From Gilliamella apis (lineage in GTDB: Bacteria; Pseudomonadota; Gammaproteobacteria; Enterobacterales; Orbaceae): a DNA stretch of 64,000 nt. This document shows positions 1 through 64,000 of the stretch, piece by piece (the stretch's first letter is position 1; each line of letters starts with the position of its first letter). The stretch covers positions 1 through 64,000 of the forward strand of contig NZ_NASD01000004.1 of NCBI RefSeq assembly GCF_002142155.1, written 5' to 3'. The notes beneath the pieces are model-generated. The model was not told the DNA's origin and ran no database searches. It saw only the letters and a list, made by a program, of their open reading frames with translations. A program made the translations under genes and the position numbers.

Positions 1-603
1 GGTATTACGGCGACGATGACCGATTCACCAGGCCACCACTACAACAACTACTACAGCATTCGAGTCACCCTAACTGGTCCTGTTGTTACACGCTCGCAAT
101 GGAATTCAGTTAATCCAGGTAGAATCGCCAGACCATCTTTACCGCAGGTGTTTGAGTTAGTCGGTCGTGATAGCAGTGGTAATGCGGTGGTCAAATATGG
201 ATTTGAGTTAAAGCAGTGGTTTATTCATCGTGGTAATAAGAGGGCTTGGGGTAATGGAGATTGGTGTACTAGTATAGGAGGATATCGTAATGTTAAGGTT
301 CAAGATTTAACAAATGCGTCTTGTCAGGGAGTTGGTGCAAATTCTAGCACCTGCCGAAGTGCAACGCCTACGTCACCTGATGATGAAATGCGGCGTCACA
401 TTGGTGCAGGATTTTTCACGGAATGGGGGGCGATGGGCTACTATACTGCCGGTTTCTACGACAGCTATGTGACGACAGATGGTAATGGTCGAGAGTTTGC
501 TCGTCGTGGGTTTTTTGAGGTTCACTCGGGTAATGGTAGGGTGTCTGAAGTTTTTAGCTACTACGAAGGCAACAAAGGAAACGTAGCCTGTGTCTATCCT
601 TAG
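1..603 (+). CDS. Surface/secreted protein, C-terminal part (5' end outside window)
   Basis: The reading frame is open from base 1, so only the last 200 codons are here. The protein matches the C-terminal half of the gene ending at 19617: both have GITAT, a FELVG-[KR]D segment, KYGF-[EQ]-LKQW, HRG, a WC-x(2)-IG-x-YR segment, DLTNA and a FF-[ST]-EWG segment. Paired cysteines and the WC/DLTNA/VHS pattern resemble C-type-lectin-like or Lcl/DUF1566-type C-terminal domains seen at the tips of some adhesins; that fold assignment is inference. A structured repeat starts about 80 bp after the stop codon. I do not recognise a named gene. The ATG at 16 is internal to the domain and is not the real start. 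Confidence 0.75.
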   Translation, partial: GITATMTDSPGHHYNNYYSIRVTLTGPVVTRSQWNSVNPGRIARPSLPQVFELVGRDSSGNAVVKYGFELKQWFIHRGNKRAWGNGDWCTSIGGYRNVKVQDLTNASCQGVGANSSTCRSATPTSPDDEMRRHIGAGFFTEWGAMGYYTAGFYDSYVTTDGNGREFARRGFFEVHSGNGRVSEVFSYYEGNKGNVACVYP

Positions 604-682
604 CTATTATTTTTTAGTTCTTAGATATTAAAGCTGAGGATAAGAAAAATAACGTTAGGGCGATAAAAAGCGATTTTGTGGC

Positions 683-968
683 GCGACATTGGCAATGTGC
701 TGACAACTGAGTGAGGTTAGCATGGCAAACAGGGATGTTTGCCAAGGCGGTGCTTTGTCAGGAACAAATCACCGCCGGTGCGTTAAGAGCGAACGAAGGC
801 GGAAGGCAGTCACATCGTGACCACTTGCGTAGTCGCCGCGGGAGATTGTAAAGAGGGTTCGCGCCAACCCTCTTAACTCGGACGTATTCACCGTATAGAA
901 ACAACCACAAAACAACAAAACGTCCGAAACTCAAACAACCAAAAAAATTGAGGAACGAGGTTTTTAAA
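683..968. repeat. Structured GC-rich repeat, copy 1
   Basis: About 286 bp nearly identical to 1076-1360. It is visibly richer in G+C than its surroundings. Successive short hairpins can be read: ACATT/AATGT, CAAACA/TGTTTG, GGCGGTG/CACCGCC enclosing TTTGT/ACAAA, GACCAC/GTAGTC (one mismatch) and a 24-bp near-palindrome at 851-874 (one mismatch). The element ends in an A-rich stretch and GAGGAACGAGGTTTTT. It encodes no convincing protein. It could be a non-coding RNA, a REP/BIME-like element or a non-autonomous mobile element. Confidence 0.8.
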
Positions 969-1075
969 GTCTAAAATCCCGCCCAAGTTTCCCCGAAATC
1001 GGTTTTAAAACTAAAATTAGCTTGCTATAAACATAAGAGTTTATTTTGGCAAATAAGTTTGGTGTATTTAATTTA

Positions 1076-1360
1076 GCGACATTCGCAATGTGCTGACAAC
1101 TGAGAGAGGTTAGCATGGCAAACAGGGATGTTTGCCAAGGCGGTGCTTTGTCAGGAACAAATCACAGCCGGTGCGTTAAGAGCGAACGAAGGCGGAAGGC
1201 AGTCACATCGTGACCACTTGCGTGGTCGCCGCGGGAGATGGTAAAGAGGGTTGGCGCCAACCCTCTTAACTCGGACGTAATCACCGTATAGAAACAACCA
1301 CAAAACAACAAACGTCCGAAACTCATCGAACCAAAAAAATTGAGGAACGAGGTTTTTAAA
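1076..1360. repeat. Structured GC-rich repeat, copy 2
   Basis: Direct repeat of 683-968 with few substitutions. Here the 24-bp palindrome at 1244-1267 and the GACCAC/GTGGTC hairpin are perfect, whereas GGCGGTG pairs with CACAGCC with one mismatch. The two copies therefore differ at stem positions in both directions. A short reading frame starting MANRDVCQGG follows a GAGAGG sequence, but it stops after 32 codons and is probably fortuitous. Confidence 0.8.
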
Positions 1361-1514
1361 ACTTAAATTCCTACTTATTGTTAACCCTTTTTTTAAACTT
1401 AAAATAAAGTATTTAAAAATCAATATGTTGAAAAATGGCTCAAAAAAAGGGTTTTTATTGGTAAAAATGGACTTTGCCTTTTTGCCAACTGCATTTATAG
1501 TATATCGAGTTCTA
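1361..1514. other. AT-rich stretch between repeat copy 2 and the CRISPR array (candidate leader)
   Basis: No gene is visible. The array's degenerate repeat is at its right end, so the leader side should be the left. This AT-rich stretch, with runs of A and T, is the candidate leader. No promoter could be identified with confidence. Confidence 0.3.
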
Positions 1515-1662
1515 GTTCACTACCGTGTAGGTAGTTTAGAAAATTATTGAATATCCTGAAACGATAAACATAGGGTTCACTACCGTGTAGGTAGTTTAGA
1601 AAGTTATCGAAAATGCCACAAGGGGTGATGTGATGTTCACTACCGTATAGGTAGATTAAGAT
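1515..1662 (+). CRISPR. Orphan CRISPR mini-array, type I-F-like, 3 repeats and 2 spacers
   Basis: Repeats lie at 1515-1542, 1575-1602 and 1635-1662, each 28 nt. Two spacers at 1543-1574 and 1603-1634 are each exactly 32 nt. The repeat starts GTTCACTACCGTGTAGG and ends GTAGTTTAGAAA. The classical I-F repeat has stem CTGCC/GGCAG; here it is CTACC/GGTAG, a compensated change that keeps the Cas6f (Csy4) hairpin. The first two repeats are identical. The third has GTATA in the loop and a diverged 3' end, as expected of the leader-distal terminal repeat. No cas gene lies in this window, so interference would need Cas proteins encoded elsewhere. Confidence 0.85.
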
Positions 1663-1724
1663 TAATTAAAATTATAACACTCGAAATCCACCAAACTAGA
1701 AAAGTTTAGTAAAGGAGTTTTTTA

Positions 1725-1757
1725 GGTGAATAAATTCACCACATGTTATAATCATGT
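1725..1757. promoter_or_regulatory. Operator-like palindromes over the arsR-type gene promoter
   Basis: Two dyads abut. GGTGAAT-AA-ATTCACC at 1725-1740 has perfect 7-bp arms. ACATG-N7-CATGT at 1741-1757 encloses a TATAAT (1747-1752) that can serve as the -10 box. ArsR-family repressors bind such dyads over their own promoters, so autoregulation is a reasonable inference. The same stretch also encodes a possible 11-codon GTG leader peptide (1726-1761). Confidence 0.45.
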
Positions 1758-1781
1758 TTAATTATAATTAACTCTGTAAAT

Positions 1782-2081
1782 ATGATGAATAATAGTACAA
1801 TTGATAACCAATTAAATGAAAAAATGGTGCTTATTTTCAAAGCATTATCAGATCCGGTTAGAATAGAAATCATTAAATATTTAAAAAGTATAGAAACAGA
1901 GGTTATCTGTGGTGAAATTGGTCAAGCAGTTGGTATTAGTAAACCCTCAGGAACTTATCATTTTAGGTTATTACAACAAGCAGAATTAATTAATGTAAGA
2001 AAGAGTGCTAGGGAAAAATATGTGTGGCTTAATAAATCAACATTTGATAAATATGTTACCGGTTTTTTTGATAATCTTTAA
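1782..2081 (+). CDS. ArsR-family winged-helix transcriptional regulator
   Basis: A 99-residue protein with the ArsR/SmtB layout: a helix around LSDPVRIEIIKYL, then a recognition region near SKPSGTYHFRLL and a wing near REKYVWLN. It has one cysteine in EVICGE and no CxC metal-binding motif, so it is probably not a metal sensor. Two adjacent ATG codons (1782, 1785) could start it; neither has a strong ribosome site. The MFS exporter gene converges on it from the other strand. By analogy with such pairs it may control the exporter, but it is not divergent from it, so the link is inference. Confidence 0.75.
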   Translation: MMNNSTIDNQLNEKMVLIFKALSDPVRIEIIKYLKSIETEVICGEIGQAVGISKPSGTYHFRLLQQAELINVRKSAREKYVWLNKSTFDKYVTGFFDNL

Positions 2082-2134
2082 AATACTCAAATATTGATTT
2101 ATTGTTGAATTTATCGCTTTGATTTTATCAAATA

Positions 2135-3505
2135 TTATTTTTTATCCCTTGCAGTTAACCTTATTGAAAAAAATATTCCTAATAATGATATCAGACCAGC
2201 AGTAATAATAACTGCATCAAATCCTTCGGCAAAAGCTGTTGAATTAGTGGTTCCGCCGAAAATATTAAATACAATTACGCATATTGTGGTACCTATTGCG
2301 CCACCAAATAAGCGAAATATATTATATATTCCAGATGCTTTCCCTAAATATATTGGTTCGACAGCGCTTAACACCGCTTTTTGCAGAGCCGGTCCTGCCA
2401 TCGAAAGTCCCATACCAGCGATCATTAAAGGTATTGCCATTGCTATATATGAATCAGTTATATTAAATAAAAAAATAATTAATAGATAACCGATCCCCTG
2501 TAAGAATAATCCTAATGTTGCAATAATCCTTTCGCCAAATCTATCTACAGCGCTGCCTGCAAAAGGTGCGATAACGACTAATGTTGCTGTCCAAGGTAAT
2601 AATTGTAATCCCGCCACTAGTGGATTAACGTTTTCTAGTACTAAAAAAAATTGTGGCAAAAAGAATAACACGCCAAACATTGAGGCATATAATAAAAAAG
2701 TTGCGATATTACCGTTAGTGAATACTTTTGAATGAAATAATATCAACGGAATCATAGGGGTAGAACTTATTTTTTGCCTAACAATAAATAAAATAGCTAG
2801 TGCGAGGCTAGATAATCCGGTAATAATGGTTATAACGTGTGTGGTATTTGTGGTTATGGTGGATAATGACCATATTACTCCGGCGGAAGAGATGGCAATA
2901 AGCAGAATATCAATAAAGTTCAACTTATCATCCTTACCTTTACTTTCAGGTAATAAATTATGAGCAAAATAGATTGTTATTATTCCAATAGGCAAATTAA
3001 TCCAAAATATCCATTGCCATGATAAAGTTGCGACAATAAATCCGCCTAAAACTGGCCCGACAATTAGTGCTAAACCACCAATGCCACTCCATATTCCTAA
3101 AGCTTTTCCACGTATATCAACGGGTAATGAATGCGTTAGAATTGCCATGGACATTGGTGTCATAACACAAGCACCAACAGCCTGTATCATTCGAGATATA
3201 ATTAGTTCAGTAATACTATTCGATAAAGCACAAAATATAGAAGCAATAGTGAAAATCGCAATACCAATCAGATAGACTTTTTTTCTGCCTATTTTTTCGC
3301 CCAGTGTTACACCAACCAGTAGTAATGCCGCTATGGTTATATTATAAATGTTCAACAACCACTGTAATAAATTTACCGATATTTGAAAATCATTTCTTAT
3401 GGCGGTAGTGGCTGTGGTAACTATCATTGAATCGATCATTGACATGAAAAATCCTAAAGAAGTTAAAATAATGATAGCTGATGAATTAACCTTTCTTTCT
3501 TGCAT
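2135..3505 (-). CDS. MFS transporter, DHA2 (EmrB/QacA-type) family, probable drug or solute exporter
   Basis: About 456 residues, mostly hydrophobic, consistent with the 14-helix DHA2 group of proton-driven exporters. A motif-C-like segment (GGLALIVGPVLGG) typical of antiporters lies in the fifth helix, and GRKKVYLIG follows helix 2. I prefer the ATG at 3505, which has AGGAAG about 10 bases upstream. A TTG at 3538 with AAGGA is an alternative that adds 11 residues. The gene ends about 50 bp from the convergent ArsR-type gene. Substrate is unknown. Confidence 0.8.
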   Translation of the reverse strand: MQERKVNSSAIIILTSLGFFMSMIDSMIVTTATTAIRNDFQISVNLLQWLLNIYNITIAALLLVGVTLGEKIGRKKVYLIGIAIFTIASIFCALSNSITELIISRMIQAVGACVMTPMSMAILTHSLPVDIRGKALGIWSGIGGLALIVGPVLGGFIVATLSWQWIFWINLPIGIITIYFAHNLLPESKGKDDKLNFIDILLIAISSAGVIWSLSTITTNTTHVITIITGLSSLALAILFIVRQKISSTPMIPLILFHSKVFTNGNIATFLLYASMFGVLFFLPQFFLVLENVNPLVAGLQLLPWTATLVVIAPFAGSAVDRFGERIIATLGLFLQGIGYLLIIFLFNITDSYIAMAIPLMIAGMGLSMAGPALQKAVLSAVEPIYLGKASGIYNIFRLFGGAIGTTICVIVFNIFGGTTNSTAFAEGFDAVIITAGLISLLGIFFSIRLTARDKK

Positions 3506-3720
3506 ATTGTCAACTTCCTGCTTGGCTATATTGGGCAAAATAATTTCCTTAATTTGGATTTTTTAATCTATTAGGCTATATGGTATCTAATTTATTTGAG
3601 TTTATAGTTTAATAGTTCATTAGTTATTTAACTATTTTACCATTTAAATGAATTAAAACAAACAGAATAGCTAATTGTTAAGATAAATTTGATTCAATTA
3701 TTTTTGAAGATGGAAGAATT

Positions 3721-3745
3721 TACCGCCTTGCGGCGGTATTTTATT
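3721..3745. terminator. Hairpin between MFS gene and rlmL, probable terminator
   Basis: TACCGCC-TTGC-GGCGGTA forms a perfect 7-bp GC-rich stem just beyond the rlmL stop. The T-rich run lies on the plus-strand side. In the rlmL direction the stem is preceded by an A-rich run and followed only by a weak T stretch. Confidence 0.5.
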
Positions 3746-3747
3746 TA

Positions 3748-5868
3748 TTATTGATGTTTAACGATAAAACAGCAGTGGATCTGTTTATTGCGTTTAAAAT
3801 CAAGTGATAGAGTTTTATCGGTGATATCTTTAAATGTTAGCCCTAGTTTTTGCATACCGTCGCTATCCATTTTGAAGCCTCGTTTATTGTTTGAAAATAC
3901 TATTACCCCATTTGGTCTAAGTAAGCGTTTTAAATCACTCATTAATTTTAGATGATCACGCTGAACATCAAAGGTATCGTTCATCCGTTTAGAGTTGGAA
4001 AATGTTGGAGGATCGATAAAAATCAGATCAAACTGTTCATCCGCCTGCGATAAATAGAGTAAGCAGTCGGCTTGTATCAATCGATGGTTTTTTCCGGTTA
4101 AGCCATTTTGTTTTAAATTACGATCAGCCCATTCTAAATAGGTGCGTGACATATCAACGGTCGTGGTCGATTTTGCGCCACCAAGACCGGCATAAACGGT
4201 TGCGCTACCTGTGTAGGCAAATAGATTTAAAAAGTCTTTACCCGCGCTCATTTGGCCGATCATTTTTCTGGCTAAGCGGTGATCCAAAAATAAACCGGTA
4301 TCTAAATAATCGACCACATTAACCCAAAACTGCGTTTTTTGCTGGTTTATAGGATATTCATGGACTAAGAAGTAATCCTGTTTTTGCCCGAGTTTTTGAT
4401 ATTGTTGTTTACCTTTTTGCTTTTCACGAGTTTTTAGTACCAATTGGTCGGCAGTTAACTCCAGTACTGACATAGTGGCATTAATAATATCAAATAGTCG
4501 TTGTCGCGTTTTTTGTGGATCAATATTTTTGGGTGCGGCATATTCTTGTATCACAATTTTGTCTTTATAACGATCGATAGCCACGTTATATTCAGGTAAA
4601 TCTGCATCGTAAAGGCGATAACATTCAAGTTGTTCTTGGCTTGCCCATTTTGCAAATCTTTGGCAATTTTTACGTAGACGATTGGCAAAATCGGCTGCAG
4701 GTAAATTTGGTGACGTAACTGGCTTATCGACTTGACGATCAGCAATGGTATAATTTTTTTGTACACAATCTAAAGGCCCATTTTTGGCTTTAAACTGTTT
4801 GTCGGCTCGCATTTGCAAACAATCTAACAGTTGTGGAGCGCCACTAAATAGCGATAGTCGCCACCCTGCAAATTGTTGCTTAATTTGACGACCAAGTGCA
4901 GAGTGCAGGGCAACCAATGCAGGTTCACTTTCTAATCGCTCACCATAAGGCGGATTGCTGATGATCATGCCATGTATCTGGTGCTCAAATGGATTAGTTA
5001 ATTGAGTCACATCCTGCACAGCAAAAGTAATTAAGTCACCAACTCCAGCTTGGATAGCATTTTGCTTGGCGCGCTCTAACACCGCAGGGTTATTGTCATA
5101 ACCAATGAAAGGCGTTGTCGCTTTTTTTACATTGTGCTTGGCCGTGAAGAGTAACTCATTCCAAAGTGTTGGATTAAATCCTTGCCAAGCAAAAAATCCC
5201 CACTGTTTACGTAACAGTCCAGGTGGAATGTTAGAGGCCATCATTGCAGCTTCAATTAGTAAGGTTCCTGAACCACACATTGGATCGATAAGAGGTTCAT
5301 CTGTTTGCCAGCCAGAGCGGCGAATAATTGCTGCAGCTAAGTTCTCTTTTAATGGTGCTTGGCCTGTTTGTTGACGATAACCACGTTGATGTAGGCTTTC
5401 ACCACTTAAATCTAACGATAGGGTAACTCGATTTTTGTTGAGATAAGCATGTAAACGAATATCTGGATTTTGTTTGGCAACATTTGGGCGTTGATTGGTT
5501 TGACGCATAAAGTGATCAACAATAGCATCTTTGATCTTTAATGCTCCATATTGGCTATTGCGAATAAAGTCATTAACGCCAACAAAGTTGATAATAAATG
5601 AGTTATCGACCGCAAAAATATCGCTCCATTTGATATTCATCACACATGAATAGAGATCTAAATCGCTATAAATATCAAACTCAGCAATCGGCAATAGAAT
5701 CCGAGAAGCCAAACGAGACCATAATAATGATTGGTACATGGTTGATTGATCAGCGTCAAAGTAGACACCACCTTGCGACACTTTACAATTTATCGCGCCA
5801 ATATTTTCTAACTCTTGTTTTAATAACTCTTCAAGCCCGCGAGAGGTGCTGGCAAATAGCGTTTTCAT
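3748..5868 (-). CDS. rlmL: 23S rRNA methyltransferase RlmKL (m2G2445 / m7G2069)
   Basis: Bifunctional enzyme that modifies 23S rRNA G2445 (N2) and G2069 (N7) using S-adenosylmethionine. The 706-residue product is close to E. coli RlmL (702). An N-terminal THUMP region (about 45-155) precedes the first methyltransferase domain, with DPMCGSG at 195-201 and NPPYGE at 305-310. The second Rossmann domain carries DPPTF near 619. I chose the ATG at 5868 (MKTLFAS), which matches the family start. An in-frame extension of 17 residues exists upstream but lacks family similarity. It is a stand-alone gene with a hairpin after the stop. Confidence 0.95.
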
Positions 5869-6169
5869 GCATAATCCACTTAACAATAAAATTGCAGGCA
5901 TTATACCGACTAATTGCAACAGTGGGAAATGGTCAAACTAAACAATCTATAAACAAATAGAAAATAAGCAGAATCATGATAATTTATACAAAGGTATGGG
6001 TTTTGAAAGTTTATTTTTATATAAATTAACTGTTAGTTAATATAAGTGGAAATTGTTTTATCTATTTATCATAATTTGTTAATATACATAGGCTTTGGTT
6101 TCAGATTAATTTTATAATAAATTATTTAATTAGTAGATTTAATTAAGCATCTTTTTGGATAGAGGTAAA
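5869..6169. other. AT-rich intergenic region between rlmL and a membrane protein gene
   Basis: A divergent intergenic stretch of about 300 bp that must hold the promoters of rlmL and of the gene starting at 6170. I see no hairpin, repeat or recognisable binding site in it. Confidence 0.4.
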
Positions 6170-6478
6170 ATGAAAGTACTATCAATTGTTGGATTAATTA
6201 TAGCTATAATATCTGTTTTTATTCCATTTTTCGGTTTAATTTTAGCTATGTTATGTAGTTTTTTGGCGTTAATTACTTTTGTTAAACAACCGAATATTTC
6301 TGGTACTATTTTTGGTATTAATATCTTTAGCACAGCATTTATGTCTCCAGTATTAGCTTCTATGGCCGCAGATTCAGGAATTGGTATTTATCTATTTTTT
6401 GTTATATATCATGTAGTAATGATGTTCAATGCATTTATTTTATTTTTAATTTTCCGCAAAAAAAACACTGCGGCATAA
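6170..6478 (+). CDS. Small integral membrane protein, unknown function
   Basis: A 102-residue protein with three predicted membrane helices: about residues 3-40, where two segments run together (VGLIIAIISVFIPFFG, then ILAMLCSFLALI), and a C-terminal helix ending in a positively charged FRKKN tail. ATG at 6170 follows an AGAGG-type ribosome site. A TTG at 6155 is a less likely start. I do not recognise the family. About 200 bp separate it from the next gene, so co-transcription is uncertain. Confidence 0.6.
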   Translation: MKVLSIVGLIIAIISVFIPFFGLILAMLCSFLALITFVKQPNISGTIFGINIFSTAFMSPVLASMAADSGIGIYLFFVIYHVVMMFNAFILFLIFRKKNTAA

Positions 6479-6682
6479 TCCCCCACCTAGATTGAAAAAT
6501 CAATTTGCTAACTAACCTTGAGAATTTATAAAGTTTATTAAGTAATTGATTAGTAAAAGTTAATACTTACTCTATTTTTATCAATCCAATTTAACAACGT
6601 GTATAATCGATTGCGTGTATAATCAGTAAAGATTGTATAACATTTGTAACGCTAAAATAATGGATATAGGAATGTGTTAGGT

Positions 6683-7333
6683 ATGAAAAAATTAATATTT
6701 ATAGTGTTATTTACTTTTAGTTATTATTCTTATGCTGAAAGTAAAGTTGGCCAGCATATATTAATTACAAATACATATAATTGGATGTTATATCCAATGT
6801 TAATACCGAATAAAAAACCAATCGTAAAACAAAAAATCATAATGAATTTATTAGATACAAATAAAACAATTCATACAATGATTACATCAAACGCAAACGG
6901 CCTGATTGAAAAAGTATTTATTAATGATGAGACACAAAATATGAGTATCGATTTTAGTAATAAAACAATTCAAGGCTCAGGTTTAGATGGATTGATTGAG
7001 TTAGATAACAATAATTATATTACTACTATTTTGGATAAAAATAATGAACAAATTGTATCTATTTCCCATCAGGGCAGCATTTCTTATAATCAATATGGCG
7101 AAGTATTAGAAAGTATTACAAAGACATCTGTTCTTAAAAGTGGTAAATCTCAAGCGAGTAATTCACTAGATTTAAATATCAAAAAGTCAGATAGTAAAGA
7201 AGAGAACTTGATACTTAGTGATTTTAAATGTGTTTATTCAAATCATAATGAATGTGGTGATTGGACGAGTGGTTATTGTATGACGAAGGATGAGATAAAA
7301 AGAATTACATTTACTCGTGAATTAAAATATTAG
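6683..7333 (+). CDS. Exported protein of unknown function, first of a tandem pair
   Basis: About 216 residues starting MKKLIFIVLF, with a typical signal peptide probably cleaved after YSYA. The mature part shares its plan with the next gene: an ITNTYN-[WY]-x-LYP-like segment near the N terminus (VTNNYLFLLFP in the partner), a central section, and a C-terminal cysteine-containing block (CVYSNHNECGDWT versus CYYSQYNEHGDWT). The two are diverged paralogues. An upstream in-frame GTG at 6674 lacks support. It is likely periplasmic or surface-located; function unknown. Confidence 0.65.
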   Translation: MKKLIFIVLFTFSYYSYAESKVGQHILITNTYNWMLYPMLIPNKKPIVKQKIIMNLLDTNKTIHTMITSNANGLIEKVFINDETQNMSIDFSNKTIQGSGLDGLIELDNNNYITTILDKNNEQIVSISHQGSISYNQYGEVLESITKTSVLKSGKSQASNSLDLNIKKSDSKEENLILSDFKCVYSNHNECGDWTSGYCMTKDEIKRITFTRELKY

Positions 7334-7341
7334 GATGCAAG

Positions 7342-8133
7342 ATGAAAAAATTTTTATTAGTAGTATGCTGTTTTTTTAATTTTTATGCCTTCGCATCCGT
7401 TGATGATGAACGTAACCATATTCGTGTTACTAATAATTATCTCTTTCTTCTTTTTCCTGAGTATATTCCGCATTCTGTTCCCATAAAAAAACAAGAATTA
7501 CTTCTTAAAAATATCCAACCAACATCTTCTGTCAGTAATTTAGAAGTATATTCAGATGATAATGGTCTTATTATAGAAGAATCTGCTCCTGATAAAAAAG
7601 GTCTGATTATGGATTATAAGATGCAAGTTTTAACACGAAATGAAAAAGGAACTTTCGTTAATTATTCAGTGCAGTTTGATGATCAAAAAAACGTTACAGA
7701 AATTAAAGATTCTAACCAAAAAATAACTTCTTATTATAAATATGATGAACAGGGAAAATTGATTTCTTCAAATGAAAATGTAGATGGGAAAAATTATATA
7801 GGTACTTATTTATATGATAAAAACAATAATCTTATTCAGCATAACGAGCGAGAAATTGAAACTATTAGGTCCAAAAAGATACTTACTTTTCTGTCAACAA
7901 ATTTATATTATTATGATGATGAAAATAGATTGGTTTCTTCCATTTCAAAACAGGAGGATCCTTTATTAAATGGAAAAACGGCATCGTTACCAAAAGATAT
8001 CAATGAGTCTAAATATCGAACATTTACTTGTTACTATAGTCAATATAATGAACACGGTGATTGGACTATTAGTCAATGTTTTAACGGTGATAATGAATTA
8101 GATATGTCTATAACACGAAAATTAGAATATTAG
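7342..8133 (+). CDS. Exported protein with YD-like repeats, second of a tandem pair
   Basis: 263 residues with a signal peptide (MKKFLLVVCCFFNFYAFA). The gene starts 8 bp after the previous stop, so the pair is probably one transcript. The central part contains YYKYDEQGKLISS and YLYDKNNNLIQ, which resemble RHS/YD repeats (YDxxGxL). The C-terminal block CYYSQYNEHGDWT matches the partner. It is about 45 residues longer than its neighbour because of the YD-like region. No function can be assigned. Confidence 0.65.
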   Translation: MKKFLLVVCCFFNFYAFASVDDERNHIRVTNNYLFLLFPEYIPHSVPIKKQELLLKNIQPTSSVSNLEVYSDDNGLIIEESAPDKKGLIMDYKMQVLTRNEKGTFVNYSVQFDDQKNVTEIKDSNQKITSYYKYDEQGKLISSNENVDGKNYIGTYLYDKNNNLIQHNEREIETIRSKKILTFLSTNLYYYDDENRLVSSISKQEDPLLNGKTASLPKDINESKYRTFTCYYSQYNEHGDWTISQCFNGDNELDMSITRKLEY

Positions 8134-8169
8134 TCTGCATAAGGCAAAAAACTGATAGCGAGGGAGCTA

Positions 8170-8215
8170 AGTCTTACTAGTTATTATACGTATGCTGAAG
8201 TAGGTGGAGAGCTGT
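8170..8215 (+). pseudogene. Remnant of a third paralogue of the tandem exported proteins
   Basis: The stretch reading TSYYTYAE corresponds to the signal-peptide end SYYSYAE of the gene at 6683, with clear nucleotide identity (agttattat..tatgctgaa). No start codon or long frame follows. It looks like a decayed third copy of the tandem family. Confidence 0.45.
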
Positions 8216-8232
8216 TTAATAATTATCTAATT

Positions 8233-8299
8233 GATTTAATGTGAGAACTTTAATTTTGATGATGATACCAAAATATACATTAAGTCCTCACATTTGATC
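8233..8299. repeat. Long imperfect inverted repeat downstream of glmS
   Basis: Left arm 8233-8254 and right arm 8279-8299 pair over about 20 positions (core AATGTGAG/CTCACATT). Inside them ATTTTG pairs with CAAAAT, giving one long AT-rich stem-loop. It lies just after the glmS stop and could terminate or stabilise the glmUS transcript, although no clean T-run follows. Confidence 0.5.
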
Positions 8300-8306
8300 T
8301 AATAAA

Positions 8307-10139
8307 TTACTCTACGGTCACCGATTTTGCTAGGTTACGAGGTTGGTCGACATCGGTACCTTTAATTAGGGCGACATGGTAAGCAAGTAATTGCGTCGGT
8401 ACTGTGTAGTAGATTGGCGCAGTAAGTTCTTCAATATGGGGTAAGTTGATAATATGCATAGTATCGTCGCTAACAAAACCAGCATCTTGCTCAGCAAACA
8501 CATAAAGTTGACCACCACGGGCACGCACTTCTTCAATATTGGCTTTGAGTTTTTCAAGTAAGTCATTCGTTGGCGCCATAACAATAACTGGCATATCTGC
8601 ATCAATTAACGCTAAAGGCCCATGTTTTAATTCACCAGCTGCATAAGCTTCGGCATGAATATAGGAGATCTCTTTTAGCTTTAATGATGCCTCTATAGCG
8701 ATTGGATATTCATCGCCACGACCTAAAAATAGTGCATGATGTTTATCGACAAAATGACCAGCAAGTTTTTTGATTACAGGTTCGGCCATTAATACTTGTT
8801 CTATACGGTTTGGTAAAGTTTGTAATGCATGGACGATTGCTTGTTCAGTGATTTCTGCCATATCATTAAGTCGGCCTAACTTAGCCACTAACAGTAATAA
8901 TACCGTCAATTGTGTGGTAAATGCTTTGGTTGAGGCGACACCAATTTCAACGCCAGCTTTGGTTAGTAAAACCAAATCAGCTTCTCGAACTAAAGTCGAT
9001 GCTGCCACATTACATACCGCAAGAGTGCTTAGGTAATTGTTCTGTTTAGCTAAGCGTAAAGCAGCAAGGGTATCGGCAGTTTCCCCCGATTGTGATAGGG
9101 TGATAAATAAACTGTTTTTGCGACGAGCTGGTTTTCGATAACGAAATTCCGAGGCAATTTCGACATCACAAGGAATGCCGGCTAAGGATTCAAACCAATA
9201 ACGAGCAACCATGCCTGCATTATAAGCTGTGCCACAGGCAACAATTTGGATGTGTTCAACTTGCTTGAGAATATGTTCAGCATTTGGGCCTAGTTCTGAT
9301 AAATCTACTTTGCCATGAGCCATGCGACCTTCTAAGGTATTTTTAATCGCATTCGGCTGTTCATAAATCTCTTTTTGCATGTAATGGTTAAAACCTGCTT
9401 TGCTGCCAGCATCATATTTGGCATCTGATTCAATGCAAGGGCGATTTATTTGATTAAAATTTTTGTCATAAATCGTTACTGAACGTTGAGTGACAAGCGC
9501 TATATCACCTTCTTCTAAGAAGATAAACTGCCGAGTTACTGGTAATAAAGCCAGTTGATCTGAGGCAATAAAGTTTTCGCCAATGCCACAACCAATAACA
9601 AGTGGGCTACCAGAACGTGCGGCAACTAGAATATCAGGATTTCGAGTGTCCATAATTACTGTACCATAAGCACCTCGTAAGAGTGGAATGGCTTTTTGCA
9701 CAGCTTCTAATAAGGAACACTCTTCAGTGCTGATGATGTCATGAATTAAGTGGGCAATGACTTCAGTATCTGTTTCTGAACGGAATTGGTAACCTTTCGC
9801 GATAAGTTTTTCACGAAGTGGTTCGAAATTTTCGATAATTCCATTATGTACAACGGCAATAAAGTCGGATATATGTGGGTGCGCATTATGTTCAACTGGT
9901 TCACCATGTGTTGCCCAGCGAGTGTGGGCTATACCGGTTGAACCGGCAACTGGTTGTTCGTTTACCGCATCTTTAAGCGCTTGTACTTTTCCTACCCGCC
10001 TTATTCGTTGTAATTCACCTGTTGGTGAAATAATAGCAAGTCCGGCAGAATCATAACCACGATATTCTAATCTCTTAAGTCCTTCTAATAAAATATCTGC
10101 CACATCACGCTTAGCGATTGCACCTACAATACCACACAT
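8307..10139 (-). CDS. glmS: Glutamine--fructose-6-phosphate aminotransferase (isomerizing)
   Basis: Makes glucosamine-6-phosphate from fructose-6-phosphate and glutamine, the entry step to UDP-GlcNAc for peptidoglycan and LPS. The 610-residue length matches E. coli (609). The N-terminal nucleophile Cys2 (MCGIVG) begins the glutaminase domain. Two SIS sugar-isomerase domains follow, and the C terminus ends [15 protein letters not shown] as in the family. It starts 3 bp after the glmU stop, with an AGAGGG ribosome site inside the end of glmU, so the two are one operon. Confidence 0.97.
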
Positions 10140-10142
10140 CGT

Positions 10143-11525
10143 TTATCCCTCTTTCGATTTCGTTGGTCTTTTCCAACCCGCAAGTTGTTTTTGTTTTACA
10201 CGACTAACCACTAATTCATTGTCGTTAACATCGTTAGTAACTGTTGTGCCAGCCGCAATAGTTGCTCCTTTACCTATTTTGACTGGGGCAATAAGTTGGC
10301 TGTCAGATCCAACAAAAACATCATCTTCGATAACTGTTTTAAATTTATTAGCACCATCATAATTACAGGTAATTGTGCCTGCGCCAATGTTGACATTACT
10401 GCCAATTTCACTGTCACCTAAATAACTTAAATGTCCGGCTTTGGTTGCATGGCCAAGATGAGCTTTTTTCAATTCAACAAAATTACCAACATGGGCATGA
10501 TCATCTAGTTTGCTGCCAGGTCTTATTCTGGCAAATGGTCCGATAGTACAGTGCTGAGCAATAATCGAATCTTCAATCACCGAGTATGGACTAATTTCGC
10601 TGTTATCGGCGATGGTGCAGTTTTTCAAAATACAGCCTGCACCGATAATGACATTATTTCCTAATGTCACATCGCCATGAATAATCACATTTGTATCAAT
10701 GATGACATCTTTACCATGAGTTAATTTTCCTCGTAGATCAAAACGGGCTGGATCAAGTAAAGTTACTCCAGCAAGTAATAATTGCTCGGCTTGATACTGT
10801 TGATAATGGCGTTCTAAAGTTGCTAACTGTAATCGATTGTTGACGCCTTCAACTTCAAATCGCTTTATTGGATGTGAAGTTAAAATTTCATAACCATCTT
10901 GATGTGCAAAGGCAATAATATCGGTTAAGTAATACTCTTTTTGCGCATTGTTATTGGTTAAACGCGCTAACCACTGCTTAAGTAATTTGCCTGTAACTAG
11001 CATAATACCAGTATTAATTTCGGTGATTTTTTGTTGTTCGGCATTGGCATCTTTTTGTTCAACGATAGCCACAACTTTACCATCTTTACGTTCGATTCGA
11101 CCATAGCCAGTTGGGTCATCTAAAATCACTGTTAATAAGGCAATACCTTGTTTGGGTTTACTAGCAATAAGATTTTGCAAAGTTTCAACTGAGATAAGTG
11201 GAGTATCGCCATATAAAATTAATATATCTTCATCATCTTGAATGTAAGGGATAGCTTGTTGAACCGCATGTCCTGTCCCTAATTGTTCAGCTTGATAAAC
11301 AAGTTGCACCGGCTGATTTTGTAACGATTTTTCAAGTTCGTTTTTGCCATGCCCATAAACAATATTGATGCGATTAGTATTAAGTTGTTGAACTGTATCA
11401 ATAACATGTTGTAACATCGGCTTACCGCCGATTTTATGTAAAACTTTAGGTAGGTTGGAATACATCCGTGTGCCTTTTCCTGCCGCCAAAATAATAGCAC
11501 TACGTTTTGGAGGTGAAATTGCCAT
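10143..11525 (-). CDS. glmU: Bifunctional GlmU: glucosamine-1-P acetyltransferase / GlcNAc-1-P uridyltransferase
   Basis: Makes UDP-GlcNAc from glucosamine-1-phosphate, acetyl-CoA and UTP. The N-terminal nucleotidyltransferase domain has LAAGKGTRM around residues 13-21. The C-terminal half is a left-handed beta-helix of hexapeptide repeats (for example VIIGAGC and [12 protein letters not shown]). 460 residues against 456 in E. coli. It is the first gene of the glmU-glmS operon and is divergent from hemG with about 140 bp between them. Confidence 0.97.
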
Positions 11526-11663
11526 AATCAGTTCCGGTCTGGTTAAATAAGGCTAATACTATAATCAAAGTTTTCCATGAAATCACCCCGAAATTATTAA
11601 TTTTTATCCTAAAAAAAGAATTATTGATATTTACCAAGAGTTTTAATAAAAGGAAGCATTGTT

Positions 11664-12209
11664 ATGAATAGCATTATCAAGGTTTTATTGCTTTATACCA
11701 CTCATGAAAAGCAAACCTTTAAAATCATGCAGCGAATAAAAACACAGCTTGCCGGTAAATGTGATTGTGATTTGATTGAGTTACTACCAGATAGCCACAT
11801 AGATCTTACTAATTACCAAGCGGTATTAATTGGTTGTTCTATTCGCTATGGTTTTTATAGTAAAACCATGAAGAAATTTATTGATACTAATTTTGCGCAA
11901 TTAAATACGCTTAAATCGGGATTCTTCGGTGTGAATGTGGTGGCAAGAAAACCGCATAAAAATACGCCTGAAACGAATATATATACTAAAAAATTCTTAG
12001 CTAAAATTGCCTGGCAACCAACGATTAAAGCGGTATTTGCTGGGGCACTTTATTATCCAAAATATAATTGGTTTGATCGTAATATGATTCGCTTTATTAT
12101 GTGGTTGGGTAAAGGTGATACCGATGTGACTAAAGAAGTGATCGAGTACACAAATTGGGACAAAGTAGATGAGTTTGCTCATCAATTTGCGACACTTATC
12201 AATGAGTAA
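11664..12209 (+). CDS. hemG: Menaquinone-dependent protoporphyrinogen IX dehydrogenase HemG
   Basis: Flavodoxin-like enzyme that oxidises protoporphyrinogen IX to protoporphyrin IX using the quinone pool, so haem synthesis can proceed without oxygen. 181 residues; E. coli HemG is 181. Conserved stretches include GCSIRYGFY, VNVVARKP and FAGALYYPKYNWFDR. AAGGA lies upstream of the ATG. The N-terminal LLLYTTHEKQT replaces the usual flavodoxin FMN-binding loop. It is likely a single-gene unit. Confidence 0.92.
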   Translation: MNSIIKVLLLYTTHEKQTFKIMQRIKTQLAGKCDCDLIELLPDSHIDLTNYQAVLIGCSIRYGFYSKTMKKFIDTNFAQLNTLKSGFFGVNVVARKPHKNTPETNIYTKKFLAKIAWQPTIKAVFAGALYYPKYNWFDRNMIRFIMWLGKGDTDVTKEVIEYTNWDKVDEFAHQFATLINE

Positions 12210-12280
12210 TCTTAGTTATCTCTATAAAATAAGTCAGTATTTTCGTTAAATATCAAGTCTTAAAGTTCTTTTTAAGAAAC

Positions 12281-12322
12281 TTTGTGATATAGATCAACAT
12301 TTTTACTAAAAAGGTGTACAAT
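12281..12322 (+). promoter_or_regulatory. Probable typA promoter with a CRP/FNR-like site
   Basis: TGTGA-TATAGA-TCAAC at 12283-12298 is a partial CRP/FNR-type dyad. TACAAT at 12317-12322 can serve as a -10 box, which would put the dyad near position -40, a class II activator location. One half-site matches well and the other poorly, so this is tentative. Confidence 0.3.
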
Positions 12323-12363
12323 ATTGCGCCTATAGAATTTATCTCCTAATTGGGATTTTAATT

Positions 12364-14187
12364 GTGATTGAAAATTTAAGAAATATAGCCATTATTGCTC
12401 ACGTTGACCATGGTAAAACAACCTTGGTTGATAAATTATTAAAACAGTCTGGTACGCTTGATAATTTACGTGGTGACGACAATGAAAGAATAATGGACTC
12501 TAATGCGCTTGAAAAAGAGCGTGGTATTACTATTTTAGCTAAAAATACCGCTATCGATTGGAATGGTTATCGTATTAATATTGTTGATACTCCAGGACAT
12601 GCCGATTTTGGTGGTGAAGTTGAACGTGTAATGTCAATGGTTGATTCGGTATTATTGCTGGTTGATGCAATGGACGGACCAATGCCACAAACACGTTTTG
12701 TTACCCAAAAAGCGTTTGCTTATGGTTTAAAACCGATTGTTGTTATCAATAAAGTTGACCGTCCAGGCGCTCGTCCTGATTGGGTTGTCGATCAAGTATT
12801 CGATTTATTTGTAAATCTAGGTGCAACTGATGAACAGCTTGATTTCCCAATTGTTTATGCATCAGCATTAATGGGATTTGCAGGACTTGATCATGAAGAT
12901 ATGGCTGAAGATATGACGCCATTATTTGAAGCAATTGTTGAACATGTTGAGCCACCAGCAGTTGACTTAGATGGTCCTTTCCAAATGCAAATTTCACAAC
13001 TTGATTATAATAACTATGTTGGTGTTATTGGTATTGGTCGTATTAAACGTGGTCGTGTTAAACCAAATCAACAAGTCACTATTGTTGATAGTGAAGGTAA
13101 TAAACGTACTGGTAAAGTAGGCCAAGTATTAGGTCATTTAGGTTTACAACGTTATGAAGCCGAAGTTGCTGAAGCAGGTGATATTATTGCGATCACTGGT
13201 TTAGGTGAACTCGGTATCTCTGATACGATTTGTGATAATAGTTGCGTTGAAGCATTACCAGCATTAAGTGTTGATGAACCAACTGTTACTATGTTCTTTA
13301 ATGTTAATAGCTCACCATTTGCTGGCAAAGAAGGTAAATATGTGACTTCACGTCAAATTCTTGAGCGTTTAAACAAAGAACTGGTACATAATGTGGCATT
13401 GCGTGTTGAAGAAACTCCAGATCCAGATGCATTTAAAGTTTCTGGTCGTGGTGAGTTGCACTTATCGGTTCTTATCGAAAATATGCGTCGTGAAGGTTAT
13501 GAGCTTGGGGTATCACGTCCTAAAGTTATCTATAGAGAAATCGATGGTAAAAAGCAAGAACCTTTCGAACAAGTGACTTTAGATATTGAAGAACAGCACC
13601 AAGGTTCAGTGATGGAAGCTTTAGGTCTACGTAAAGGTGATTTAACCAATATGTTACCTGATGGTAAAGGACGTGTGCGTTTAGATTATGTTATTCCAAG
13701 TCGTGGTCTTATTGGTTTTAGAACTGAATTTATGACGATGACCTCAGGTACTGGTTTACTTTACTCAACATTTAGCCATTATGATGATGTACGTCCAGGT
13801 GAAATCGGCCAACGTAATAATGGTGTAATGATTTCGAACGGTACAGGTAAAGCGTTAGCTTATGCACTTTATAGCTTACAAGATCGCGGTAAATTATTCC
13901 TTGGTCATGGTGCAGAAGTGTATGAAGGACAAATTATTGGTATTCATACCCGCTCAAATGATTTAACCGTTAACTGCTTAACTGGTAAAAAATTAACTAA
14001 CATGCGAGCATCGGGTACTGATGAAGCCACTACGCTTTCGCCACCAGTTAAAATGACATTAGAACAAGCATTAGAATTTATTGATGATGATGAATTAGTA
14101 GAAGTTACACCATTATCTGTACGTTTGCGTAAACGTCATTTAACTGAAAATGATCGTAAACGAGCATTCAGAAGCAATAAAGAGTAA
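12364..14187 (+). CDS. typA: Ribosome-associated translational GTPase TypA/BipA
   Basis: Elongation-factor-like GTPase that helps 50S assembly and stress or cold adaptation. 607 residues, as in E. coli. G1 motif AHVDHGKTT at 12-20, switch [17 protein letters not shown], and G4 [10 protein letters not shown]. The EF-G-like domain III and the family-specific C terminus are complete. The start is a GTG ([10 protein letters not shown] aligns with the E. coli start). The upstream ribosome site is weak. The gene ends in a strong bidirectional terminator. Confidence 0.96.
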
Positions 14188-14236
14188 TGTCAGTAAAAAA
14201 CTAGCAAGTTTAACTTGTTAGTTTAAATTAGAAATG

Positions 14237-14266
14237 AAAACCTCGCTAATTAGCGAGGTTTTTTTT
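14237..14266. terminator. Bidirectional rho-independent terminator between typA and the ferredoxin gene
   Basis: Perfect 18-bp palindrome at 14241-14258 (CCTCGCTAA/TTAGCGAGG) with A4 on the left and T8 on the right, so it works for typA on plus and, less strongly, for the ferredoxin gene on minus. The left part contains the stop codon and last codons of the minus-strand gene. A second weaker stem (CTAGCAAG/CTTGTTAG) lies just upstream. Confidence 0.9.
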
Positions 14267-14638
14267 GGCTTTAACTCTGGCGATAGCATCGGCAATTGAT
14301 TGCTTGCGATCTTTTTGTGTAGTCGTATTGCTTATTGGCATCGACTTAGGAAATAAAATTGTTGGTGGTACCAGTTGATTGTGATTTAATCGTTGCTGTT
14401 TTTTTTGCGTCAACAGTAACTCTTCCTGTTCATTCAAGGCAACACCTAGTGTACTTAAGGTAATACAGTCAGTTGGACAAGTATTAATACAATTACTACA
14501 AGATGTACAATATTGTGGCAATATGGTATGTAATACTTGTTTGCTTCCTACAATAGCATCAGTAGGGCAAACGCGTATACATTTGCCACAACCAATACAA
14601 TTTTCTTCATCAATTAACGCTTTATATTGTGTTTGCAT
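14246..14638 (-). CDS. RnfB/RsxB-like 2[4Fe-4S] ferredoxin-domain protein
   Basis: 130 residues with two complete 4Fe-4S motifs: Cys 14, 17, 20, 24 and Cys 44, 47, 50, 54. The segment [21 protein letters not shown] strongly resembles the ferredoxin domain of RsxB/RnfB, but the N-terminal membrane segment and first cluster domain of RnfB are absent. The C-terminal 70 residues are polar and lysine-rich. It starts 14 bp after the fhs stop, so the two are co-transcribed. Its redox partner is unknown. The last codons (K-K-N-L-A-N) are encoded inside the terminator stem. Confidence 0.8.
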
Positions 14639-14652
14639 AATAATTTTTTAAA

Positions 14653-16359
14653 TTAACTTAAACCAACAATATTACCATCTTTGTCAATATCGATATTTCG
14701 ATAAGCCGGATTAGTACCAAGGCCAGGCATTGTCATCACATTACCTGCATAAACCCGAATAAAACCAGCACCTGCCGAAATTGCTAAATGGCTGATATCA
14801 ACATCAAAATCGGTTGGTACATTTTTTAAGTTTGCATCAGCACTAATTGACATTGGTGTTTTCGCGATACAAAGTGGTAAATGATCTAATTTTAATGCTT
14901 CAATTTCTTTAATGTTTTTAAGCGCGGTGTCTGATAAATTAGCTTTATTGGCACCATATTTTTTTACCATTGTTTGGATTTTATCTATTAATGGCATACT
15001 GTCAGGATAAGGTAACTTGATTTCACTTGGCATATCACACGCTTTAATCACATGTTTAGCCAGTTTTTCTGCGCCTTTACCACCTTGAGTAAATACTTCA
15101 CTGACTTCACAAGCAAATGCACCGTGTTCAATGGCGTATTTTTGTAAAAATGCTAATTCTTCCTCACTATCATGTGGGAATCGATTGATTGCTACAATCA
15201 CTTGTAAACCATAACTTTTAGCATTATTAATATGCCACGCTAAATTAGCTGCACCAATTTCAAGCAATTCTACATTAGACTCTGAAATCTCTTTTGGTAT
15301 GGCTTGTCCTGGCTTGATATTATACTTACCACTATTGGATTTTAAGCTACGCACAGTTGCAACAAGCACTACACAAGATGCCTTGATACCAGCTTGACGG
15401 TATTTAATATTAAAGAATTTTTCCATTCCCATGTCTGAGCCGAATCCTGCTTCGGTTATAACATAGTCAGCTAATTGCATAGCAATGCGGTCAGCGATAA
15501 CTGATGAGTTACCATGGGCGATATTAGCAAATGGGCCTGCATGGATTAATACAGGTGTATTTTCCACTGTTTGCATAAGGTTTGGATTAATGGCATTTTT
15601 AAGCAGAACGGTCATTGCCCCAGCAACTTCAAGTTGTTCAGCAGTAATTGGTTCACCATTAGTGTTATAGGCTAAAATAATTCGTCCAATTCGTGCGCGC
15701 ATATCATGTAAGTCAGAAGCCAACGCCAATATTGCCATCAGTTCAGAGGCAGCGGTGATCTCAAATCCGTCACGGCGTTCAATACCATTGACGCCACCGC
15801 CAACACCGACAGTAATATTACGCAGAGCGCGATCATTGTGATCGATAACGCGTTTCCAAACAATACGATTAACATCGATGTTTAAACGTGGTAAACCAGT
15901 TTGTGCTGTAAATTCATCACCAAGGCGCTCTTCATGATAAAGACGAGAATCTAATGCCGCAGACGCCAGATCATGGGCTGCAGTTATAGCGTGGATATCG
16001 CCAGTAAGATGAAGATTTAATGTTTCCATCGGCAAAACTTCGGCTTGCCCGCCACCGGCAGCACCACCTTTAACGCCAAACACTGGTCCTAAACTAGGTT
16101 GACGAATACAAGCGATAGCAGATTTACCTAAATAGTTAAGACCTTCACTCAAACCTATTGTATTAACTGTTTTACCTTCACCTAACGGAGTTGGCGTAAT
16201 AGCGGTAACTAAAACTAATTTACCATCCGCTCTATTTTGCTTGTCGTTAAGAATTGATAAGTCGATTTTGGCGACATGCTTGCCGTAAGGAAGTACGTAT
16301 TGTTCAGGAATATTACATTTTTCAGCGATTTCAGTTATTGGGCGTAAGGGCATTTTCAT
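14653..16359 (-). CDS. fhs: Formate--tetrahydrofolate ligase
   Basis: ATP-dependent formation of 10-formyl-THF from formate and THF, which lets the cell use formate from pyruvate formate-lyase for purines and formyl-Met. 568 residues, normal for the family. P-loop [10 protein letters not shown] at 55-64, followed by [15 protein letters not shown] and a C-terminal [10 protein letters not shown]-like stretch. E. coli K-12 lacks this gene. It forms an operon with the RnfB-like ferredoxin. Start ATG at 16359 or 16353; both are near an ACGAG sequence. Confidence 0.95.
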
Positions 16360-16504
16360 TCTCGTATTGCAATAAATTAGGCTGTCAGTATAAAGAATTT
16401 AAAATGCCGAATAAAGCAACAATTTAATCTTTATTGATTTTCGGCACAATCTTTAATTATATTGTTATAATGGGCAAATTTTTAAACTATAGGATAATTG
16501 TCAA

Positions 16505-17593
16505 ATGAATTGGTTTTCACAGTATTCGCTTTTCCTGGCTGAAACAGTAACTGTTGTTGTTGCTATTCTAGCAATATTAATATTTATTTTATGTCAGCGT
16601 CGAAAATCATCCACAGTTGCTGGCCGAATGTCAGTTAAAGATATAAGCCAAGAGTATGAACAAGCTAAAGATGAAATGTTAATGTCTAGTATGGACGAGG
16701 TTGAAGCCAAACAATTCACTAAAGATCTAAAAAAACAAAAAAAACTTGAAAAGAAACAGGCTAAACAAGCAGCTAAACTAAATAAGAAACAAACAGATAC
16801 TGCGGCGTCGGACGATACTGTAAAATCACCCGAGACAACGTCTGCTTTACAGACAAAACCTAAACTGTTTGTTCTATCATTTAATGGTAGTATGGATGCG
16901 CATGAAGTTGAAGAGTTGCGCCAAGAAATTACTGCCGTATTAGCTATCATCAAACCAGAAGACGAAGTTGTGGTGAAACTTGAAAGCCCAGGTGGGGTAG
17001 TGCATGGTTATGGGTTGGCCGCTTCGCAATTATTACGATTTAGAACACGAAATATCCCTTTTACTGCGGTGGTAGATAAAGTTGCCGCCAGTGGCGGCTA
17101 TATGATGGCATGTACTGCTAACAAAATAGTTGCAGCGCCATTTGCTATTGTTGGTTCAATTGGGGTAGTTGCGCAAATTCCTAACTTTAATCGATTACTT
17201 AAAAAGCATGATGTTGATATTGAATTGCAAACAGCAGGCGAATACAAGCGAACTTTAACCATGTTTGGTGAAAACACTGACGAAGGTCGTCAAAAATTCA
17301 AGCAAGAATTGGAAGAGACTCATCTATTATTTAAAGACTTTGTAAAAGAGTATCGACCTAATATTGATATTGAACAGGTTGCTACAGGAGAACATTGGTT
17401 TGCAACACAAGCTAAAGAAAAGGGTTTAGTTGACGAAATTAGTACCAGTGATGATTTTATCTTATCGCATTTAGACACGCATAAAATCATTGCAGTTAAC
17501 TATCAACGAAAACAAAAGCTATCAGAAAAACTCTCGAAAAATGTTGTAAAAGGCATGGAAAGGTTATTCTTTAGACAAGGAAACGGACTATAA
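16505..17593 (+). CDS. sohB: Inner-membrane peptidase SohB, S49 family
   Basis: Signal-peptide-peptidase-like serine protease. 362 residues (E. coli 349). An N-terminal membrane helix (about 10-30) is followed by a long charged linker rich in Lys and Gln (65-100), then the S49 core. Catalytic Ser196 is in VAASGGYM and the general-base lysine is Lys248 in AGEYKRT. It is divergent from fhs. The terminator stem overlaps the end of the gene. Confidence 0.93.
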   Translation: MNWFSQYSLFLAETVTVVVAILAILIFILCQRRKSSTVAGRMSVKDISQEYEQAKDEMLMSSMDEVEAKQFTKDLKKQKKLEKKQAKQAAKLNKKQTDTAASDDTVKSPETTSALQTKPKLFVLSFNGSMDAHEVEELRQEITAVLAIIKPEDEVVVKLESPGGVVHGYGLAASQLLRFRTRNIPFTAVVDKVAASGGYMMACTANKIVAAPFAIVGSIGVVAQIPNFNRLLKKHDVDIELQTAGEYKRTLTMFGENTDEGRQKFKQELEETHLLFKDFVKEYRPNIDIEQVATGEHWFATQAKEKGLVDEISTSDDFILSHLDTHKIIAVNYQRKQKLSEKLSKNVVKGMERLFFRQGNGL

Positions 17594-17608
17594 CAGTCCG
17601 TTTTTTTA
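17583..17608 (+). terminator. Rho-independent terminator of sohB, overlapping the stop codon
   Basis: ACGGACT-ATAAC-AGTCCGT with T7 after it. The TAA stop (17591-17593) lies in the loop, so the last codons of sohB form the left arm. Confidence 0.9.
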
Positions 17609-18067
17609 TAAATGTCTCAGCTAAATTTATTACAACCCAATCATAAAATTTGCAAAATCTCATCAAGATAATCGTTAAAGTTGATATTTTTTAACAATGA
17701 TTAATTAACTTCAAAATAGCTTATTTTTAAGAATTTTAATGGTAAAAATTAGCTTAATTACTGAATATCGACAACTTAAAAAGAGCAACGAGTTATAGAT
17801 AAATATTTAGATAATTTATTGCTTAGTGATCTATTCTACGGACAATTTTTTAGCAAAAAAATAAGAAATAAGGCAAAAAATATAGGTTTAAAAAATTAAA
17901 TACCTTTACAAAAATTAACAATTTAGAGGTAAAAAAAATTGCATACTTTTTACTTAATCTCTATACTTTTCCTTATTCTTATTAAAGTGAAATTACTGAT
18001 TAGTAGTTAGTCAATTAAACGAAATAAATTAATATAAAACATTAATTTATTTGACATGGACTTTATT
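17609..18067. other. Very AT-rich region upstream of the phase-variable surface gene
   Basis: No gene is visible. 17838-17885 (GGACAATTTTTTAGC with a following A-rich run) resembles 19958-20000 on the far side of the surface gene. A good sigma-70 promoter is present near 17939. The rest is low-complexity A/T. Confidence 0.4.
17939..17967 (+). promoter_or_regulatory. Sigma-70 promoter for the surface-protein gene
   Basis: TTGCAT, a 17-bp spacer, then TATACT. Transcription would begin near 17974, leaving a leader of about 95 nt before the ATG at 18068. Confidence 0.5.
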
Positions 18068-18127
18068 ATGAGCTATAATTTTAACACCAAACACCAAACA
18101 CCAAACCTGCCCAAACCAATAATTTAA
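18068..18127 (+). other. N-terminal reading frame of the surface gene, cut off by a frameshift (OFF phase)
   Basis: ATG AGC TAT AAT starts here with a TGGA ribosome-site element 7 bases upstream. It runs through the heptamer repeat and stops after 19 codons. With one extra 7-bp copy it would continue directly into the long frame that is open from 18085 to 19617. Confidence 0.65.
18083..18106 (+). repeat. Heptanucleotide tandem repeat (AACACCA) x3 in a 5' coding region
   Basis: Three perfect copies of AACACCA at 18083-18103 plus AAC. Because 7 is not a multiple of 3, each gain or loss of a unit changes the frame. Three copies separate the ATG at 18068 from the downstream frame; four copies would join them into a 518-residue protein. 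Confidence 0.9.
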
Positions 18128-18252
18128 ATTCGCCTAATTTTAGCAATCAAGGTTTAATATTTCGTCAGAGTTTATTCCTCCACCAAAACTTAAGAAATTT
18201 TTTTAGTTCGATTTTATTTAAGCCAATTTTTTCGGTATTAGCGCTTGTTTTA

Positions 18253-19617
18253 TTGCTACTGTTATCATTTAGTAGTCAGTCTTTAACCGCTAGAACAACT
18301 CATATTATTCATGGTAATGCGCCATACTTAACTTTTGATGGTGGTCAGACTCGAGTTACTGATACAACTAAATTATTAGGTATTATTTTATCGGATGGAA
18401 GAACGTTTACAGCAAATAATAATTCGTCAATAACACCAATAATCTTGCCAAATCTTGGTGAAACTTTAGCTAATGTAGATATGCTGGTACCAATTGGTGC
18501 AGATTCAATTTCATTAACTTCAATTATTGGTTCGCCTTATAATTATTGGGGGGATGATGACGGTGATGGTCAGGAAAATAATGGTATCTCTGCTACAGGT
18601 TATTTAAGTTTAACTATTACTGACAAAGATAATCAAACTGTATCTCGTAATTCAACTTTAGATATTTGTAGAGCACCTTATAAAATCACATTAACCAGTA
18701 ATGATGGTATACTAAGTACCCAGTATGGCGTACCTAGTAGTAGCCATTTTGCAGGTAGTCATGCGACGTATTACATTAATCCCAACGAATCATCAAAAGT
18801 TTGCTTTGTTGCTCCAATATTATTTCCTGGTTCAAATACAGAGGTTAATGGTATCGATTTTCGGGGGCCTCCTTCTATATGGCTTGCCAATAAGGGGTTT
18901 ATTCCTCAGTCTACAACGCTATCAACTTACAATTTGAATTTTCCTACTACAGGAATGCATGATTTGTACTTTGACCTAGATATTGGAGGAGCAAGAGTTT
19001 TAACATGGGACTCGGTCGAACGGGGGGGAATTACCGCGACGTTAATCCCTGATTCAACAGGTTCACGTGTTACTGTCAAATTAACGGGGCCCAGTGCAAA
19101 AGATTTTCAATTAAATTCTGATTTACCCGGTAGTGTAGCAAAGCCTGTATTACCACAAACATTTGAGTTAGTTGGTAAAGATAGGCAAGGTAATCCTTTG
19201 ATAAAATATGGTTTTCAATTAAAACAATGGTATGTCCATCGAGGTGCAAATAATTACTATACTTATCCAAGTACCTTATCATGGTGCAGTAATATTGGTT
19301 ATCGTCTTCCTCAAATTAAAGATTTAACTAATGCTATTTGTGCAGGACCTTGGTGGGATGAGGAATGTCAAGGTTCGGTTAGTGCAACTCCATCTTCAAA
19401 CGGTAATAACTTTCAACGTGTAATTGGCGGAGGATTCTTCTCGGAGTGGGGACAAATGGACAAATATATTAGTAGTTTTTATGATAATCACAATTACTGG
19501 ACCATCGATTTTGTAGAAACAGATCGTTTAAGCCATTTTTCCGTTCACTCGAATAATGGTCACATTGCTCGGCATAAAAATGAAGTTGTACTCAGAGGTA
19601 TGTGTACTACCCCTTAA
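18253..19617 (+). CDS. Phase-variable surface/secreted protein (body of gene; true start at 18068 is out of frame)
   Basis: This frame is open from 18085 to 19617. The coordinates start at an in-frame TTG inside the signal-like helix, but the likely native start is the ATG at 18068, one frame away. The restored N terminus has about 60 polar residues, then a hydrophobic segment (SVLALVLLLLLSF) and a possible cleavage site near LTA, like an extended signal peptide. The body holds an aspartate-rich DDDGDGQENN loop and a cysteine-containing C-terminal domain shared with the gene at 1-603. A G7 run at 19022-19028 lies between body and C-terminal domain. Likely adhesin-like; the family is not recognised. 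TTG initiation inside the signal is possible but less convincing. Confidence 0.65.
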   Translation: MLLLSFSSQSLTARTTHIIHGNAPYLTFDGGQTRVTDTTKLLGIILSDGRTFTANNNSSITPIILPNLGETLANVDMLVPIGADSISLTSIIGSPYNYWGDDDGDGQENNGISATGYLSLTITDKDNQTVSRNSTLDICRAPYKITLTSNDGILSTQYGVPSSSHFAGSHATYYINPNESSKVCFVAPILFPGSNTEVNGIDFRGPPSIWLANKGFIPQSTTLSTYNLNFPTTGMHDLYFDLDIGGARVLTWDSVERGGITATLIPDSTGSRVTVKLTGPSAKDFQLNSDLPGSVAKPVLPQTFELVGKDRQGNPLIKYGFQLKQWYVHRGANNYYTYPSTLSWCSNIGYRLPQIKDLTNAICAGPWWDEECQGSVSATPSSNGNNFQRVIGGGFFSEWGQMDKYISSFYDNHNYWTIDFVETDRLSHFSVHSNNGHIARHKNEVVLRGMCTTP

Positions 19618-20204
19618 TTTTTTGTTAGAAAAATATAAGAGAGTACTAGCAAATTGCTAGAGAATTTCAACTATTCAGGAGATTAAAATCACATAGCCTT
19701 CAGTTTTACCTGAGGGTTTAAACAAGAAAGTTGAGGAACGGGGTTTTTTGAGCACTAAATGTCCACAAATTTTAGATTTTAATTAAAATTTTGCTAAGAA
19801 ATAATGGTTTTGATATCTGATATATTATTTTTTAATTACTAAAATATTTTGAGTCAATTATTGCTTAATTGGCAAAAAGATAAATATGGACAATCAACTG
19901 AACAACATTTTATAGATACGCTACAAAGAAAAATTGTTTCCAGTTACGCGTAGCGTACTGGGGCAATTTTTTCGGTCAAAAAATAAGCAAATAAAACTAA
20001 ATAACAGGTATAAATTATATTTATACTTTATCTAGATAAAGTACCTTATCAGCATCTCCTATTTATTAATCATGAATCTTAAGAGTTAATAATTATAAAC
20101 ACGTTGAGAATAAAGGCTTTTGCACTGCAAAAAAGTAATCTTGATTTTAAGTTATGCAACTCTATGCTATGCTTAACCTAATATTCGATCAAAGGACGTT
20201 CCAT
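19618..20204. other. Intergenic region between the surface gene and rnr
   Basis: Contains small hairpins (CTAGCAA-A-TTGCTAG at 19646-19660; CCTTCAG/CTGAGGG at 19697-19716). It also carries a third occurrence of the GAGGAACGRGGTTTTT tail found at the end of both 286-bp repeats (19732-19747), and a strong terminator-like stem near 19925-19972. The part after 19975 is AT-rich and must hold the rnr promoter. Confidence 0.45.
19925..19972 (+). terminator. Large stem-loop with T-run, probable terminator
   Basis: AAATTGTTTCCAGTTACGC pairs with GCGTACTGGGGCAATTT around a GTA loop, using G-U pairs and one bulge, and is followed by T. It is about 300 bp after the surface-gene stop, so it is either a distal terminator or part of another element. 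Confidence 0.5.
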
Positions 20205-22646
20205 ATGATAAAAGATCCATTTTATGATCGTGAGGCGCAAAAATATGATTCGCCGATCGCCAGCCGTGAACTGATTTTGGACTATCTCACCAAAGAAGCA
20301 AAACCAGCTAATTTAGATAAGATAGCCCAAGCAGTATCAATTAAGAATGATGAACAAAAAGAAGCATTACATCGAAGATTGCGGGCGATGGAACGTGATG
20401 GCCAAGTGGTGTTTACACGTCGTAAGTGTTATGCCTTACCGGAAAAATTCGATATGGTTAAGGGTAGTGTGATTGCACATCGTGATGGCTATGGTTTTCT
20501 GCGAGTTGAAGGTAAGCCGGAAGACTATTTCTTGTCACATGAGCAGATGAAAAAGGTTTTACAAGGTGATGTTATATTGGCTCAGCCAATCAACAGTCAA
20601 TACCGAGGTAAGACTGAAGCGCGCGTGGTGCGGATTTTAGAACCCCGCACTAATCAAATTGTTGGTCGTTATTTTGTTGAGCAAGGCGTTGGCTTTGTGG
20701 TGCCGGATGACAGTCGTTTGAATTTTGATATTTTGATCGCCGGTAAACCAAATCGTACTGTCAGAATGGGCTCGGTGGTTGTGGTTGAATTACAGCAACG
20801 ACCTGAGCGTCGTCAAAAAGCAGTCGGTATTATTAAAGAAGTTCTTGGCGAGATTATGGGAACCAATTTAGCTATCGATATTTCATTACGTAATCATGAA
20901 ATCCCTTATGAATTTCCTAAAGTGGTTGAAAAAGAGGCTAGCAAATTTAGTGAGCAAGTGCCAGAAAGCGCTAAAAAAGGCCGTAAAGATCTACGCGAGT
21001 TGCCGTTAGTAACCATTGATGGTGAAGATGCCCGTGATTTTGATGATGCGGTCTATTGCCAGAAAAATCGCGGCGGTGGCTATCGATTATGGGTAGCAAT
21101 TGCTGATGTGAGTTATTATGTTCGCAACGGTAAAGCTTTAGATAAAGAGGCTTGCTTACGAGGTACGTCAGTCTATTTTCCATCACGAGTGGTGCCAATG
21201 TTACCAGAAGTGTTATCTAATGGCCTTTGTTCTCTCAATCCACAAGTTGATCGTTTATGTTTAGTCTGTGAAATGACAGTGTCAAATAAAGGACGTTTAA
21301 CTGGTTATCAATTTTATGAAGCAGTAATGAACTCTCATGCACGCTTAACTTATACTAAGGTTGCCAAAATTTTAGAAGGTGATAAAGAGTTACGTGAGCA
21401 TTATCGAGAGTTAGTACCTCATCTTGAAAATCTTTATGGCTTATATAAGGTATTAGATAATGCTCGAGTTACTCGTGGCGCGATTGGTTTTGAGTCAGAA
21501 GAGCCAAAATTCATTTTTAATGCAGATAAACGTATTGAGAGTATTGAATTAGTCCAGCGTAATGAAGCACATAAAATTATTGAGGAGTGTATGATTTTAG
21601 CCAATGTTGCTGCGGCAAAATTGGTCATTAATGCTGAGATTCCGTCTTTATTCCGCGTGCATGATAGACCTGATGAAGATCGCATGAATAATTTACGCAG
21701 TATTTTAAGTGAACTCGGTTTATCACTTGGCGGTGGTGCAAATCCAACACCTAAAGATATTGCCAAATTAATGGTTGATGTTGAAGCAAGACCCGATCAT
21801 GAGATGTTACAGACTGTAATTTTACGCTCAATGAAGCAAGCAATTTATGATCCCGAAAATCGTGGTCATTTTGGTCTAGCGCTTGACGAATATGCCCATT
21901 TCACATCGCCAATTCGTCGTTATCCTGATTTATTATTACATCGTGCCATTAAATGGGTACTAGCGAATGAACAACATAAAACCAGTAAAACTGGTGGGCA
22001 TCGTTATACCACTAGCGAAATGCTTTATTTTGGTGAACACTGCTCAATGACTGAACGTCGTGCGGATGAAGCCGTGCGTGATGTCGTTGATTGGCTAAAA
22101 TGTGACTATATGCAAGATCATGTTGGTGAGGTATTCAATGGTACTATCTCTAGTGTGGTTAATTTCGGCTTTTTTGTCCGGTTAGATGATCTGTTTATTG
22201 ATGGTTTAGTGCATGTTTCGTCACTGGAAAATGATTATTATATTTATGATGCATCACGTAACCGTCTAATTGGTGAGAATACTCACTTTAGTTATCGTTT
22301 AGGTGATAAAGTTCAAGTAAAAGTCGATAATGTTAACCCAGAAGAGCGTAAAATTGATTTTTCTTTGGTCGGCAGTAATAATAAGCCACAACGCCAAGGT
22401 AAGACGGCAAGAGATAAAGCTAATAAAGCTGATATAAGTTTTGCTGCTGATTTACCAGTAAAACGTAAAGCTAAAAGTCCAACAGATAGCAAAAAGAAAA
22501 AAGCGAACGCTAAAGTAGCAAATAAAGCAGAAGCTAAAGTAAAAAGTAAAAAGCGCACAAAAGCTAAAGCAAAATCTAAAGCGGCATCTAAGACTAAATC
22601 TAAATCAGCATCGACATCAAGTAATAAGAGAAAAAAGAGTAATTAA
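20205..22646 (+). CDS. rnr: Ribonuclease R
   Basis: Processive 3'-5' exoribonuclease that degrades structured RNA and helps in rRNA and tmRNA quality control. With the ATG at 20205 ([19 protein letters not shown] 8 bases upstream) it has 813 residues, the same as E. coli. The order is an N-terminal helix-turn-helix, cold-shock domains, the RNB catalytic domain with [12 protein letters not shown], an S1 domain near the C terminus ([15 protein letters not shown]) and a Lys/Ala/Ser-rich basic tail of about 70 residues. An in-frame extension from 20154 is unlikely. It forms an operon with rlmB. Confidence 0.95.
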
Positions 22647-22649
22647 TAG

Positions 22650-23402
22650 ATGAGTGAAACAGTATACGGTATCCACGCCATTGAAGCATTGTTAACGCGT
22701 GCGCCAGAAAGAATTATTGAAGTTTTTATCGCTAAAGGTCGAGAAGATAAACGCTTGACTGCACTTGTTCAAGAATTAGAACAGTTAGGTTTAACAGTGA
22801 AAGTAACCAATAGACAATATCTAGATGAAAAATCAAAAAATGGTGTTCATCAAGGTATATTAGCGATGGTGAAACCAAGCCGTGGTTATCAAGAAAATGA
22901 TATACCACTACTGATGGAACAACATCCCAATCCGGTTATTTTAATTTTAGATGGTGTGACAGACCCACATAATTTAGGTGCCTGCATTCGTACCGCTGAT
23001 GCCGCTGGTGTCAATTTTATTATTGTGCCAAAGGATCGCTCTGCACCACTTAACTCAACCGCACAAAAAGTTGCTTGTGGAGCTGCAGAAAGTGTGCCTG
23101 TAGTTAGAGTTACCAATTTAGCTCGAACTATGCGGATGTTACAAGATGAATATCAAGTCTGGATTGTAGGTACTGCCGGTGAAGCAACCAGCACACTTTA
23201 TCAGACCGATTTTTATAAAAGTTCAAAAAATTTATCACTGGCCTTAGTAATGGGGGCTGAAGGTGAAGGTATGCGCCGATTAACTAAAGAGCATTGTGAT
23301 GAGCTAGTCAGTATTCCTATGGCAGGAATTGTCTCTTCACTTAATGTTTCGGTGGCGACGGGTGTTTGCTTATTTGAAATTGTTAGACAAAAAAATAGAT
23401 AG
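22650..23402 (+). CDS. rlmB: 23S rRNA (guanosine-2'-O-)-methyltransferase RlmB
   Basis: SPOUT-class enzyme that methylates the ribose of G2251 in 23S rRNA. 250 residues (E. coli 243). An N-terminal substrate-binding domain ([10 protein letters not shown]) precedes the trefoil-knot domain with [29 protein letters not shown] and [16 protein letters not shown]. It starts 3 bp after rnr, as in enterobacteria, and continues into an unknown gene 15 bp downstream. Confidence 0.96.
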
Positions 23403-23417
23403 TTTGAGTGATATATT

Positions 23418-24023
23418 ATGTTAGGATTTTTGAAAAAACTTTTACCCAGCAAAAAAACACAATCTTTATCAGAACGAGACTTAAATGGTCGTAATAATGT
23501 TGGTTATCCTACCATGCAACTATCTCGTGAAATTGATAGTTTAGTTAAGTCGAAATATAGTGCAGCTAAACCTATTATTAATTTGTATAAAGATACATTG
23601 TTTTTTAAATGGGGACCGAGTTTTTTCAATGATAAATTGTCTGATGAACAGCTTGCTAGTTTATCTGGGCGAAATGTTCAAATGGTCTATTTATTACTGT
23701 TTCGTGATATGTTGAGGCACATAGCAAGCTTTGCTAAATTTAAGCACTTTGCGGATGATTGGCCAGAACAATTTGCCCAAGAGCTATTAGATAACTGTAA
23801 AATGCTTAGCGATAGTGATGATGTAGATATTGCTAAAAAGCAATATTTATTTGCTAATACTGAGCTTTATACCGTAGATAATCCGATTGATCCAAAACAT
23901 CCGGAAACTACGGAAATACCTGATTGGACTATACCATTAGCCGAATTAGTGATGTTAAAATCAGACATGATTTATCATTGTCATCGTCCGCTAATGGCAG
24001 CTATTCTGAAAAAGAAAAAATGA
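23418..24023 (+). CDS. Conserved-looking cytoplasmic protein, unknown function
   Basis: 201 residues, no signal peptide or membrane helix, probably all-helical with a basic N terminus (FLKKLLPSKK) and C terminus (ILKKKK). Notable stretches are FFKWGPSFF and SGRNVQMVYLLLFRDMLRHIASF. It is 15 bp after rlmB, so it is probably the third gene of the rnr operon. That context hints at RNA-related work, but nothing in the sequence proves it. Confidence 0.7.
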   Translation: MLGFLKKLLPSKKTQSLSERDLNGRNNVGYPTMQLSREIDSLVKSKYSAAKPIINLYKDTLFFKWGPSFFNDKLSDEQLASLSGRNVQMVYLLLFRDMLRHIASFAKFKHFADDWPEQFAQELLDNCKMLSDSDDVDIAKKQYLFANTELYTVDNPIDPKHPETTEIPDWTIPLAELVMLKSDMIYHCHRPLMAAILKKKK

Positions 24024-24209
24024 TCTAGCCTATCATTTATTCAATTTTATTTAGTGGCAAATGCATAATTTTTTGATTCATTTGCCATAAATTTGCCTTC
24101 GATATGGCATAGTTAGTATGCCGTTATTGATATATTCTCCTGCCTTTAAATCACCTTATTGTTAAAAAAACACCGCCATCTTAACTTTAAATACCTAATC
24201 CATAATTAA

Positions 24210-24234
24210 TTTTTGCAATGATTATTTGCAAAAA
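24210..24234. promoter_or_regulatory. Inverted repeat upstream of the PTS operon
   Basis: TTTTTGCAA-N7-TTGCAAAAA has perfect 9-bp arms about 70 bp before the regulator start. It is a plausible operator for the PRD regulator or a catabolite regulator; no T-run follows, so a terminator is unlikely. Confidence 0.45.
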
Positions 24235-24301
24235 TACCAACTAGGTATGTCACTATCACTCACTTATACTAAATTTATGAAGTAAATAGGTGAATGATTT
24301 T

Positions 24302-26398
24302 ATGCGAACAAGAACAATTGCAGTATTTAGAAAATTCATATCTATTGATTATCCATTAACTATTGATACATTGTCGGAAGAGTTTCAGATAAGTACTCGT
24401 ACAATGCGAAATGAGATACGAGAAATAAATGATTTTTTACATAAAAGAGCGTTGCCACTTATCTCCTCAATCCGTAATAAAGGTTTTATTATCAAGGGTA
24501 CTAATGAACAAAAGCAATTAGTTAAGATTGCCTTACAACAATTACCCGTTTCCCCCATTTTAAGCAAAGAAGAACGTCAATTTGATCTATTGTTAGCTAT
24601 TGCTTTTTCAGTTACACCTATCATTTTAAGCCAAAAAGAGAATAGTTATTATGTTTCTAAAAGTGTGTTAGACGAAGATATTCGTAAACTTAAATTGCGT
24701 TTAAAAAAATATGATATTGAGTTGGTGAGTCAACCTAAATTAGGAATGCAATTAGTTGGATTAGAACGTTCAATTCGTTTGATGATGTATGAGGTGATAA
24801 ATCAATATGCCAGTAATCTCAATTATGAGCAGCCGTTAAAAGAGTTAAATTTAATTCAACAGTTGTTATTTAGTTACATTCCGCAAATGTTGATTAATAA
24901 ATTATTTGAGCTTGCTGAACAAACAATGAGCCAAGTTCATGATGAAATTTATAAACAGCAAATTGTTATTTTTACTGCAATTTGGGTTATTCGTAATCAA
25001 CAACATCACCATCTCACTAAGATTCGATCTGATTTTATTCATAATGATTCCGGCAGTATTAGCCAATTTATTCGGTTGGTTTGTCAGCACGCAGCTTTAC
25101 AAGTTAGTCGTCAAGAACAGCAATATATCATTTATATGTTAGAGACCTTTAATACTAAGGATATCAATAATTCTATCGATTGGTTAAATGCACAATTATT
25201 GGCGATTAAATTGGTCAATTATGTTGAGGAAAAGACACAAATTCCGTTTTCTATTAAACAAGAACAGTTATACGAAAATTTATGTAAGCATTTAGCCGGG
25301 TTAATCGCACGGGTGAGCAATAATATCCATATTATTAATCCGTTATTAGATAATATTAAACAGAATTATGGTGTTATCTATTCGGCTATTGCACAATTTA
25401 TCCAAAATCTTGAGACCACTTTAAGCAATAAAGTATCTGAAGATGAAGTTGCTTTTTTAACCATTCATTTTTCTGCTTTCGCCAGTGAGATCAACCAAGA
25501 GCGAAGTTACTATTTTAAAGCGGTGGTCATTTGTGATCACGGTATTGCGACCTCTAATCTTTTAGCTCAATCACTTAAAGAATTTTTCAATATCGAGATT
25601 TTGGCGATTTTGGCTCGTAATGATCAGCATTTATTGAAGCAACTTGATTTCGATTTGATTTTTTCGACTTTTCCATTATCACATTATGAACATCCTGTTT
25701 TGGTGTTAGAACCCATATTAAAAGAAAAAAATCACCCTATCATTACAGATTTTTTAGCTAAAAATCGTGATCACCAACGTATGGTTAATCACTGCACTGA
25801 TGCCACTGATCTTTTTTATGCTTTAGTTAATTTAATTGAAGAGAGTGGCGGTGTGGTGTCTGCACCAATTTATAACCAATTGGAGAAGTGTTTAGCTATC
25901 AATAATCTTAAAATCAATAAAAGGAAAATCCAACCTATGTTGAAAGATATTCTTACCGATGATGACATTATATTGCAACAAACTTGCTCTAATTGGCAGC
26001 AAGCTATCACTTTTGTTGCTCAACCGCTTTTGCAGAAAAACTATATTTCAAAAAATTATGTCGATGCCATGATTAGCTCGCTTGAACAATATGGTCCGTA
26101 TATCGTTATCGGCAAAAATTTGGCATTAGCGCATGCTCGGCCTGAAGATGGTGTTAATCAATTAGGACTTAGTGTGATGACCATGCGTGATCCTGTCGAT
26201 TTTGGTAATCAGGATATGGGGCCAGTTAAGATTATATTTTGTCTGGCGGCTATCGATTCCTTTTCTCACCTCAATATTATGCGCAGTTTGATTGAACTGA
26301 TTAATGATGAAAGTAAGCTTGATCGCTTATTAATGTGTCATTGTGTCTCGCAATTTAAAGCGATTTTATTTAATGAACCAACCCCAGCTTTAACTTAA
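24302..26398 (+). CDS. PRD-containing PTS transcriptional regulator with EIIB-like and EIIA domains
   Basis: About 698 residues. The N-terminal HTH (TIDTLSEEFQISTRTMRNEI) is followed by a second winged region, two PRD domains (phosphorylated by HPr/EII), and an EIIB-like domain with the active-site pattern CDHGIATSN near residue 410. The C-terminal EIIA domain has a candidate phospho-His in LAHARPEDG near 610. This is the MtlR/LicR/ManR plan. No separate EIIA gene lies in the operon, so this EIIA probably also feeds the transporter. ATG at 24302 has an AGGTGA ribosome site; GTG at 24290 is an alternative. Confidence 0.88.
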   Translation: MRTRTIAVFRKFISIDYPLTIDTLSEEFQISTRTMRNEIREINDFLHKRALPLISSIRNKGFIIKGTNEQKQLVKIALQQLPVSPILSKEERQFDLLLAIAFSVTPIILSQKENSYYVSKSVLDEDIRKLKLRLKKYDIELVSQPKLGMQLVGLERSIRLMMYEVINQYASNLNYEQPLKELNLIQQLLFSYIPQMLINKLFELAEQTMSQVHDEIYKQQIVIFTAIWVIRNQQHHHLTKIRSDFIHNDSGSISQFIRLVCQHAALQVSRQEQQYIIYMLETFNTKDINNSIDWLNAQLLAIKLVNYVEEKTQIPFSIKQEQLYENLCKHLAGLIARVSNNIHIINPLLDNIKQNYGVIYSAIAQFIQNLETTLSNKVSEDEVAFLTIHFSAFASEINQERSYYFKAVVICDHGIATSNLLAQSLKEFFNIEILAILARNDQHLLKQLDFDLIFSTFPLSHYEHPVLVLEPILKEKNHPIITDFLAKNRDHQRMVNHCTDATDLFYALVNLIEESGGVVSAPIYNQLEKCLAINNLKINKRKIQPMLKDILTDDDIILQQTCSNWQQAITFVAQPLLQKNYISKNYVDAMISSLEQYGPYIVIGKNLALAHARPEDGVNQLGLSVMTMRDPVDFGNQDMGPVKIIFCLAAIDSFSHLNIMRSLIELINDESKLDRLLMCHCVSQFKAILFNEPTPALT

Positions 26399-26419
26399 TA
26401 AGCTATAGGAGGATCCCCG

Positions 26420-26722
26420 ATGAGTCAGTTATCTATTTTATTTGTTTGTGGTGCCGGTCTTGGTAGTAGTTTTGCTGCCCAAATGGCAACTGAAGATGTA
26501 CTAAAAGCTAAAGGTATTGATGCCAAATTAGATCATACGGATATTTCTTCTGCCGCGTCGATGAATGTCGATATTATTATTACCGCAGAAAATTTCCGTT
26601 CGCAATTTGCCAAATTTAATATCAGTGACCACACCTCAATTGTGTACCTAAAAAATATCGTTTCGAAGTCGGAAATTGATGAAAAATTAAGTCCAGTCTT
26701 GCAAGAGAAAGGATTGCTTTAA
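26420..26722 (+). CDS. PTS EIIB component, ascorbate/galactitol (Ula/Gat-like) type
   Basis: 100 residues with the EIIB phospho-cysteine in FVCGAGLGSSF near the N terminus. It passes phosphate from EIIA to the sugar bound by EIIC. The fold and length fit the UlaB/SgaB group. It lies between the regulator and the EIIC gene, each about 20 bp away, with AGGAGG before the start. Confidence 0.9.
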   Translation: MSQLSILFVCGAGLGSSFAAQMATEDVLKAKGIDAKLDHTDISSAASMNVDIIITAENFRSQFAKFNISDHTSIVYLKNIVSKSEIDEKLSPVLQEKGLL

Positions 26723-26742
26723 TAAGCAAAAAGGAGAGCATT

Positions 26743-28032
26743 ATGAACGTAATTAACTTCATTATTGATAATATTCTAACTCAAGCATCTATCACAATTA
26801 GTTTAATTGCTATGCTTGGTCTTATTCTGCAAAAAAAATCGGTAGGGCAAACCATATCAGGAACACTAAAAACCCTACTTGGTTTTCAAGTGCTCAATGC
26901 CGGATCAAGTATTATTGTTGGTAGTTTGAGTTATTTTGGTCAAATTTTTACAGCTGGCTTTGATATGCAAGGCATTATTCCTTCCATTGAGGCAATCAAT
27001 GGTCAAGCCATGAATCAATTAGGTTTGGGTAGAGATATTGCCTTAACCTTTTTAATGATATTTATTTTTAATATTTTAATTGCCCGTTTTACTCGTTTTA
27101 AATATATCTTTTTAACTGGCCAGGCTATTCTTTGGATGGCAACCATGACAACCGTGTTTGGTAGTTTCGCTGGTCTTTCAGGTGTGAGCTTGATTTTAGT
27201 CGGTGGTGTTATTGGTGCACTTTTTGCCGTCTTTATGCCAGCGATTGCTCAACCTATTATTCGTAAAGTTACTGGTTCGAATGATATCGCACTTGGGCAT
27301 TTTTGTACTATTGGTTATCTGTTCGAAGCGGGTGTTGCTTATGTTGTTGGTGAGAAAGGGGAAAATAAACGTTCAATTGAAGATATAAAATTACCAAAAT
27401 CGTTTGAGTTTTTACAAGATACCTATTTATCAGTTATGGTGGTAATGCTGCCTTTATATATTATCACCGTGCTTTTTGCGGGTGAAGAATATGCTTCGAC
27501 ACTATCTGGCGGTCAAAACTATATTATTTATGCATTTACTCAAGCAATCATATTTGTAGTTGGTATTTATGTGTTGTTAGCCGGAGTTAGGTTATTACTG
27601 GGTGAAATCGTGCCAGCTTTTAGAGGGATCGCCATGAAGATTGTTCCTAATGCAATACCTGCGCTTGATTGTCCAGTGTTTTTCCCCTATAGCCCTAATG
27701 CCGTTATTCTTGGTTTTATTACTACCACTATTGGTACGGTAATTGCGATGTTAACTTTACCTTTCTTTGGCCTTGCGATGATTCTTCCTGGCATGCTAAC
27801 TAACTTTTTTGCTGGTGGTACCGCGGGGATCTTTGGTAATGCCGTAGGTGGACGTCGTGGCGCTTTAATTGGTGGAATAGCCCATGGGATATTTATCACT
27901 TTATTACCCGCACTGTTAGTCACTATCTTTAATCAAATGGGATTTGTTAATGCCACAGCGACTGATGTGGATACCGTTACGGTGGCCTTGCTTTATGCTT
28001 GGATTTTGAGCCCATTATTGAAGAATTTTTAA
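26743..28032 (+). CDS. PTS EIIC permease, UlaA/SgaT-like
   Basis: 429 residues with about 10-11 membrane helices. It starts FIIDNILTQASITISLIAMLGLI-like, with GQTISGTLKTLLGFQ soon after, a hallmark of the ascorbate-type EIIC (UlaA). FFAGGTAGIFGNAVGG lies near the C terminus. It transports and phosphorylates an unknown sugar or sugar acid. The ula enzymes for ascorbate (UlaDEFG) are absent here, so ascorbate is not the obvious substrate. Confidence 0.9.
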   Translation: MNVINFIIDNILTQASITISLIAMLGLILQKKSVGQTISGTLKTLLGFQVLNAGSSIIVGSLSYFGQIFTAGFDMQGIIPSIEAINGQAMNQLGLGRDIALTFLMIFIFNILIARFTRFKYIFLTGQAILWMATMTTVFGSFAGLSGVSLILVGGVIGALFAVFMPAIAQPIIRKVTGSNDIALGHFCTIGYLFEAGVAYVVGEKGENKRSIEDIKLPKSFEFLQDTYLSVMVVMLPLYIITVLFAGEEYASTLSGGQNYIIYAFTQAIIFVVGIYVLLAGVRLLLGEIVPAFRGIAMKIVPNAIPALDCPVFFPYSPNAVILGFITTTIGTVIAMLTLPFFGLAMILPGMLTNFFAGGTAGIFGNAVGGRRGALIGGIAHGIFITLLPALLVTIFNQMGFVNATATDVDTVTVALLYAWILSPLLKNF

Positions 28033-28045
28033 TTAAGAGGTGACC

Positions 28046-28447
28046 ATGTTTAACTTTTTTAAAAAGAATAAACCATCTGTTCAAATAGAAGCATCAACTC
28101 TAAGAGAGCTTACAGCTGATGAGATTGCTCAAATTGAACATCAGATTAATGGACTCAAACAACAACTTACCCATACCGATGATGTTCAATTATTGGCCAG
28201 TTGTAATGAACAAATAGGAATACTGTATAACCAGTTAAGGCGTGTTGATTTGGCTATGGAGTATTTAGAAACCAGCATGCAACAAAAGAGATCAATTGGT
28301 GAAGGATATAAAATCCTAATGAGTTTGTATAACCATAAACGTGCAGAGGCAGCAAAATCAGGATCAATTACCGATATCGACTTTTGGATGAATAAAATGG
28401 ATGAAATGCGCAATATTGCCAAATTAGCTACAATTCAACGAAATTAA
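28046..28447 (+). CDS. Small helical (TPR-like) protein in a PTS operon, unknown function
   Basis: 133 residues from the ATG at 28046 (AAGAGG 5 bases upstream; a GTG at 28040 is also in frame). After a short basic segment (FFKKNKP) it is predicted all-helical, with LLASCNEQIGILYNQLRRVDLAMEYLE resembling a tetratricopeptide unit. It sits between EIIC and aldolase with gaps of about 12 bp, so it is clearly in the operon. A regulatory or scaffolding role is inference only. Confidence 0.7.
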   Translation: MFNFFKKNKPSVQIEASTLRELTADEIAQIEHQINGLKQQLTHTDDVQLLASCNEQIGILYNQLRRVDLAMEYLETSMQQKRSIGEGYKILMSLYNHKRAEAAKSGSITDIDFWMNKMDEMRNIAKLATIQRN

Positions 28448-28458
28448 AGGAAAAAGTT

Positions 28459-29316
28459 ATGTACACTACACTTAAAGCGGTAACCGAATTAGCGACTAAA
28501 CTTAATTTTACTGTTGGCGCATTTAACACGCATAATTTAGAAATGCTACCCGATATGCTTCGAGCGGCGAAAGAGGTTGGCGCACCGATTATTATCCAAA
28601 CAAGTGTTGATACCGCTCGTTATATTGGTTTTAAAGTCTTGGTCAATACCATAAAAGCCATCGCTGATGAAGAAATTGTCGATGCGGTTTTGCACCTTGA
28701 TCATGCTAAAAATTTTGATGATATCAAACAGGCGATTGATAGTGGATTTACCTCGGTTATGTTTGACGGCTCATCCTTACCGTTTAAAGAGAATATACTA
28801 AAAACTCGAGCTGTGGTTGAATATGCCCATGCTCGAGGTGTGTCGGTAGAAGGCGAGCTTGGTACTATAGGTGGCACCGAGGAGGGCATTCACGTTGAAG
28901 TTAACGATAAAGTTTACACTAGACCTGGTGATGCTTTGGCCTTTGTACAGGCCACAGGAATTGATGCTTTAGCGGTAGCAATCGGGACTAATCACGGTCA
29001 GTTTAAATCGAAAACTGAAGTCAATATTCCGTTACTTAAAGAGATTCATGCAATGGTTGATATTCCATTAGTTATTCACGGTGGTACCGGTGTGAAGGAG
29101 GAAGATTATCCTGAGCTGATTAACAACGGCATTCGTAAATTCAATGTCGGTACTGAGTTGTTAGTTAATTGGACACAAGTTGCTAAAGATCAGTTTGCTC
29201 AAACTGAAGTTAATAAGTCGCTAAGGCATAATGTGATTCCTGCTAATCAAGCAGTTAAAGATATTGTCAAACATAAAATGAGTTTGTTTCTCAATGTTAA
29301 TCATCGTATTAACTAA
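28459..29316 (+). CDS. Class II (zinc) ketose-bisphosphate aldolase, GatY/KbaY/Fba-like
   Basis: 285 residues. Splits a ketose-1,6-bisphosphate into dihydroxyacetone phosphate and an aldehyde. Asp81 and zinc ligand His82 (LHLDHAK), His179 (GTNHG) and His207 (VIHGGTG) are in place, as is the phosphate-binding region NVGTEL. The length and PTS context fit the tagatose/fructose-bisphosphate group. Substrate specificity cannot be read from the sequence. Confidence 0.9.
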   Translation: MYTTLKAVTELATKLNFTVGAFNTHNLEMLPDMLRAAKEVGAPIIIQTSVDTARYIGFKVLVNTIKAIADEEIVDAVLHLDHAKNFDDIKQAIDSGFTSVMFDGSSLPFKENILKTRAVVEYAHARGVSVEGELGTIGGTEEGIHVEVNDKVYTRPGDALAFVQATGIDALAVAIGTNHGQFKSKTEVNIPLLKEIHAMVDIPLVIHGGTGVKEEDYPELINNGIRKFNVGTELLVNWTQVAKDQFAQTEVNKSLRHNVIPANQAVKDIVKHKMSLFLNVNHRIN

Positions 29317-29327
29317 GGTAATCTTAT

Positions 29328-29936
29328 ATGCCAAAATATTTGATCTTACTTGCTGGTTGTCCTTGTACCGGAAAAACATATTTGATCCATCTATTGCAGC
29401 GACAATTCACCAACAGTTTGCTGTTGACGCCCGATGAAGCAAAGGAGTTGTATGCCGACTCCGTTGGGTTTAATTCACTTGCTGAGAAAAATGCCTTAGA
29501 ACAAAAAGTTTGGCATTTTTATTACGGGGTGTTGCAGTGGTATATGGATGCTGGCAAGAAGATCATTATTTCGGAATATCCATTTAGCGATAAGCAAAAA
29601 AATCAGTTAAACGATTTTGCTAATCGCTACCATTATCAGGTAATAACCATTCGCTTGGTGGCTAATTTTGATATTCTTTGGCAACGCCGATATAAGCGTG
29701 ATCGCTCTTTAGAACGTCATTTATCGCATATTATGACCCACTATCATTATGGTGACGAATTAGCTGATCGTAATCTTGCCGATGATTTGATAACCAAAGA
29801 AAAGTTTTATCAAATTTGCCATGATAGACAATATGATAAATTTGCATTAGGGACATTGTTTGAAATGAATGTAGATGATTTTAGTAAAGTAAATTATGCT
29901 GATTTATTGAATAAATTGAAAAAGATTATCACCTAA
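29328..29936 (+). CDS. P-loop kinase-like protein, last gene of the PTS operon
   Basis: 202 residues. Walker A GCPCTGKT at 10-17, a possible Walker B-like IIISEYPF around 94-101 and a basic WQRRYKRDRSLERH lid-like region suggest a small-molecule or sugar-phosphate kinase of the AAA_33/zeta-type P-loop group. It starts 12 bp after the aldolase. Since the aldolase needs a bisphosphate and the PTS delivers a monophosphate, this may be the second kinase; that is inference. Confidence 0.75.
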   Translation: MPKYLILLAGCPCTGKTYLIHLLQRQFTNSLLLTPDEAKELYADSVGFNSLAEKNALEQKVWHFYYGVLQWYMDAGKKIIISEYPFSDKQKNQLNDFANRYHYQVITIRLVANFDILWQRRYKRDRSLERHLSHIMTHYHYGDELADRNLADDLITKEKFYQICHDRQYDKFALGTLFEMNVDDFSKVNYADLLNKLKKIIT

Positions 29937-29967
29937 TGAAATATAGAGGACGAATTACCTTTAGCCT

Positions 29968-30507
29968 TTAAGCATAAATTATTTCTGGCAATTTGATATC
30001 CCAAGGTTGATTATCAATCTTGGCTAATTTTTGGCAGGCAAATGCGAGCCCAATCGGTAAGATTTGCTGCTTTTGGTAATTGGCTAATGCTCGGTCATAA
30101 TAGCCTCCACCCATCCCCATGCGATAACCGCGCTCGTCAAAAGCCACCAGTGGGGTAAAGACAATATCAAGTTGCTCTATCGTTATGCTACTGGTTTCAT
30201 TGATTGCTGGTTCTAAAATGCCGAATTTATTTTTTATCAATGGTGTATTCGGCGAGTAATTTAAAAAGAGTAGTTGCTGTTCAGCTATCGGTACCGGTAA
30301 ATAGACCGATTTGTTTTGTTGCCATAGATATTCAATAATCGGTTTAGTATCGACTTCCCCATCAAATGACAAAAAAATAGCGATGTTTTTAGCTTGATTT
30401 AAAGCTGGATGAGTTTCAATTTTTTGATAAATAATTCGCTGCGCATTATTGCGTTGTTGTGGAGATAATTCACGTCTTTTTTGACGTATCGCTTGCCGAA
30501 TATTCAT
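29968..30507 (-). CDS. fau: 5-formyltetrahydrofolate cyclo-ligase
   Basis: Converts 5-formyl-THF to 5,10-methenyl-THF with ATP. 179 residues (E. coli YgfA 182). The N-terminal IRQAIRQKRREL, the central VFTPLVAFDERGYRMGMGGGYYDRAL and the C-terminal PWDIKLPEII are conserved. It directly follows the 6S RNA gene, as in E. coli, where ssrS and ygfA are co-transcribed. Confidence 0.94.
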   Translation of the reverse strand: MNIRQAIRQKRRELSPQQRNNAQRIIYQKIETHPALNQAKNIAIFLSFDGEVDTKPIIEYLWQQNKSVYLPVPIAEQQLLFLNYSPNTPLIKNKFGILEPAINETSSITIEQLDIVFTPLVAFDERGYRMGMGGGYYDRALANYQKQQILPIGLAFACQKLAKIDNQPWDIKLPEIIYA

Positions 30508-30534
30508 TAGTTATCTATTGAAAAAGAGAAGAAA

Positions 30535-30718
30535 GAATCACTCCAAGATGTCGTTAGGGTCGTAACCCTTGAACCCAAGGTTCAAGGTGAATAGCATGTT
30601 TTAATTTTTAGGTTTCCTAATTAAATTAGGCATACTCACCAATTAAAAATCACACCACTCTAAATTAAAGAATATCGGCTCAGGGGACTAACCCTTATCC
30701 CGAACATCTCAGAGATAA
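30535..30718 (-). ncRNA. ssrS: 6S RNA
   Basis: Read on the minus strand, the segment begins ATTATCTCTGAGATGTTCG and continues with GTCCCCTGAGCCGATATT, both near-identical to E. coli 6S RNA. The 3' side has CACCTTGAACC and GGGTTCAAGGGTTAC followed by GACATCTTGGAG, which closes the terminal stem with the 5' end. Length about 184 nt, the same as E. coli. Position between zapA and fau is the enterobacterial one. 6S RNA binds sigma-70 RNA polymerase and tunes stationary-phase transcription. Confidence 0.95.
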
Positions 30719-30723
30719 TTAAT

Positions 30724-30751
30724 ATAATACAAAATTTAGAAAATCATACAA
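30724..30751 (-). promoter_or_regulatory. 6S RNA promoter
   Basis: On the minus strand TTGTAT (30751-30746), a 16-bp spacer and TATTAT (30729-30724) place the start near 30717, which agrees with the 5' end of 6S RNA. Confidence 0.6.
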
Positions 30752-30783
30752 TAGTCTTTGTTGAATATTTACGTTAAAGCTAA

Positions 30784-31068
30784 CTAATTGTTGGTATTTA
30801 AAGCGGAATCAAGTAACTGCTGTAGCATTTTTAATCTATTAGCGAACTCGTCGCTTTTTTCTTTCTCTTTCGTTAGTTCATAAGATATATTTAGCGCAGC
30901 AGTCATGATTAGTTGATCACTACCAACTTGTGGTGATTTTTCTCGTAAATTTGTTAAGCGTGCATCTAAATCTTTAGCCGCATTTGTGAGTGCGTCAACT
31001 TCTTCGACAGGGCAATTAAACTTTAACGTTCGCCCAAAAATCTGAACCGTGACAGCTTGAGTTTCCAT
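30784..31068 (-). CDS. zapA: Cell division protein ZapA
   Basis: Binds and bundles FtsZ filaments at midcell. 94 residues (E. coli 109). An N-terminal beta region (VTVQIFGRTLKFNCP) is followed by a long helix/coiled coil with AALNISYELTKEK. It lies just upstream of 6S RNA and 7 bp after dxs, so it may be read from the dxs transcript. The C terminus is somewhat short. Confidence 0.9.
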   Translation of the reverse strand: METQAVTVQIFGRTLKFNCPVEEVDALTNAAKDLDARLTNLREKSPQVGSDQLIMTAALNISYELTKEKEKSDEFANRLKMLQQLLDSALNTNN

Positions 31069-31075
31069 ATTTAAC

Positions 31076-32941
31076 CTATAGTTTTATAAATGTATTAATT
31101 TTGTCGATTATATGTTTGGCGTTTAATCCAACTTCATCACGCATTTCTTGTTGCGATCCTTGTGGAATAAACACATCAGGCAATCCGATGTTTAAAATAT
31201 CACATTTTATTTTTTTCGATAACAAAAATTCATTGACGGCGCTTCCAGCCCCACCTTTGATGCTGTTCTCTTCGATGGTGACAAGTATATTATGGCTTTG
31301 ACCAATGTGCAAAAGGACTTTTTCATCTAGTGGTTTTACAAAACGCATATCTATCACTGTAGCATTTATTTGATCAGCCGCTTGTAAAGCTTCAGGTAAT
31401 AATGTGCCAAAATTGAGTAAAGCAATATTTTCACCTTCTCGACAGTATTTCGATTGTCCCAATGGTATTGGATTGAGTGGTTGTAAGCTAGCACCACATC
31501 CTTCACCTCGAGGATAACGTACCGCTGATGGGCCATTATGTAAATAACCTGTATAAAGCATTTGTCGACATTCATTTTCATCACTCGGAGTCATAATAAC
31601 AAGATTAGGAATACAGCGTAGAAAACTTAAATCGAAAGCGCCTTGATGGGTTTCACCATCAGCTCCAACAATGCCTGCTCTATCTATAGCAAACAAGACA
31701 GGTAAATTTTGGATAGCAATATCATGGATCACTTGATCATATGCACGTTGCAAAAAAGTAGAATAGATAGCTACAACTGGTTTTAGTTCACTAATAGCAA
31801 AGCCAGCGGCTAACGTTACCGCATGTTGCTCGGCAATGGCCACATCGAAAAATTGATTGGGATAGCGTTTTGCAAATTCAGTCATACCAGAGCCTTCGCC
31901 CATGGCAGGAGTAATTGCCATTAAACGTTTATCATGTTCGGCTATCTCACACAGCCAATCACCGAATATCTTGGAATAGGTTGGTGCAACTTTCTTTGAA
32001 ATCGGTAAAGTCCCTTCGTTGGGATTAAATTTGGGAACACCATGCCATAAAGTCGGGTTTTGTTCGGCAGGGCCATAGCCTTTACCTTTTTGAGTAATAA
32101 TGTGCAGTAGTTGTGGTCCTTTTAACTGCCTCACATTTTGCAAGGTAGCTACGAGTGTTTCGACATCATGACCATCTACTGGCCCAATGTAATTAAAGCC
32201 TAATTCTTCAAATAAAATGGCTGGAGTAACTAATCCTTTTAAATGTTCTTCGGTTTTTTTGAATAATTCTTTTAATGGCGGAATATTCGAAAGGACTTTT
32301 TTACCACTTTCACGAAAAGAGGTATAAGCTTTACTTGATAAAATTTGCGCTAAATGCTGATTAAGTGCGCCGGTGTTTTCAGAAATCGACATATCGTTAT
32401 CATTAACAATGACTAACATATCGGGTTTTATATGACCTGCGTGATTCATTGCTTCAAATGCCATACCAGCGGTTAATGCACCATCACCAATAATTGCTGC
32501 TACTTTTTGTCCTGATCGCTTTTGTTGTTCAGCAATAGCAATACCTAGCGCGGCACTAATAGATGTTGATGAATGGCCAGTAGTTAACACATCGTATGCA
32601 CTTTCATGACGATGAGGAAAAGGGTGCAATCCACCTTTTTGGCGAATGGTTAGCATCTGATCACGTCGACCAGTAAGGATTTTATGCGGATAAGCTTGAT
32701 GCCCTACATCCCATATAATTTTATCAAATGGTGTGTTATAGACGTAATGTAAAGCGACGGTTAATTCGACTACACCTAAACCTGAAGCTAAATGACCACT
32801 AGATTGACTAACACTATCTAATAAAAATTGTCGTAATTCCTGACAAATCTCTGGCAATTGTGATAGCGGATAACGTTTAAGATCCGTGGGAAAATTGATT
32901 TGCTTTAATAAAGGAAATTTATCTAAATTCATTTTTATCAT
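31076..32941 (-). CDS. dxs: 1-deoxy-D-xylulose-5-phosphate synthase
   Basis: Thiamine-diphosphate enzyme joining pyruvate and glyceraldehyde-3-phosphate, the first step of the MEP isoprenoid pathway. 621 residues (E. coli 620). Conserved features include SGHLASGLG, the TPP motif [26 protein letters not shown], and a transketolase pyrimidine domain with [11 protein letters not shown]. Start ATG at 32941 or 32932. It is third in the xseB-ispA-dxs cluster, as in E. coli. Confidence 0.97.
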
Positions 32942-32953
32942 CTAGTTATTAGG

Positions 32954-33823
32954 TTAACTATTTCGATTAATAATAAAACCAGCAAGATCTTGTAATGGTT
33001 GGCTATTATAAGGTATTTGCCGCAGACTATCGATAGCTTGCCGATATAATGTGTTTGTCATTTCAATTGCATTTTGTAAGCCAACTAATGCCGGATAAGT
33101 ACTTTTTTCAAGTGCAATATCTGAGCCCTGTGGTTTGCCCATTAGTTCTTGTTCACCAATAACATCTAAAATGTCATCTTGAATTTGAAATGCTAATCCA
33201 ATAGCTTGAGCATAGTCATCTAACATTTGATAATAGGGTTTGGCTACATCACCACTAGCATAAGCTCCAAGCCTAACTGCTGCTTGAATTAAAGCACCGG
33301 TTTTATAATTATGGATATTTTGTAAATGTTCAAGGGTTACCTTTTGATGTTCTGCTTGCAAATCAAGTGATTGACCTAAGCACATACCTGCAAGACCACT
33401 GGCGTTAGCGAGTTCGCTAATCATATTAATTTTACTTTGGTTATCAATATGTTGATTTTCGCATAATAAACTGAAAGCTAGCGATTGTAAGGCATCGCCA
33501 GCAAGAATGGCTTCTGCTTGACCGAATTGAATATGACAAGTAGGTTTTCCTCGCCTGAGGTTGTCATTATCCATGGCAGGTAGATCATCATGAATTAAAG
33601 AATAAGTATGCATTGATTCGATAGCAGCTGCAATAGGATCAAGTTTATCTAAAGGACAATTAAACATCTGCCCAGTTAGATAAACTAGAATAGGGCGGAT
33701 TCGTTTGCCTCCGGCAAGCAGACTATAGCTCATCGCCTGTTGCAAGTTTGAAGGGGCAAATTGCGAAATATATGTTGTTAAATAATTATCAATACGTTCT
33801 TGTAATGGTTTTGTGCTATTCAT
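32954..33823 (-). CDS. ispA: (2E,6E)-farnesyl diphosphate synthase
   Basis: Condenses IPP with DMAPP and GPP to make farnesyl diphosphate for undecaprenyl phosphate and quinones. 289 residues with the ATG at 33823 ([12 protein letters not shown]), which overlaps the xseB stop by 8 bases. First Asp-rich motif DDLPAMDND, second DDILD, plus GGKRIRP. An open frame extends 26 codons upstream into xseB but is not homologous to the family. Confidence 0.95.
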
Positions 33824-34061
33824 TATTATCAATTGAAAATTCAGATAATTGAGCATCACTATTTTCAGATAACAAAATTTGGATGCGTTGTTCAGCCTCA
33901 TTAAGTTGTTTTTGACCAGAACGGGCTAATTTGATGCCTTTTTCAAACTCATTTAAAGCTTCATCTAATGGTAAATCACCATTTTCAAGTTGAGTGACAA
34001 TTGCTTCAAGTTGTTGGATAGTTTCTTCAAAACTTGCTTCTTTATCTTGTTTTTTTGCCAT
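33816..34061 (-). CDS. xseB: Exodeoxyribonuclease VII small subunit
   Basis: Partner of XseA in the nuclease that degrades single-stranded DNA. 81 residues (E. coli 80), with [27 protein letters not shown] and FEKGIKLA, the family signature. It is first gene of xseB-ispA-dxs, and its end overlaps the ispA start, which suggests translational coupling. Confidence 0.95.
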
Positions 34062-34179
34062 ATCGTCCCCCTTTGTGTTAAATGAGTATACACGTATTTT
34101 TTCTGATGGTGAATTAAGATATTTAAGTTAAATTATTACATTAATTAAAACATCATTAACCAATGAGTTGCGATTAGTT

Positions 34180-35553
34180 TTATTGAGTATCGTGGCAAGA
34201 TGGATAATCTTCTTGTTCACGTTCAAGTTCATCAACTGATAGTTGGGCTATATCAGGATTGATCGGTTTTTTAACTTCAATTCCTAATTCTCTGAATCGT
34301 TCTATTTGACCAATAACATTACCTCGTCCTTTAGATAGTTTGTTCATTGAATTTTGATAGGTTTGTTGTGCTTTATCTAAACAGTTACCTAGGTTTTCCA
34401 TATCCTCAATAAAACCGCGAACTTTATCATATAGTTTACTTGCTCTATCAGCAATAAGTTCGGCATTACGATTTTGGTATTCAAATCGCCATAAATTATG
34501 AATAGTTCTTAACGCTACCAATAAGGTTGTTGGACTAACAATCATAATATTATTTTTTAAAGCATCATTAATTAATGACGGATCTTGATCAATTGCTGAC
34601 AAAAATGCTGGTTCAACTGGAATAAACATTAATACATAATCTAATGAATTGATACCAATTAGTTTGTGATAATCTTTTTGGCTAAGCTGTTTTAGATGAT
34701 TACGTACTGAAGCTAAATGATCGGCAATAGCCTTAGTTCTAATATCATCATCATCGCTGTTAAAATAACGTTCATAGGCAACTAAAGTAACTTTGGAATC
34801 AATGACAACATCACCGCCTTGAGGTAAATGAACAATTACATCTGGTTGCAATCGTTGATTATTTTCATTGGTTAAATTAACCTGAGTGTGATACTCATGT
34901 CCTAAGCGGAGTCCTGAGTTATCCAAAATTTGACTAAGAATGAACTCTCCCCAATTACCTTGAGTTTTATTATTGCCTTTTAGTGCATTAGTTAAATTAG
35001 TGGCTTCCTTAGTCATTAATTCATTAAGCTGTTGCAAATTGCGGATTTCATGGGTGAGAGTATGACGCTCTTTGGCTTCTTGTCCAAAGCTGTCTTGAAC
35101 CTGCTTTTGAAAGCCTTCTAGTTGTTGTTTTAGTGGTGAAAGTAGAAAATCTAAACTTTGTTTATTTTGTTGCTCAATCTTTTTACCACTTTGCTCAAAA
35201 ATTCGATTAGCCAAATTTTCGAACTGAGTTGTTAAACGTTGCTCACTTTGTTCTAGAATGGTTTGCCGTTGGTGAGCGGCATTCATCGTCTCTTCTAAAC
35301 GTGTTTGCAATTCGCTAATTTTAATATTTTGGGCGATATTTTGTTGTTGGTATTGATTTAACTCTTGTTCCAACTGTGTTATTTGATTATTTAAAACCTG
35401 ATTTTCTTGTTTTTTCTGATTCAGTTGTAAATCAAATAAGGCATGTAGATTATTAGCTCTAAATTGAGTTTTTAATAAAGCGATTAATAAAGCAATGGCG
35501 ATAATAGCAATTATTATCGCTATCCATTCACTTAAGTCTAAACTTCCAAACAT
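34180..35553 (-). CDS. rmuC: DNA recombination protein RmuC
   Basis: Family linked to limiting DNA inversions between repeats. 457 residues. One N-terminal membrane anchor (IIIAIIAIALLIALL) is followed by a long Gln-rich coiled coil (about 35-180) and a PD-(D/E)XK-like RmuC domain with NWGEFILSQIL and VVIDSKVTLVAYERY. The ATG at 35553 has AAGGG 8 bases upstream and starts 2 bp after the epmA stop, so the two are coupled. A TTG at 35559 is a weaker start. Confidence 0.92.
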   Translation of the reverse strand: MFGSLDLSEWIAIIIAIIAIALLIALLKTQFRANNLHALFDLQLNQKKQENQVLNNQITQLEQELNQYQQQNIAQNIKISELQTRLEETMNAAHQRQTILEQSEQRLTTQFENLANRIFEQSGKKIEQQNKQSLDFLLSPLKQQLEGFQKQVQDSFGQEAKERHTLTHEIRNLQQLNELMTKEATNLTNALKGNNKTQGNWGEFILSQILDNSGLRLGHEYHTQVNLTNENNQRLQPDVIVHLPQGGDVVIDSKVTLVAYERYFNSDDDDIRTKAIADHLASVRNHLKQLSQKDYHKLIGINSLDYVLMFIPVEPAFLSAIDQDPSLINDALKNNIMIVSPTTLLVALRTIHNLWRFEYQNRNAELIADRASKLYDKVRGFIEDMENLGNCLDKAQQTYQNSMNKLSKGRGNVIGQIERFRELGIEVKKPINPDIAQLSVDELEREQEDYPSCHDTQ

Positions 35554-35555
35554 GA

Positions 35556-36530
35556 TCAAGCCCTTGCAAAAGTGAATGAAATGACATCATCTAAATTCAT
35601 GGCATCAAGTGCTAACATAATTAAGCGGTCAAGTCCTACGGCAACACCGGCACAATCAGGTAAACCTGCTTCCATAGCCGCAATTAACTCAATATCAATA
35701 TTTTGTGGTGGTAAGTTTTGATTTGCCCGATCAATATTATTTTGTTCAAAACGCATCTTTTGTTCTTGTGGATTGGTTAACTCTTTAAATCCATTAGCTA
35801 GCTCTACACCTTTATAATAAAACTCAAAACGGCTGGCGACTCGATGGTCTTCCGGACTGATCGCTGCTAATGCTGCTTGAGATGCTGGAAAATTATATAC
35901 TGCAACGGGCTTTTCTTGACCAATATGAGGTTCGACGCCAAAACTAAATAAGCATTGTAATAAAGTATCTCGATCATAATCATCAGTATTAAGCTCGATA
36001 TTAAGCTTTTTAATCGCATCAATTAGGCTTGCTTGATCAGCTTCCAATGGGTCAATATTTAGATGACGTTGAAATGCTTTTTGATAGGAGATACGCTCGG
36101 CTGGTTCGCAATCTAGAACGTTTTGTAATAGATCGTCTACCTCATTAATCATTTGCATCATATCAAATTGGATTCGATACCACTCTAGCATGGTAAATTC
36201 AGGGTTATGATAGCGACTCACTTCTTCATGATTACGAAAACATTTACAGATTTGATAAATAGGGCCACTGCCAGCCGCTAATAAACGCTTCATATGATAT
36301 TCAGGGCTGGTGATTAATGACATTTTCTGCCCTTGTTGTTCATTGGTTTCACCAGGTTTTAAAAATAAGGTATGAAATGAGCTAAGATGCACATCTGTTA
36401 CTGCATATTGGCTTAAGGTTGGCGTCTCGACTTCTAATATACAGCGATCAGCGAAAAACTGTCTTACTTGAGATACAATTTTAGCGCGCTTAAGTAAATT
36501 ATTAATTGATGCAGTAGGTTGCCAAGTCAT
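35556..36530 (-). CDS. epmA: EF-P--(R)-beta-lysine ligase
   Basis: Paralogue of lysyl-tRNA synthetase that attaches beta-lysine to elongation factor P to relieve stalling at proline runs. 324 residues (E. coli 325). Class II motif 2 [22 protein letters not shown] and motif 3 [12 protein letters not shown] are present, and the tRNA anticodon-binding domain is absent as expected. The partner EpmB is not in the window. It lies upstream of rmuC in a two-gene unit. Confidence 0.95.
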
Positions 36531-36593
36531 AAAAAATATCCATGGATTTTGATTAATTACTAAAAGAAGAAATAGGGCATTAAGCCCTATCTC

Positions 36594-38954
36594 TTATTGC
36601 TGGCGTTCATTTTGCCATAATGAGAACAAATTGTCGTATTTTTCTTGCTGATGCCAGATGTGACAATGAAGTGCAGAAAGAATAATTGGGTCTTCTAAAA
36701 TTGCTAATTGTTGTTCTTTACTGATTTTTTCTAAATCCACTTGCTGATAGTGCTCAATCAGTTGTTGGCGCAATTGCTGATTTTTTGTATTAGGTAAATG
36801 ACGAGAAGTCGATAATGCACAGGCTAATGCATTATAAATAGGATCGACAAGTGCCATAACAAAGCCATGTTCCATAAAAGCAGCTTCGGTTTGCGTTAAA
36901 TAGTCACCAGTGAGTTTTACTGCACGTGAAGGGTGGGTTTCTTCAGGAGTTAAAAATAACCCTGCTTGTTTAGCTTTCATACCAATACTAGATAATCCAG
37001 AAACGCGAATTACCAGTGGTGAAATAGTTAATGGGATTAAAATTGCGATATACCAATAGGTAAATTGTGGATTTAACCAAATAATCACGCATAACCACAC
37101 AATCCCTAATAATGATAAAGGCCAACAAAAATAGAATGATTCCCCCCAAGTTAAGGCATCATCACTTCGTGATGGTGACTTCCATTGAATTTTGCTACCA
37201 AGCCATGCTTTAACAACGAATTTGCTATGGAAGATCATACGGATTGGTGCAAGGATCATTGACCACACCATTTCAATAAGAATTGATAAGGTTAGTTTAA
37301 ATATCCCGCCTACATCTTTTGCCCCTGTTCTGGCTATAATAATTCCGTAGCTAAATAATTTAGGTGCAAACAACAATACCATCGTAGTTGAAAGTAGTTG
37401 AATAGCTAATTGTTCATCCCACCTTGGCCAGGTTGGGTAAAATTGGTTGGGTTGGAAAAAATATTGTGGTTCAGAAATATTGAACACTAATAATAATAGT
37501 GTAGAGAAAATTAAAAATACCAACCACAATAATGATGAAATATAAGCCATACCACTGGTTAAAAACATAACTCGGTGGGTTAAAGTAATGCCACTTTTGA
37601 ATATTAAGCGAAGATTGATCAGATTACCCATACACCATCGATTATCTCGTTTGAGATCTTCTATCATGTTTCCTGGTAACTCTTCATAACTACCATTCAT
37701 ATCGTAGGAAATCCATACCCCATAACCAGCTCGGCGCATTAAAGTTGCTTCAACCAGATCATGCGATAAGATATGAATCGGGCCTTTACGTTTTTGCAAT
37801 GGTGATAAAATACAGTGTTCAATAAATGGTTTGAGGCGAATCATGGCATTGTGACCCCAATATTGGGCTTCACTTAGTTGCCAGAAGTGAGTACCTGAGC
37901 AAAAAATATCGCTATAAATTTGATTGGCAAATTGTTGAATACGGCCGTATAAGGTTGTCATTCTGACTGATTTTGGTGGTGATTGTAATATACCTGCTGT
38001 CGGATTCATTTCCATCATGGCAATCATTTTTAAGATACAATCGCCAGTCATAATACTATCAGCATCAAGAATCATCATATACTCATATTGATGTCCCCAG
38101 CGACGACAAAAGTCATCAATATTACCGCTTTTACGTTTCACACGACGTTTACGATGACGATAGAAAATATTACAACCATTATCTACTTTTTTAGCATTAA
38201 AATCAGCCCAAGCCTTTAATTCATTAACATACAAATCAGGATCGTTTGTGTCGCTAAGAATATAAAAATCACAACATTGAGCATGTCCCGTTTCAACCAG
38301 TGATTCATAGGTAGCTTCAAGTCCTGCGAATACTCGTGAAACATCTTCATTACAAATAGGCATGACTAATGCCGTACGATGTTTTGCATCAATATGGGAT
38401 GCAGGATCGTTAGGAATAGCAATGGTATAACGGTCTTTTTTTATCACCGCTAAAATAAGGCCCATGATACTGGTCCAAAAACCAATTGAAATCCAACAAA
38501 ATAATATAGCAAAGAGACCAATAATAAAACCTTGTATGATATAAGGGATGATACTATAGATAGCCAGTTCCGGATTGATTTCCCAATTTGCCATAAAACT
38601 AATCTTTTGCCAGCTTTGATACGGCAAAAGTGATGATAAATAAATCGTACCATAGTAAGTTTGCACGGCAATAAGCGCAAACATAATTAAACGACGAATA
38701 AGTGCGATAATATTTACACGTGGTTTTGATTTAGCTGTATAGTGTTCATCCCAAATTTGTGGTTGTACTGATACACGTTCAACTTTGGGATAGCTAGGTT
38801 GTTGTTGTCTTGTTTCATTAAAATATTCAGTATTGCCGACTTGATTCAATCGATATTTTAAGAATTCGACATCATTGACAAGTGAGTTATTGTTTTCCGA
38901 TTTCTGACGCCAAATTTCGGCGTCAGGTAGATTTTCGAAGTAATCTTTTTTCAT
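36594..38954 (-). CDS. opgH: Glucans biosynthesis glucosyltransferase H
   Basis: Inner-membrane GT2 glucosyltransferase that builds the backbone of osmoregulated periplasmic glucans from UDP-glucose. 786 residues, shorter than E. coli OpgH (847), mostly at the two ends. Membrane helices lie before and after the catalytic domain. Catalytic features are DADSIMTGD and RDNRWCMGN (the (Q/R)xxRW element). It follows opgG by 21 bp in the same operon. Confidence 0.95.
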   Translation of the reverse strand: MKKDYFENLPDAEIWRQKSENNNSLVNDVEFLKYRLNQVGNTEYFNETRQQQPSYPKVERVSVQPQIWDEHYTAKSKPRVNIIALIRRLIMFALIAVQTYYGTIYLSSLLPYQSWQKISFMANWEINPELAIYSIIPYIIQGFIIGLFAILFCWISIGFWTSIMGLILAVIKKDRYTIAIPNDPASHIDAKHRTALVMPICNEDVSRVFAGLEATYESLVETGHAQCCDFYILSDTNDPDLYVNELKAWADFNAKKVDNGCNIFYRHRKRRVKRKSGNIDDFCRRWGHQYEYMMILDADSIMTGDCILKMIAMMEMNPTAGILQSPPKSVRMTTLYGRIQQFANQIYSDIFCSGTHFWQLSEAQYWGHNAMIRLKPFIEHCILSPLQKRKGPIHILSHDLVEATLMRRAGYGVWISYDMNGSYEELPGNMIEDLKRDNRWCMGNLINLRLIFKSGITLTHRVMFLTSGMAYISSLLWLVFLIFSTLLLLVFNISEPQYFFQPNQFYPTWPRWDEQLAIQLLSTTMVLLFAPKLFSYGIIIARTGAKDVGGIFKLTLSILIEMVWSMILAPIRMIFHSKFVVKAWLGSKIQWKSPSRSDDALTWGESFYFCWPLSLLGIVWLCVIIWLNPQFTYWYIAILIPLTISPLVIRVSGLSSIGMKAKQAGLFLTPEETHPSRAVKLTGDYLTQTEAAFMEHGFVMALVDPIYNALACALSTSRHLPNTKNQQLRQQLIEHYQQVDLEKISKEQQLAILEDPIILSALHCHIWHQQEKYDNLFSLWQNERQQ

Positions 38955-38975
38955 ATTATTGGCTGATTTTTATAA

Positions 38976-40535
38976 TTATTGAGCAGGATATTGCCCGCTC
39001 CAAGTTTCGGACAATACTTCACCCGTTTGAGAAGCGAGCTGAACTCGCAGATCGGTTGCTTTTTTGTTATCTTCAACGTTAAACCGTATAATAACACGCC
39101 AACCTTTAGTCACCGAATTGTATTGAGTGTCGCAACTAACAATTGATCCGTTATTAATGCTTGAAATAACTTTAACAGGCTTTTTGTCTGATAACTGAGG
39201 ACCAGTAAAATCAATAACATAAGCATTAGAACCATCAAGTTTACGAATTAAATTAGCTTGTTTGATATCACCTAGCGATAAACGTGTACTTTCAGCTCTA
39301 GCGACGTTAGCTGGATAGCGATTTTGTTCGTTTAGTGTGTAGTGTAATCGATATTTAAAAGTAAGTTGATCACCACTTTTGTACTGTTTTTCCGGAACCC
39401 AGAAGGAAACAATATTATCATTTGTTTCATCTGCAGTTGGAATTTCGACAAGTTCAACTCGTCCTTTTTGCCAATCATTTAAGATTTCAACCCAAACACT
39501 TGGTCTTAGTTCGTAATGGTCATCTAAATCTTGATAATCATCAAAACCTTTATCTCGTTGGATTAGGCCAAAGCCTTTCGGATTTTCTAAACTATATGAT
39601 GAAAACGATAAACGTTTTGGATTGTTTAAAGGGCGCCAAATCCACTCGTTGTTATTGGCCAAAATAGATAACCCGTTTGAGTCATGCATTGCTGGACGAT
39701 AATTAAGTAGTGGTGAAGGTTGATTTGGACCATATAAGAACATACTAGTTAATGGCGCAATACCTAATTTTTTAACTGAATCACGGAAAAATACTTTAGC
39801 TTCTACTGTGACTGTTGTATCAATACTTGGTACTAAAGTAATTTTATAAGCACCTGTCACACTTTGAGAGTCGAGTAATGCATAAATGACTAAATGCTTT
39901 TGGTTTGGGTCTGGACGTTCAATCCAATATTCTTTAAATCGTGGAAATTCCTCTCCTGACATTTCACCAGTATCGATGGCAAGCCCCCTTGCAGAAAGGC
40001 CATAACGTTGATCTTTACCAACGGCACGGAAGTAACTACCACCAAGCGCAGTAAATATTTCATCATCGGTTTTCGTTGGTTTATTAATTGGATAATGAAC
40101 TTTAAAACCGGCAAAACCAAGATTTTTGGTGTTTAAATTATCTAAATTGAGTTTGCTCAAGTCAAAATAATCTGGATTGTATTTTATTTCATTAACTTGA
40201 TTATTTACAATTTCGTTAATTTTAACCGGCGTGTCGAAATACATACCTTCATGATAAAACTCAAGTTTAAAACGACTCTTACGATCATTCCAATAAGCTT
40301 TATCATGTTTAAAAGAAATTTTTTGATAATCAGCAAATTGTAGTGAAGATAGCTCACTAGGAATATTTTTAGATGGTTGGACATAAGACTTTTTTGATAA
40401 TTTTTCTGCTTTTGTCACTACATCATTAAAAGTAAAAGCCCATGAAGAAAAACTCAAACAAGATATCGATGCTATGCATAACATCTTGCAAGTTAATGTT
40501 TTACTAAATCGACTAATAGGTAATAAATTGTACAT
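38976..40535 (-). CDS. opgG: Periplasmic glucans biosynthesis protein G
   Basis: Periplasmic protein needed to form beta-1,6 branches of osmoregulated glucans. 519 residues (E. coli 511). A signal peptide (hydrophobic CIASISCLSF, cleavage near SSWA) precedes the FTFNDVVTKAEKL start of the mature protein. EEFPRFKEYWIERP and RDKGFDDYQDLDDHYE are typical. It sits 20 bp downstream of a lipoprotein gene and upstream of opgH. Confidence 0.95.
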   Translation of the reverse strand: MYNLLPISRFSKTLTCKMLCIASISCLSFSSWAFTFNDVVTKAEKLSKKSYVQPSKNIPSELSSLQFADYQKISFKHDKAYWNDRKSRFKLEFYHEGMYFDTPVKINEIVNNQVNEIKYNPDYFDLSKLNLDNLNTKNLGFAGFKVHYPINKPTKTDDEIFTALGGSYFRAVGKDQRYGLSARGLAIDTGEMSGEEFPRFKEYWIERPDPNQKHLVIYALLDSQSVTGAYKITLVPSIDTTVTVEAKVFFRDSVKKLGIAPLTSMFLYGPNQPSPLLNYRPAMHDSNGLSILANNNEWIWRPLNNPKRLSFSSYSLENPKGFGLIQRDKGFDDYQDLDDHYELRPSVWVEILNDWQKGRVELVEIPTADETNDNIVSFWVPEKQYKSGDQLTFKYRLHYTLNEQNRYPANVARAESTRLSLGDIKQANLIRKLDGSNAYVIDFTGPQLSDKKPVKVISSINNGSIVSCDTQYNSVTKGWRVIIRFNVEDNKKATDLRVQLASQTGEVLSETWSGQYPAQ

Positions 40536-40555
40536 AAAAAAGACTCACTTAAGTA

Positions 40556-41221
40556 TTATCTAAAAATATTAATGTAATTGATAATATTGTCTTTAGGACT
40601 ACTTAAACAATTTTCAAGATAATCGGTTTTCATTTCGTCAAGAATACTTGGATTTTCATCAATTAAAAAATGCGAGTAATTATCTTTGAGAATTTTAGTT
40701 TGTAATGCAGCCAAATCTTGTTCTGACATTCTAAATAATGGTTGATAGCGATTAGTTATATTTTCTGTATCTTTGCTGTAAACTGCTGCAACAAAATCTG
40801 CTGACCATTGACAGTAATTGTTTAGATTATTGTCGGTTGGATTAATTTTCTTTAACTCAATTTTATGTTCGGCTTGATTTTCTTCAATCACTTTTTTGAG
40901 TTGAATATCATATTTTAACTTATAAAATTCGTTAAGATAAAAATTTAACACACAGGAAGATTCGTTACTGTCATCTTTACAGTCTAAAATACCGTGTTTT
41001 TTTATATAACTGTCAAACTGTTTATCGCCAACTAATTGAAGTAATTGATTTTTGGCATTAGATACAAACGGATTATTTTGTTCTGTTTGTTCTTGTAATA
41101 TTGCTAACGAATCGACTTCAATATTTTTGCCATTATTTTTTGTTTTAGACATATTGTTTTTTACACAGCCTGTGGCAAGAATAAAGACAATGGCACATGT
41201 AAGGATATTACTTATTTTCAT
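40556..41221 (-). CDS. Predicted lipoprotein co-transcribed with opgGH
   Basis: 221 residues. N-terminal MKISNILTCAIVFILATGC has a clear lipobox (LATGC) with Cys19 as the acylation site. The mature part is polar and helical with four more cysteines (DCKDD, SSCVL, NYCQW, ENCLS). The residue after Cys is Val, so outer-membrane sorting is likely under Lol rules. It is the first gene before opgG. I do not recognise the family. Confidence 0.75.
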   Translation of the reverse strand: MKISNILTCAIVFILATGCVKNNMSKTKNNGKNIEVDSLAILQEQTEQNNPFVSNAKNQLLQLVGDKQFDSYIKKHGILDCKDDSNESSCVLNFYLNEFYKLKYDIQLKKVIEENQAEHKIELKKINPTDNNLNNYCQWSADFVAAVYSKDTENITNRYQPLFRMSEQDLAALQTKILKDNYSHFLIDENPSILDEMKTDYLENCLSSPKDNIINYINIFR

Positions 41222-41389
41222 ATATCAAATTCCATGAACATATTCTTGAGTTGAAAATTCAGGTTGAGCAACTTAACACTTTCTAGTGAAGTCGTAACGC
41301 GAAATTATATACTCTTATTCTTTTAAAAACACTAGATGATTACATTAATTTAGTAAAAAACGCACTAAATATTCTTTTGCTGATTTTGT

Positions 41390-41632
41390 TTAATGTCGGC
41401 ACATTTTTTTTATATCAACAGTAAATTGTGAATCATCGGTTAAAGCTGGCTTAAATTTTCCTTTTGCTTTTAAAAAAGCAATAAGCTGCTCGGCATTCAT
41501 ATCGGAGTTAGAACAGGTATGAAATCTAGCTTCGGTACCAAACTTTTCATTGATAGCATTAAGTAAAGATGATTCGGTATAATCGTTTCCATCCATCATC
41601 TGTAGTACTTCATGACCGTGAATTGATATCAT
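41390..41632 (-). CDS. yecH: YecH-family small metal-binding-type protein
   Basis: 80 residues closely following the YecH/DUF2492 pattern: SIHGHEVLQMM at the N terminus, FGTEARFHTCSNSDMNAEQLIAFLKAKGKF in the middle and KKMCRH at the C terminus. The conserved His and Cys residues suggest metal binding. It stands alone between the lipoprotein gene and rnb. Confidence 0.85.
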   Translation of the reverse strand: MISIHGHEVLQMMDGNDYTESSLLNAINEKFGTEARFHTCSNSDMNAEQLIAFLKAKGKFKPALTDDSQFTVDIKKMCRH

Positions 41633-41753
41633 TTCCCTCTCCTAAATTGTTTTTATCTCGCGCTAATTATTATTTTTAAGCGGTGAAAGATAGCAGATAT
41701 TTTTAATAAAAAAAAGAGGTTAAATATTAAAAATATCATTAATTGTATTTAGA

Positions 41754-41779
41754 TTAACCCTGATTATTATCAGGGTTAA
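41754..41779. terminator. Hairpin after rnb, possible terminator
   Basis: TTAACCCTGAT-TATT-ATCAGGGTTAA is a perfect 11-bp stem about 40 bp past the rnb stop. No strong T-run follows on the minus strand, so its strength is uncertain. Confidence 0.5.
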
Positions 41780-41818
41780 ATAATTAGTGTGAAAAAGGTT
41801 AAATTGATAAGATAATCT

Positions 41819-43759
41819 TTATTTATTTTCATCGATTTTTACAATAATCGAGTTGTTTTCAGTTTTAACCTGTTGGAGTACAACTGATATTGTATCAGCT
41901 AGTTTAAGTACAAGCTCATCTTTAATTTTAATTGAACCCTCATCAAGATTTAAGGTTATTTCATCACGAACGTTATGAATCATGGAGAGAGGTAAAAATG
42001 CGAATGCCCCTATCTCGGTCAATCGGACTCGAGCACCACCTCGGTTAATATCAATTATTTCAGCATTAAAGCGTTTTCCTTGTTTATTGGTTAGGTATTG
42101 GCTATAAAGATTTTCGGCGATATCACGTTCAGCTAAACGTAATTTTTTTCGACGATCAGACATACTTTGTAGTTGTTCGGAAGTTGGCGCAATGAATGGT
42201 TGCTCTTTAAGCGAAGCTTTAAGTAAACGATGGTTTATCATATCACCATATTTGCGAATTGGTGATGTCCAGGTTGCATAAGCTGTAAATCCTAAGCCAA
42301 AGTGTGGTTCTGGTGTTAATGAAAAATCAGCTGGAGTTTGGAATTTTCTTAACCTTGCCGATAGGAAGTCATTATCATCAATTAATCGACGTAATTTGAC
42401 ATATCCTGCAAATGTCATTAGTGATTCTTTATCGAAATCAGTGATGCCATTATCGGCTAATATTTTTAAGATCTGTTCAATGTATTTGCTATCAAAACCT
42501 GAATGGGTATTAAACACCCCAGTGCCTACTTTTTCTTGCAAATACATAGTTAGAGCTAAATTGGCAATAATCATCACTTCTTCAACAATGTTATTACCAA
42601 TACCACGTAATTCTTTAATGATGTTTTTTACTTGGCGATTATCATCTAGTACGAATCGATAATCATTATTGGCTTTAAATACTAACGCATTTTGTTGTCG
42701 CCAATCTATACGTGCTTTTGCTAGTTCTGATAGTAATTTAAGTTGTTTTTTTATCGTGGCATCATCGATATTTAAATCACTTCGACCTTCTAAGAAATCA
42801 GAAACATTGTTGTAAGCAAGTTTAGCTTTCGATTCAATCCATGCAGGAGTGAAACTAATATCATCATTAGCAAATTGACCATTTTTATCAATGTTAATTT
42901 TACAAACCATGGCTGGTCGTTTTTCATTGGCTTTTAATGAGCATAGATCATCAGCCAATTGTTTAGGTAACATTGGAATATTAAAATCGGGCAGATAAGT
43001 GGTAAAATTACGAATTTTAGCGATATTATCGACTTCACTATCTTGAGGAATATACGCGGTAGGGTCGGCGATGGCGACCATTAGCTGATAGTTACCAATT
43101 TCATCTTGAGAAATTGCAATGGCATCATCCATATCTTCGGTATTTTCATTATCAACCGTGAAAAATGGTACATCAGTTAACTCTTGACGATTTTCCTGTT
43201 CAGACTCTGATATTGTGAAAGCTTCCTCTTGAGGTGCTTTATCTTCTAAATCGTAACGCGCCAAAGTTTTGAGCCATAATTGATAAATTGAATCAGAACT
43301 AGCGATAAATTTGGTTACTTCAGCAGAAAAATGATTTTTATCTTTTTCTAATGGATGTGATTGCAATGTAGCAACAACCCAATCACCTTCTTTTAATTTT
43401 TGCGCAACTTGAGGATTAACTTTACAGCGTATGGCAAAATTTGTTGGCATATTTTCTGGATAAATCACCATAGCGCGATCTAAAAAGCCGATTTTACCAA
43501 TAAATTTTTGCAAGCTACTTTCAATTAATGTTTCAGGTTCAAATGACTCTTTATCATTATTGCTGATGATAGTTCCCGATACTTTATCACCATTGCATAA
43601 TAGCTTCATTTTTGCAACCGGAATAAAATAATTGGTTTTATTATCAACATCTAAAAAACCAAATCCTTTTTTGTGCGCTCGGACGATACCTTCAACACGC
43701 GGTTTTTGTTCGTATAATTCTTGTTTAAGTTGGGCGAGTAATGGGTTATTTTGAAACAT
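41819..43759 (-). CDS. rnb: Exoribonuclease II
   Basis: 3'-5' exoribonuclease for single-stranded RNA. 646 residues (E. coli 644). N-terminal cold-shock domain (HKKGFGFLDVDNKTNYFIP), RNB domain with the acidic metal site DNENTEDMDDAIAI, and C-terminal S1 domain. It is the second RNB-family enzyme here, with RNase R at 20205; RNase II lacks the basic tail. Confidence 0.96.
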   Translation of the reverse strand: MFQNNPLLAQLKQELYEQKPRVEGIVRAHKKGFGFLDVDNKTNYFIPVAKMKLLCNGDKVSGTIISNNDKESFEPETLIESSLQKFIGKIGFLDRAMVIYPENMPTNFAIRCKVNPQVAQKLKEGDWVVATLQSHPLEKDKNHFSAEVTKFIASSDSIYQLWLKTLARYDLEDKAPQEEAFTISESEQENRQELTDVPFFTVDNENTEDMDDAIAISQDEIGNYQLMVAIADPTAYIPQDSEVDNIAKIRNFTTYLPDFNIPMLPKQLADDLCSLKANEKRPAMVCKINIDKNGQFANDDISFTPAWIESKAKLAYNNVSDFLEGRSDLNIDDATIKKQLKLLSELAKARIDWRQQNALVFKANNDYRFVLDDNRQVKNIIKELRGIGNNIVEEVMIIANLALTMYLQEKVGTGVFNTHSGFDSKYIEQILKILADNGITDFDKESLMTFAGYVKLRRLIDDNDFLSARLRKFQTPADFSLTPEPHFGLGFTAYATWTSPIRKYGDMINHRLLKASLKEQPFIAPTSEQLQSMSDRRKKLRLAERDIAENLYSQYLTNKQGKRFNAEIIDINRGGARVRLTEIGAFAFLPLSMIHNVRDEITLNLDEGSIKIKDELVLKLADTISVVLQQVKTENNSIIVKIDENK

Positions 43760-43880
43760 ATGGCTTAATATTAATTGAAAAATTTAGACTAAATTCTATC
43801 ATAGTTATGCTTTTAGGAGTTATTGAATTGTTCATCAATGACTAGCTATTGAAGTCAGTTGCAATAAATAGAGTTAAAAC

Positions 43881-44630
43881 ATGAAATTAAATTATAAATT
43901 ACAAGGCAATAAACAACCGATTTTATTAATGCATGGGCTATTTGGTAGTTTAGATAACTTAAACATGCTAGCTAAAGACCTCGTTGTAAATTATCAAACT
44001 ATACAAGTTGATTTACGTAATCATGGCCAATCGCCATGGTCAAATATCATGAACTATCAAGCTATGGCGGAAGATATCGTGGAACTCTGCCATGATTTGC
44101 AATTACAAAACTTAATCTTGATTGGTCATTCGATGGGGGGGAAAGTTGCTTTGCAACTAAGCCAATTGATTCCACAACAAATTGCTAAAATCTGTGTAAT
44201 TGATATTGCGCCAGTTAAATATACTCAAACAATTAATACTCCGGTCATAAAAGCATTGGCACAATGCATTGTTCAACAATTAGTTGATAGAAAGCAAATC
44301 GCTGAAGTCATGAGACAACATGGCTTAAGTGAACCAACGATTTTATTTTTGCTCAAATCCTTTAAACATGAGCGTTGGCTATTTAATGCTGATGTAATTA
44401 TTAATCAGTATGACAATATTTGTGATTGGCAAATTATTTCAGCTTGTGATATTACTACTTTATTTATTCGTGGAGGAAATTCTAACTATATTACTGATAA
44501 GGATTATCCTGCCATTTTTAGCCAATTTCCTAATGCGCAAATTGAAACAGTAGCCGGTGCTGGCCATAATGTTCATGCGGAAAAAACAGAGCAAGTATTG
44601 CAACATTTATATCCTTGGTTAGCTGACTGA
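43881..44630 (+). CDS. ybfF: Alpha/beta hydrolase, YbfF-like esterase
   Basis: 249 residues (E. coli 254). HGLFGSLDNL oxyanion region, the nucleophile elbow GHSMGGK with the catalytic Ser, VDLRNHGQSPW and a C-terminal GAGHNVHAEK catalytic His. It hydrolyses short acyl esters in the E. coli relative. A G7 run (44135-44141) encodes the elbow and is unusual in this AT-rich sequence. Confidence 0.9.
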   Translation: MKLNYKLQGNKQPILLMHGLFGSLDNLNMLAKDLVVNYQTIQVDLRNHGQSPWSNIMNYQAMAEDIVELCHDLQLQNLILIGHSMGGKVALQLSQLIPQQIAKICVIDIAPVKYTQTINTPVIKALAQCIVQQLVDRKQIAEVMRQHGLSEPTILFLLKSFKHERWLFNADVIINQYDNICDWQIISACDITTLFIRGGNSNYITDKDYPAIFSQFPNAQIETVAGAGHNVHAEKTEQVLQHLYPWLAD

Positions 44631-44656
44631 TCATAATTATTTCATTAATAAAAATT

Positions 44657-44700
44657 AATCAGAAGCACCATTGTTTAATTGATGGTTGCTGATTTTTATT
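44657..44700 (+). terminator. Rho-independent terminator of the ybfF-like gene
   Basis: Stem AATCAG..ACCAT / ATGGT..CTGATT, with a bulge and a 10-nt loop, is followed by a long T-rich run. Confidence 0.85.
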
Positions 44701-44919
44701 TTTTTCATTTAAACTAAAAATTGCTAGCTTAAATAAGCAATAATACTAAAAAATAAGATTGTTGTTTGGTAAATTCAATCAACAAAAATGCATAGCTATT
44801 TTTATCTAAAGGAATGAAACTCATCACGCTAGAATTAGCGCAAACGGGATGGGATATTGCAGTAGCATGGAATGAAAAAATAGAAAATAAACAGCGTGAT
44901 ATATTTTTAGCAATGAACA

Positions 44920-45249
44920 TTAATCACATAGTAAACGTTGCTGTTTAATTGTTTTATGATTAGGAGGAATAACATTAATAAAAACTATCCGACAAGATGT
45001 ACTATAAGGTTGGCTATAAACTTGATATTGCCAATTATTCGGTATTATTTGCGGTACAGTATGAGGATAACTATCAAGTAAAGCAAAGGCGATTTGCTCC
45101 GCTTTAAACTGTTTTTGGAAATAGTGGTGTTGACTAATAATTGCAGTTAAATAACCACTAAAACCTAGCATAATGATGGCAAACATTAAGCATGATATCA
45201 TGACTTCAATTAAGCTAAATCCAGCTATGTTTTTTCTATTCACAATCAA
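44920..45249 (-). CDS. Minor pseudopilin, PpdC-like
   Basis: 109 residues with a type IV prepilin N terminus: short leader ending in G, then FSLIEVMISCLMF (Phe+1, Glu+5), followed by the hydrophobic helix. Cleaved and methylated by a prepilin peptidase. It is the last gene of a four-gene pseudopilin cluster matching E. coli ppdA-ppdB-ygdB-ppdC in order. It overlaps the preceding gene by 14 bases. recC, which follows ppdC in E. coli, is absent here. Confidence 0.8.
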   Translation of the reverse strand: MIVNRKNIAGFSLIEVMISCLMFAIIMLGFSGYLTAIISQHHYFQKQFKAEQIAFALLDSYPHTVPQIIPNNWQYQVYSQPYSTSCRIVFINVIPPNHKTIKQQRLLCD

Positions 45250-45673
45250 CTAACCTTTTTTCTGGACAATAATCTAGCCAATGTCCTTTTTCAATAATCA
45301 AGTGATTATCTGCAAAATGCGTTAACATATAAAGATAATAGTCATCAGCTTGGGCGCGTACTAAGGTATAGTTATCCACTTTTAATCGTGATTTTTTTAT
45401 ACATGCTGTTAAATGATATTGCGCATCAGATAAGCATTGCCACTCTTCGGTCGGAAGTTGCCAGGTCTGCTGAATTGCCCAATTTAAACTAGAGCTCGCT
45501 AGGTTAAACTGGCGATAATATTGAATCTCAATTAAATAGTTTTTTTTTAATGAATTAACTATAGCTTGAAAACCGGTTAATAAAATGAGTCCGACTATGG
45601 TTAAAATAATTACCATTATTAGCGTGCTAAAGCCATCTATCTGTGTTGTTTTTTTATTAAAATGGATTTTCAT
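45236..45673 (-). CDS. YgdB-like pseudopilin-cluster protein (DUF2509-type)
   Basis: 145 residues. The N-terminal QIDGFSTLIMVIILTIVGLILLTG resembles a prepilin signal but has Thr in place of the usual Leu and lacks Glu+5, as in PilX/GspK-like minor pilins. Two cysteine pairs lie in the C-terminal half (CLSDAQYHLTAC and CPEKRLVDC). Position third in the cluster matches ygdB. It overlaps both neighbours, so translation is probably coupled. Confidence 0.75.
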   Translation of the reverse strand: MKIHFNKKTTQIDGFSTLIMVIILTIVGLILLTGFQAIVNSLKKNYLIEIQYYRQFNLASSSLNWAIQQTWQLPTEEWQCLSDAQYHLTACIKKSRLKVDNYTLVRAQADDYYLYMLTHFADNHLIIEKGHWLDYCPEKRLVDCE

Positions 45674-46220
45674 TCTTGATAATGGTTACCGTTTGATAGA
45701 TTATTTTTTTATTTTTCTTTAATTGAGCAGCAATATTTATTACAAAATAATTATTTTGCTGTTTTATTGAAAATTGCGTTATTTTAATGTCATGAGGATC
45801 GAATATTTTCTCCCAATTTACACCCTCACAACTTATTGAACCAACTTTATATTCCAAATTATTTTTGTAGAAACGATAAGCAAAAATGTCTGATTTACTT
45901 GGCGTATTACGATCATAAATCCAATCATTGCGAATCTCACTATCATAACGAAAAATATAACAATTGTTTGAAGTATTGATTTCAATTGGATGTTGTTTCA
46001 TTTTTTCGGGGCTATTGGCAATAAAACCAGCACGTTTTAGATCTTTGGTTATACTAACTAACCCTTGATGGATATTCTTTTCTAAATGAATACGTAGATT
46101 TTTCTCCAGTAATATAGTTTGTAATTTACTATAGAATGAGGTGATACCAATAAAAATTAGACTAGAAAAAGCTATACTCAACAATATTTCAAATAATGAA
46201 AATCCATTTTGTTTTAACAT
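45657..46220 (-). CDS. Minor pseudopilin, PpdB-like
   Basis: 187 residues. Prepilin motif NGFSLFEILLSIAFSSLIFIG, with Phe+1 and Glu+5, then a pilin helix and a C-terminal globular domain with a cysteine pair. PilW/PpdB-type by length and order. It begins inside the last codons of the ppdA-like gene. Confidence 0.8.
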   Translation of the reverse strand: MLKQNGFSLFEILLSIAFSSLIFIGITSFYSKLQTILLEKNLRIHLEKNIHQGLVSITKDLKRAGFIANSPEKMKQHPIEINTSNNCYIFRYDSEIRNDWIYDRNTPSKSDIFAYRFYKNNLEYKVGSISCEGVNWEKIFDPHDIKITQFSIKQQNNYFVINIAAQLKKNKKIIYQTVTIIKNENPF

Positions 46221-46689
46221 CTAGGTAGTCCTGGTAAATAACTATTCTTTTTACAAAATCGAATTCGTCCACGATATGAAATGATAATTTGCGTAGTACC
46301 AATGGTGTTGTGTAATTCGATTGTACCTGTTTGCGCCATATTTTTCCGGCCCCAAAAGGAGATAGCTTTTTTATCAGTTAAATCACTTAATTCAACGGAA
46401 TTGTTAGGCTTCATAAAATAGGTGGTGCCTTCTTGGCAAGTGGCTGGTTTTTCCCCTTTGCTGATACTTAAACACCAAGGCTGAAAAAAATAATATACGT
46501 GATAGTTTTCGTTAGTATTGTAAGCTCTGGCTTGAGCCTCTTCTAAAAACAGGCTAGCTGTTTTGTGGTGGTTGCTAGTTCATTACGCAGTTGTAACTCT
46601 TTCCAATGTTGTACACCAATTGCGGCTAAAATAGCACTAATACTGATAACAAATAAAAGCTCTAATAAAGAAAATCCGCTGTTTTGCAT
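46214..46689 (-). pseudogene. Minor pseudopilin, PpdA-like, frameshifted
   Basis: An ATG at 46689 opens a classic prepilin start (MQNSGFSLLELLFVIS) but the frame stops at a TAG (46545-46543) after about 48 codons. The C-terminal part continues in another frame (LFLEEAQARAYNTNENY and on to 46214), including the cysteines CLSISKGEKPATC. Joining them needs one extra base near 46550 (CTAGC-CTG), or a -1 slip on the TTTTT just before the TAG. Either a natural null mutation or a sequencing error; programmed slippage is less likely. Confidence 0.75.
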
Positions 46690-46908
46690 TATTTTTTTAT
46701 TGAGAAATTTAACGAGAATTAAACTTTATATCTAAATAAAATCACGCTATTAACTTTTACTAAGATTTTGTGAAAGGCATTCCAAATAATTAACTTTTTT
46801 TGAGAGATCTTAATGATACGATAAACCACTTAAAAATAGTGGCATATTATATTATACTGTTAGGCCAATTAAATTTGCTAACGGACTTAAAGTTAAAGGA
46901 AACAAGAA

Positions 46909-47733
46909 ATGCAACAATTACAAACTATTATTGAGGCAGCATTTGAACGTCGTGCTGAAATTACTCCTTCAAATGTTGATACAGTGACGCGTGATGCGAT
47001 CAACCAATGTATCGCTTTATTAGACAGCGGTAAAATGCGTGTCGCAGAAAAGATTAATGGCGATTGGGTAACTCATCAATGGTTAAAAAAAGCAGTGTTG
47101 CTTTCATTCCGTATTAATGAAAATCAACTTATTGATGGTGGCGCAACTAATTATTATGATAAAGTACCGTTGAAATTTGCTGAGTATGATGAAGCCCGTT
47201 TCCAACAAGAAGGTTTCCGCGTAGTTCCATCAGCAATTGCACGCAAAGGTGCTTATGTAGCTCGTAATACAGTATTAATGCCTTCATATGTCAACATCGG
47301 TGCTTATGTTGATGAGGGGACTATGGTTGATACATGGGTAACCGTTGGTTCATGTGCGCAAATTGGTAAAAATGTTCACTTATCAGGTGGTGTTGGAATT
47401 GGTGGTGTATTAGAGCCGTTACAAGCAAACCCAACTATTATTGAAGATAACTGTTTTATCGGCGCTCGTAGTGAAATTGTTGAAGGTGTGATTGTCGAAG
47501 AGGGCAGCGTTATCTCAATGGGTGTATTTATTGGTCAAAGTACTAAAATTTATGATCGTGCAACTGGTGAAGTTCACTATGGTCGCGTACCGGCTGGTTC
47601 TGTGGTGGTATCAGGTAACTTACCAACTAAAGATGGTAAATACAGCCTTTATTGTGCAGTAATCGTTAAAAAAGTAGATGCTAAAACATTAGGTAAAGTC
47701 GGTATTAACGAATTACTTCGTACTATTGATTAA
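46909..47733 (+). CDS. dapD: 2,3,4,5-tetrahydropyridine-2,6-dicarboxylate N-succinyltransferase
   Basis: Succinylates tetrahydrodipicolinate in the lysine/meso-diaminopimelate pathway. 274 residues, the same as E. coli. The left-handed beta-helix runs from about residue 105 ([15 protein letters not shown]) to 230, with [14 protein letters not shown] and [15 protein letters not shown]. An AAAGGA ribosome site precedes the ATG. Confidence 0.97.
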
Positions 47734-47755
47734 TTTTATTAATCTATCTATTAAA

Positions 47756-47778
47756 GCTGCCGTAAATGTTACGGTAGC
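47756..47778 (+). terminator. Hairpin after dapD
   Basis: GCTGCCGTAA-ATG-TTACGGTAGC, 10 pairs including one G-U, about 25 bp after the dapD stop. Only a weak A/T run follows, so terminator or attenuator status is uncertain. Confidence 0.45.
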
Positions 47779-47836
47779 AATAAAATGAGTTGTTTAAAGT
47801 AAGTTATATTTTATAACGATTAGAAGAGGAAAATTT

Positions 47837-48328
47837 ATGCCTTCTTTTGATATTGTGTCAGAAATTCAAATGCCAGAAGTCAAAAATGGGGTCGACAATG
47901 CGACTCGCGAATTGGCAACTCGTTGGGATTTTAAAAATGTCGAAGCATCTTTTGAACTCAATGAAAAAAATGAAACCATCAAGGCAACTAGCCAATCTGA
48001 TTTCCAAGTTCAACAGCTATTAGATATTTTACGCGATAAGCTGGCTAAACGTGGTATTGATGGCGGTGCGTTAGAGATTCCAGAAGAGATGGAACATAGC
48101 GGAAAATTTTATAGCATTACTGTCAAACTAAAACAAGGTATCGATAAAGAATTAGCTAAAAAAATAGTTAAATTAATCAAAGATAGTAAAATTAAAGTCC
48201 AAGCGCAAGTACAAGGTGACCAAGTTCGAGTTACTGGAAAATCACGTGATGATTTACAAGCAACTATGGCATTAGTTAAAAATGGTGAATTGGGACAACC
48301 TTTCCAATTTACTAATTTCCGCGACTAA
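47837..48328 (+). CDS. yajQ: YajQ-family nucleotide-binding protein
   Basis: 163 residues, the same length as E. coli YajQ. Starts [21 protein letters not shown] and contains [15 protein letters not shown] and [22 protein letters not shown], the family pattern of two ferredoxin-like domains. Homologues bind cyclic di-GMP (Xanthomonas) or other nucleotides. AGAGGA lies upstream. Confidence 0.95.
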
Positions 48329-48588
48329 TCAATCTTTCCAATTATTATTATTGCCGACATTATTTTTGACAACATTTTGATAAAATTTTTCGGCATTATG
48401 TTTTTGTTTATCCACAGAATCAACTTCTAAAAATATTGAGGAAAGCACTTTTTTGCGTCTAAATTTTTAATAATATGTGCTTTTATTTTTATTTTCGGTG
48501 AGGCATTATTTCAAATAACGAGATTTTTTTAACTAAATACGTTATTCTATCACCTTGTCTATCCTCTTATATTATAACAATACTTATT

Positions 48589-50865
48589 ATGCTGAAAAAA
48601 TTAGTTTTCTTTTTTGTTTTTTTTATTTTTTCATGTCCTTTATTTGCACAAAATCCCAATGATGAAGATAAGAAAGTATTTATTGATAACTTATTATCAA
48701 AAATGACTATTAAAGAAAAAGTGGGACAATTGCGATTAATCAGTGTCGGCGGTGATCTAACCTTAGACAAAGTACTTGATCAAATCGAAGCGGGTGAAAT
48801 CGGTGGCATTTTTAATACTGTTGTGGAACCCGATCTATCCAGAATGCAGGAAAGAGCTTTAAAATCGCCAAACAAAATTCCAGTCTATTTTGGTTTTGAT
48901 ATTGTCCATGGCCATCGTACAGTATTTCCAATTAATTTAGGTTTAGCAGCAACTTGGGATCGTAATGCCTTCGCTAAAGTGGCTGAGGTATCAGCTGATG
49001 AAGCAACGTCTGATGGACTTAACGTTACTTGGGCTCCAATGGTGGATATTACCCGTGATCCTAGATGGGGACGAGTTTCGGAAGGATTTGGAGAAGATCC
49101 TTATTTAGCTTCAGAAGCTGGGCGAATTTTTGTTGAAAAAATGCAAAAACAATCCTTAGCTGATAAAAAATCATTAGTCACAACAGTTAAACATTTCGCA
49201 CTTTATGGGGCGGTTGAAGCTGGGCGCGAATATAACAGCACCGATATGAGTGAACGCAAAATGTTCCAAGAATATCTTGTGCCTTATAAAGCGGCTATTG
49301 ATGCCGGCAGCCGAGCGGTTATGGTTGCTCTTGTTAGTGTAAATGGTATTCCTGCTACAGCTAATCATTGGTTATTAACTGATGTATTACGTAACCAGTG
49401 GCATTTTGATGGAGTGGTTGTTAGTGACCATGGCGCTATCCGTGAATTAATTAATCACGGCGTTGCAACTGATGCAAAAGATGCGGTACGTATTGCCATC
49501 AAAGCGGGTATTGATGTGAGTATGAATGATGAATACTTTTTACAGTTTTTACCTGAATTAGTTGATGAAGGTGCTATCTCAGAAGATCTGATTAATCAAG
49601 CTTGTCGCCATGTGTTAGAGCTTAAATATGATATGGGGTTGTTTAAAAATCCCCATCGAAATTTAGATCCTAATTTTGATATTGAGACTATGTTTGCTAA
49701 CGATCGCCTACATCGTACTGAAGCCAGAGATGTAGCTCGTCGTAGTATTGTATTGTTAAAAAATGAAAATAATTTATTACCGTTAGACAAAAATAAAAAA
49801 ATAGCTGTCATTGGACCATTGGCTGATTCAAAACGAGATATTTTAGGTAGCTGGTCAGGTGCTGGGCGTGCTAATTTAGCGGTAACACCGTTGCAAGGCA
49901 TTAAAAATGCCATCGCAAATCCCAAATTAGTGAGTTATGCATGGGGTGCGAATCTCTCGGATGATCCTAACCTTGATAAATTTTTAAATTTATATGGTGA
50001 GAGCAGCAAATTTGATAAACGACCAGCTAATAAGATGATAGCCGAAGCTGTTGCTCAAGCTAAAAAATCAGATGTTGTTGTAGTTTTTGTTGGCGAAGCA
50101 CAAGGCATGGCACATGAATCATCAAGTCGAACCGATCTTAATCTTCAAGCTAGTCAAAAACGATTAATTAAAGCATTAAAAGCTACTGGTAAACCACTGA
50201 TCATTGCTTTAATGAATGGCCGTCCACTTACTGTGAAAGAAGAATATCAGCAAGCTGATGCTATGCTTGAAACGTGGTTTTTAGGTACTGAAGGGGGGAA
50301 TGCTGTGGCTGATGTGCTGTTTGGAGACTATAATCCATCAGCTAAATTACCGATGTCTTTCCCTGATAATGTTGGCCAAATTCCTGTTTATTATAGCCAT
50401 TTAAAAACAGGTCGACCACATGGTACGGTTAATATGGGTAAATACACAACATCTTATTTTGATAGCCCTAATGAGCCTTTATTTCCATTTGGTTTTGGCT
50501 TAAGTTATACTGATTTTACTATTGATTTTTCATTATCAAAAACTGAAATGTCACCAAATGGAGAAATTGAAGTTATTGCTAATGTGGAAAATACTGGTGA
50601 AAGAGAAGGTTCACAAGTGGTGCAGTTCTATTTGCAAGATGTGACAGCATCAGTAAGCCGACCGGTAAAAGAATTAATTGGTTTTGAATCTATAACTCTT
50701 AAACCGCACGAAAAAGGTCAAGTGAAATTTGTTATCAAATATGACATGTTGAAATTCTGGAATGATAAAATGCAATATGTTGCAGAACCCGGTAAATTTA
50801 ATGTGTTTGTAGGCGCTGATTCTACAACTAAAGATAAGCAAACATTTACTTTACTTGATAATTAA
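48589..50865 (+). CDS. bglX: Periplasmic beta-glucosidase
   Basis: Glycoside hydrolase family 3 enzyme. 758 residues (E. coli 765). Signal peptide MLKKLVFFFVFFIFSCPLFA, cleavage before QNPND. The TIM barrel includes KHF at 201-203 and the nucleophile Asp280 in VVVSDHGAI. A GH3 C-terminal domain and a fibronectin-III-like domain (VENTGEREGSQVVQFYL) complete it. It would release glucose from plant beta-glucosides in the periplasm. The product's exporter or uptake partner is not adjacent. Confidence 0.95.
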   Translation: MLKKLVFFFVFFIFSCPLFAQNPNDEDKKVFIDNLLSKMTIKEKVGQLRLISVGGDLTLDKVLDQIEAGEIGGIFNTVVEPDLSRMQERALKSPNKIPVYFGFDIVHGHRTVFPINLGLAATWDRNAFAKVAEVSADEATSDGLNVTWAPMVDITRDPRWGRVSEGFGEDPYLASEAGRIFVEKMQKQSLADKKSLVTTVKHFALYGAVEAGREYNSTDMSERKMFQEYLVPYKAAIDAGSRAVMVALVSVNGIPATANHWLLTDVLRNQWHFDGVVVSDHGAIRELINHGVATDAKDAVRIAIKAGIDVSMNDEYFLQFLPELVDEGAISEDLINQACRHVLELKYDMGLFKNPHRNLDPNFDIETMFANDRLHRTEARDVARRSIVLLKNENNLLPLDKNKKIAVIGPLADSKRDILGSWSGAGRANLAVTPLQGIKNAIANPKLVSYAWGANLSDDPNLDKFLNLYGESSKFDKRPANKMIAEAVAQAKKSDVVVVFVGEAQGMAHESSSRTDLNLQASQKRLIKALKATGKPLIIALMNGRPLTVKEEYQQADAMLETWFLGTEGGNAVADVLFGDYNPSAKLPMSFPDNVGQIPVYYSHLKTGRPHGTVNMGKYTTSYFDSPNEPLFPFGFGLSYTDFTIDFSLSKTEMSPNGEIEVIANVENTGEREGSQVVQFYLQDVTASVSRPVKELIGFESITLKPHEKGQVKFVIKYDMLKFWNDKMQYVAEPGKFNVFVGADSTTKDKQTFTLLDN

Positions 50866-50877
50866 AGTTAGCATTCT

Positions 50878-50902
50878 CCGTCGACTTGGGTCGGCGGTTT
50901 TG
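50878..50902 (+). terminator. Terminator-like hairpin between bglX and btsS
   Basis: CCGTCGAC-TTGG-GTCGGCGG (one G-U) followed by TTTT. The stem ends 21 bp before the btsS start. Confidence 0.7.
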
Positions 50903-50918
50903 TGCCGTGGTTATTATT

Positions 50919-52613
50919 ATGTTTGAGTTTGATCTTGTACTACAGCTTTTACAACAGATGTGCGTATATTTGGTTATAGCTTATTTGTTGAGTAAAACCC
51001 CGATTGTCATTCCTTTAATGCAAGTCACTATCCATTTACCTCATAAATTAGTCTGTTATTTTATTTTTTCATTATTTTGCATTATGGGTAGCTATTTTGG
51101 TTTACATATTGAAGATACTATTGCCAATACTCGTGCTATTGGAGCTATTTTAGGCGGGTTGCTTGGTGGTCCGGTAGTAGGGCTTTTAGTTGGTTTAACT
51201 GGCGGTATTCATCGTTATACATTAGGTGGTATTACGGCTGAAAGTTGTATGTTATCGACTATCTTGACTGGTTTAATTAGTGGATTACTTCATTATACTT
51301 TAATGAAAAAAGGCCGAATTGATTTAGTTTATAATCCCTTTTTAGTTGGGGTATTAGGTGTTCTGGTTGAATCATTAGAAATGATTCAAGTACTATTAAT
51401 ATCGAGACCTTTTGATGTTGTTTTACATGCAGTGCGAAGCATTGCTGCACCAATGATTGTCGCCAATAGTATTGGAGCTGCAATGTTTATGCGAATTTTA
51501 CTAGATAGACGGGCGATTTTTGAACGCTATACATCGGCTTTTTCGGCCAAAGCTCTTAAAATCGCAGTGAGTACTGAAGGTCTATTGCGTGAAGGTTTCA
51601 ATCAAGAAAATAGTACCAAAGTCGCAGAGATTATTTATCAAGAATTAGATATCGGTGCTGTATCAATAACCGATCGGGAAAAAATTCTTGCTTTTATTGG
51701 TGTTGGTGATGATCATCACTTACCAGGTACGAAAATTACTTCAAATGTTACTTTAGAAGCGATTGAGCAAAATGATGTTAAATATCTTGACGGTACACAT
51801 CAACCTTATCAATGTTCAATCAATAAAAATTGTCGTTTAGGTGCAACTTTGGTTATTCCTCTTCGTGGTGAAAATAATAATGTAGTTGGTACTATTAAAC
51901 TTTATGAAGCTAAAAATACATTATTTAGCTCAATAAATAGAACTTTAGGTGAAGGTATTGCCAGCTTATTATCTGCGCAAATATTGGCCGGGCAAAATGA
52001 GTACTACAAACAGTTATTGTCTAAAACTGAGATTAAACTATTACATGCCCAAGTAAATCCTCACTTCTTATTTAATGCCTTAAATACTTTACTGGCTATT
52101 ATTAGGCGTGATAAAGAACAAGCATCGCAATTAGTGCAAAACTTATCAACTTTTTTCCGTAAAAACTTAAAACGTACTGATGAAATAGTAACGTTAAAAG
52201 ATGAAATAGAGCATGTAAATGCTTACCTACAGATCGAAAAAATGCGGTTTATGGAGCAATTAAGTATAAATTTTGATATTCCTGAACAACTCGAATATGC
52301 GCAATTACCAGCATTTTCATTACAACCAATTGTTGAAAATGCTATTAAACATGGTACTTCACAATTAATTAGTCAAGGAGAAGTAACGATTAGAGCCTAT
52401 GCAAATGACCAGACTTTAATTTTAGAGGTTATTGATAATGCAGGTAATTATCGAGAAAATAAAAAAGATAATAAAGGACTTGGTCTTAATTTAGTGGATA
52501 AACGAATTAAGATCCGCTATGGTGAAAACTATGGTATAAAGATAATCTGTAAACCAGACGAATATACAAATGTAATGTTATCTTTGCCTTTGCTAGAGGA
52601 TGTCGTAGTTTAA
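50919..52613 (+). CDS. btsS: Pyruvate-sensing histidine kinase BtsS
   Basis: LytS-type sensor that binds extracellular pyruvate and phosphorylates BtsR. With the ATG at 50919 (MFEFDLVLQLLQQMC) it aligns end to end with E. coli YehU/BtsS. A 5TMR-LYT membrane domain (about 1-200) and a GAF-like domain (GAVSITDREKILAF) precede a LytS-type kinase with the phospho-His in HAQVNPHFLFNALN. N-box and G-box are VENAIKHG and GLGLNLV. It overlaps btsR by one base. Confidence 0.95.
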   Translation: MFEFDLVLQLLQQMCVYLVIAYLLSKTPIVIPLMQVTIHLPHKLVCYFIFSLFCIMGSYFGLHIEDTIANTRAIGAILGGLLGGPVVGLLVGLTGGIHRYTLGGITAESCMLSTILTGLISGLLHYTLMKKGRIDLVYNPFLVGVLGVLVESLEMIQVLLISRPFDVVLHAVRSIAAPMIVANSIGAAMFMRILLDRRAIFERYTSAFSAKALKIAVSTEGLLREGFNQENSTKVAEIIYQELDIGAVSITDREKILAFIGVGDDHHLPGTKITSNVTLEAIEQNDVKYLDGTHQPYQCSINKNCRLGATLVIPLRGENNNVVGTIKLYEAKNTLFSSINRTLGEGIASLLSAQILAGQNEYYKQLLSKTEIKLLHAQVNPHFLFNALNTLLAIIRRDKEQASQLVQNLSTFFRKNLKRTDEIVTLKDEIEHVNAYLQIEKMRFMEQLSINFDIPEQLEYAQLPAFSLQPIVENAIKHGTSQLISQGEVTIRAYANDQTLILEVIDNAGNYRENKKDNKGLGLNLVDKRIKIRYGENYGIKIICKPDEYTNVMLSLPLLEDVVV

Positions 52614-53332
52614 TGTTAAATGTGATTATTGTTGATGATGAATTACTTGCTCGCGAAAATTTACGTTGTTTGCTAGAAAACGATAGCCAAATTAATATTG
52701 TCGCAGAATGTAATAATGCCATGGATGCTATACGTGAAATTCATCGATTAGCACCTGATGTCGTTTTTCTTGATATTCAAATGCCAAAAATAAATGGTCT
52801 TGAAATGTTATCAATGCTTGATCCACAAACTATGCCTCATATTGTTTTTTTAACTGCTTATAGCGAGTTTGCTGTAAAAGCTTTTGAAGAACAAGCTTTT
52901 GATTATCTATTAAAACCTATTGAACAAGATAGGCTAAATAAAACATTAAGCCGTTTGCATAAAAAATGTCCTGTAGCTGATATAAATCAATTATCAGGTA
53001 TTGATCAACAGTTAAAATATATACCTTGTATTGGCCATAATCGAATCTATTTGCTATCTAATGATGATGTTTTTTATATTTCATCTAAAGTTAGTGGTAT
53101 TTATGTGTTTAATCAAAACAATAATGAATATTTCACTGAGCTTACGCTAAAAACCTTAGAAGATAAAACTTCACTAATTCGTTGTCATCGACAATATTTA
53201 GTCAATTTAAAAAAGTTAAAAGAGATTCGCTTTAATGAAGCAGGTAGTGTTGATATTATTTTAAATAATGATGTTGCTGTGCCGGTGAGTCGTCGATATT
53301 TAAAATCGCTTAAAGAGATATTAGGACTATAA
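52613..53332 (+). CDS. btsR: Response regulator BtsR, LytTR type
   Basis: 239 residues, the same as E. coli YehT. Receiver domain with phospho-acceptor Asp54 (VFLDIQMPK) and acidic pocket VDDE at 7-10; LytTR DNA-binding domain about 130-239. The start codon overlaps the btsS stop (TAATG). In E. coli its target is btsT, which here lies immediately downstream. Confidence 0.95.
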   Translation: MLNVIIVDDELLARENLRCLLENDSQINIVAECNNAMDAIREIHRLAPDVVFLDIQMPKINGLEMLSMLDPQTMPHIVFLTAYSEFAVKAFEEQAFDYLLKPIEQDRLNKTLSRLHKKCPVADINQLSGIDQQLKYIPCIGHNRIYLLSNDDVFYISSKVSGIYVFNQNNNEYFTELTLKTLEDKTSLIRCHRQYLVNLKKLKEIRFNEAGSVDIILNNDVAVPVSRRYLKSLKEILGL

Positions 53333-53365
53333 TCATTTATTCTGGTTTATTTCATCGATTGAGAT

Positions 53366-53414
53366 ACCGTTTACCAACCATTTTTAACCACTCATATAGT
53401 CGTTTTAACCTGTA
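53366..53414 (+). promoter_or_regulatory. Candidate BtsR sites: three ACC direct repeats 21 bp apart
   Basis: ACCGTTT (53366), ACCACTC (53387) and ACCTGTA (53408) are spaced exactly 21 bp start to start, and two more ACC elements overlap at 53373 and 53377. BtsR of E. coli binds ACC-starting direct repeats about two helical turns apart upstream of btsT. Position 200-250 bp before the btsT start fits an operator, but the base match beyond ACC is loose. Confidence 0.45.
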
Positions 53415-53617
53415 ACTAAATTTCCTATACCATTCAATTCACTAAAAAATTACTATACCCTTGAGCATAAAGTAAGCTTTATCTCATGATTCAATACAAC
53501 CAAATTCAAAAACAATTTGAAGTTAATATCAATAAATTTTATCTACCTTTTTAACTAGATAATTAAGTTAAAAATTGAATAGATGATATTAATCTTAAAG
53601 CGATAAAGAGAATTATT

Positions 53618-55765
53618 ATGAATAATAGAATACTAAAGCATATACCCTGGGTTATTCTTGCTATCGTTGGTGCCTGCTGTTTAGCCGTCATTGCACTACG
53701 TCGAGGGGAACATATTAGTGCATTGTGGATTGTTGCTGCTGCAGTGTCTGTTTATCTCGTTGCTTATCGATATTATAGTTTGTATATCGCCAATAAAGTA
53801 ATGCAGTTAGATCCAACTCGAGCGACACCGGCAGTTATCAATAATGATGGCTTAAATTATGTTCCAACTAATAAATATGTCTTATTTGGACACCATTTTG
53901 CGGCAATAGCCGGTGCTGGACCACTTGTAGGCCCTGTACTTGCAGCGCAAGTAGGTTATTTACCGGGTACTCTATGGTTATTGGCTGGTGTGGTATTTGC
54001 TGGCGCAGTACAAGACTTTATGGTGCTATTTTTATCATCACGCCGTAATGGTTCATCTTTAGGTGAAATGATAAAAGAAGAGATGGGACCAATTCCTGGA
54101 ACAATAGCATTATTTGGTTGTTTCTTAATCATGCTAATTATTTTAGCCGTATTAGCATTGATTGTTGTTAAAGCATTAGCTGAAAGTCCGTGGGGTGTAT
54201 TTACTGTTTGTTCTACAGTACCAATTGCCCTATTTATGGGTATTTATATGCGATACCTCAGACCAGGCCGTGTTTTAGAAGTTTCAATAATTGGTATTGT
54301 ATTACTGATCTTATCTATCTGGTTTGGTGGTGTAATTGCTCATGACCCATATTGGGGACCAGCATTAACTTTCAAAGCAACCACGATTACTTTTACTTTA
54401 GTTGGTTATGCCTTAGTTTCTGCGATGTTGCCTGTATGGTTAATTTTAGCACCGCGTGATTATCTCGCCACTTTCTTAAAAATTGGTGTAATCGTTGGTT
54501 TAGCTATTGGTATTGTTATTTTAAATCCTGATTTAAAAATGCCAGATGTAACTAAATATGTTGATGGCACAGGTCCTGTTTGGAAAGGTTCTTTATTCCC
54601 ATTCTTATTTATTACTATTGCTTGTGGTGCTGTTTCTGGTTTCCATGCCTTAATTTCATCAGGTACAACACCAAAATTACTTGCTAATGAAACAGATGCA
54701 CGTTTTATCGGCTATGGTGCTATGTTAATGGAGTCTTTCGTGGCTATTATGGCTTTAGTGGCTGCATCAATTATTGAGCCAGGTTTATATTTTGCTATGA
54801 ATACTCCACCAGCTGCGCTAGGAATAACTATGCCTGATTTACATAAATTAGGTACTGGCGATGCGGCGATGATAATGTCTCAACTACAAGATGTGACAGC
54901 ACACGCTGCGGCTACAGTTAGTTCATGGGGATTTGTGATTTCACCTGAGCAAATTTTACAAACAGCCAAAGATATTGGCGAACCATCAGTATTAAATCGT
55001 GCCGGTGGTGCACCAACTTTAGCCGTAGGTATTGCGCATGTGTTCCATCAAATTCTTCCAGGCGCAAATATGGGCTTCTGGTATCACTTTGGTATCTTAT
55101 TTGAAGCACTATTTATTCTAACAGCGCTTGATGCAGGAACTCGTTCTGGTCGTTTCATGTTGCAAGACTTATTAGGTAACTTTGTACCATTCTTGAAAAA
55201 AACCGATTCACTTATTGCTGGCTTTATTGGTACTTTAGGATGTGTTGGTTTATGGGGATATCTACTTTACCAAGGTGTGGTTGATCCATTAGGCGGTGTT
55301 AAGAGCTTATGGCCATTATTTGGTATTTCAAACCAAATGTTAGCAGCCGTAGCATTAGTATTAGCTACAGTTGTATTAATTAAAATGAAACGAGCTCAAT
55401 TTGTTTGGGTGACTATTATTCCTGCCGTTTGGTTATTGATTTGTACTACTTGGGCATTGGCACTTAAACTATTTAGTAATGATCCTAATTTAGAAGGATT
55501 CTTCTATTTAGCAAATGAGTATAATCGTCGTATTGCCGAAGGCAGCGAATTAACTGCACAACAAATTGATAATATGCATCATATTGTCATTAATAACTAC
55601 ACTAACGCAGGTTTAAGTATCTTGTTCTTAGTGGTTGTGTATAGCATTATCTTCTTTGGTATTAAAACTGCACTTAAAGTGCGTAATAATAAACAAAGAA
55701 CTGATAAAGAAACCGCTTATGTGCCTATTCCTGAAGGTGGTGTTAAAACTACGATGTCACATTAA
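53618..55765 (+). CDS. btsT: Pyruvate:proton symporter BtsT (CstA family)
   Basis: High-affinity pyruvate importer. 715 residues (E. coli BtsT 716), with many membrane helices and near-identical stretches such as LRRGEHISALWIV, FGHHFAAIAGAGPLVGP, FHALISSGTTPK and the C terminus TDKETAYVPIPEGG. The latter distinguishes it from CstA. Located next to btsSR here, unlike the distant E. coli yjiY locus, so sensor, regulator and transporter form one unit. Confidence 0.93.
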   Translation: MNNRILKHIPWVILAIVGACCLAVIALRRGEHISALWIVAAAVSVYLVAYRYYSLYIANKVMQLDPTRATPAVINNDGLNYVPTNKYVLFGHHFAAIAGAGPLVGPVLAAQVGYLPGTLWLLAGVVFAGAVQDFMVLFLSSRRNGSSLGEMIKEEMGPIPGTIALFGCFLIMLIILAVLALIVVKALAESPWGVFTVCSTVPIALFMGIYMRYLRPGRVLEVSIIGIVLLILSIWFGGVIAHDPYWGPALTFKATTITFTLVGYALVSAMLPVWLILAPRDYLATFLKIGVIVGLAIGIVILNPDLKMPDVTKYVDGTGPVWKGSLFPFLFITIACGAVSGFHALISSGTTPKLLANETDARFIGYGAMLMESFVAIMALVAASIIEPGLYFAMNTPPAALGITMPDLHKLGTGDAAMIMSQLQDVTAHAAATVSSWGFVISPEQILQTAKDIGEPSVLNRAGGAPTLAVGIAHVFHQILPGANMGFWYHFGILFEALFILTALDAGTRSGRFMLQDLLGNFVPFLKKTDSLIAGFIGTLGCVGLWGYLLYQGVVDPLGGVKSLWPLFGISNQMLAAVALVLATVVLIKMKRAQFVWVTIIPAVWLLICTTWALALKLFSNDPNLEGFFYLANEYNRRIAEGSELTAQQIDNMHHIVINNYTNAGLSILFLVVVYSIIFFGIKTALKVRNNKQRTDKETAYVPIPEGGVKTTMSH

Positions 55766-55775
55766 TTAACAGTAA

Positions 55776-55805
55776 ACAGAATGTTAAATTAAAGTAACAT
55801 TCTGT
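55776..55805 (+). terminator. Hairpin after btsT
   Basis: ACAGAATGTTA-N8-TAACATTCTGT, a perfect 11-bp stem 10 bp after the stop; the following bases are only moderately T-rich. Confidence 0.55.
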
Positions 55806-55839
55806 CTATTTATGGAAATAACTTTCGTACTCCTTATTT

Positions 55840-55876
55840 TGCCTAACAATAGTCACTATCGTTAGGCATTTTTTAT
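55840..55876 (+). terminator. Rho-independent terminator downstream of btsT
   Basis: TGCCTAACAATAG-TCA-CTATCGTTAGGCA (one mismatch) followed by T6. Confidence 0.85.
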
Positions 55877-56012
55877 CACTGATTAAGCATCTTGTTTTTT
55901 ATAAAAACGCTTTAATTGAAAAAATAATAATTTAGAATAATAGACTGTTTTTATAAAAACGATTTAAATTAATTAGGATGTTAATTTTACATAATAGTGA
56001 TAGGAGATAAGG

Positions 56013-57692
56013 ATGTTGGTAAGCAAAAAAAGTGCTTTGTTAAGCGGTTTATTTATATTAGGTTGTGTATTTCAGGTTAATGCAAAAGAAGTTGGTGTTT
56101 CTATTTTAGCAACGTCAGATGTGCATGGGCGAATGTTACCGTGGGATTATGGTACTGACAAAGCAGACTCTTCAGGCTCTTATGCGCAGATATCTTCGTT
56201 TTTAAAGGAGTACCGTTCACTACATGAAAATGTCATAGTGGTTGATGCTGGTGATATTATTCAAGATAATCAAATTGAACGATTTTATAATGTGCAAAAT
56301 CATCCGGCTATTGCGGCATTAAATGCCATGCATTATGACATTATGGTACTTGGCAATCATGAATTTAATTTTGGTATGCCGATAGTCGATAAAGTCACTT
56401 CTGAATTTAAAGGCCAATCTTTAGCGGCTAATATTTATTATAAAGATTCCGGTAAACCTTATTTACCCGCCACAACCATTATTGAGAAAGAAGGTATTAA
56501 GATTGGCTTTATTGGTGCAACTACGCCTTTTGTTCCAGAATATGAGAATAAAACTGGTTATGTAAATCAAATGGAATTTACTATGCCAATACCGGAAATA
56601 AAAAAACAAATTGCTAATCTCAAACAACAATCAGTTGATGCTATTGTTTTAGTTACCCATATGGGATTAGATAATGAAAACAATAAACCTGGTACAGGTG
56701 TTGCCGATGTTGCTAATCAGTTACCCGAGCTTGACGTAATTATTGCCGGACATAATCATCAAAATATTAGTGAAAAAGTCATTAATAATGTTGTTATTAC
56801 TGAACCTCATCGCTATGGAACAGTAGTATCGGTGGTTGATCTTAAATTTGATATTGATGGCAATAAAAAAACGTTAAAAGCGAAAAAATCGCAAACATTA
56901 CCGGTAAAAACTTATCCAGCTGATCCTGAAATCGAAAAAATTTATTCGCCTTATCATCAACAATTAAGAGAGATTTCTAATCAAGTTATTGGTGAAACAG
57001 ATCAAGATCTTGTACCACAAGAGATAATACATGGTATACCAGCGGTTTACTTGCAAGAAAGTGGTTTAACTAATTTACTTAATTCTGTACAACTGTATTA
57101 CAGTGGCGCCGATGTGACTGCTGTTTTAGTCGATAATAAAAAAGCGATATTAAATAAAGGGCCAATCGCTCGCAAAGATATTGCTAACAATTATCAATAC
57201 ACTGCTGGTGAAACCTCTATTTTTGAAGTTACCGGAAAGGATCTTAAAGATTATATGGAATGGTCAGCGGCATATTTTGCTCAAGTACAACCAACGGATA
57301 AAAATTATCAATATGATTCGGTGCGAGGCGCATCTAAATATATGACTTATGATATGTTTGGTGGCGTTAAATATATTATTGATTTAAGTGAACCAGTAGG
57401 GCATCGAATTAAAAATCTAACACTTTTAAATGGTAAAGTTGTTACTGATGATATGAAACTCAAACTAGGTATGAATGCTTATCGTTATGAAATGTTGGTG
57501 AAAAAAGGTGGTCCATTAGAAGGGCGCCGAGTCGAGCCAATTTGGAATTCTCGTACCGCTTTAGGTGATGAAGAAGGCACCATTCGTAATATGACCATTA
57601 AATATATTACTGATGTGAAGAAAGGCAAGATTACCGATGAATCAAATAATAATTGGCAAGTTATTGGTATTGATCCTAAACAATCGAATTAG
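56013..57692 (+). CDS. Periplasmic 5'-nucleotidase / 2',3'-cyclic phosphodiesterase family protein
   Basis: 559 residues. Signal peptide with probable cleavage after FQVNA. The N-terminal metallophosphatase domain has ATSDVHGRM, DAGDIIQDN, LGNHEFNFG and the C-terminal metal motif AGHNHQ. The 5'-nucleotidase C-terminal domain begins near residue 320. CpdB (647 residues) and UshA (550) are relatives; domain order suits both, and which nucleotide it prefers cannot be told. A stand-alone gene with its own terminator. Confidence 0.88.
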   Translation: MLVSKKSALLSGLFILGCVFQVNAKEVGVSILATSDVHGRMLPWDYGTDKADSSGSYAQISSFLKEYRSLHENVIVVDAGDIIQDNQIERFYNVQNHPAIAALNAMHYDIMVLGNHEFNFGMPIVDKVTSEFKGQSLAANIYYKDSGKPYLPATTIIEKEGIKIGFIGATTPFVPEYENKTGYVNQMEFTMPIPEIKKQIANLKQQSVDAIVLVTHMGLDNENNKPGTGVADVANQLPELDVIIAGHNHQNISEKVINNVVITEPHRYGTVVSVVDLKFDIDGNKKTLKAKKSQTLPVKTYPADPEIEKIYSPYHQQLREISNQVIGETDQDLVPQEIIHGIPAVYLQESGLTNLLNSVQLYYSGADVTAVLVDNKKAILNKGPIARKDIANNYQYTAGETSIFEVTGKDLKDYMEWSAAYFAQVQPTDKNYQYDSVRGASKYMTYDMFGGVKYIIDLSEPVGHRIKNLTLLNGKVVTDDMKLKLGMNAYRYEMLVKKGGPLEGRRVEPIWNSRTALGDEEGTIRNMTIKYITDVKKGKITDESNNNWQVIGIDPKQSN

Positions 57693-57789
57693 TGCTAGCA
57701 TTCTTATTGGCTTATTTTTACACTAGTTTTTAGTAAAATGATAATTACTGTTATAAGCTCTTTAAATTCTATATTGGAGCTGGATTAAC

Positions 57790-57826
57790 GGTAATTATCT
57801 TATTGTGATAATTACCAATATTTTTT
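57790..57826 (+). terminator. Rho-independent terminator of the nucleotidase gene
   Basis: GGTAATTATC-N7-GATAATTACC, a perfect 10-bp stem, with T6 soon after. Confidence 0.75.
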
Positions 57827-57882
57827 ACTGAAAAGGATATTTAGTAATCGATTTAACTAATTGATTATGTTTTATGATAAAC

Positions 57883-57910
57883 AAAAAAATACGAGCCATT
57901 GACTCGTATT
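57883..57910 (-). terminator. Rho-independent terminator of the qmcA-ybbJ unit
   Basis: On minus: AATACGAG-TCAATGG-CTCGTATT followed by T. It lies 11 bp after the ybbJ stop. Confidence 0.85.
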
Positions 57911-57921
57911 TAATTATTGAT

Positions 57922-58386
57922 TTATTTATTGAGTGCCTTTACTTTCAGTATTATGCCCTCAACTGCAACAACTTCAACTGGATGACCTACTTCTAGATCT
58001 TGATTACATTTTGCTGACCATGTGCCGTCTTTTATTTTTACTCGTCCTGAACCATTAGTAATGGCATCAGTAACGATTGTCCTAATACCAATTAGTTCTT
58101 GTTGTGGTTGATTGATTTCAACTTTATTAGATTTGTTGTTATCGCGTCTTTTTAACCATACCCACCAAAGATAAGCAGATATTAACGTAAAAATAGCAAA
58201 CAAAATCCATAAAACAGACCAAGACAGCGGTAAAACCCAAGCAATTAAACCAACGATAATGGCAGCAATCCCACTCCAAAGTGCATATCCACCGGTTCCT
58301 AATAACTCAGCAATCAGCAAAATACCACCTAAAGCAATAAATATCCAGTGAGGAGAATTATAAATAACCATTAAAAAATCTGTCAT
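57922..58386 (-). CDS. ybbJ: NfeD-like membrane protein YbbJ
   Basis: 154 residues (E. coli 151). Two or three membrane helices in the first 80 residues (IFIALGGILLIAELLGTGGYALW and LSWSVLWILFAIFTLISAYLWWVW), then an OB-fold NfeD domain with GRVKIKDGTWSAKCNQDLEVGHPVEVVAVEG. NfeD proteins pair with SPFH proteins; the partner QmcA is just upstream (about 100 bp), so the two probably form a complex. Confidence 0.88.
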   Translation of the reverse strand: MTDFLMVIYNSPHWIFIALGGILLIAELLGTGGYALWSGIAAIIVGLIAWVLPLSWSVLWILFAIFTLISAYLWWVWLKRRDNNKSNKVEINQPQQELIGIRTIVTDAITNGSGRVKIKDGTWSAKCNQDLEVGHPVEVVAVEGIILKVKALNK

Positions 58387-58489
58387 TGGTTGTTACCTAT
58401 TATTAATTGAATTATATTTCCTATCATATTCCTAACCAATTTATTATCAGTTAGGAAATATGATTTACTTAAATTTAATTTAGTACAGC

Positions 58490-59398
58490 CTATTTAGTAT
58501 TTTTGATTAATTCAGCAATACCACCAATGCTACCCATTAAGCTAGATGCATCAAGTGGCATCATTACCACTTTGCTGTTATCTGAAGCTCCAATTTGTTG
58601 TAACGCTTCAGTATATTTTTGCGCAACAAAGTAGTTGATGGCATTAATATTACCAGCTGCAATAGCGTCCGAAACCATTTGTGTTGCTTTAGCTTCCGCT
58701 TCGGCCGCACGTTCACGTGCTTCAGCTTGTAAAAATGCAGCTTGTTTTTCACCTTCAGCTTTTAAAATTTCTGACTGTTTTTCACCTTCAGAACGTAAAA
58801 TAGCCGCTTGACGAACACCTTCTGCTTCAAGAATTTCTGCACGTTTATTACGTTCAGCTTTCATCTGCGCATTCATGGCTGCAATTAGTTCTGCCGGTGG
58901 ACGAACATCACGAATTTCAATACGGGTAATTTTGATTCCCCATGGGCTAGTTGCATCATCGACAATACTAAGTAGTTTTGAGTTAATATGGTCACGTTGT
59001 GATAACATCTCATCAAGCTCCATACTACCAAGTACGGTACGAATGTTTGTCATCATTAGGTTAATGACGGCACGTTCAAGTTGATTAACTTGATAAGCGG
59101 CTCTTGCTGCTTCTTGTACTTGTATAAAGCAAACTGCGTCAATTTGTACATTTGCATTATCTTTAGAAATAACTTCTTGAGATGGGATATCAAGTACTTG
59201 TTCCATCATATTAATTTTACGGCCCACACCATCCATAAAAGGAATAATAATATTTAAACCCGGTTCTAAGGTATGAGTATATTTACCGAAACGCTCGATA
59301 GTATATTGGTATCCTTGTGGAACAATAGTGATAGCTTTAAAAACTGTTACAACTGCAAGTAAAACGATTACTGCAATAAGAATAAAAAAGATTGGCAT
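58490..59398 (-). CDS. qmcA: SPFH-domain (stomatin-like) membrane protein QmcA
   Basis: 302 residues (E. coli 305). N-terminal membrane anchor, an SPFH/PHB domain with [17 protein letters not shown] and [20 protein letters not shown], then a repetitive Ala/Glu coiled coil ([20 protein letters not shown]). Such proteins form membrane cages that regulate FtsH-type proteases. It is divergent from the trp operon. Confidence 0.93.
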
Positions 59399-59571
59399 AG
59401 ATCAAAATCTCTAATTTTTATTAATAATTTATCGGAGTTGCTCATTTTAAAGACTAAAATCTTGTTTGGCTAGTTTTAATTCGTTTATTAAAAAGTAGAA
59501 AACTGTTTACTGTGTAAAGACCTTCTGATTGGTACAGGTAGACTTAATTTAAATGTACACAAAATATTCAC

Positions 59572-59605
59572 TTGACAATACACCAATGAACTAGTTTAAT
59601 AGTAC
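59572..59605 (+). promoter_or_regulatory. trp promoter and TrpR operator
   Basis: TTGACA (59572-59577), a 17-bp spacer, and TTTAAT (59595-59600) make a good sigma-70 promoter. GAACTAGTTTAATAGTAC at 59588-59605 overlaps the -10 box and matches the E. coli trp operator GAACTAGTTAACTAGTAC at 16 of 18 positions. Repression by TrpR with bound tryptophan is expected. Confidence 0.85.
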
Positions 59606-59630
59606 AAAATCTTTTTTAGCAGATACAATA

Positions 59631-59711
59631 ATGATAAATCAGCAATCCATATTAACTCATTGTCAACAAACTACCGTTTTGGGTTGGTGGCGCATCACTT
59701 TTTGCGGGTGA
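59631..59711 (+). CDS. trpL: trp operon leader peptide
   Basis: 26 codons starting MINQQS, ending GWWRITFCG. Two adjacent Trp codons (59685-59690) are the control codons for attenuation. It is too short for routine gene finding but has the right place between the TrpR operator and the attenuator. Confidence 0.88.
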   Translation: MINQQSILTHCQQTTVLGWWRITFCG

Positions 59712-59760
59712 TGTGATGATGTCCTTTTTTCATAATACCCGCTCAGTGCGGGTATTTTAG
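59692..59760 (+). terminator. trp attenuator
   Basis: Terminator stem AATACCCGC-TCAGT-GCGGGTATT (59734-59756) with T-run. Its left arm can alternatively pair with GCGGGT at 59704-59709 (antiterminator), and GCATCAC (59692-59698) pairs with GTGATGT (59708-59714), giving a complete 1:2, 2:3, 3:4 choice. When Trp-tRNA is scarce, stalling at the Trp codons favours read-through. Confidence 0.85.
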
Positions 59761-59801
59761 TTTTATAAAGATAAATATAATTTTATAAAAGAGAGTCAAC
59801 A

Positions 59802-61364
59802 ATGAATAAGCCTACATTAACACAGATAATTAAAACCATTGGTTATTATCAGGATCCGACTCAGGTATTTTATCAACTTTGTGATAACAAACCGGCAACA
59901 TTGTTACTGGAATCAGCTGAAATTGATAACAAGCAAGGTATCAAAAGTGTAATGATAGTTGATAGCGCTTTGACTATTTCTGCACTCAATAATCAAGTCA
60001 CTTTTCAAGCTTTAACCAGTAACGGACAAAAATTATTACCTTTATTACAACAAGCTTTTCCTGATAATGTTGCTAAAACACAATTAGATGAAAATAATCT
60101 TAAATTAGTTTTTCCGGCTATTGATAATTTGCAAGATGAAGATTCTCGCTTAAAGTCATTATCAATTTTTGATGCACTAAGAACATTATTAAATATCGTT
60201 AATATCCCACAACAAGCGAGTTCTGATGCAGTGTTTGTCGGTGGTTTATTTGCTTATGATCTTGTTGCTGGCTTTGAGGATTTACCTCTGTTACCAACCG
60301 AACAACGTTGCCAAGACTTTCGCTTTTATTTAGCTGAAACATTACTGGAAATTAATCATAAAGATCGTGTTTCATTGTTAAAAGCTACGGCATTTACTTC
60401 TTGTCCTGATGAGACAAAACGCTTGAATCAACGCTTAATTGAGTTACACAGTAAACTTAATCAACCGATGAAAGCGATTAAGACTCAATCTTTAGCAGAA
60501 ATAAATGTTTCATGTAATAAGAGTGATGATGATTTCAATACCATAGTTAAAAAAATGCAGGATGCTATCCAACAAGGTGAAATTTTCCAAGCCGTTCCTT
60601 CAAGACGTTTTTCATTACCATGCCCTGAACCATTATCTGCTTATCAAGTGTTAAAAAATACCAATCCAAGTCCATATATGTTTTATATGCAAGATAGCGA
60701 TTTTGTTCTGTTTGGTGCATCACCAGAAAGTGCCCTTAAATATAACAAGACCAATAATCAAGTTGAAATTTACCCTATTGCCGGTACTCGACCTCGTGGT
60801 TTATCCGCAAGTGGTGAGATTGATTATGATTTGGATAGCCGACTAGAACTTGAAATGCGCACTGATAAAAAAGAGTTGGCTGAACACTTAATGTTGGTTG
60901 ATTTAGCCCGTAATGATTTAGCTCGTATTTGCCAGCCGGGCACTCGTTATACTAAAGAGTTATTAAAAGTGGACCGTTATTCGTGTGTTATGCACCTTGT
61001 TTCAAGAATAGTTGGCCAGTTACGGACTGATCTTGATGCACTACATGCTTATCAAGCAACAATGAATATGGGAACATTAACCGGCGCACCCAAAGTAAGA
61101 GCAATGCAACTAATTGCTGAATCGGAAAAAATAAAACGTGGTAGTTATGGTGGAGCAGTGGGGTATTTAACCGCTAGTGGTGATTTGGATACCTGTATTG
61201 TTATCCGTAGTGCCTATGTGGAAGACGGTATTGCTACGGTGCAAGCAGGTGGTGGGGTGGTTTTAGACTCAGAACCTCAATCAGAATCGGACGAATCACG
61301 TAACAAAGCTCGTGCTGTTGTTCGCGCGATTATGGCAGCACATAATGTAGAAGGTGTATTCTAA
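59802..61364 (+). CDS. trpE: Anthranilate synthase component I
   Basis: Makes anthranilate from chorismate with ammonia supplied by TrpG. 520 residues, the same as E. coli. LLES at 35-38 is the tryptophan feedback-binding element, and the chorismate domain has [14 protein letters not shown] and the C-terminal [11 protein letters not shown]. The stop overlaps the trpGD start by one base (TAATG), so the two are translationally coupled. Confidence 0.97.
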
Positions 61365-62995
61365 TGGCTAATATCTTATTTATTGATAATGTTGATTCGT
61401 TTACTTATAACTTGGTTGATCAGTTACGTCATAATCAACATAATGTGACAATTTATCGCAACACTATTCCTGCCGATGTGATTATCGAAAAATTATCACA
61501 TATGCAAAATCCTATCTTAATGTTATCGCCAGGTCCAGGTACGCCAAGTGAAGCAGGTTCAATGCCTGAATTACTAAAACGTTTAAAAGGGAAATTACCG
61601 ATTATTGGTATCTGCTTAGGCCATCAAGCGATTGTCGAATCTTATGGTGGTATGATTGTACCAGCTGGTGATATTTTGCATGGTAAAGCCTCATTAATTG
61701 AACATGATGGTCAAGCTATGTTTAAAGGCTTACCAAATCCATTACCGGTGGCTCGTTATCACTCTTTAAAAGGTGAAAATATACCGAAAACATTAACGAT
61801 TAATGCCATGTGTAATAACATTGTTATGGCAGTACGTAATGATGAGGATCGGGTTTGTGGTTTTCAATTTCATCCTGAATCGATTTTAACCATTCAAGGG
61901 GTAAAATTATTAGAGCAAACCATTGAATGGGCACTTAATCCAGTCCAAAAACAACCACAGGCAAGACAAGAGGCAATTGTCGATAAGCAAGAATACAATA
62001 TTCAACCGATTTTAAATAAATTGTACTTAGGACAAGTATTGTCACAAGAAGAAAGCAAAATACTATTTAACTTAATTATTCAAGGTAAGATTGAACCAAC
62101 AGTTTTGGCAACTGCGATTATAAGTATGAAAGTACGAGGTGAAAAACCGGATGAAATTGCTGGTGCTGCGCAAGCCTTACTTGAAAATGCTGATGCTTTT
62201 GAAGCTCCTGATTATGATTTTACCGATATTGTTGGTACCGGTGGTGATGGCACTAATAGTATTAATATATCAACAGCTAGTGCTTTTGTTACTGCAGCCT
62301 TAGGGTATAAAGTTGCTAAACATGGTAATCGAGGGGTATCAAGTAAATCAGGATCTTCCGATGTACTATCTGCTTTAGGTATCAAATTAAACATGTCAGC
62401 GGAAGCCTCACGTAAAGCGCTTGATGAATTAGGAGTATGTTTCTTATTTGCTCAACAATATCATTCAGGCTTTCGTCATGCTGCTCCAGTGCGTCAGCAA
62501 TTAAAAACACGGACAATTTTTAACGTTCTTGGGCCGTTGATTAATCCATCTCGACCAAAACGTATTTTACTCGGTGTTTATCATCCTGATTTGATAAAAC
62601 CGATTGCAGAAACATTAAAAATGTTGAACTATACCCATGCTTATGTGGTACACGGTGCCGGTATGGATGAAGTCGCGATTCATGGAGAAACCCAAGTTGC
62701 AGAAGTAAAAAACGGCGAAATTCGCTATTTCACCCTGACACCACAAGATTTTGGTTTACAACAATATACTTTAAAAGATATTGAAGGTGGTACACCGGAA
62801 ATGAATCGTGATTTGTTGTTAGCTATTTTACAAGGACATGGTAAACCAGCTCATGAAGCGGCTATCGCGGCTAATGTAGCAATGTTAATTAGCTTATTTG
62901 GTGAACCAGACTTAAAACAAAATGCTCAACGTGCAATTGAATTGATGCATAGTGGCAAGGCTTATGAGCTATTACAAAAGTTAGCAGCAAGATAA
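61364..62995 (+). CDS. trpGD: Bifunctional anthranilate synthase glutaminase / anthranilate phosphoribosyltransferase
   Basis: Fusion of TrpG and TrpD as in E. coli TrpD (531 residues; here 543). N-terminal class I glutamine amidotransferase with Cys84 in GICLGHQAI and FQFHPESI carrying the catalytic His and Glu. A linker (about 195-215) leads to the phosphoribosyltransferase with [20 protein letters not shown] and NVLGPLINP. Confidence 0.97.
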
Positions 62996-63010
62996 TAAGT
63001 GGAGAATAAC

Positions 63011-64000
63011 ATGGCAATTGAAGCATTAACCGAAAATGTTGAAATGGCAACAGTATTAAAAAAAATCATTGAAGATAAACAACTATGGCTGGCTGAACAG
63101 CAAGCTAAAAATCCACTGGCTAACTTTAAAAGCAAAGTTGTACCGAGTGATCGTGATTTTTATCAAGCATTAACACAACCGAAAACGGTATTTATCTTAG
63201 AATGTAAAAAAGCGTCACCATCTAAAGGCTTAATTCGTGATGATTTTGATCCGGCAACTATTGCTAAAGTTTATAAAGATTATGCTTCAGCGATTTCAGT
63301 TTTAACTGATGAAAAATATTTTCAAGGTAGCTTTGAATTTTTGCCTATGGTACGTAATGAAGTCACACAACCAGTACTTTGCAAAGATTTTATTATCGAT
63401 GAATATCAAATTTACTTAGCGCGATATTATCAAGCGGATGCTATCTTATTAATGTTATCAGTGGTAAATGATGATGAGTATCGCCATCTTAGCCAAATTG
63501 CTCATCAACTTAATATGGGAATTTTGACTGAAGCCAGTACGGAACAAGAAGTTGAGCGAGCCATTAATCTTGGCGCCAAAGTTATTGGTATTAATAATCG
63601 TAATCTTCGTGATCTGTCAGTAGATTTAAATCGAGTAAAAACATTATCTAAATCTATCCCTGATGATCGAATTATTATCAGTGAATCGGGTATTTACACT
63701 CATAATCAAGTTAAAGATCTTAGCCATTATGCTAACGGTTTTTTAATTGGTAGCGCGTTAATGTCTGAGTCAAATTTAAACCTAGCTATTCGTAAAGTGA
63801 TGTTAGGTGAAAATAAAGTCTGTGGTTTAACCAGAGCGCAGGACGCGATAACTGTCTATCAAGCTGGCGCGATTTATGGCGGATTAATTTTTGTCTCTAA
63901 TTCACCAAGATATATTACAGCAACTAAAGCACGAAGTGTTATAGCAGCAGCTCCGCTAAATTGGGTGGGTGTTTTTAAAAATAGCGATATAGACGAAGTT
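63011..64000 (+). CDS. trpCF: Bifunctional indole-3-glycerol phosphate synthase / phosphoribosylanthranilate isomerase (3' end outside window)
   Basis: The frame is open from the ATG at 63011 to the last base: 330 codons of an expected 450 or so. The N-terminal TrpC domain has [26 protein letters not shown] and [12 protein letters not shown], then ISESGI. The TrpF domain begins near residue 255 ([11 protein letters not shown]) and is cut off. It starts 15 bp after trpGD, with GGAGAA as ribosome site. trpB and trpA presumably follow. Confidence 0.96.

What the first reader, a model, noticed from the sequence alone, without database searches (positions are those of the whole stretch)
18068..19617. 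Heptanucleotide phase switch in a surface-protein gene, in the OFF state
Seen: an ATG at 18068 leads into exactly three AACACCA units and then a stop after 19 codons. The neighbouring frame is open from 18085 to 19617. Adding one 7-bp unit joins the two into a 518-residue protein with a 60-residue polar N-terminus, a signal-like hydrophobic segment and an exported body. Known: tandem repeats whose unit is not a multiple of three cause slipped-strand phase variation of surface proteins in host-associated bacteria. Inference: this is a contingency locus, OFF here. Heptamer switches are uncommon compared with tetra- and pentamer ones.
Basis: partly seen in the sequence, partly recalled or inferred. 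Interest (0 to 1): 0.85.

Follow-up and report, generated by a model that had tools for sequence, protein, structure and literature searches.

The report
Bee-symbiont surface-gene library, held OFF
This gene is one of dozens of related copies in a bee gut bacterium, most of them apparently silenced by the same short seven-letter DNA repeat that shifts the reading frame, while a few natural copies are in frame, which looks like a stock of spare surface proteins that can be switched on.

Summary
The window is from Gilliamella, a bee gut symbiont. The 18085-19617 frame belongs to a paralogous family: 48 matches in this genome, some match in 34 of 35 genomes of the genus. Many members share one leader: SD, ATG, Tyr-Asn codons, then a perfect heptamer array.

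Of 147 fetched arrays of 3-4 units, 139 are out of frame (OFF), 8 in frame (ON). Three units: 138 of 139 OFF. Four units: 7 of 8 ON. This genome: 36 of 36 OFF. A matching copy in another species (91.9% identical DNA) has four units and is in frame. Silent copies are not dead: 0 stops in 7,838 codons behind the array. Internal starts with an SD are nearly absent (1 of 125). So this is a frameshift contingency family with an OFF default.

Strangest is a sigma-70-like promoter (12 of 12 here) straddling the ATG and aimed at the repeat: 123 of 125 array copies, 18 of 44 array-less copies, 0 of 168 control genes. Its -35 box tends to go with the array.

Switching and expression are unshown. I found no report for Gilliamella.

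The parts
17939..17967 (+). P1: upstream promoter candidate TTGCAT-N17-TATACT, 100 nt before the ATG
   Evidence: Sequence. A pair of this kind 60-135 nt upstream scores 10 or more of 12 in 80 of 121 array copies and 26 of 44 array-less in-frame copies. Motif only; weak in some genomes such as G023.
18051..18079 (+). P2: TTGACA-N17-TATAAT straddling the start codon; the expected transcription start falls in the array
   Evidence: 12 of 12 match. 123 of 125 array copies score 10 or more; 0 of 168 control ORFs. Its -35 box tends to go with the array in independent pairs.
18057..18060 (+). Weak Shine-Dalgarno-like TGGA, 7 nt before the ATG
   Evidence: Sequence. A weak or better SD precedes the leader ATG in 124 of 125 array copies, a strong one in 77.
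18068..18127 (+). Leader ATG and the 19-codon frame (stop included) read in the OFF state
   Evidence: In array-less relatives an ATG with similar following codons is in frame with the body.
18083..18106 (+). Heptamer array AACACCA, three full units plus a partial
   Evidence: At this position 114 of 209 members with a recognised leader have a perfect period-7 stretch and 9 more one mismatch.
18085..18252 (+). N-terminal coding part in the body frame, including the start of the hydrophobic segment
   Evidence: Behind the array the body frame has 0 stops in 7,838 codons across 125 copies; the other frames 438 of 7,796 and 628 of 7,730.
18253..19617 (+). Rest of the signal-like segment and exported body; the C-terminal part varies fast and in a few relatives faintly resembles a C-type lectin tip
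   Evidence: 48 matches in own genome. Median dN/dS 0.39 (body) and 0.87 (C-terminal part) over 60 sampled pairs. Pfam Intimin_C at E up to 0.1 in 4 of 63 members, none for the window protein.
1..603 (+). C-terminal piece of another family copy, cut by the contig and window edge
   Evidence: Match at 55-546; open frame 1-603.

Best explanation
A default-OFF contingency family. An array-bearing member has an upstream promoter candidate, an SD and an ATG, a short heptamer array in the first codons, a long N-terminal extension, a hydrophobic export segment and a body with a fast-evolving C-terminal part. Translation starts at the ATG and runs through the array. In three-unit copies the ribosome meets a stop after 14-36 codons (mostly 19, 22 or 26) and no body is made; natural four-unit copies stay in frame. 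Gain or loss of units therefore turns a member on or off. Because the arrays are only three units long, switching should be rare, so a cell carries a large silent library and shows few members at a time. Shown: frames, copy numbers, natural ON and OFF alleles, coding constraint on silent copies, arrays uniform within each gene. Inferred: that slippage is the cause, that it happens in living cells, that the protein is on the surface and binds something.
For: Three-unit arrays 138 of 139 OFF, four-unit 7 of 8 ON; 8 of 147 ON against one third expected, P = 2.6e-16. Matching copies with 3.4 and 4.4 repeats, 91.9% identical over 1,753 bp. Two two-unit copies measured in the other wrong frame and a one-unit copy in frame. 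Body frame free of stops and all units stop-free. No internal ATG with a strong SD in 125. 109 of 111 array copies with a seen stop have frames of 480-617 codons. Median dN/dS below 1 in N-terminus (0.59) and body (0.39). Arrays uniform although the unit differs between copies, e.g. 6 unit types in 6 arrays of one genome. In one relative (G004) arrays of 7 to 26 heptamer or octamer units, 3 of 12 in frame.
Against: No within-strain variation could be examined: assemblies only, one genome per species. Three-unit arrays are shorter than those of known switches and may slip very rarely. The window's SD is weak. Surface location and function rest on a hydrophobic segment and a weak resemblance; only 84 of 125 array copies pass a simple hydrophobicity threshold. 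C-terminal dN/dS near 1 also fits relaxed constraint, and single pairs exceed 1. One four-unit run (G028) is OFF, probably because a partial unit inflates the count. One three-unit copy (G027) is in frame through one extra base after the array, not through a unit. At least one three-unit copy (in G032) has a stop in its body.
Confidence: 0.85

Rival explanations
1. The proteins are made whatever the array length, from an internal start or by programmed frameshifting or hopping over the repeat.
For: The near-constant three-unit state could suggest a fixed functional element; 62 of 125 copies have some in-frame ATG behind the array; P2 would make RNA that lacks the leader ATG.
Against: No in-frame internal ATG with a strong SD in 125 copies, and 1 of 125 with any start so equipped. 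The codons between array and hydrophobic segment have no stops in the body frame. Array-less relatives are in frame from a leader ATG. The unit sequence is free to change, unlike a frameshift signal.
Confidence: 0.08
2. The silent copies are a donor archive for gene conversion into a few always-on copies, and the array is a by-product.
For: Leader blocks are shared by strongly diverged bodies; each of the seven best-sampled genomes has copies without a clean array but with an in-frame upstream ATG; full-length silent copies are preserved.
Against: Natural four-unit in-frame copies exist in six genomes. An archive would not need SD, ATG and stop-free arrays. Conversion tracts were not tested.
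Confidence: 0.12
3. Strict one-at-a-time expression, as in antigenic variation with mutual exclusion.
For: Six of the seven genomes with an in-frame short array have exactly one.
Against: G006 has two, array-less in-frame copies come on top, and at most two per genome is expected by chance (P = 0.36).
Confidence: 0.04
4. Decaying gene family: three-unit OFF copies are pseudogenes spread by duplication.
For: Many duplicated copies; C-terminal median dN/dS 0.87; one three-unit copy with a stop in its body.
Against: 0 stops in the body frame behind the array in 125 copies, 109 of 111 frames of 480 codons or more, uniform yet independently changing arrays.
Confidence: 0.03

Closest known systems
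neuO of E. coli K1 (prophage CUS-3), heptamer AAGACTC
   Same: Heptamer in the 5' coding region; copy number decides the frame (PMC13001214, passages seen).
   Different: One gene, 3-53 repeats, 42 of 64 genomes OFF (65.6%), about what random phase gives. Here dozens of genes, three units almost everywhere, 139 of 147 short arrays OFF.
hmw1A/hmw2A and (AACAACC)1-7 heptamers of Haemophilus influenzae
   Same: Heptamer repeats at adhesin genes, for hmw in the promoter region with two possible start sites (PMC2651432, passages seen).
   Different: The hmw repeats lie about 70-106 bp upstream, tune transcription and number 13-38 in the passages seen; here the array is in the coding start, behind P2.
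Phase-variable gene sets of Neisseria and Haemophilus
   Same: Many contingency loci in one host-associated genome (search listings only).
   Different: From recall, those are mostly unrelated genes with different repeats; here one family shares one leader design and one default state.
Intimin/invasin tip domains
   Same: Weak sequence likeness of the C-terminal part in a few members.
   Different: Below the curated cut-off, not found in the window's own protein, no anchor domain found by sequence.

Membership tests
Simple-sequence contingency (phase-variable) locus | Repeat unit not a multiple of three inside or just before the coding start | tested here: met
Simple-sequence contingency (phase-variable) locus | Copy number sets the reading frame in natural alleles | tested here: met
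   Three units 138 of 139 OFF, four units 7 of 8 ON
Simple-sequence contingency (phase-variable) locus | Copy number differs between otherwise matching loci | tested here: met
   Best-matching copies of two species with 3.4 and 4.4 repeats, 91.9% identity; between species, not within a strain, and not for the window's own locus
Simple-sequence contingency (phase-variable) locus | Frequent reversible switching within a clone | not testable with these tools
   No reads or same-species strains were available
Simple-sequence contingency (phase-variable) locus | Silent alleles kept functional | tested here: met
   by sequence only
Mutually exclusive antigenic-variation family | Only one member in the expressed state per genome | tested here: not met
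   Two in-frame short arrays in G006; array-less in-frame copies in addition
Intimin/invasin adhesins | C-type lectin tip (Pfam Intimin_C above cut-off) | tested here: inconclusive
   4 of 63 members at E up to 0.1, best 0.001; best C-terminal piece 22.8 bits against a cut-off of 27, 2 of 6 pieces with any match; window piece none
Intimin/invasin adhesins | Outer-membrane anchor barrel | tested here: not met
   No barrel family in Pfam for 63 members, nor in NCBIfam or PHROGs for the window protein; sequence models only
Intimin/invasin adhesins | Fold of the tip | not tested
   Structure prediction was asked for 15 times and answered busy each time (first, last)

The most novel reading that the evidence does not exclude
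P2 is a promoter kept for the repeat, not for expression: it places RNA polymerase's open complex and first steps on the array, so that transcription start itself sets how often the array slips (or blocks reading from P1 in the silent state). The family would then be a silent library whose switching is tuned by transcription, with three units as the low-risk state one step from ON.
Probability: 0.2. Interest if true: 0.9.

Novelty: new variant of a known kind. Interest (0 to 1): 0.75.

Why it matters
Contingency loci are known mainly from pathogens, often as separate genes with longer repeats in mixed phase (neuO is an example). Here a beneficial insect symbiont carries a family of dozens whose members share one switch design, sit at the same short length and are OFF by default. 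That is a natural test of how selection tunes repeat length, and of what a commensal needs variable surface proteins for: host, phages or rival strains. The promoter lying on the repeat gives a direct way to ask whether transcription drives slippage.

Tried and rejected
The apparent promoter first suggested that the ATG was not a start codon at all. Array-less relatives in frame from a similar ATG, and the near absence of internal starts with an SD, spoke against that. One ON per genome looked true on the first count (5 of 123), was not beyond chance even then (P = 0.16), and fell when a wider census found a second in-frame array in G006.

Searches read reverse-strand loci unturned; one search corrected it. 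Two census scripts had filter errors (one search dropped units with only two different letters, units beginning with a doubled letter or short repeat) and were replaced. Pfam, NCBIfam and PHROGs gave no family for the window protein and a profile of 63 members found no PDB sequence. Structure prediction never ran.

Literature: searches (2 papers; 1; 1; 1) asked for Gilliamella or bee gut together with phase variation, antigenic variation, intimin or phase-variable; none describes phase variation in Gilliamella as far as listings show, and in the paper the phrase is only in a reference title (passages). Searches used looser terms, listed 20 of 2,511, 20 of 2,062 and 20 of 22 papers, none of those listed with a mention of Gilliamella. 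Searches were about heptamers and slippage in general. Most subscription journals are not held.

Full report
What is there. An ATG at 18068 leads through three AACACCA units at 18083-18106 to a stop after 19 codons, and the neighbouring frame is open from 18085 to 19617. The locus lies between a peptidase-like gene (16505-17593) and an RNase R-like gene (20154-22646); these two names are my reading of the translations, not a search.

It is a family. The body (454 aa) has 48 matches at E up to 0.001 in its own genome, some of them fragments or weak. Of 60 genomes searched, own included, 35 match at E up to 1e-5: 34 of 35 in the genus (four of these only weakly, E about 1e-6 to 1e-7), one further genome of the same family, and none of 24 from other families of the order. 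No Pfam, NCBIfam or PHROGs family covers the window protein, and a 63-member profile finds no PDB sequence. That alignment holds the window protein and 62 of 63 named-locus rows tested, one having a stop. Of its members 4 match Intimin_C and 1 Invasin_D4, weakly.

Copy number and frame. I collected 262 distinct members from 29 genomes and then ran a census that looks only at arrays and frames: any perfect period-7 run of three units or more with an ATG or GTG 2-18 nt upstream and an open frame of at least 250 codons behind it. 157 of 197 deduplicated arrays pass; the 30 failures printed are mostly reverse-strand readings of true arrays, and one is a three-unit copy in G032 with a stop in its body. 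Of the 147 with 3 or 4 units, from 16 genomes, 8 are in frame. Three units: 138 OFF, 1 ON, the exception having one extra base behind the array (G027). Four units: 7 ON, 1 OFF, where the run length is probably inflated by a partial unit (G028). This genome: 36 of 36 OFF. If frames were random one third would be ON (P = 2.6e-16; copies are related, so the P value is only a guide). Arrays of 7 units or more: 2 of 10 ON. Two two-unit copies were measured in the second wrong frame and a one-unit copy is in frame, as arithmetic predicts. The arrays were fetched through family and pattern searches, so this is not a blind genome-wide sample.

Silent is not dead. Between the array and the signal segment the body frame has 0 stops in 7,838 codons over 125 array copies; the other frames have 438 in 7,796 and 628 in 7,730, and only 6 of 125 copies are free of stops in one of them, none in the other. 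Of 111 array copies whose stop lay in the fetched DNA, 109 have frames of 480-617 codons. Over 60 pairs drawn from 236, median dN/dS is 0.59 for the N-terminal part (59 usable), 0.39 for the body and 0.87 for the C-terminal part. Genes that are OFF in nearly every assembly can keep such constraint only if they are ON often enough for selection to see them. The C-terminal part is the variable one, by diversification or by relaxed constraint.

Arrays turn over. Of 209 members with a recognised leader, 114 have a perfect period-7 stretch there, 9 one mismatch (mostly at the edge of the stretch), 10 two to seven, and 76 none to speak of. Yet unit sequences differ between copies: six types in six arrays of G005, six in thirteen of G032. 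A substitution must have spread through all units, which needs gain and loss of units. So arrays seem to slip on evolutionary time and still return to three. Three is the shortest array that is OFF, is one gain from ON, and stays OFF after one loss; that may be why it is favoured (inference).

Natural pair. A G006 copy with 4.4 repeats (in frame) has as its best match in this genome a copy with 3.4 (out of frame), 91.9% over 1,753 bp including the leader; both lie in clusters of such copies. A reciprocal test of orthology was not run, and the window's own locus has no such partner in the set.

The promoter on the repeat. The window has TTGACA-N17-TATAAT at 18051-18079, the only 12-of-12 hit among 12 promoter-like hits nearby; shuffles give 12.5 such hits on average, so a hit alone proves nothing. 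The ATG lies inside the spacer, and the array begins after 3 further bases. Over the family, a pair scoring 10 or more with its -10 box near the ATG occurs in 123 of 125 array copies, 18 of 44 array-less in-frame copies, 8 of 12 long-array copies of G004, and 0 of 168 non-family ORFs with ATG and SD from the fetched DNA. Members' ATGs were picked partly by likeness to TATAATTT, which favours the -10 box in both member groups, so the -35 box is the cleaner test: 5 of 6 or better in 78 of 78 distinct array leaders and 20 of 43 array-less ones; grouping similar leaders still gives P between 1.5e-5 and 2.7e-12 for the pair. On a FastTree body tree of 152 members (17 short ones left out), 15 supported independent pairs differ in the array; the -35 box goes the same way in 7.7 on average, the other way in 0.0, and does not differ in 7.3 (median p 0.008, range 0.002-0.06), while P1 goes both ways equally, 2.1 and 2.1. 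Leaders may recombine apart from bodies, which the tree ignores. In G004 the ATG sits differently, at the end of the -10 box, but the array again begins within a few bases of it. So this box pair keeps its place relative to the repeat rather than to the start codon. RNA from P2 would lack the ATG and should not make the protein. What P2 does is open: exposing the array, blocking P1, or something else.

What it is not. Internal starts do not explain expression: no in-frame ATG with a strong SD in 125 copies, one copy with any such start; the leader ATG has a strong SD in 77 and at least a weak one in 124. It is not one-at-a-time expression by count. It is not filed as intimin or invasin.

Known things. 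Heptamer frame switches exist: neuO (PMC13001214, passages), and heptamers at H. influenzae hmw and a TonB-receptor gene (PMC2651432, passages). Nine searches showed no report for Gilliamella in the held library; three of them listed only the first 20 papers. What seems new is the scale, the shared short array, the OFF default, and the promoter tied to the repeat.

Limits. One genome per species, no reads, no transcripts, no structure model (15 busy answers). Sampling is uneven: most arrays come from G000, G024, G023, G027, G032 and G006.

Noticed in passing
window 1-603: C-terminal piece of another family member runs off the left edge; several other contigs of this assembly also begin or end in or near family copies, so the repeats may have broken the assembly.
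   Followed up: partly
L106 (own genome C1), L129 and L304 (G006), L294 (G014), L247, L250, L253, L256, L262, L265, L268 (G016): Distant paralogues carry GCCA tetramer arrays of 13-23 units in the same place, in mixed frames; one G016 copy has AGCA x 22.8 (L058).
   Followed up: partly
L055, L249, L339, L346 (Orbaceae ESL0721 = G004): Octamer arrays of 17-26 units, beside heptamer arrays of 7-16 units in other copies, close behind the ATG.
   Followed up: partly
L009 / L090, own genome C23 around 92 kb: One copy has a nine-base repeat (ATTTCGACA x 5.6) in the N-terminal part, lengthening it without changing frame.
   Followed up: no
L092, own genome C23 around 153 kb; L302 and L303 (G006): The same leader block stands in front of strongly diverged bodies, as if the switch moved as a module.
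   Followed up: partly
window 58720-58791: A 33-base tandem repeat, 2.2 copies, 84% match; in frame by length.
   Followed up: no
G011 C1 around 1.005-1.010 Mb: Two family matches both report an open frame of 1,556 codons, possibly a fusion of members.
   Followed up: no
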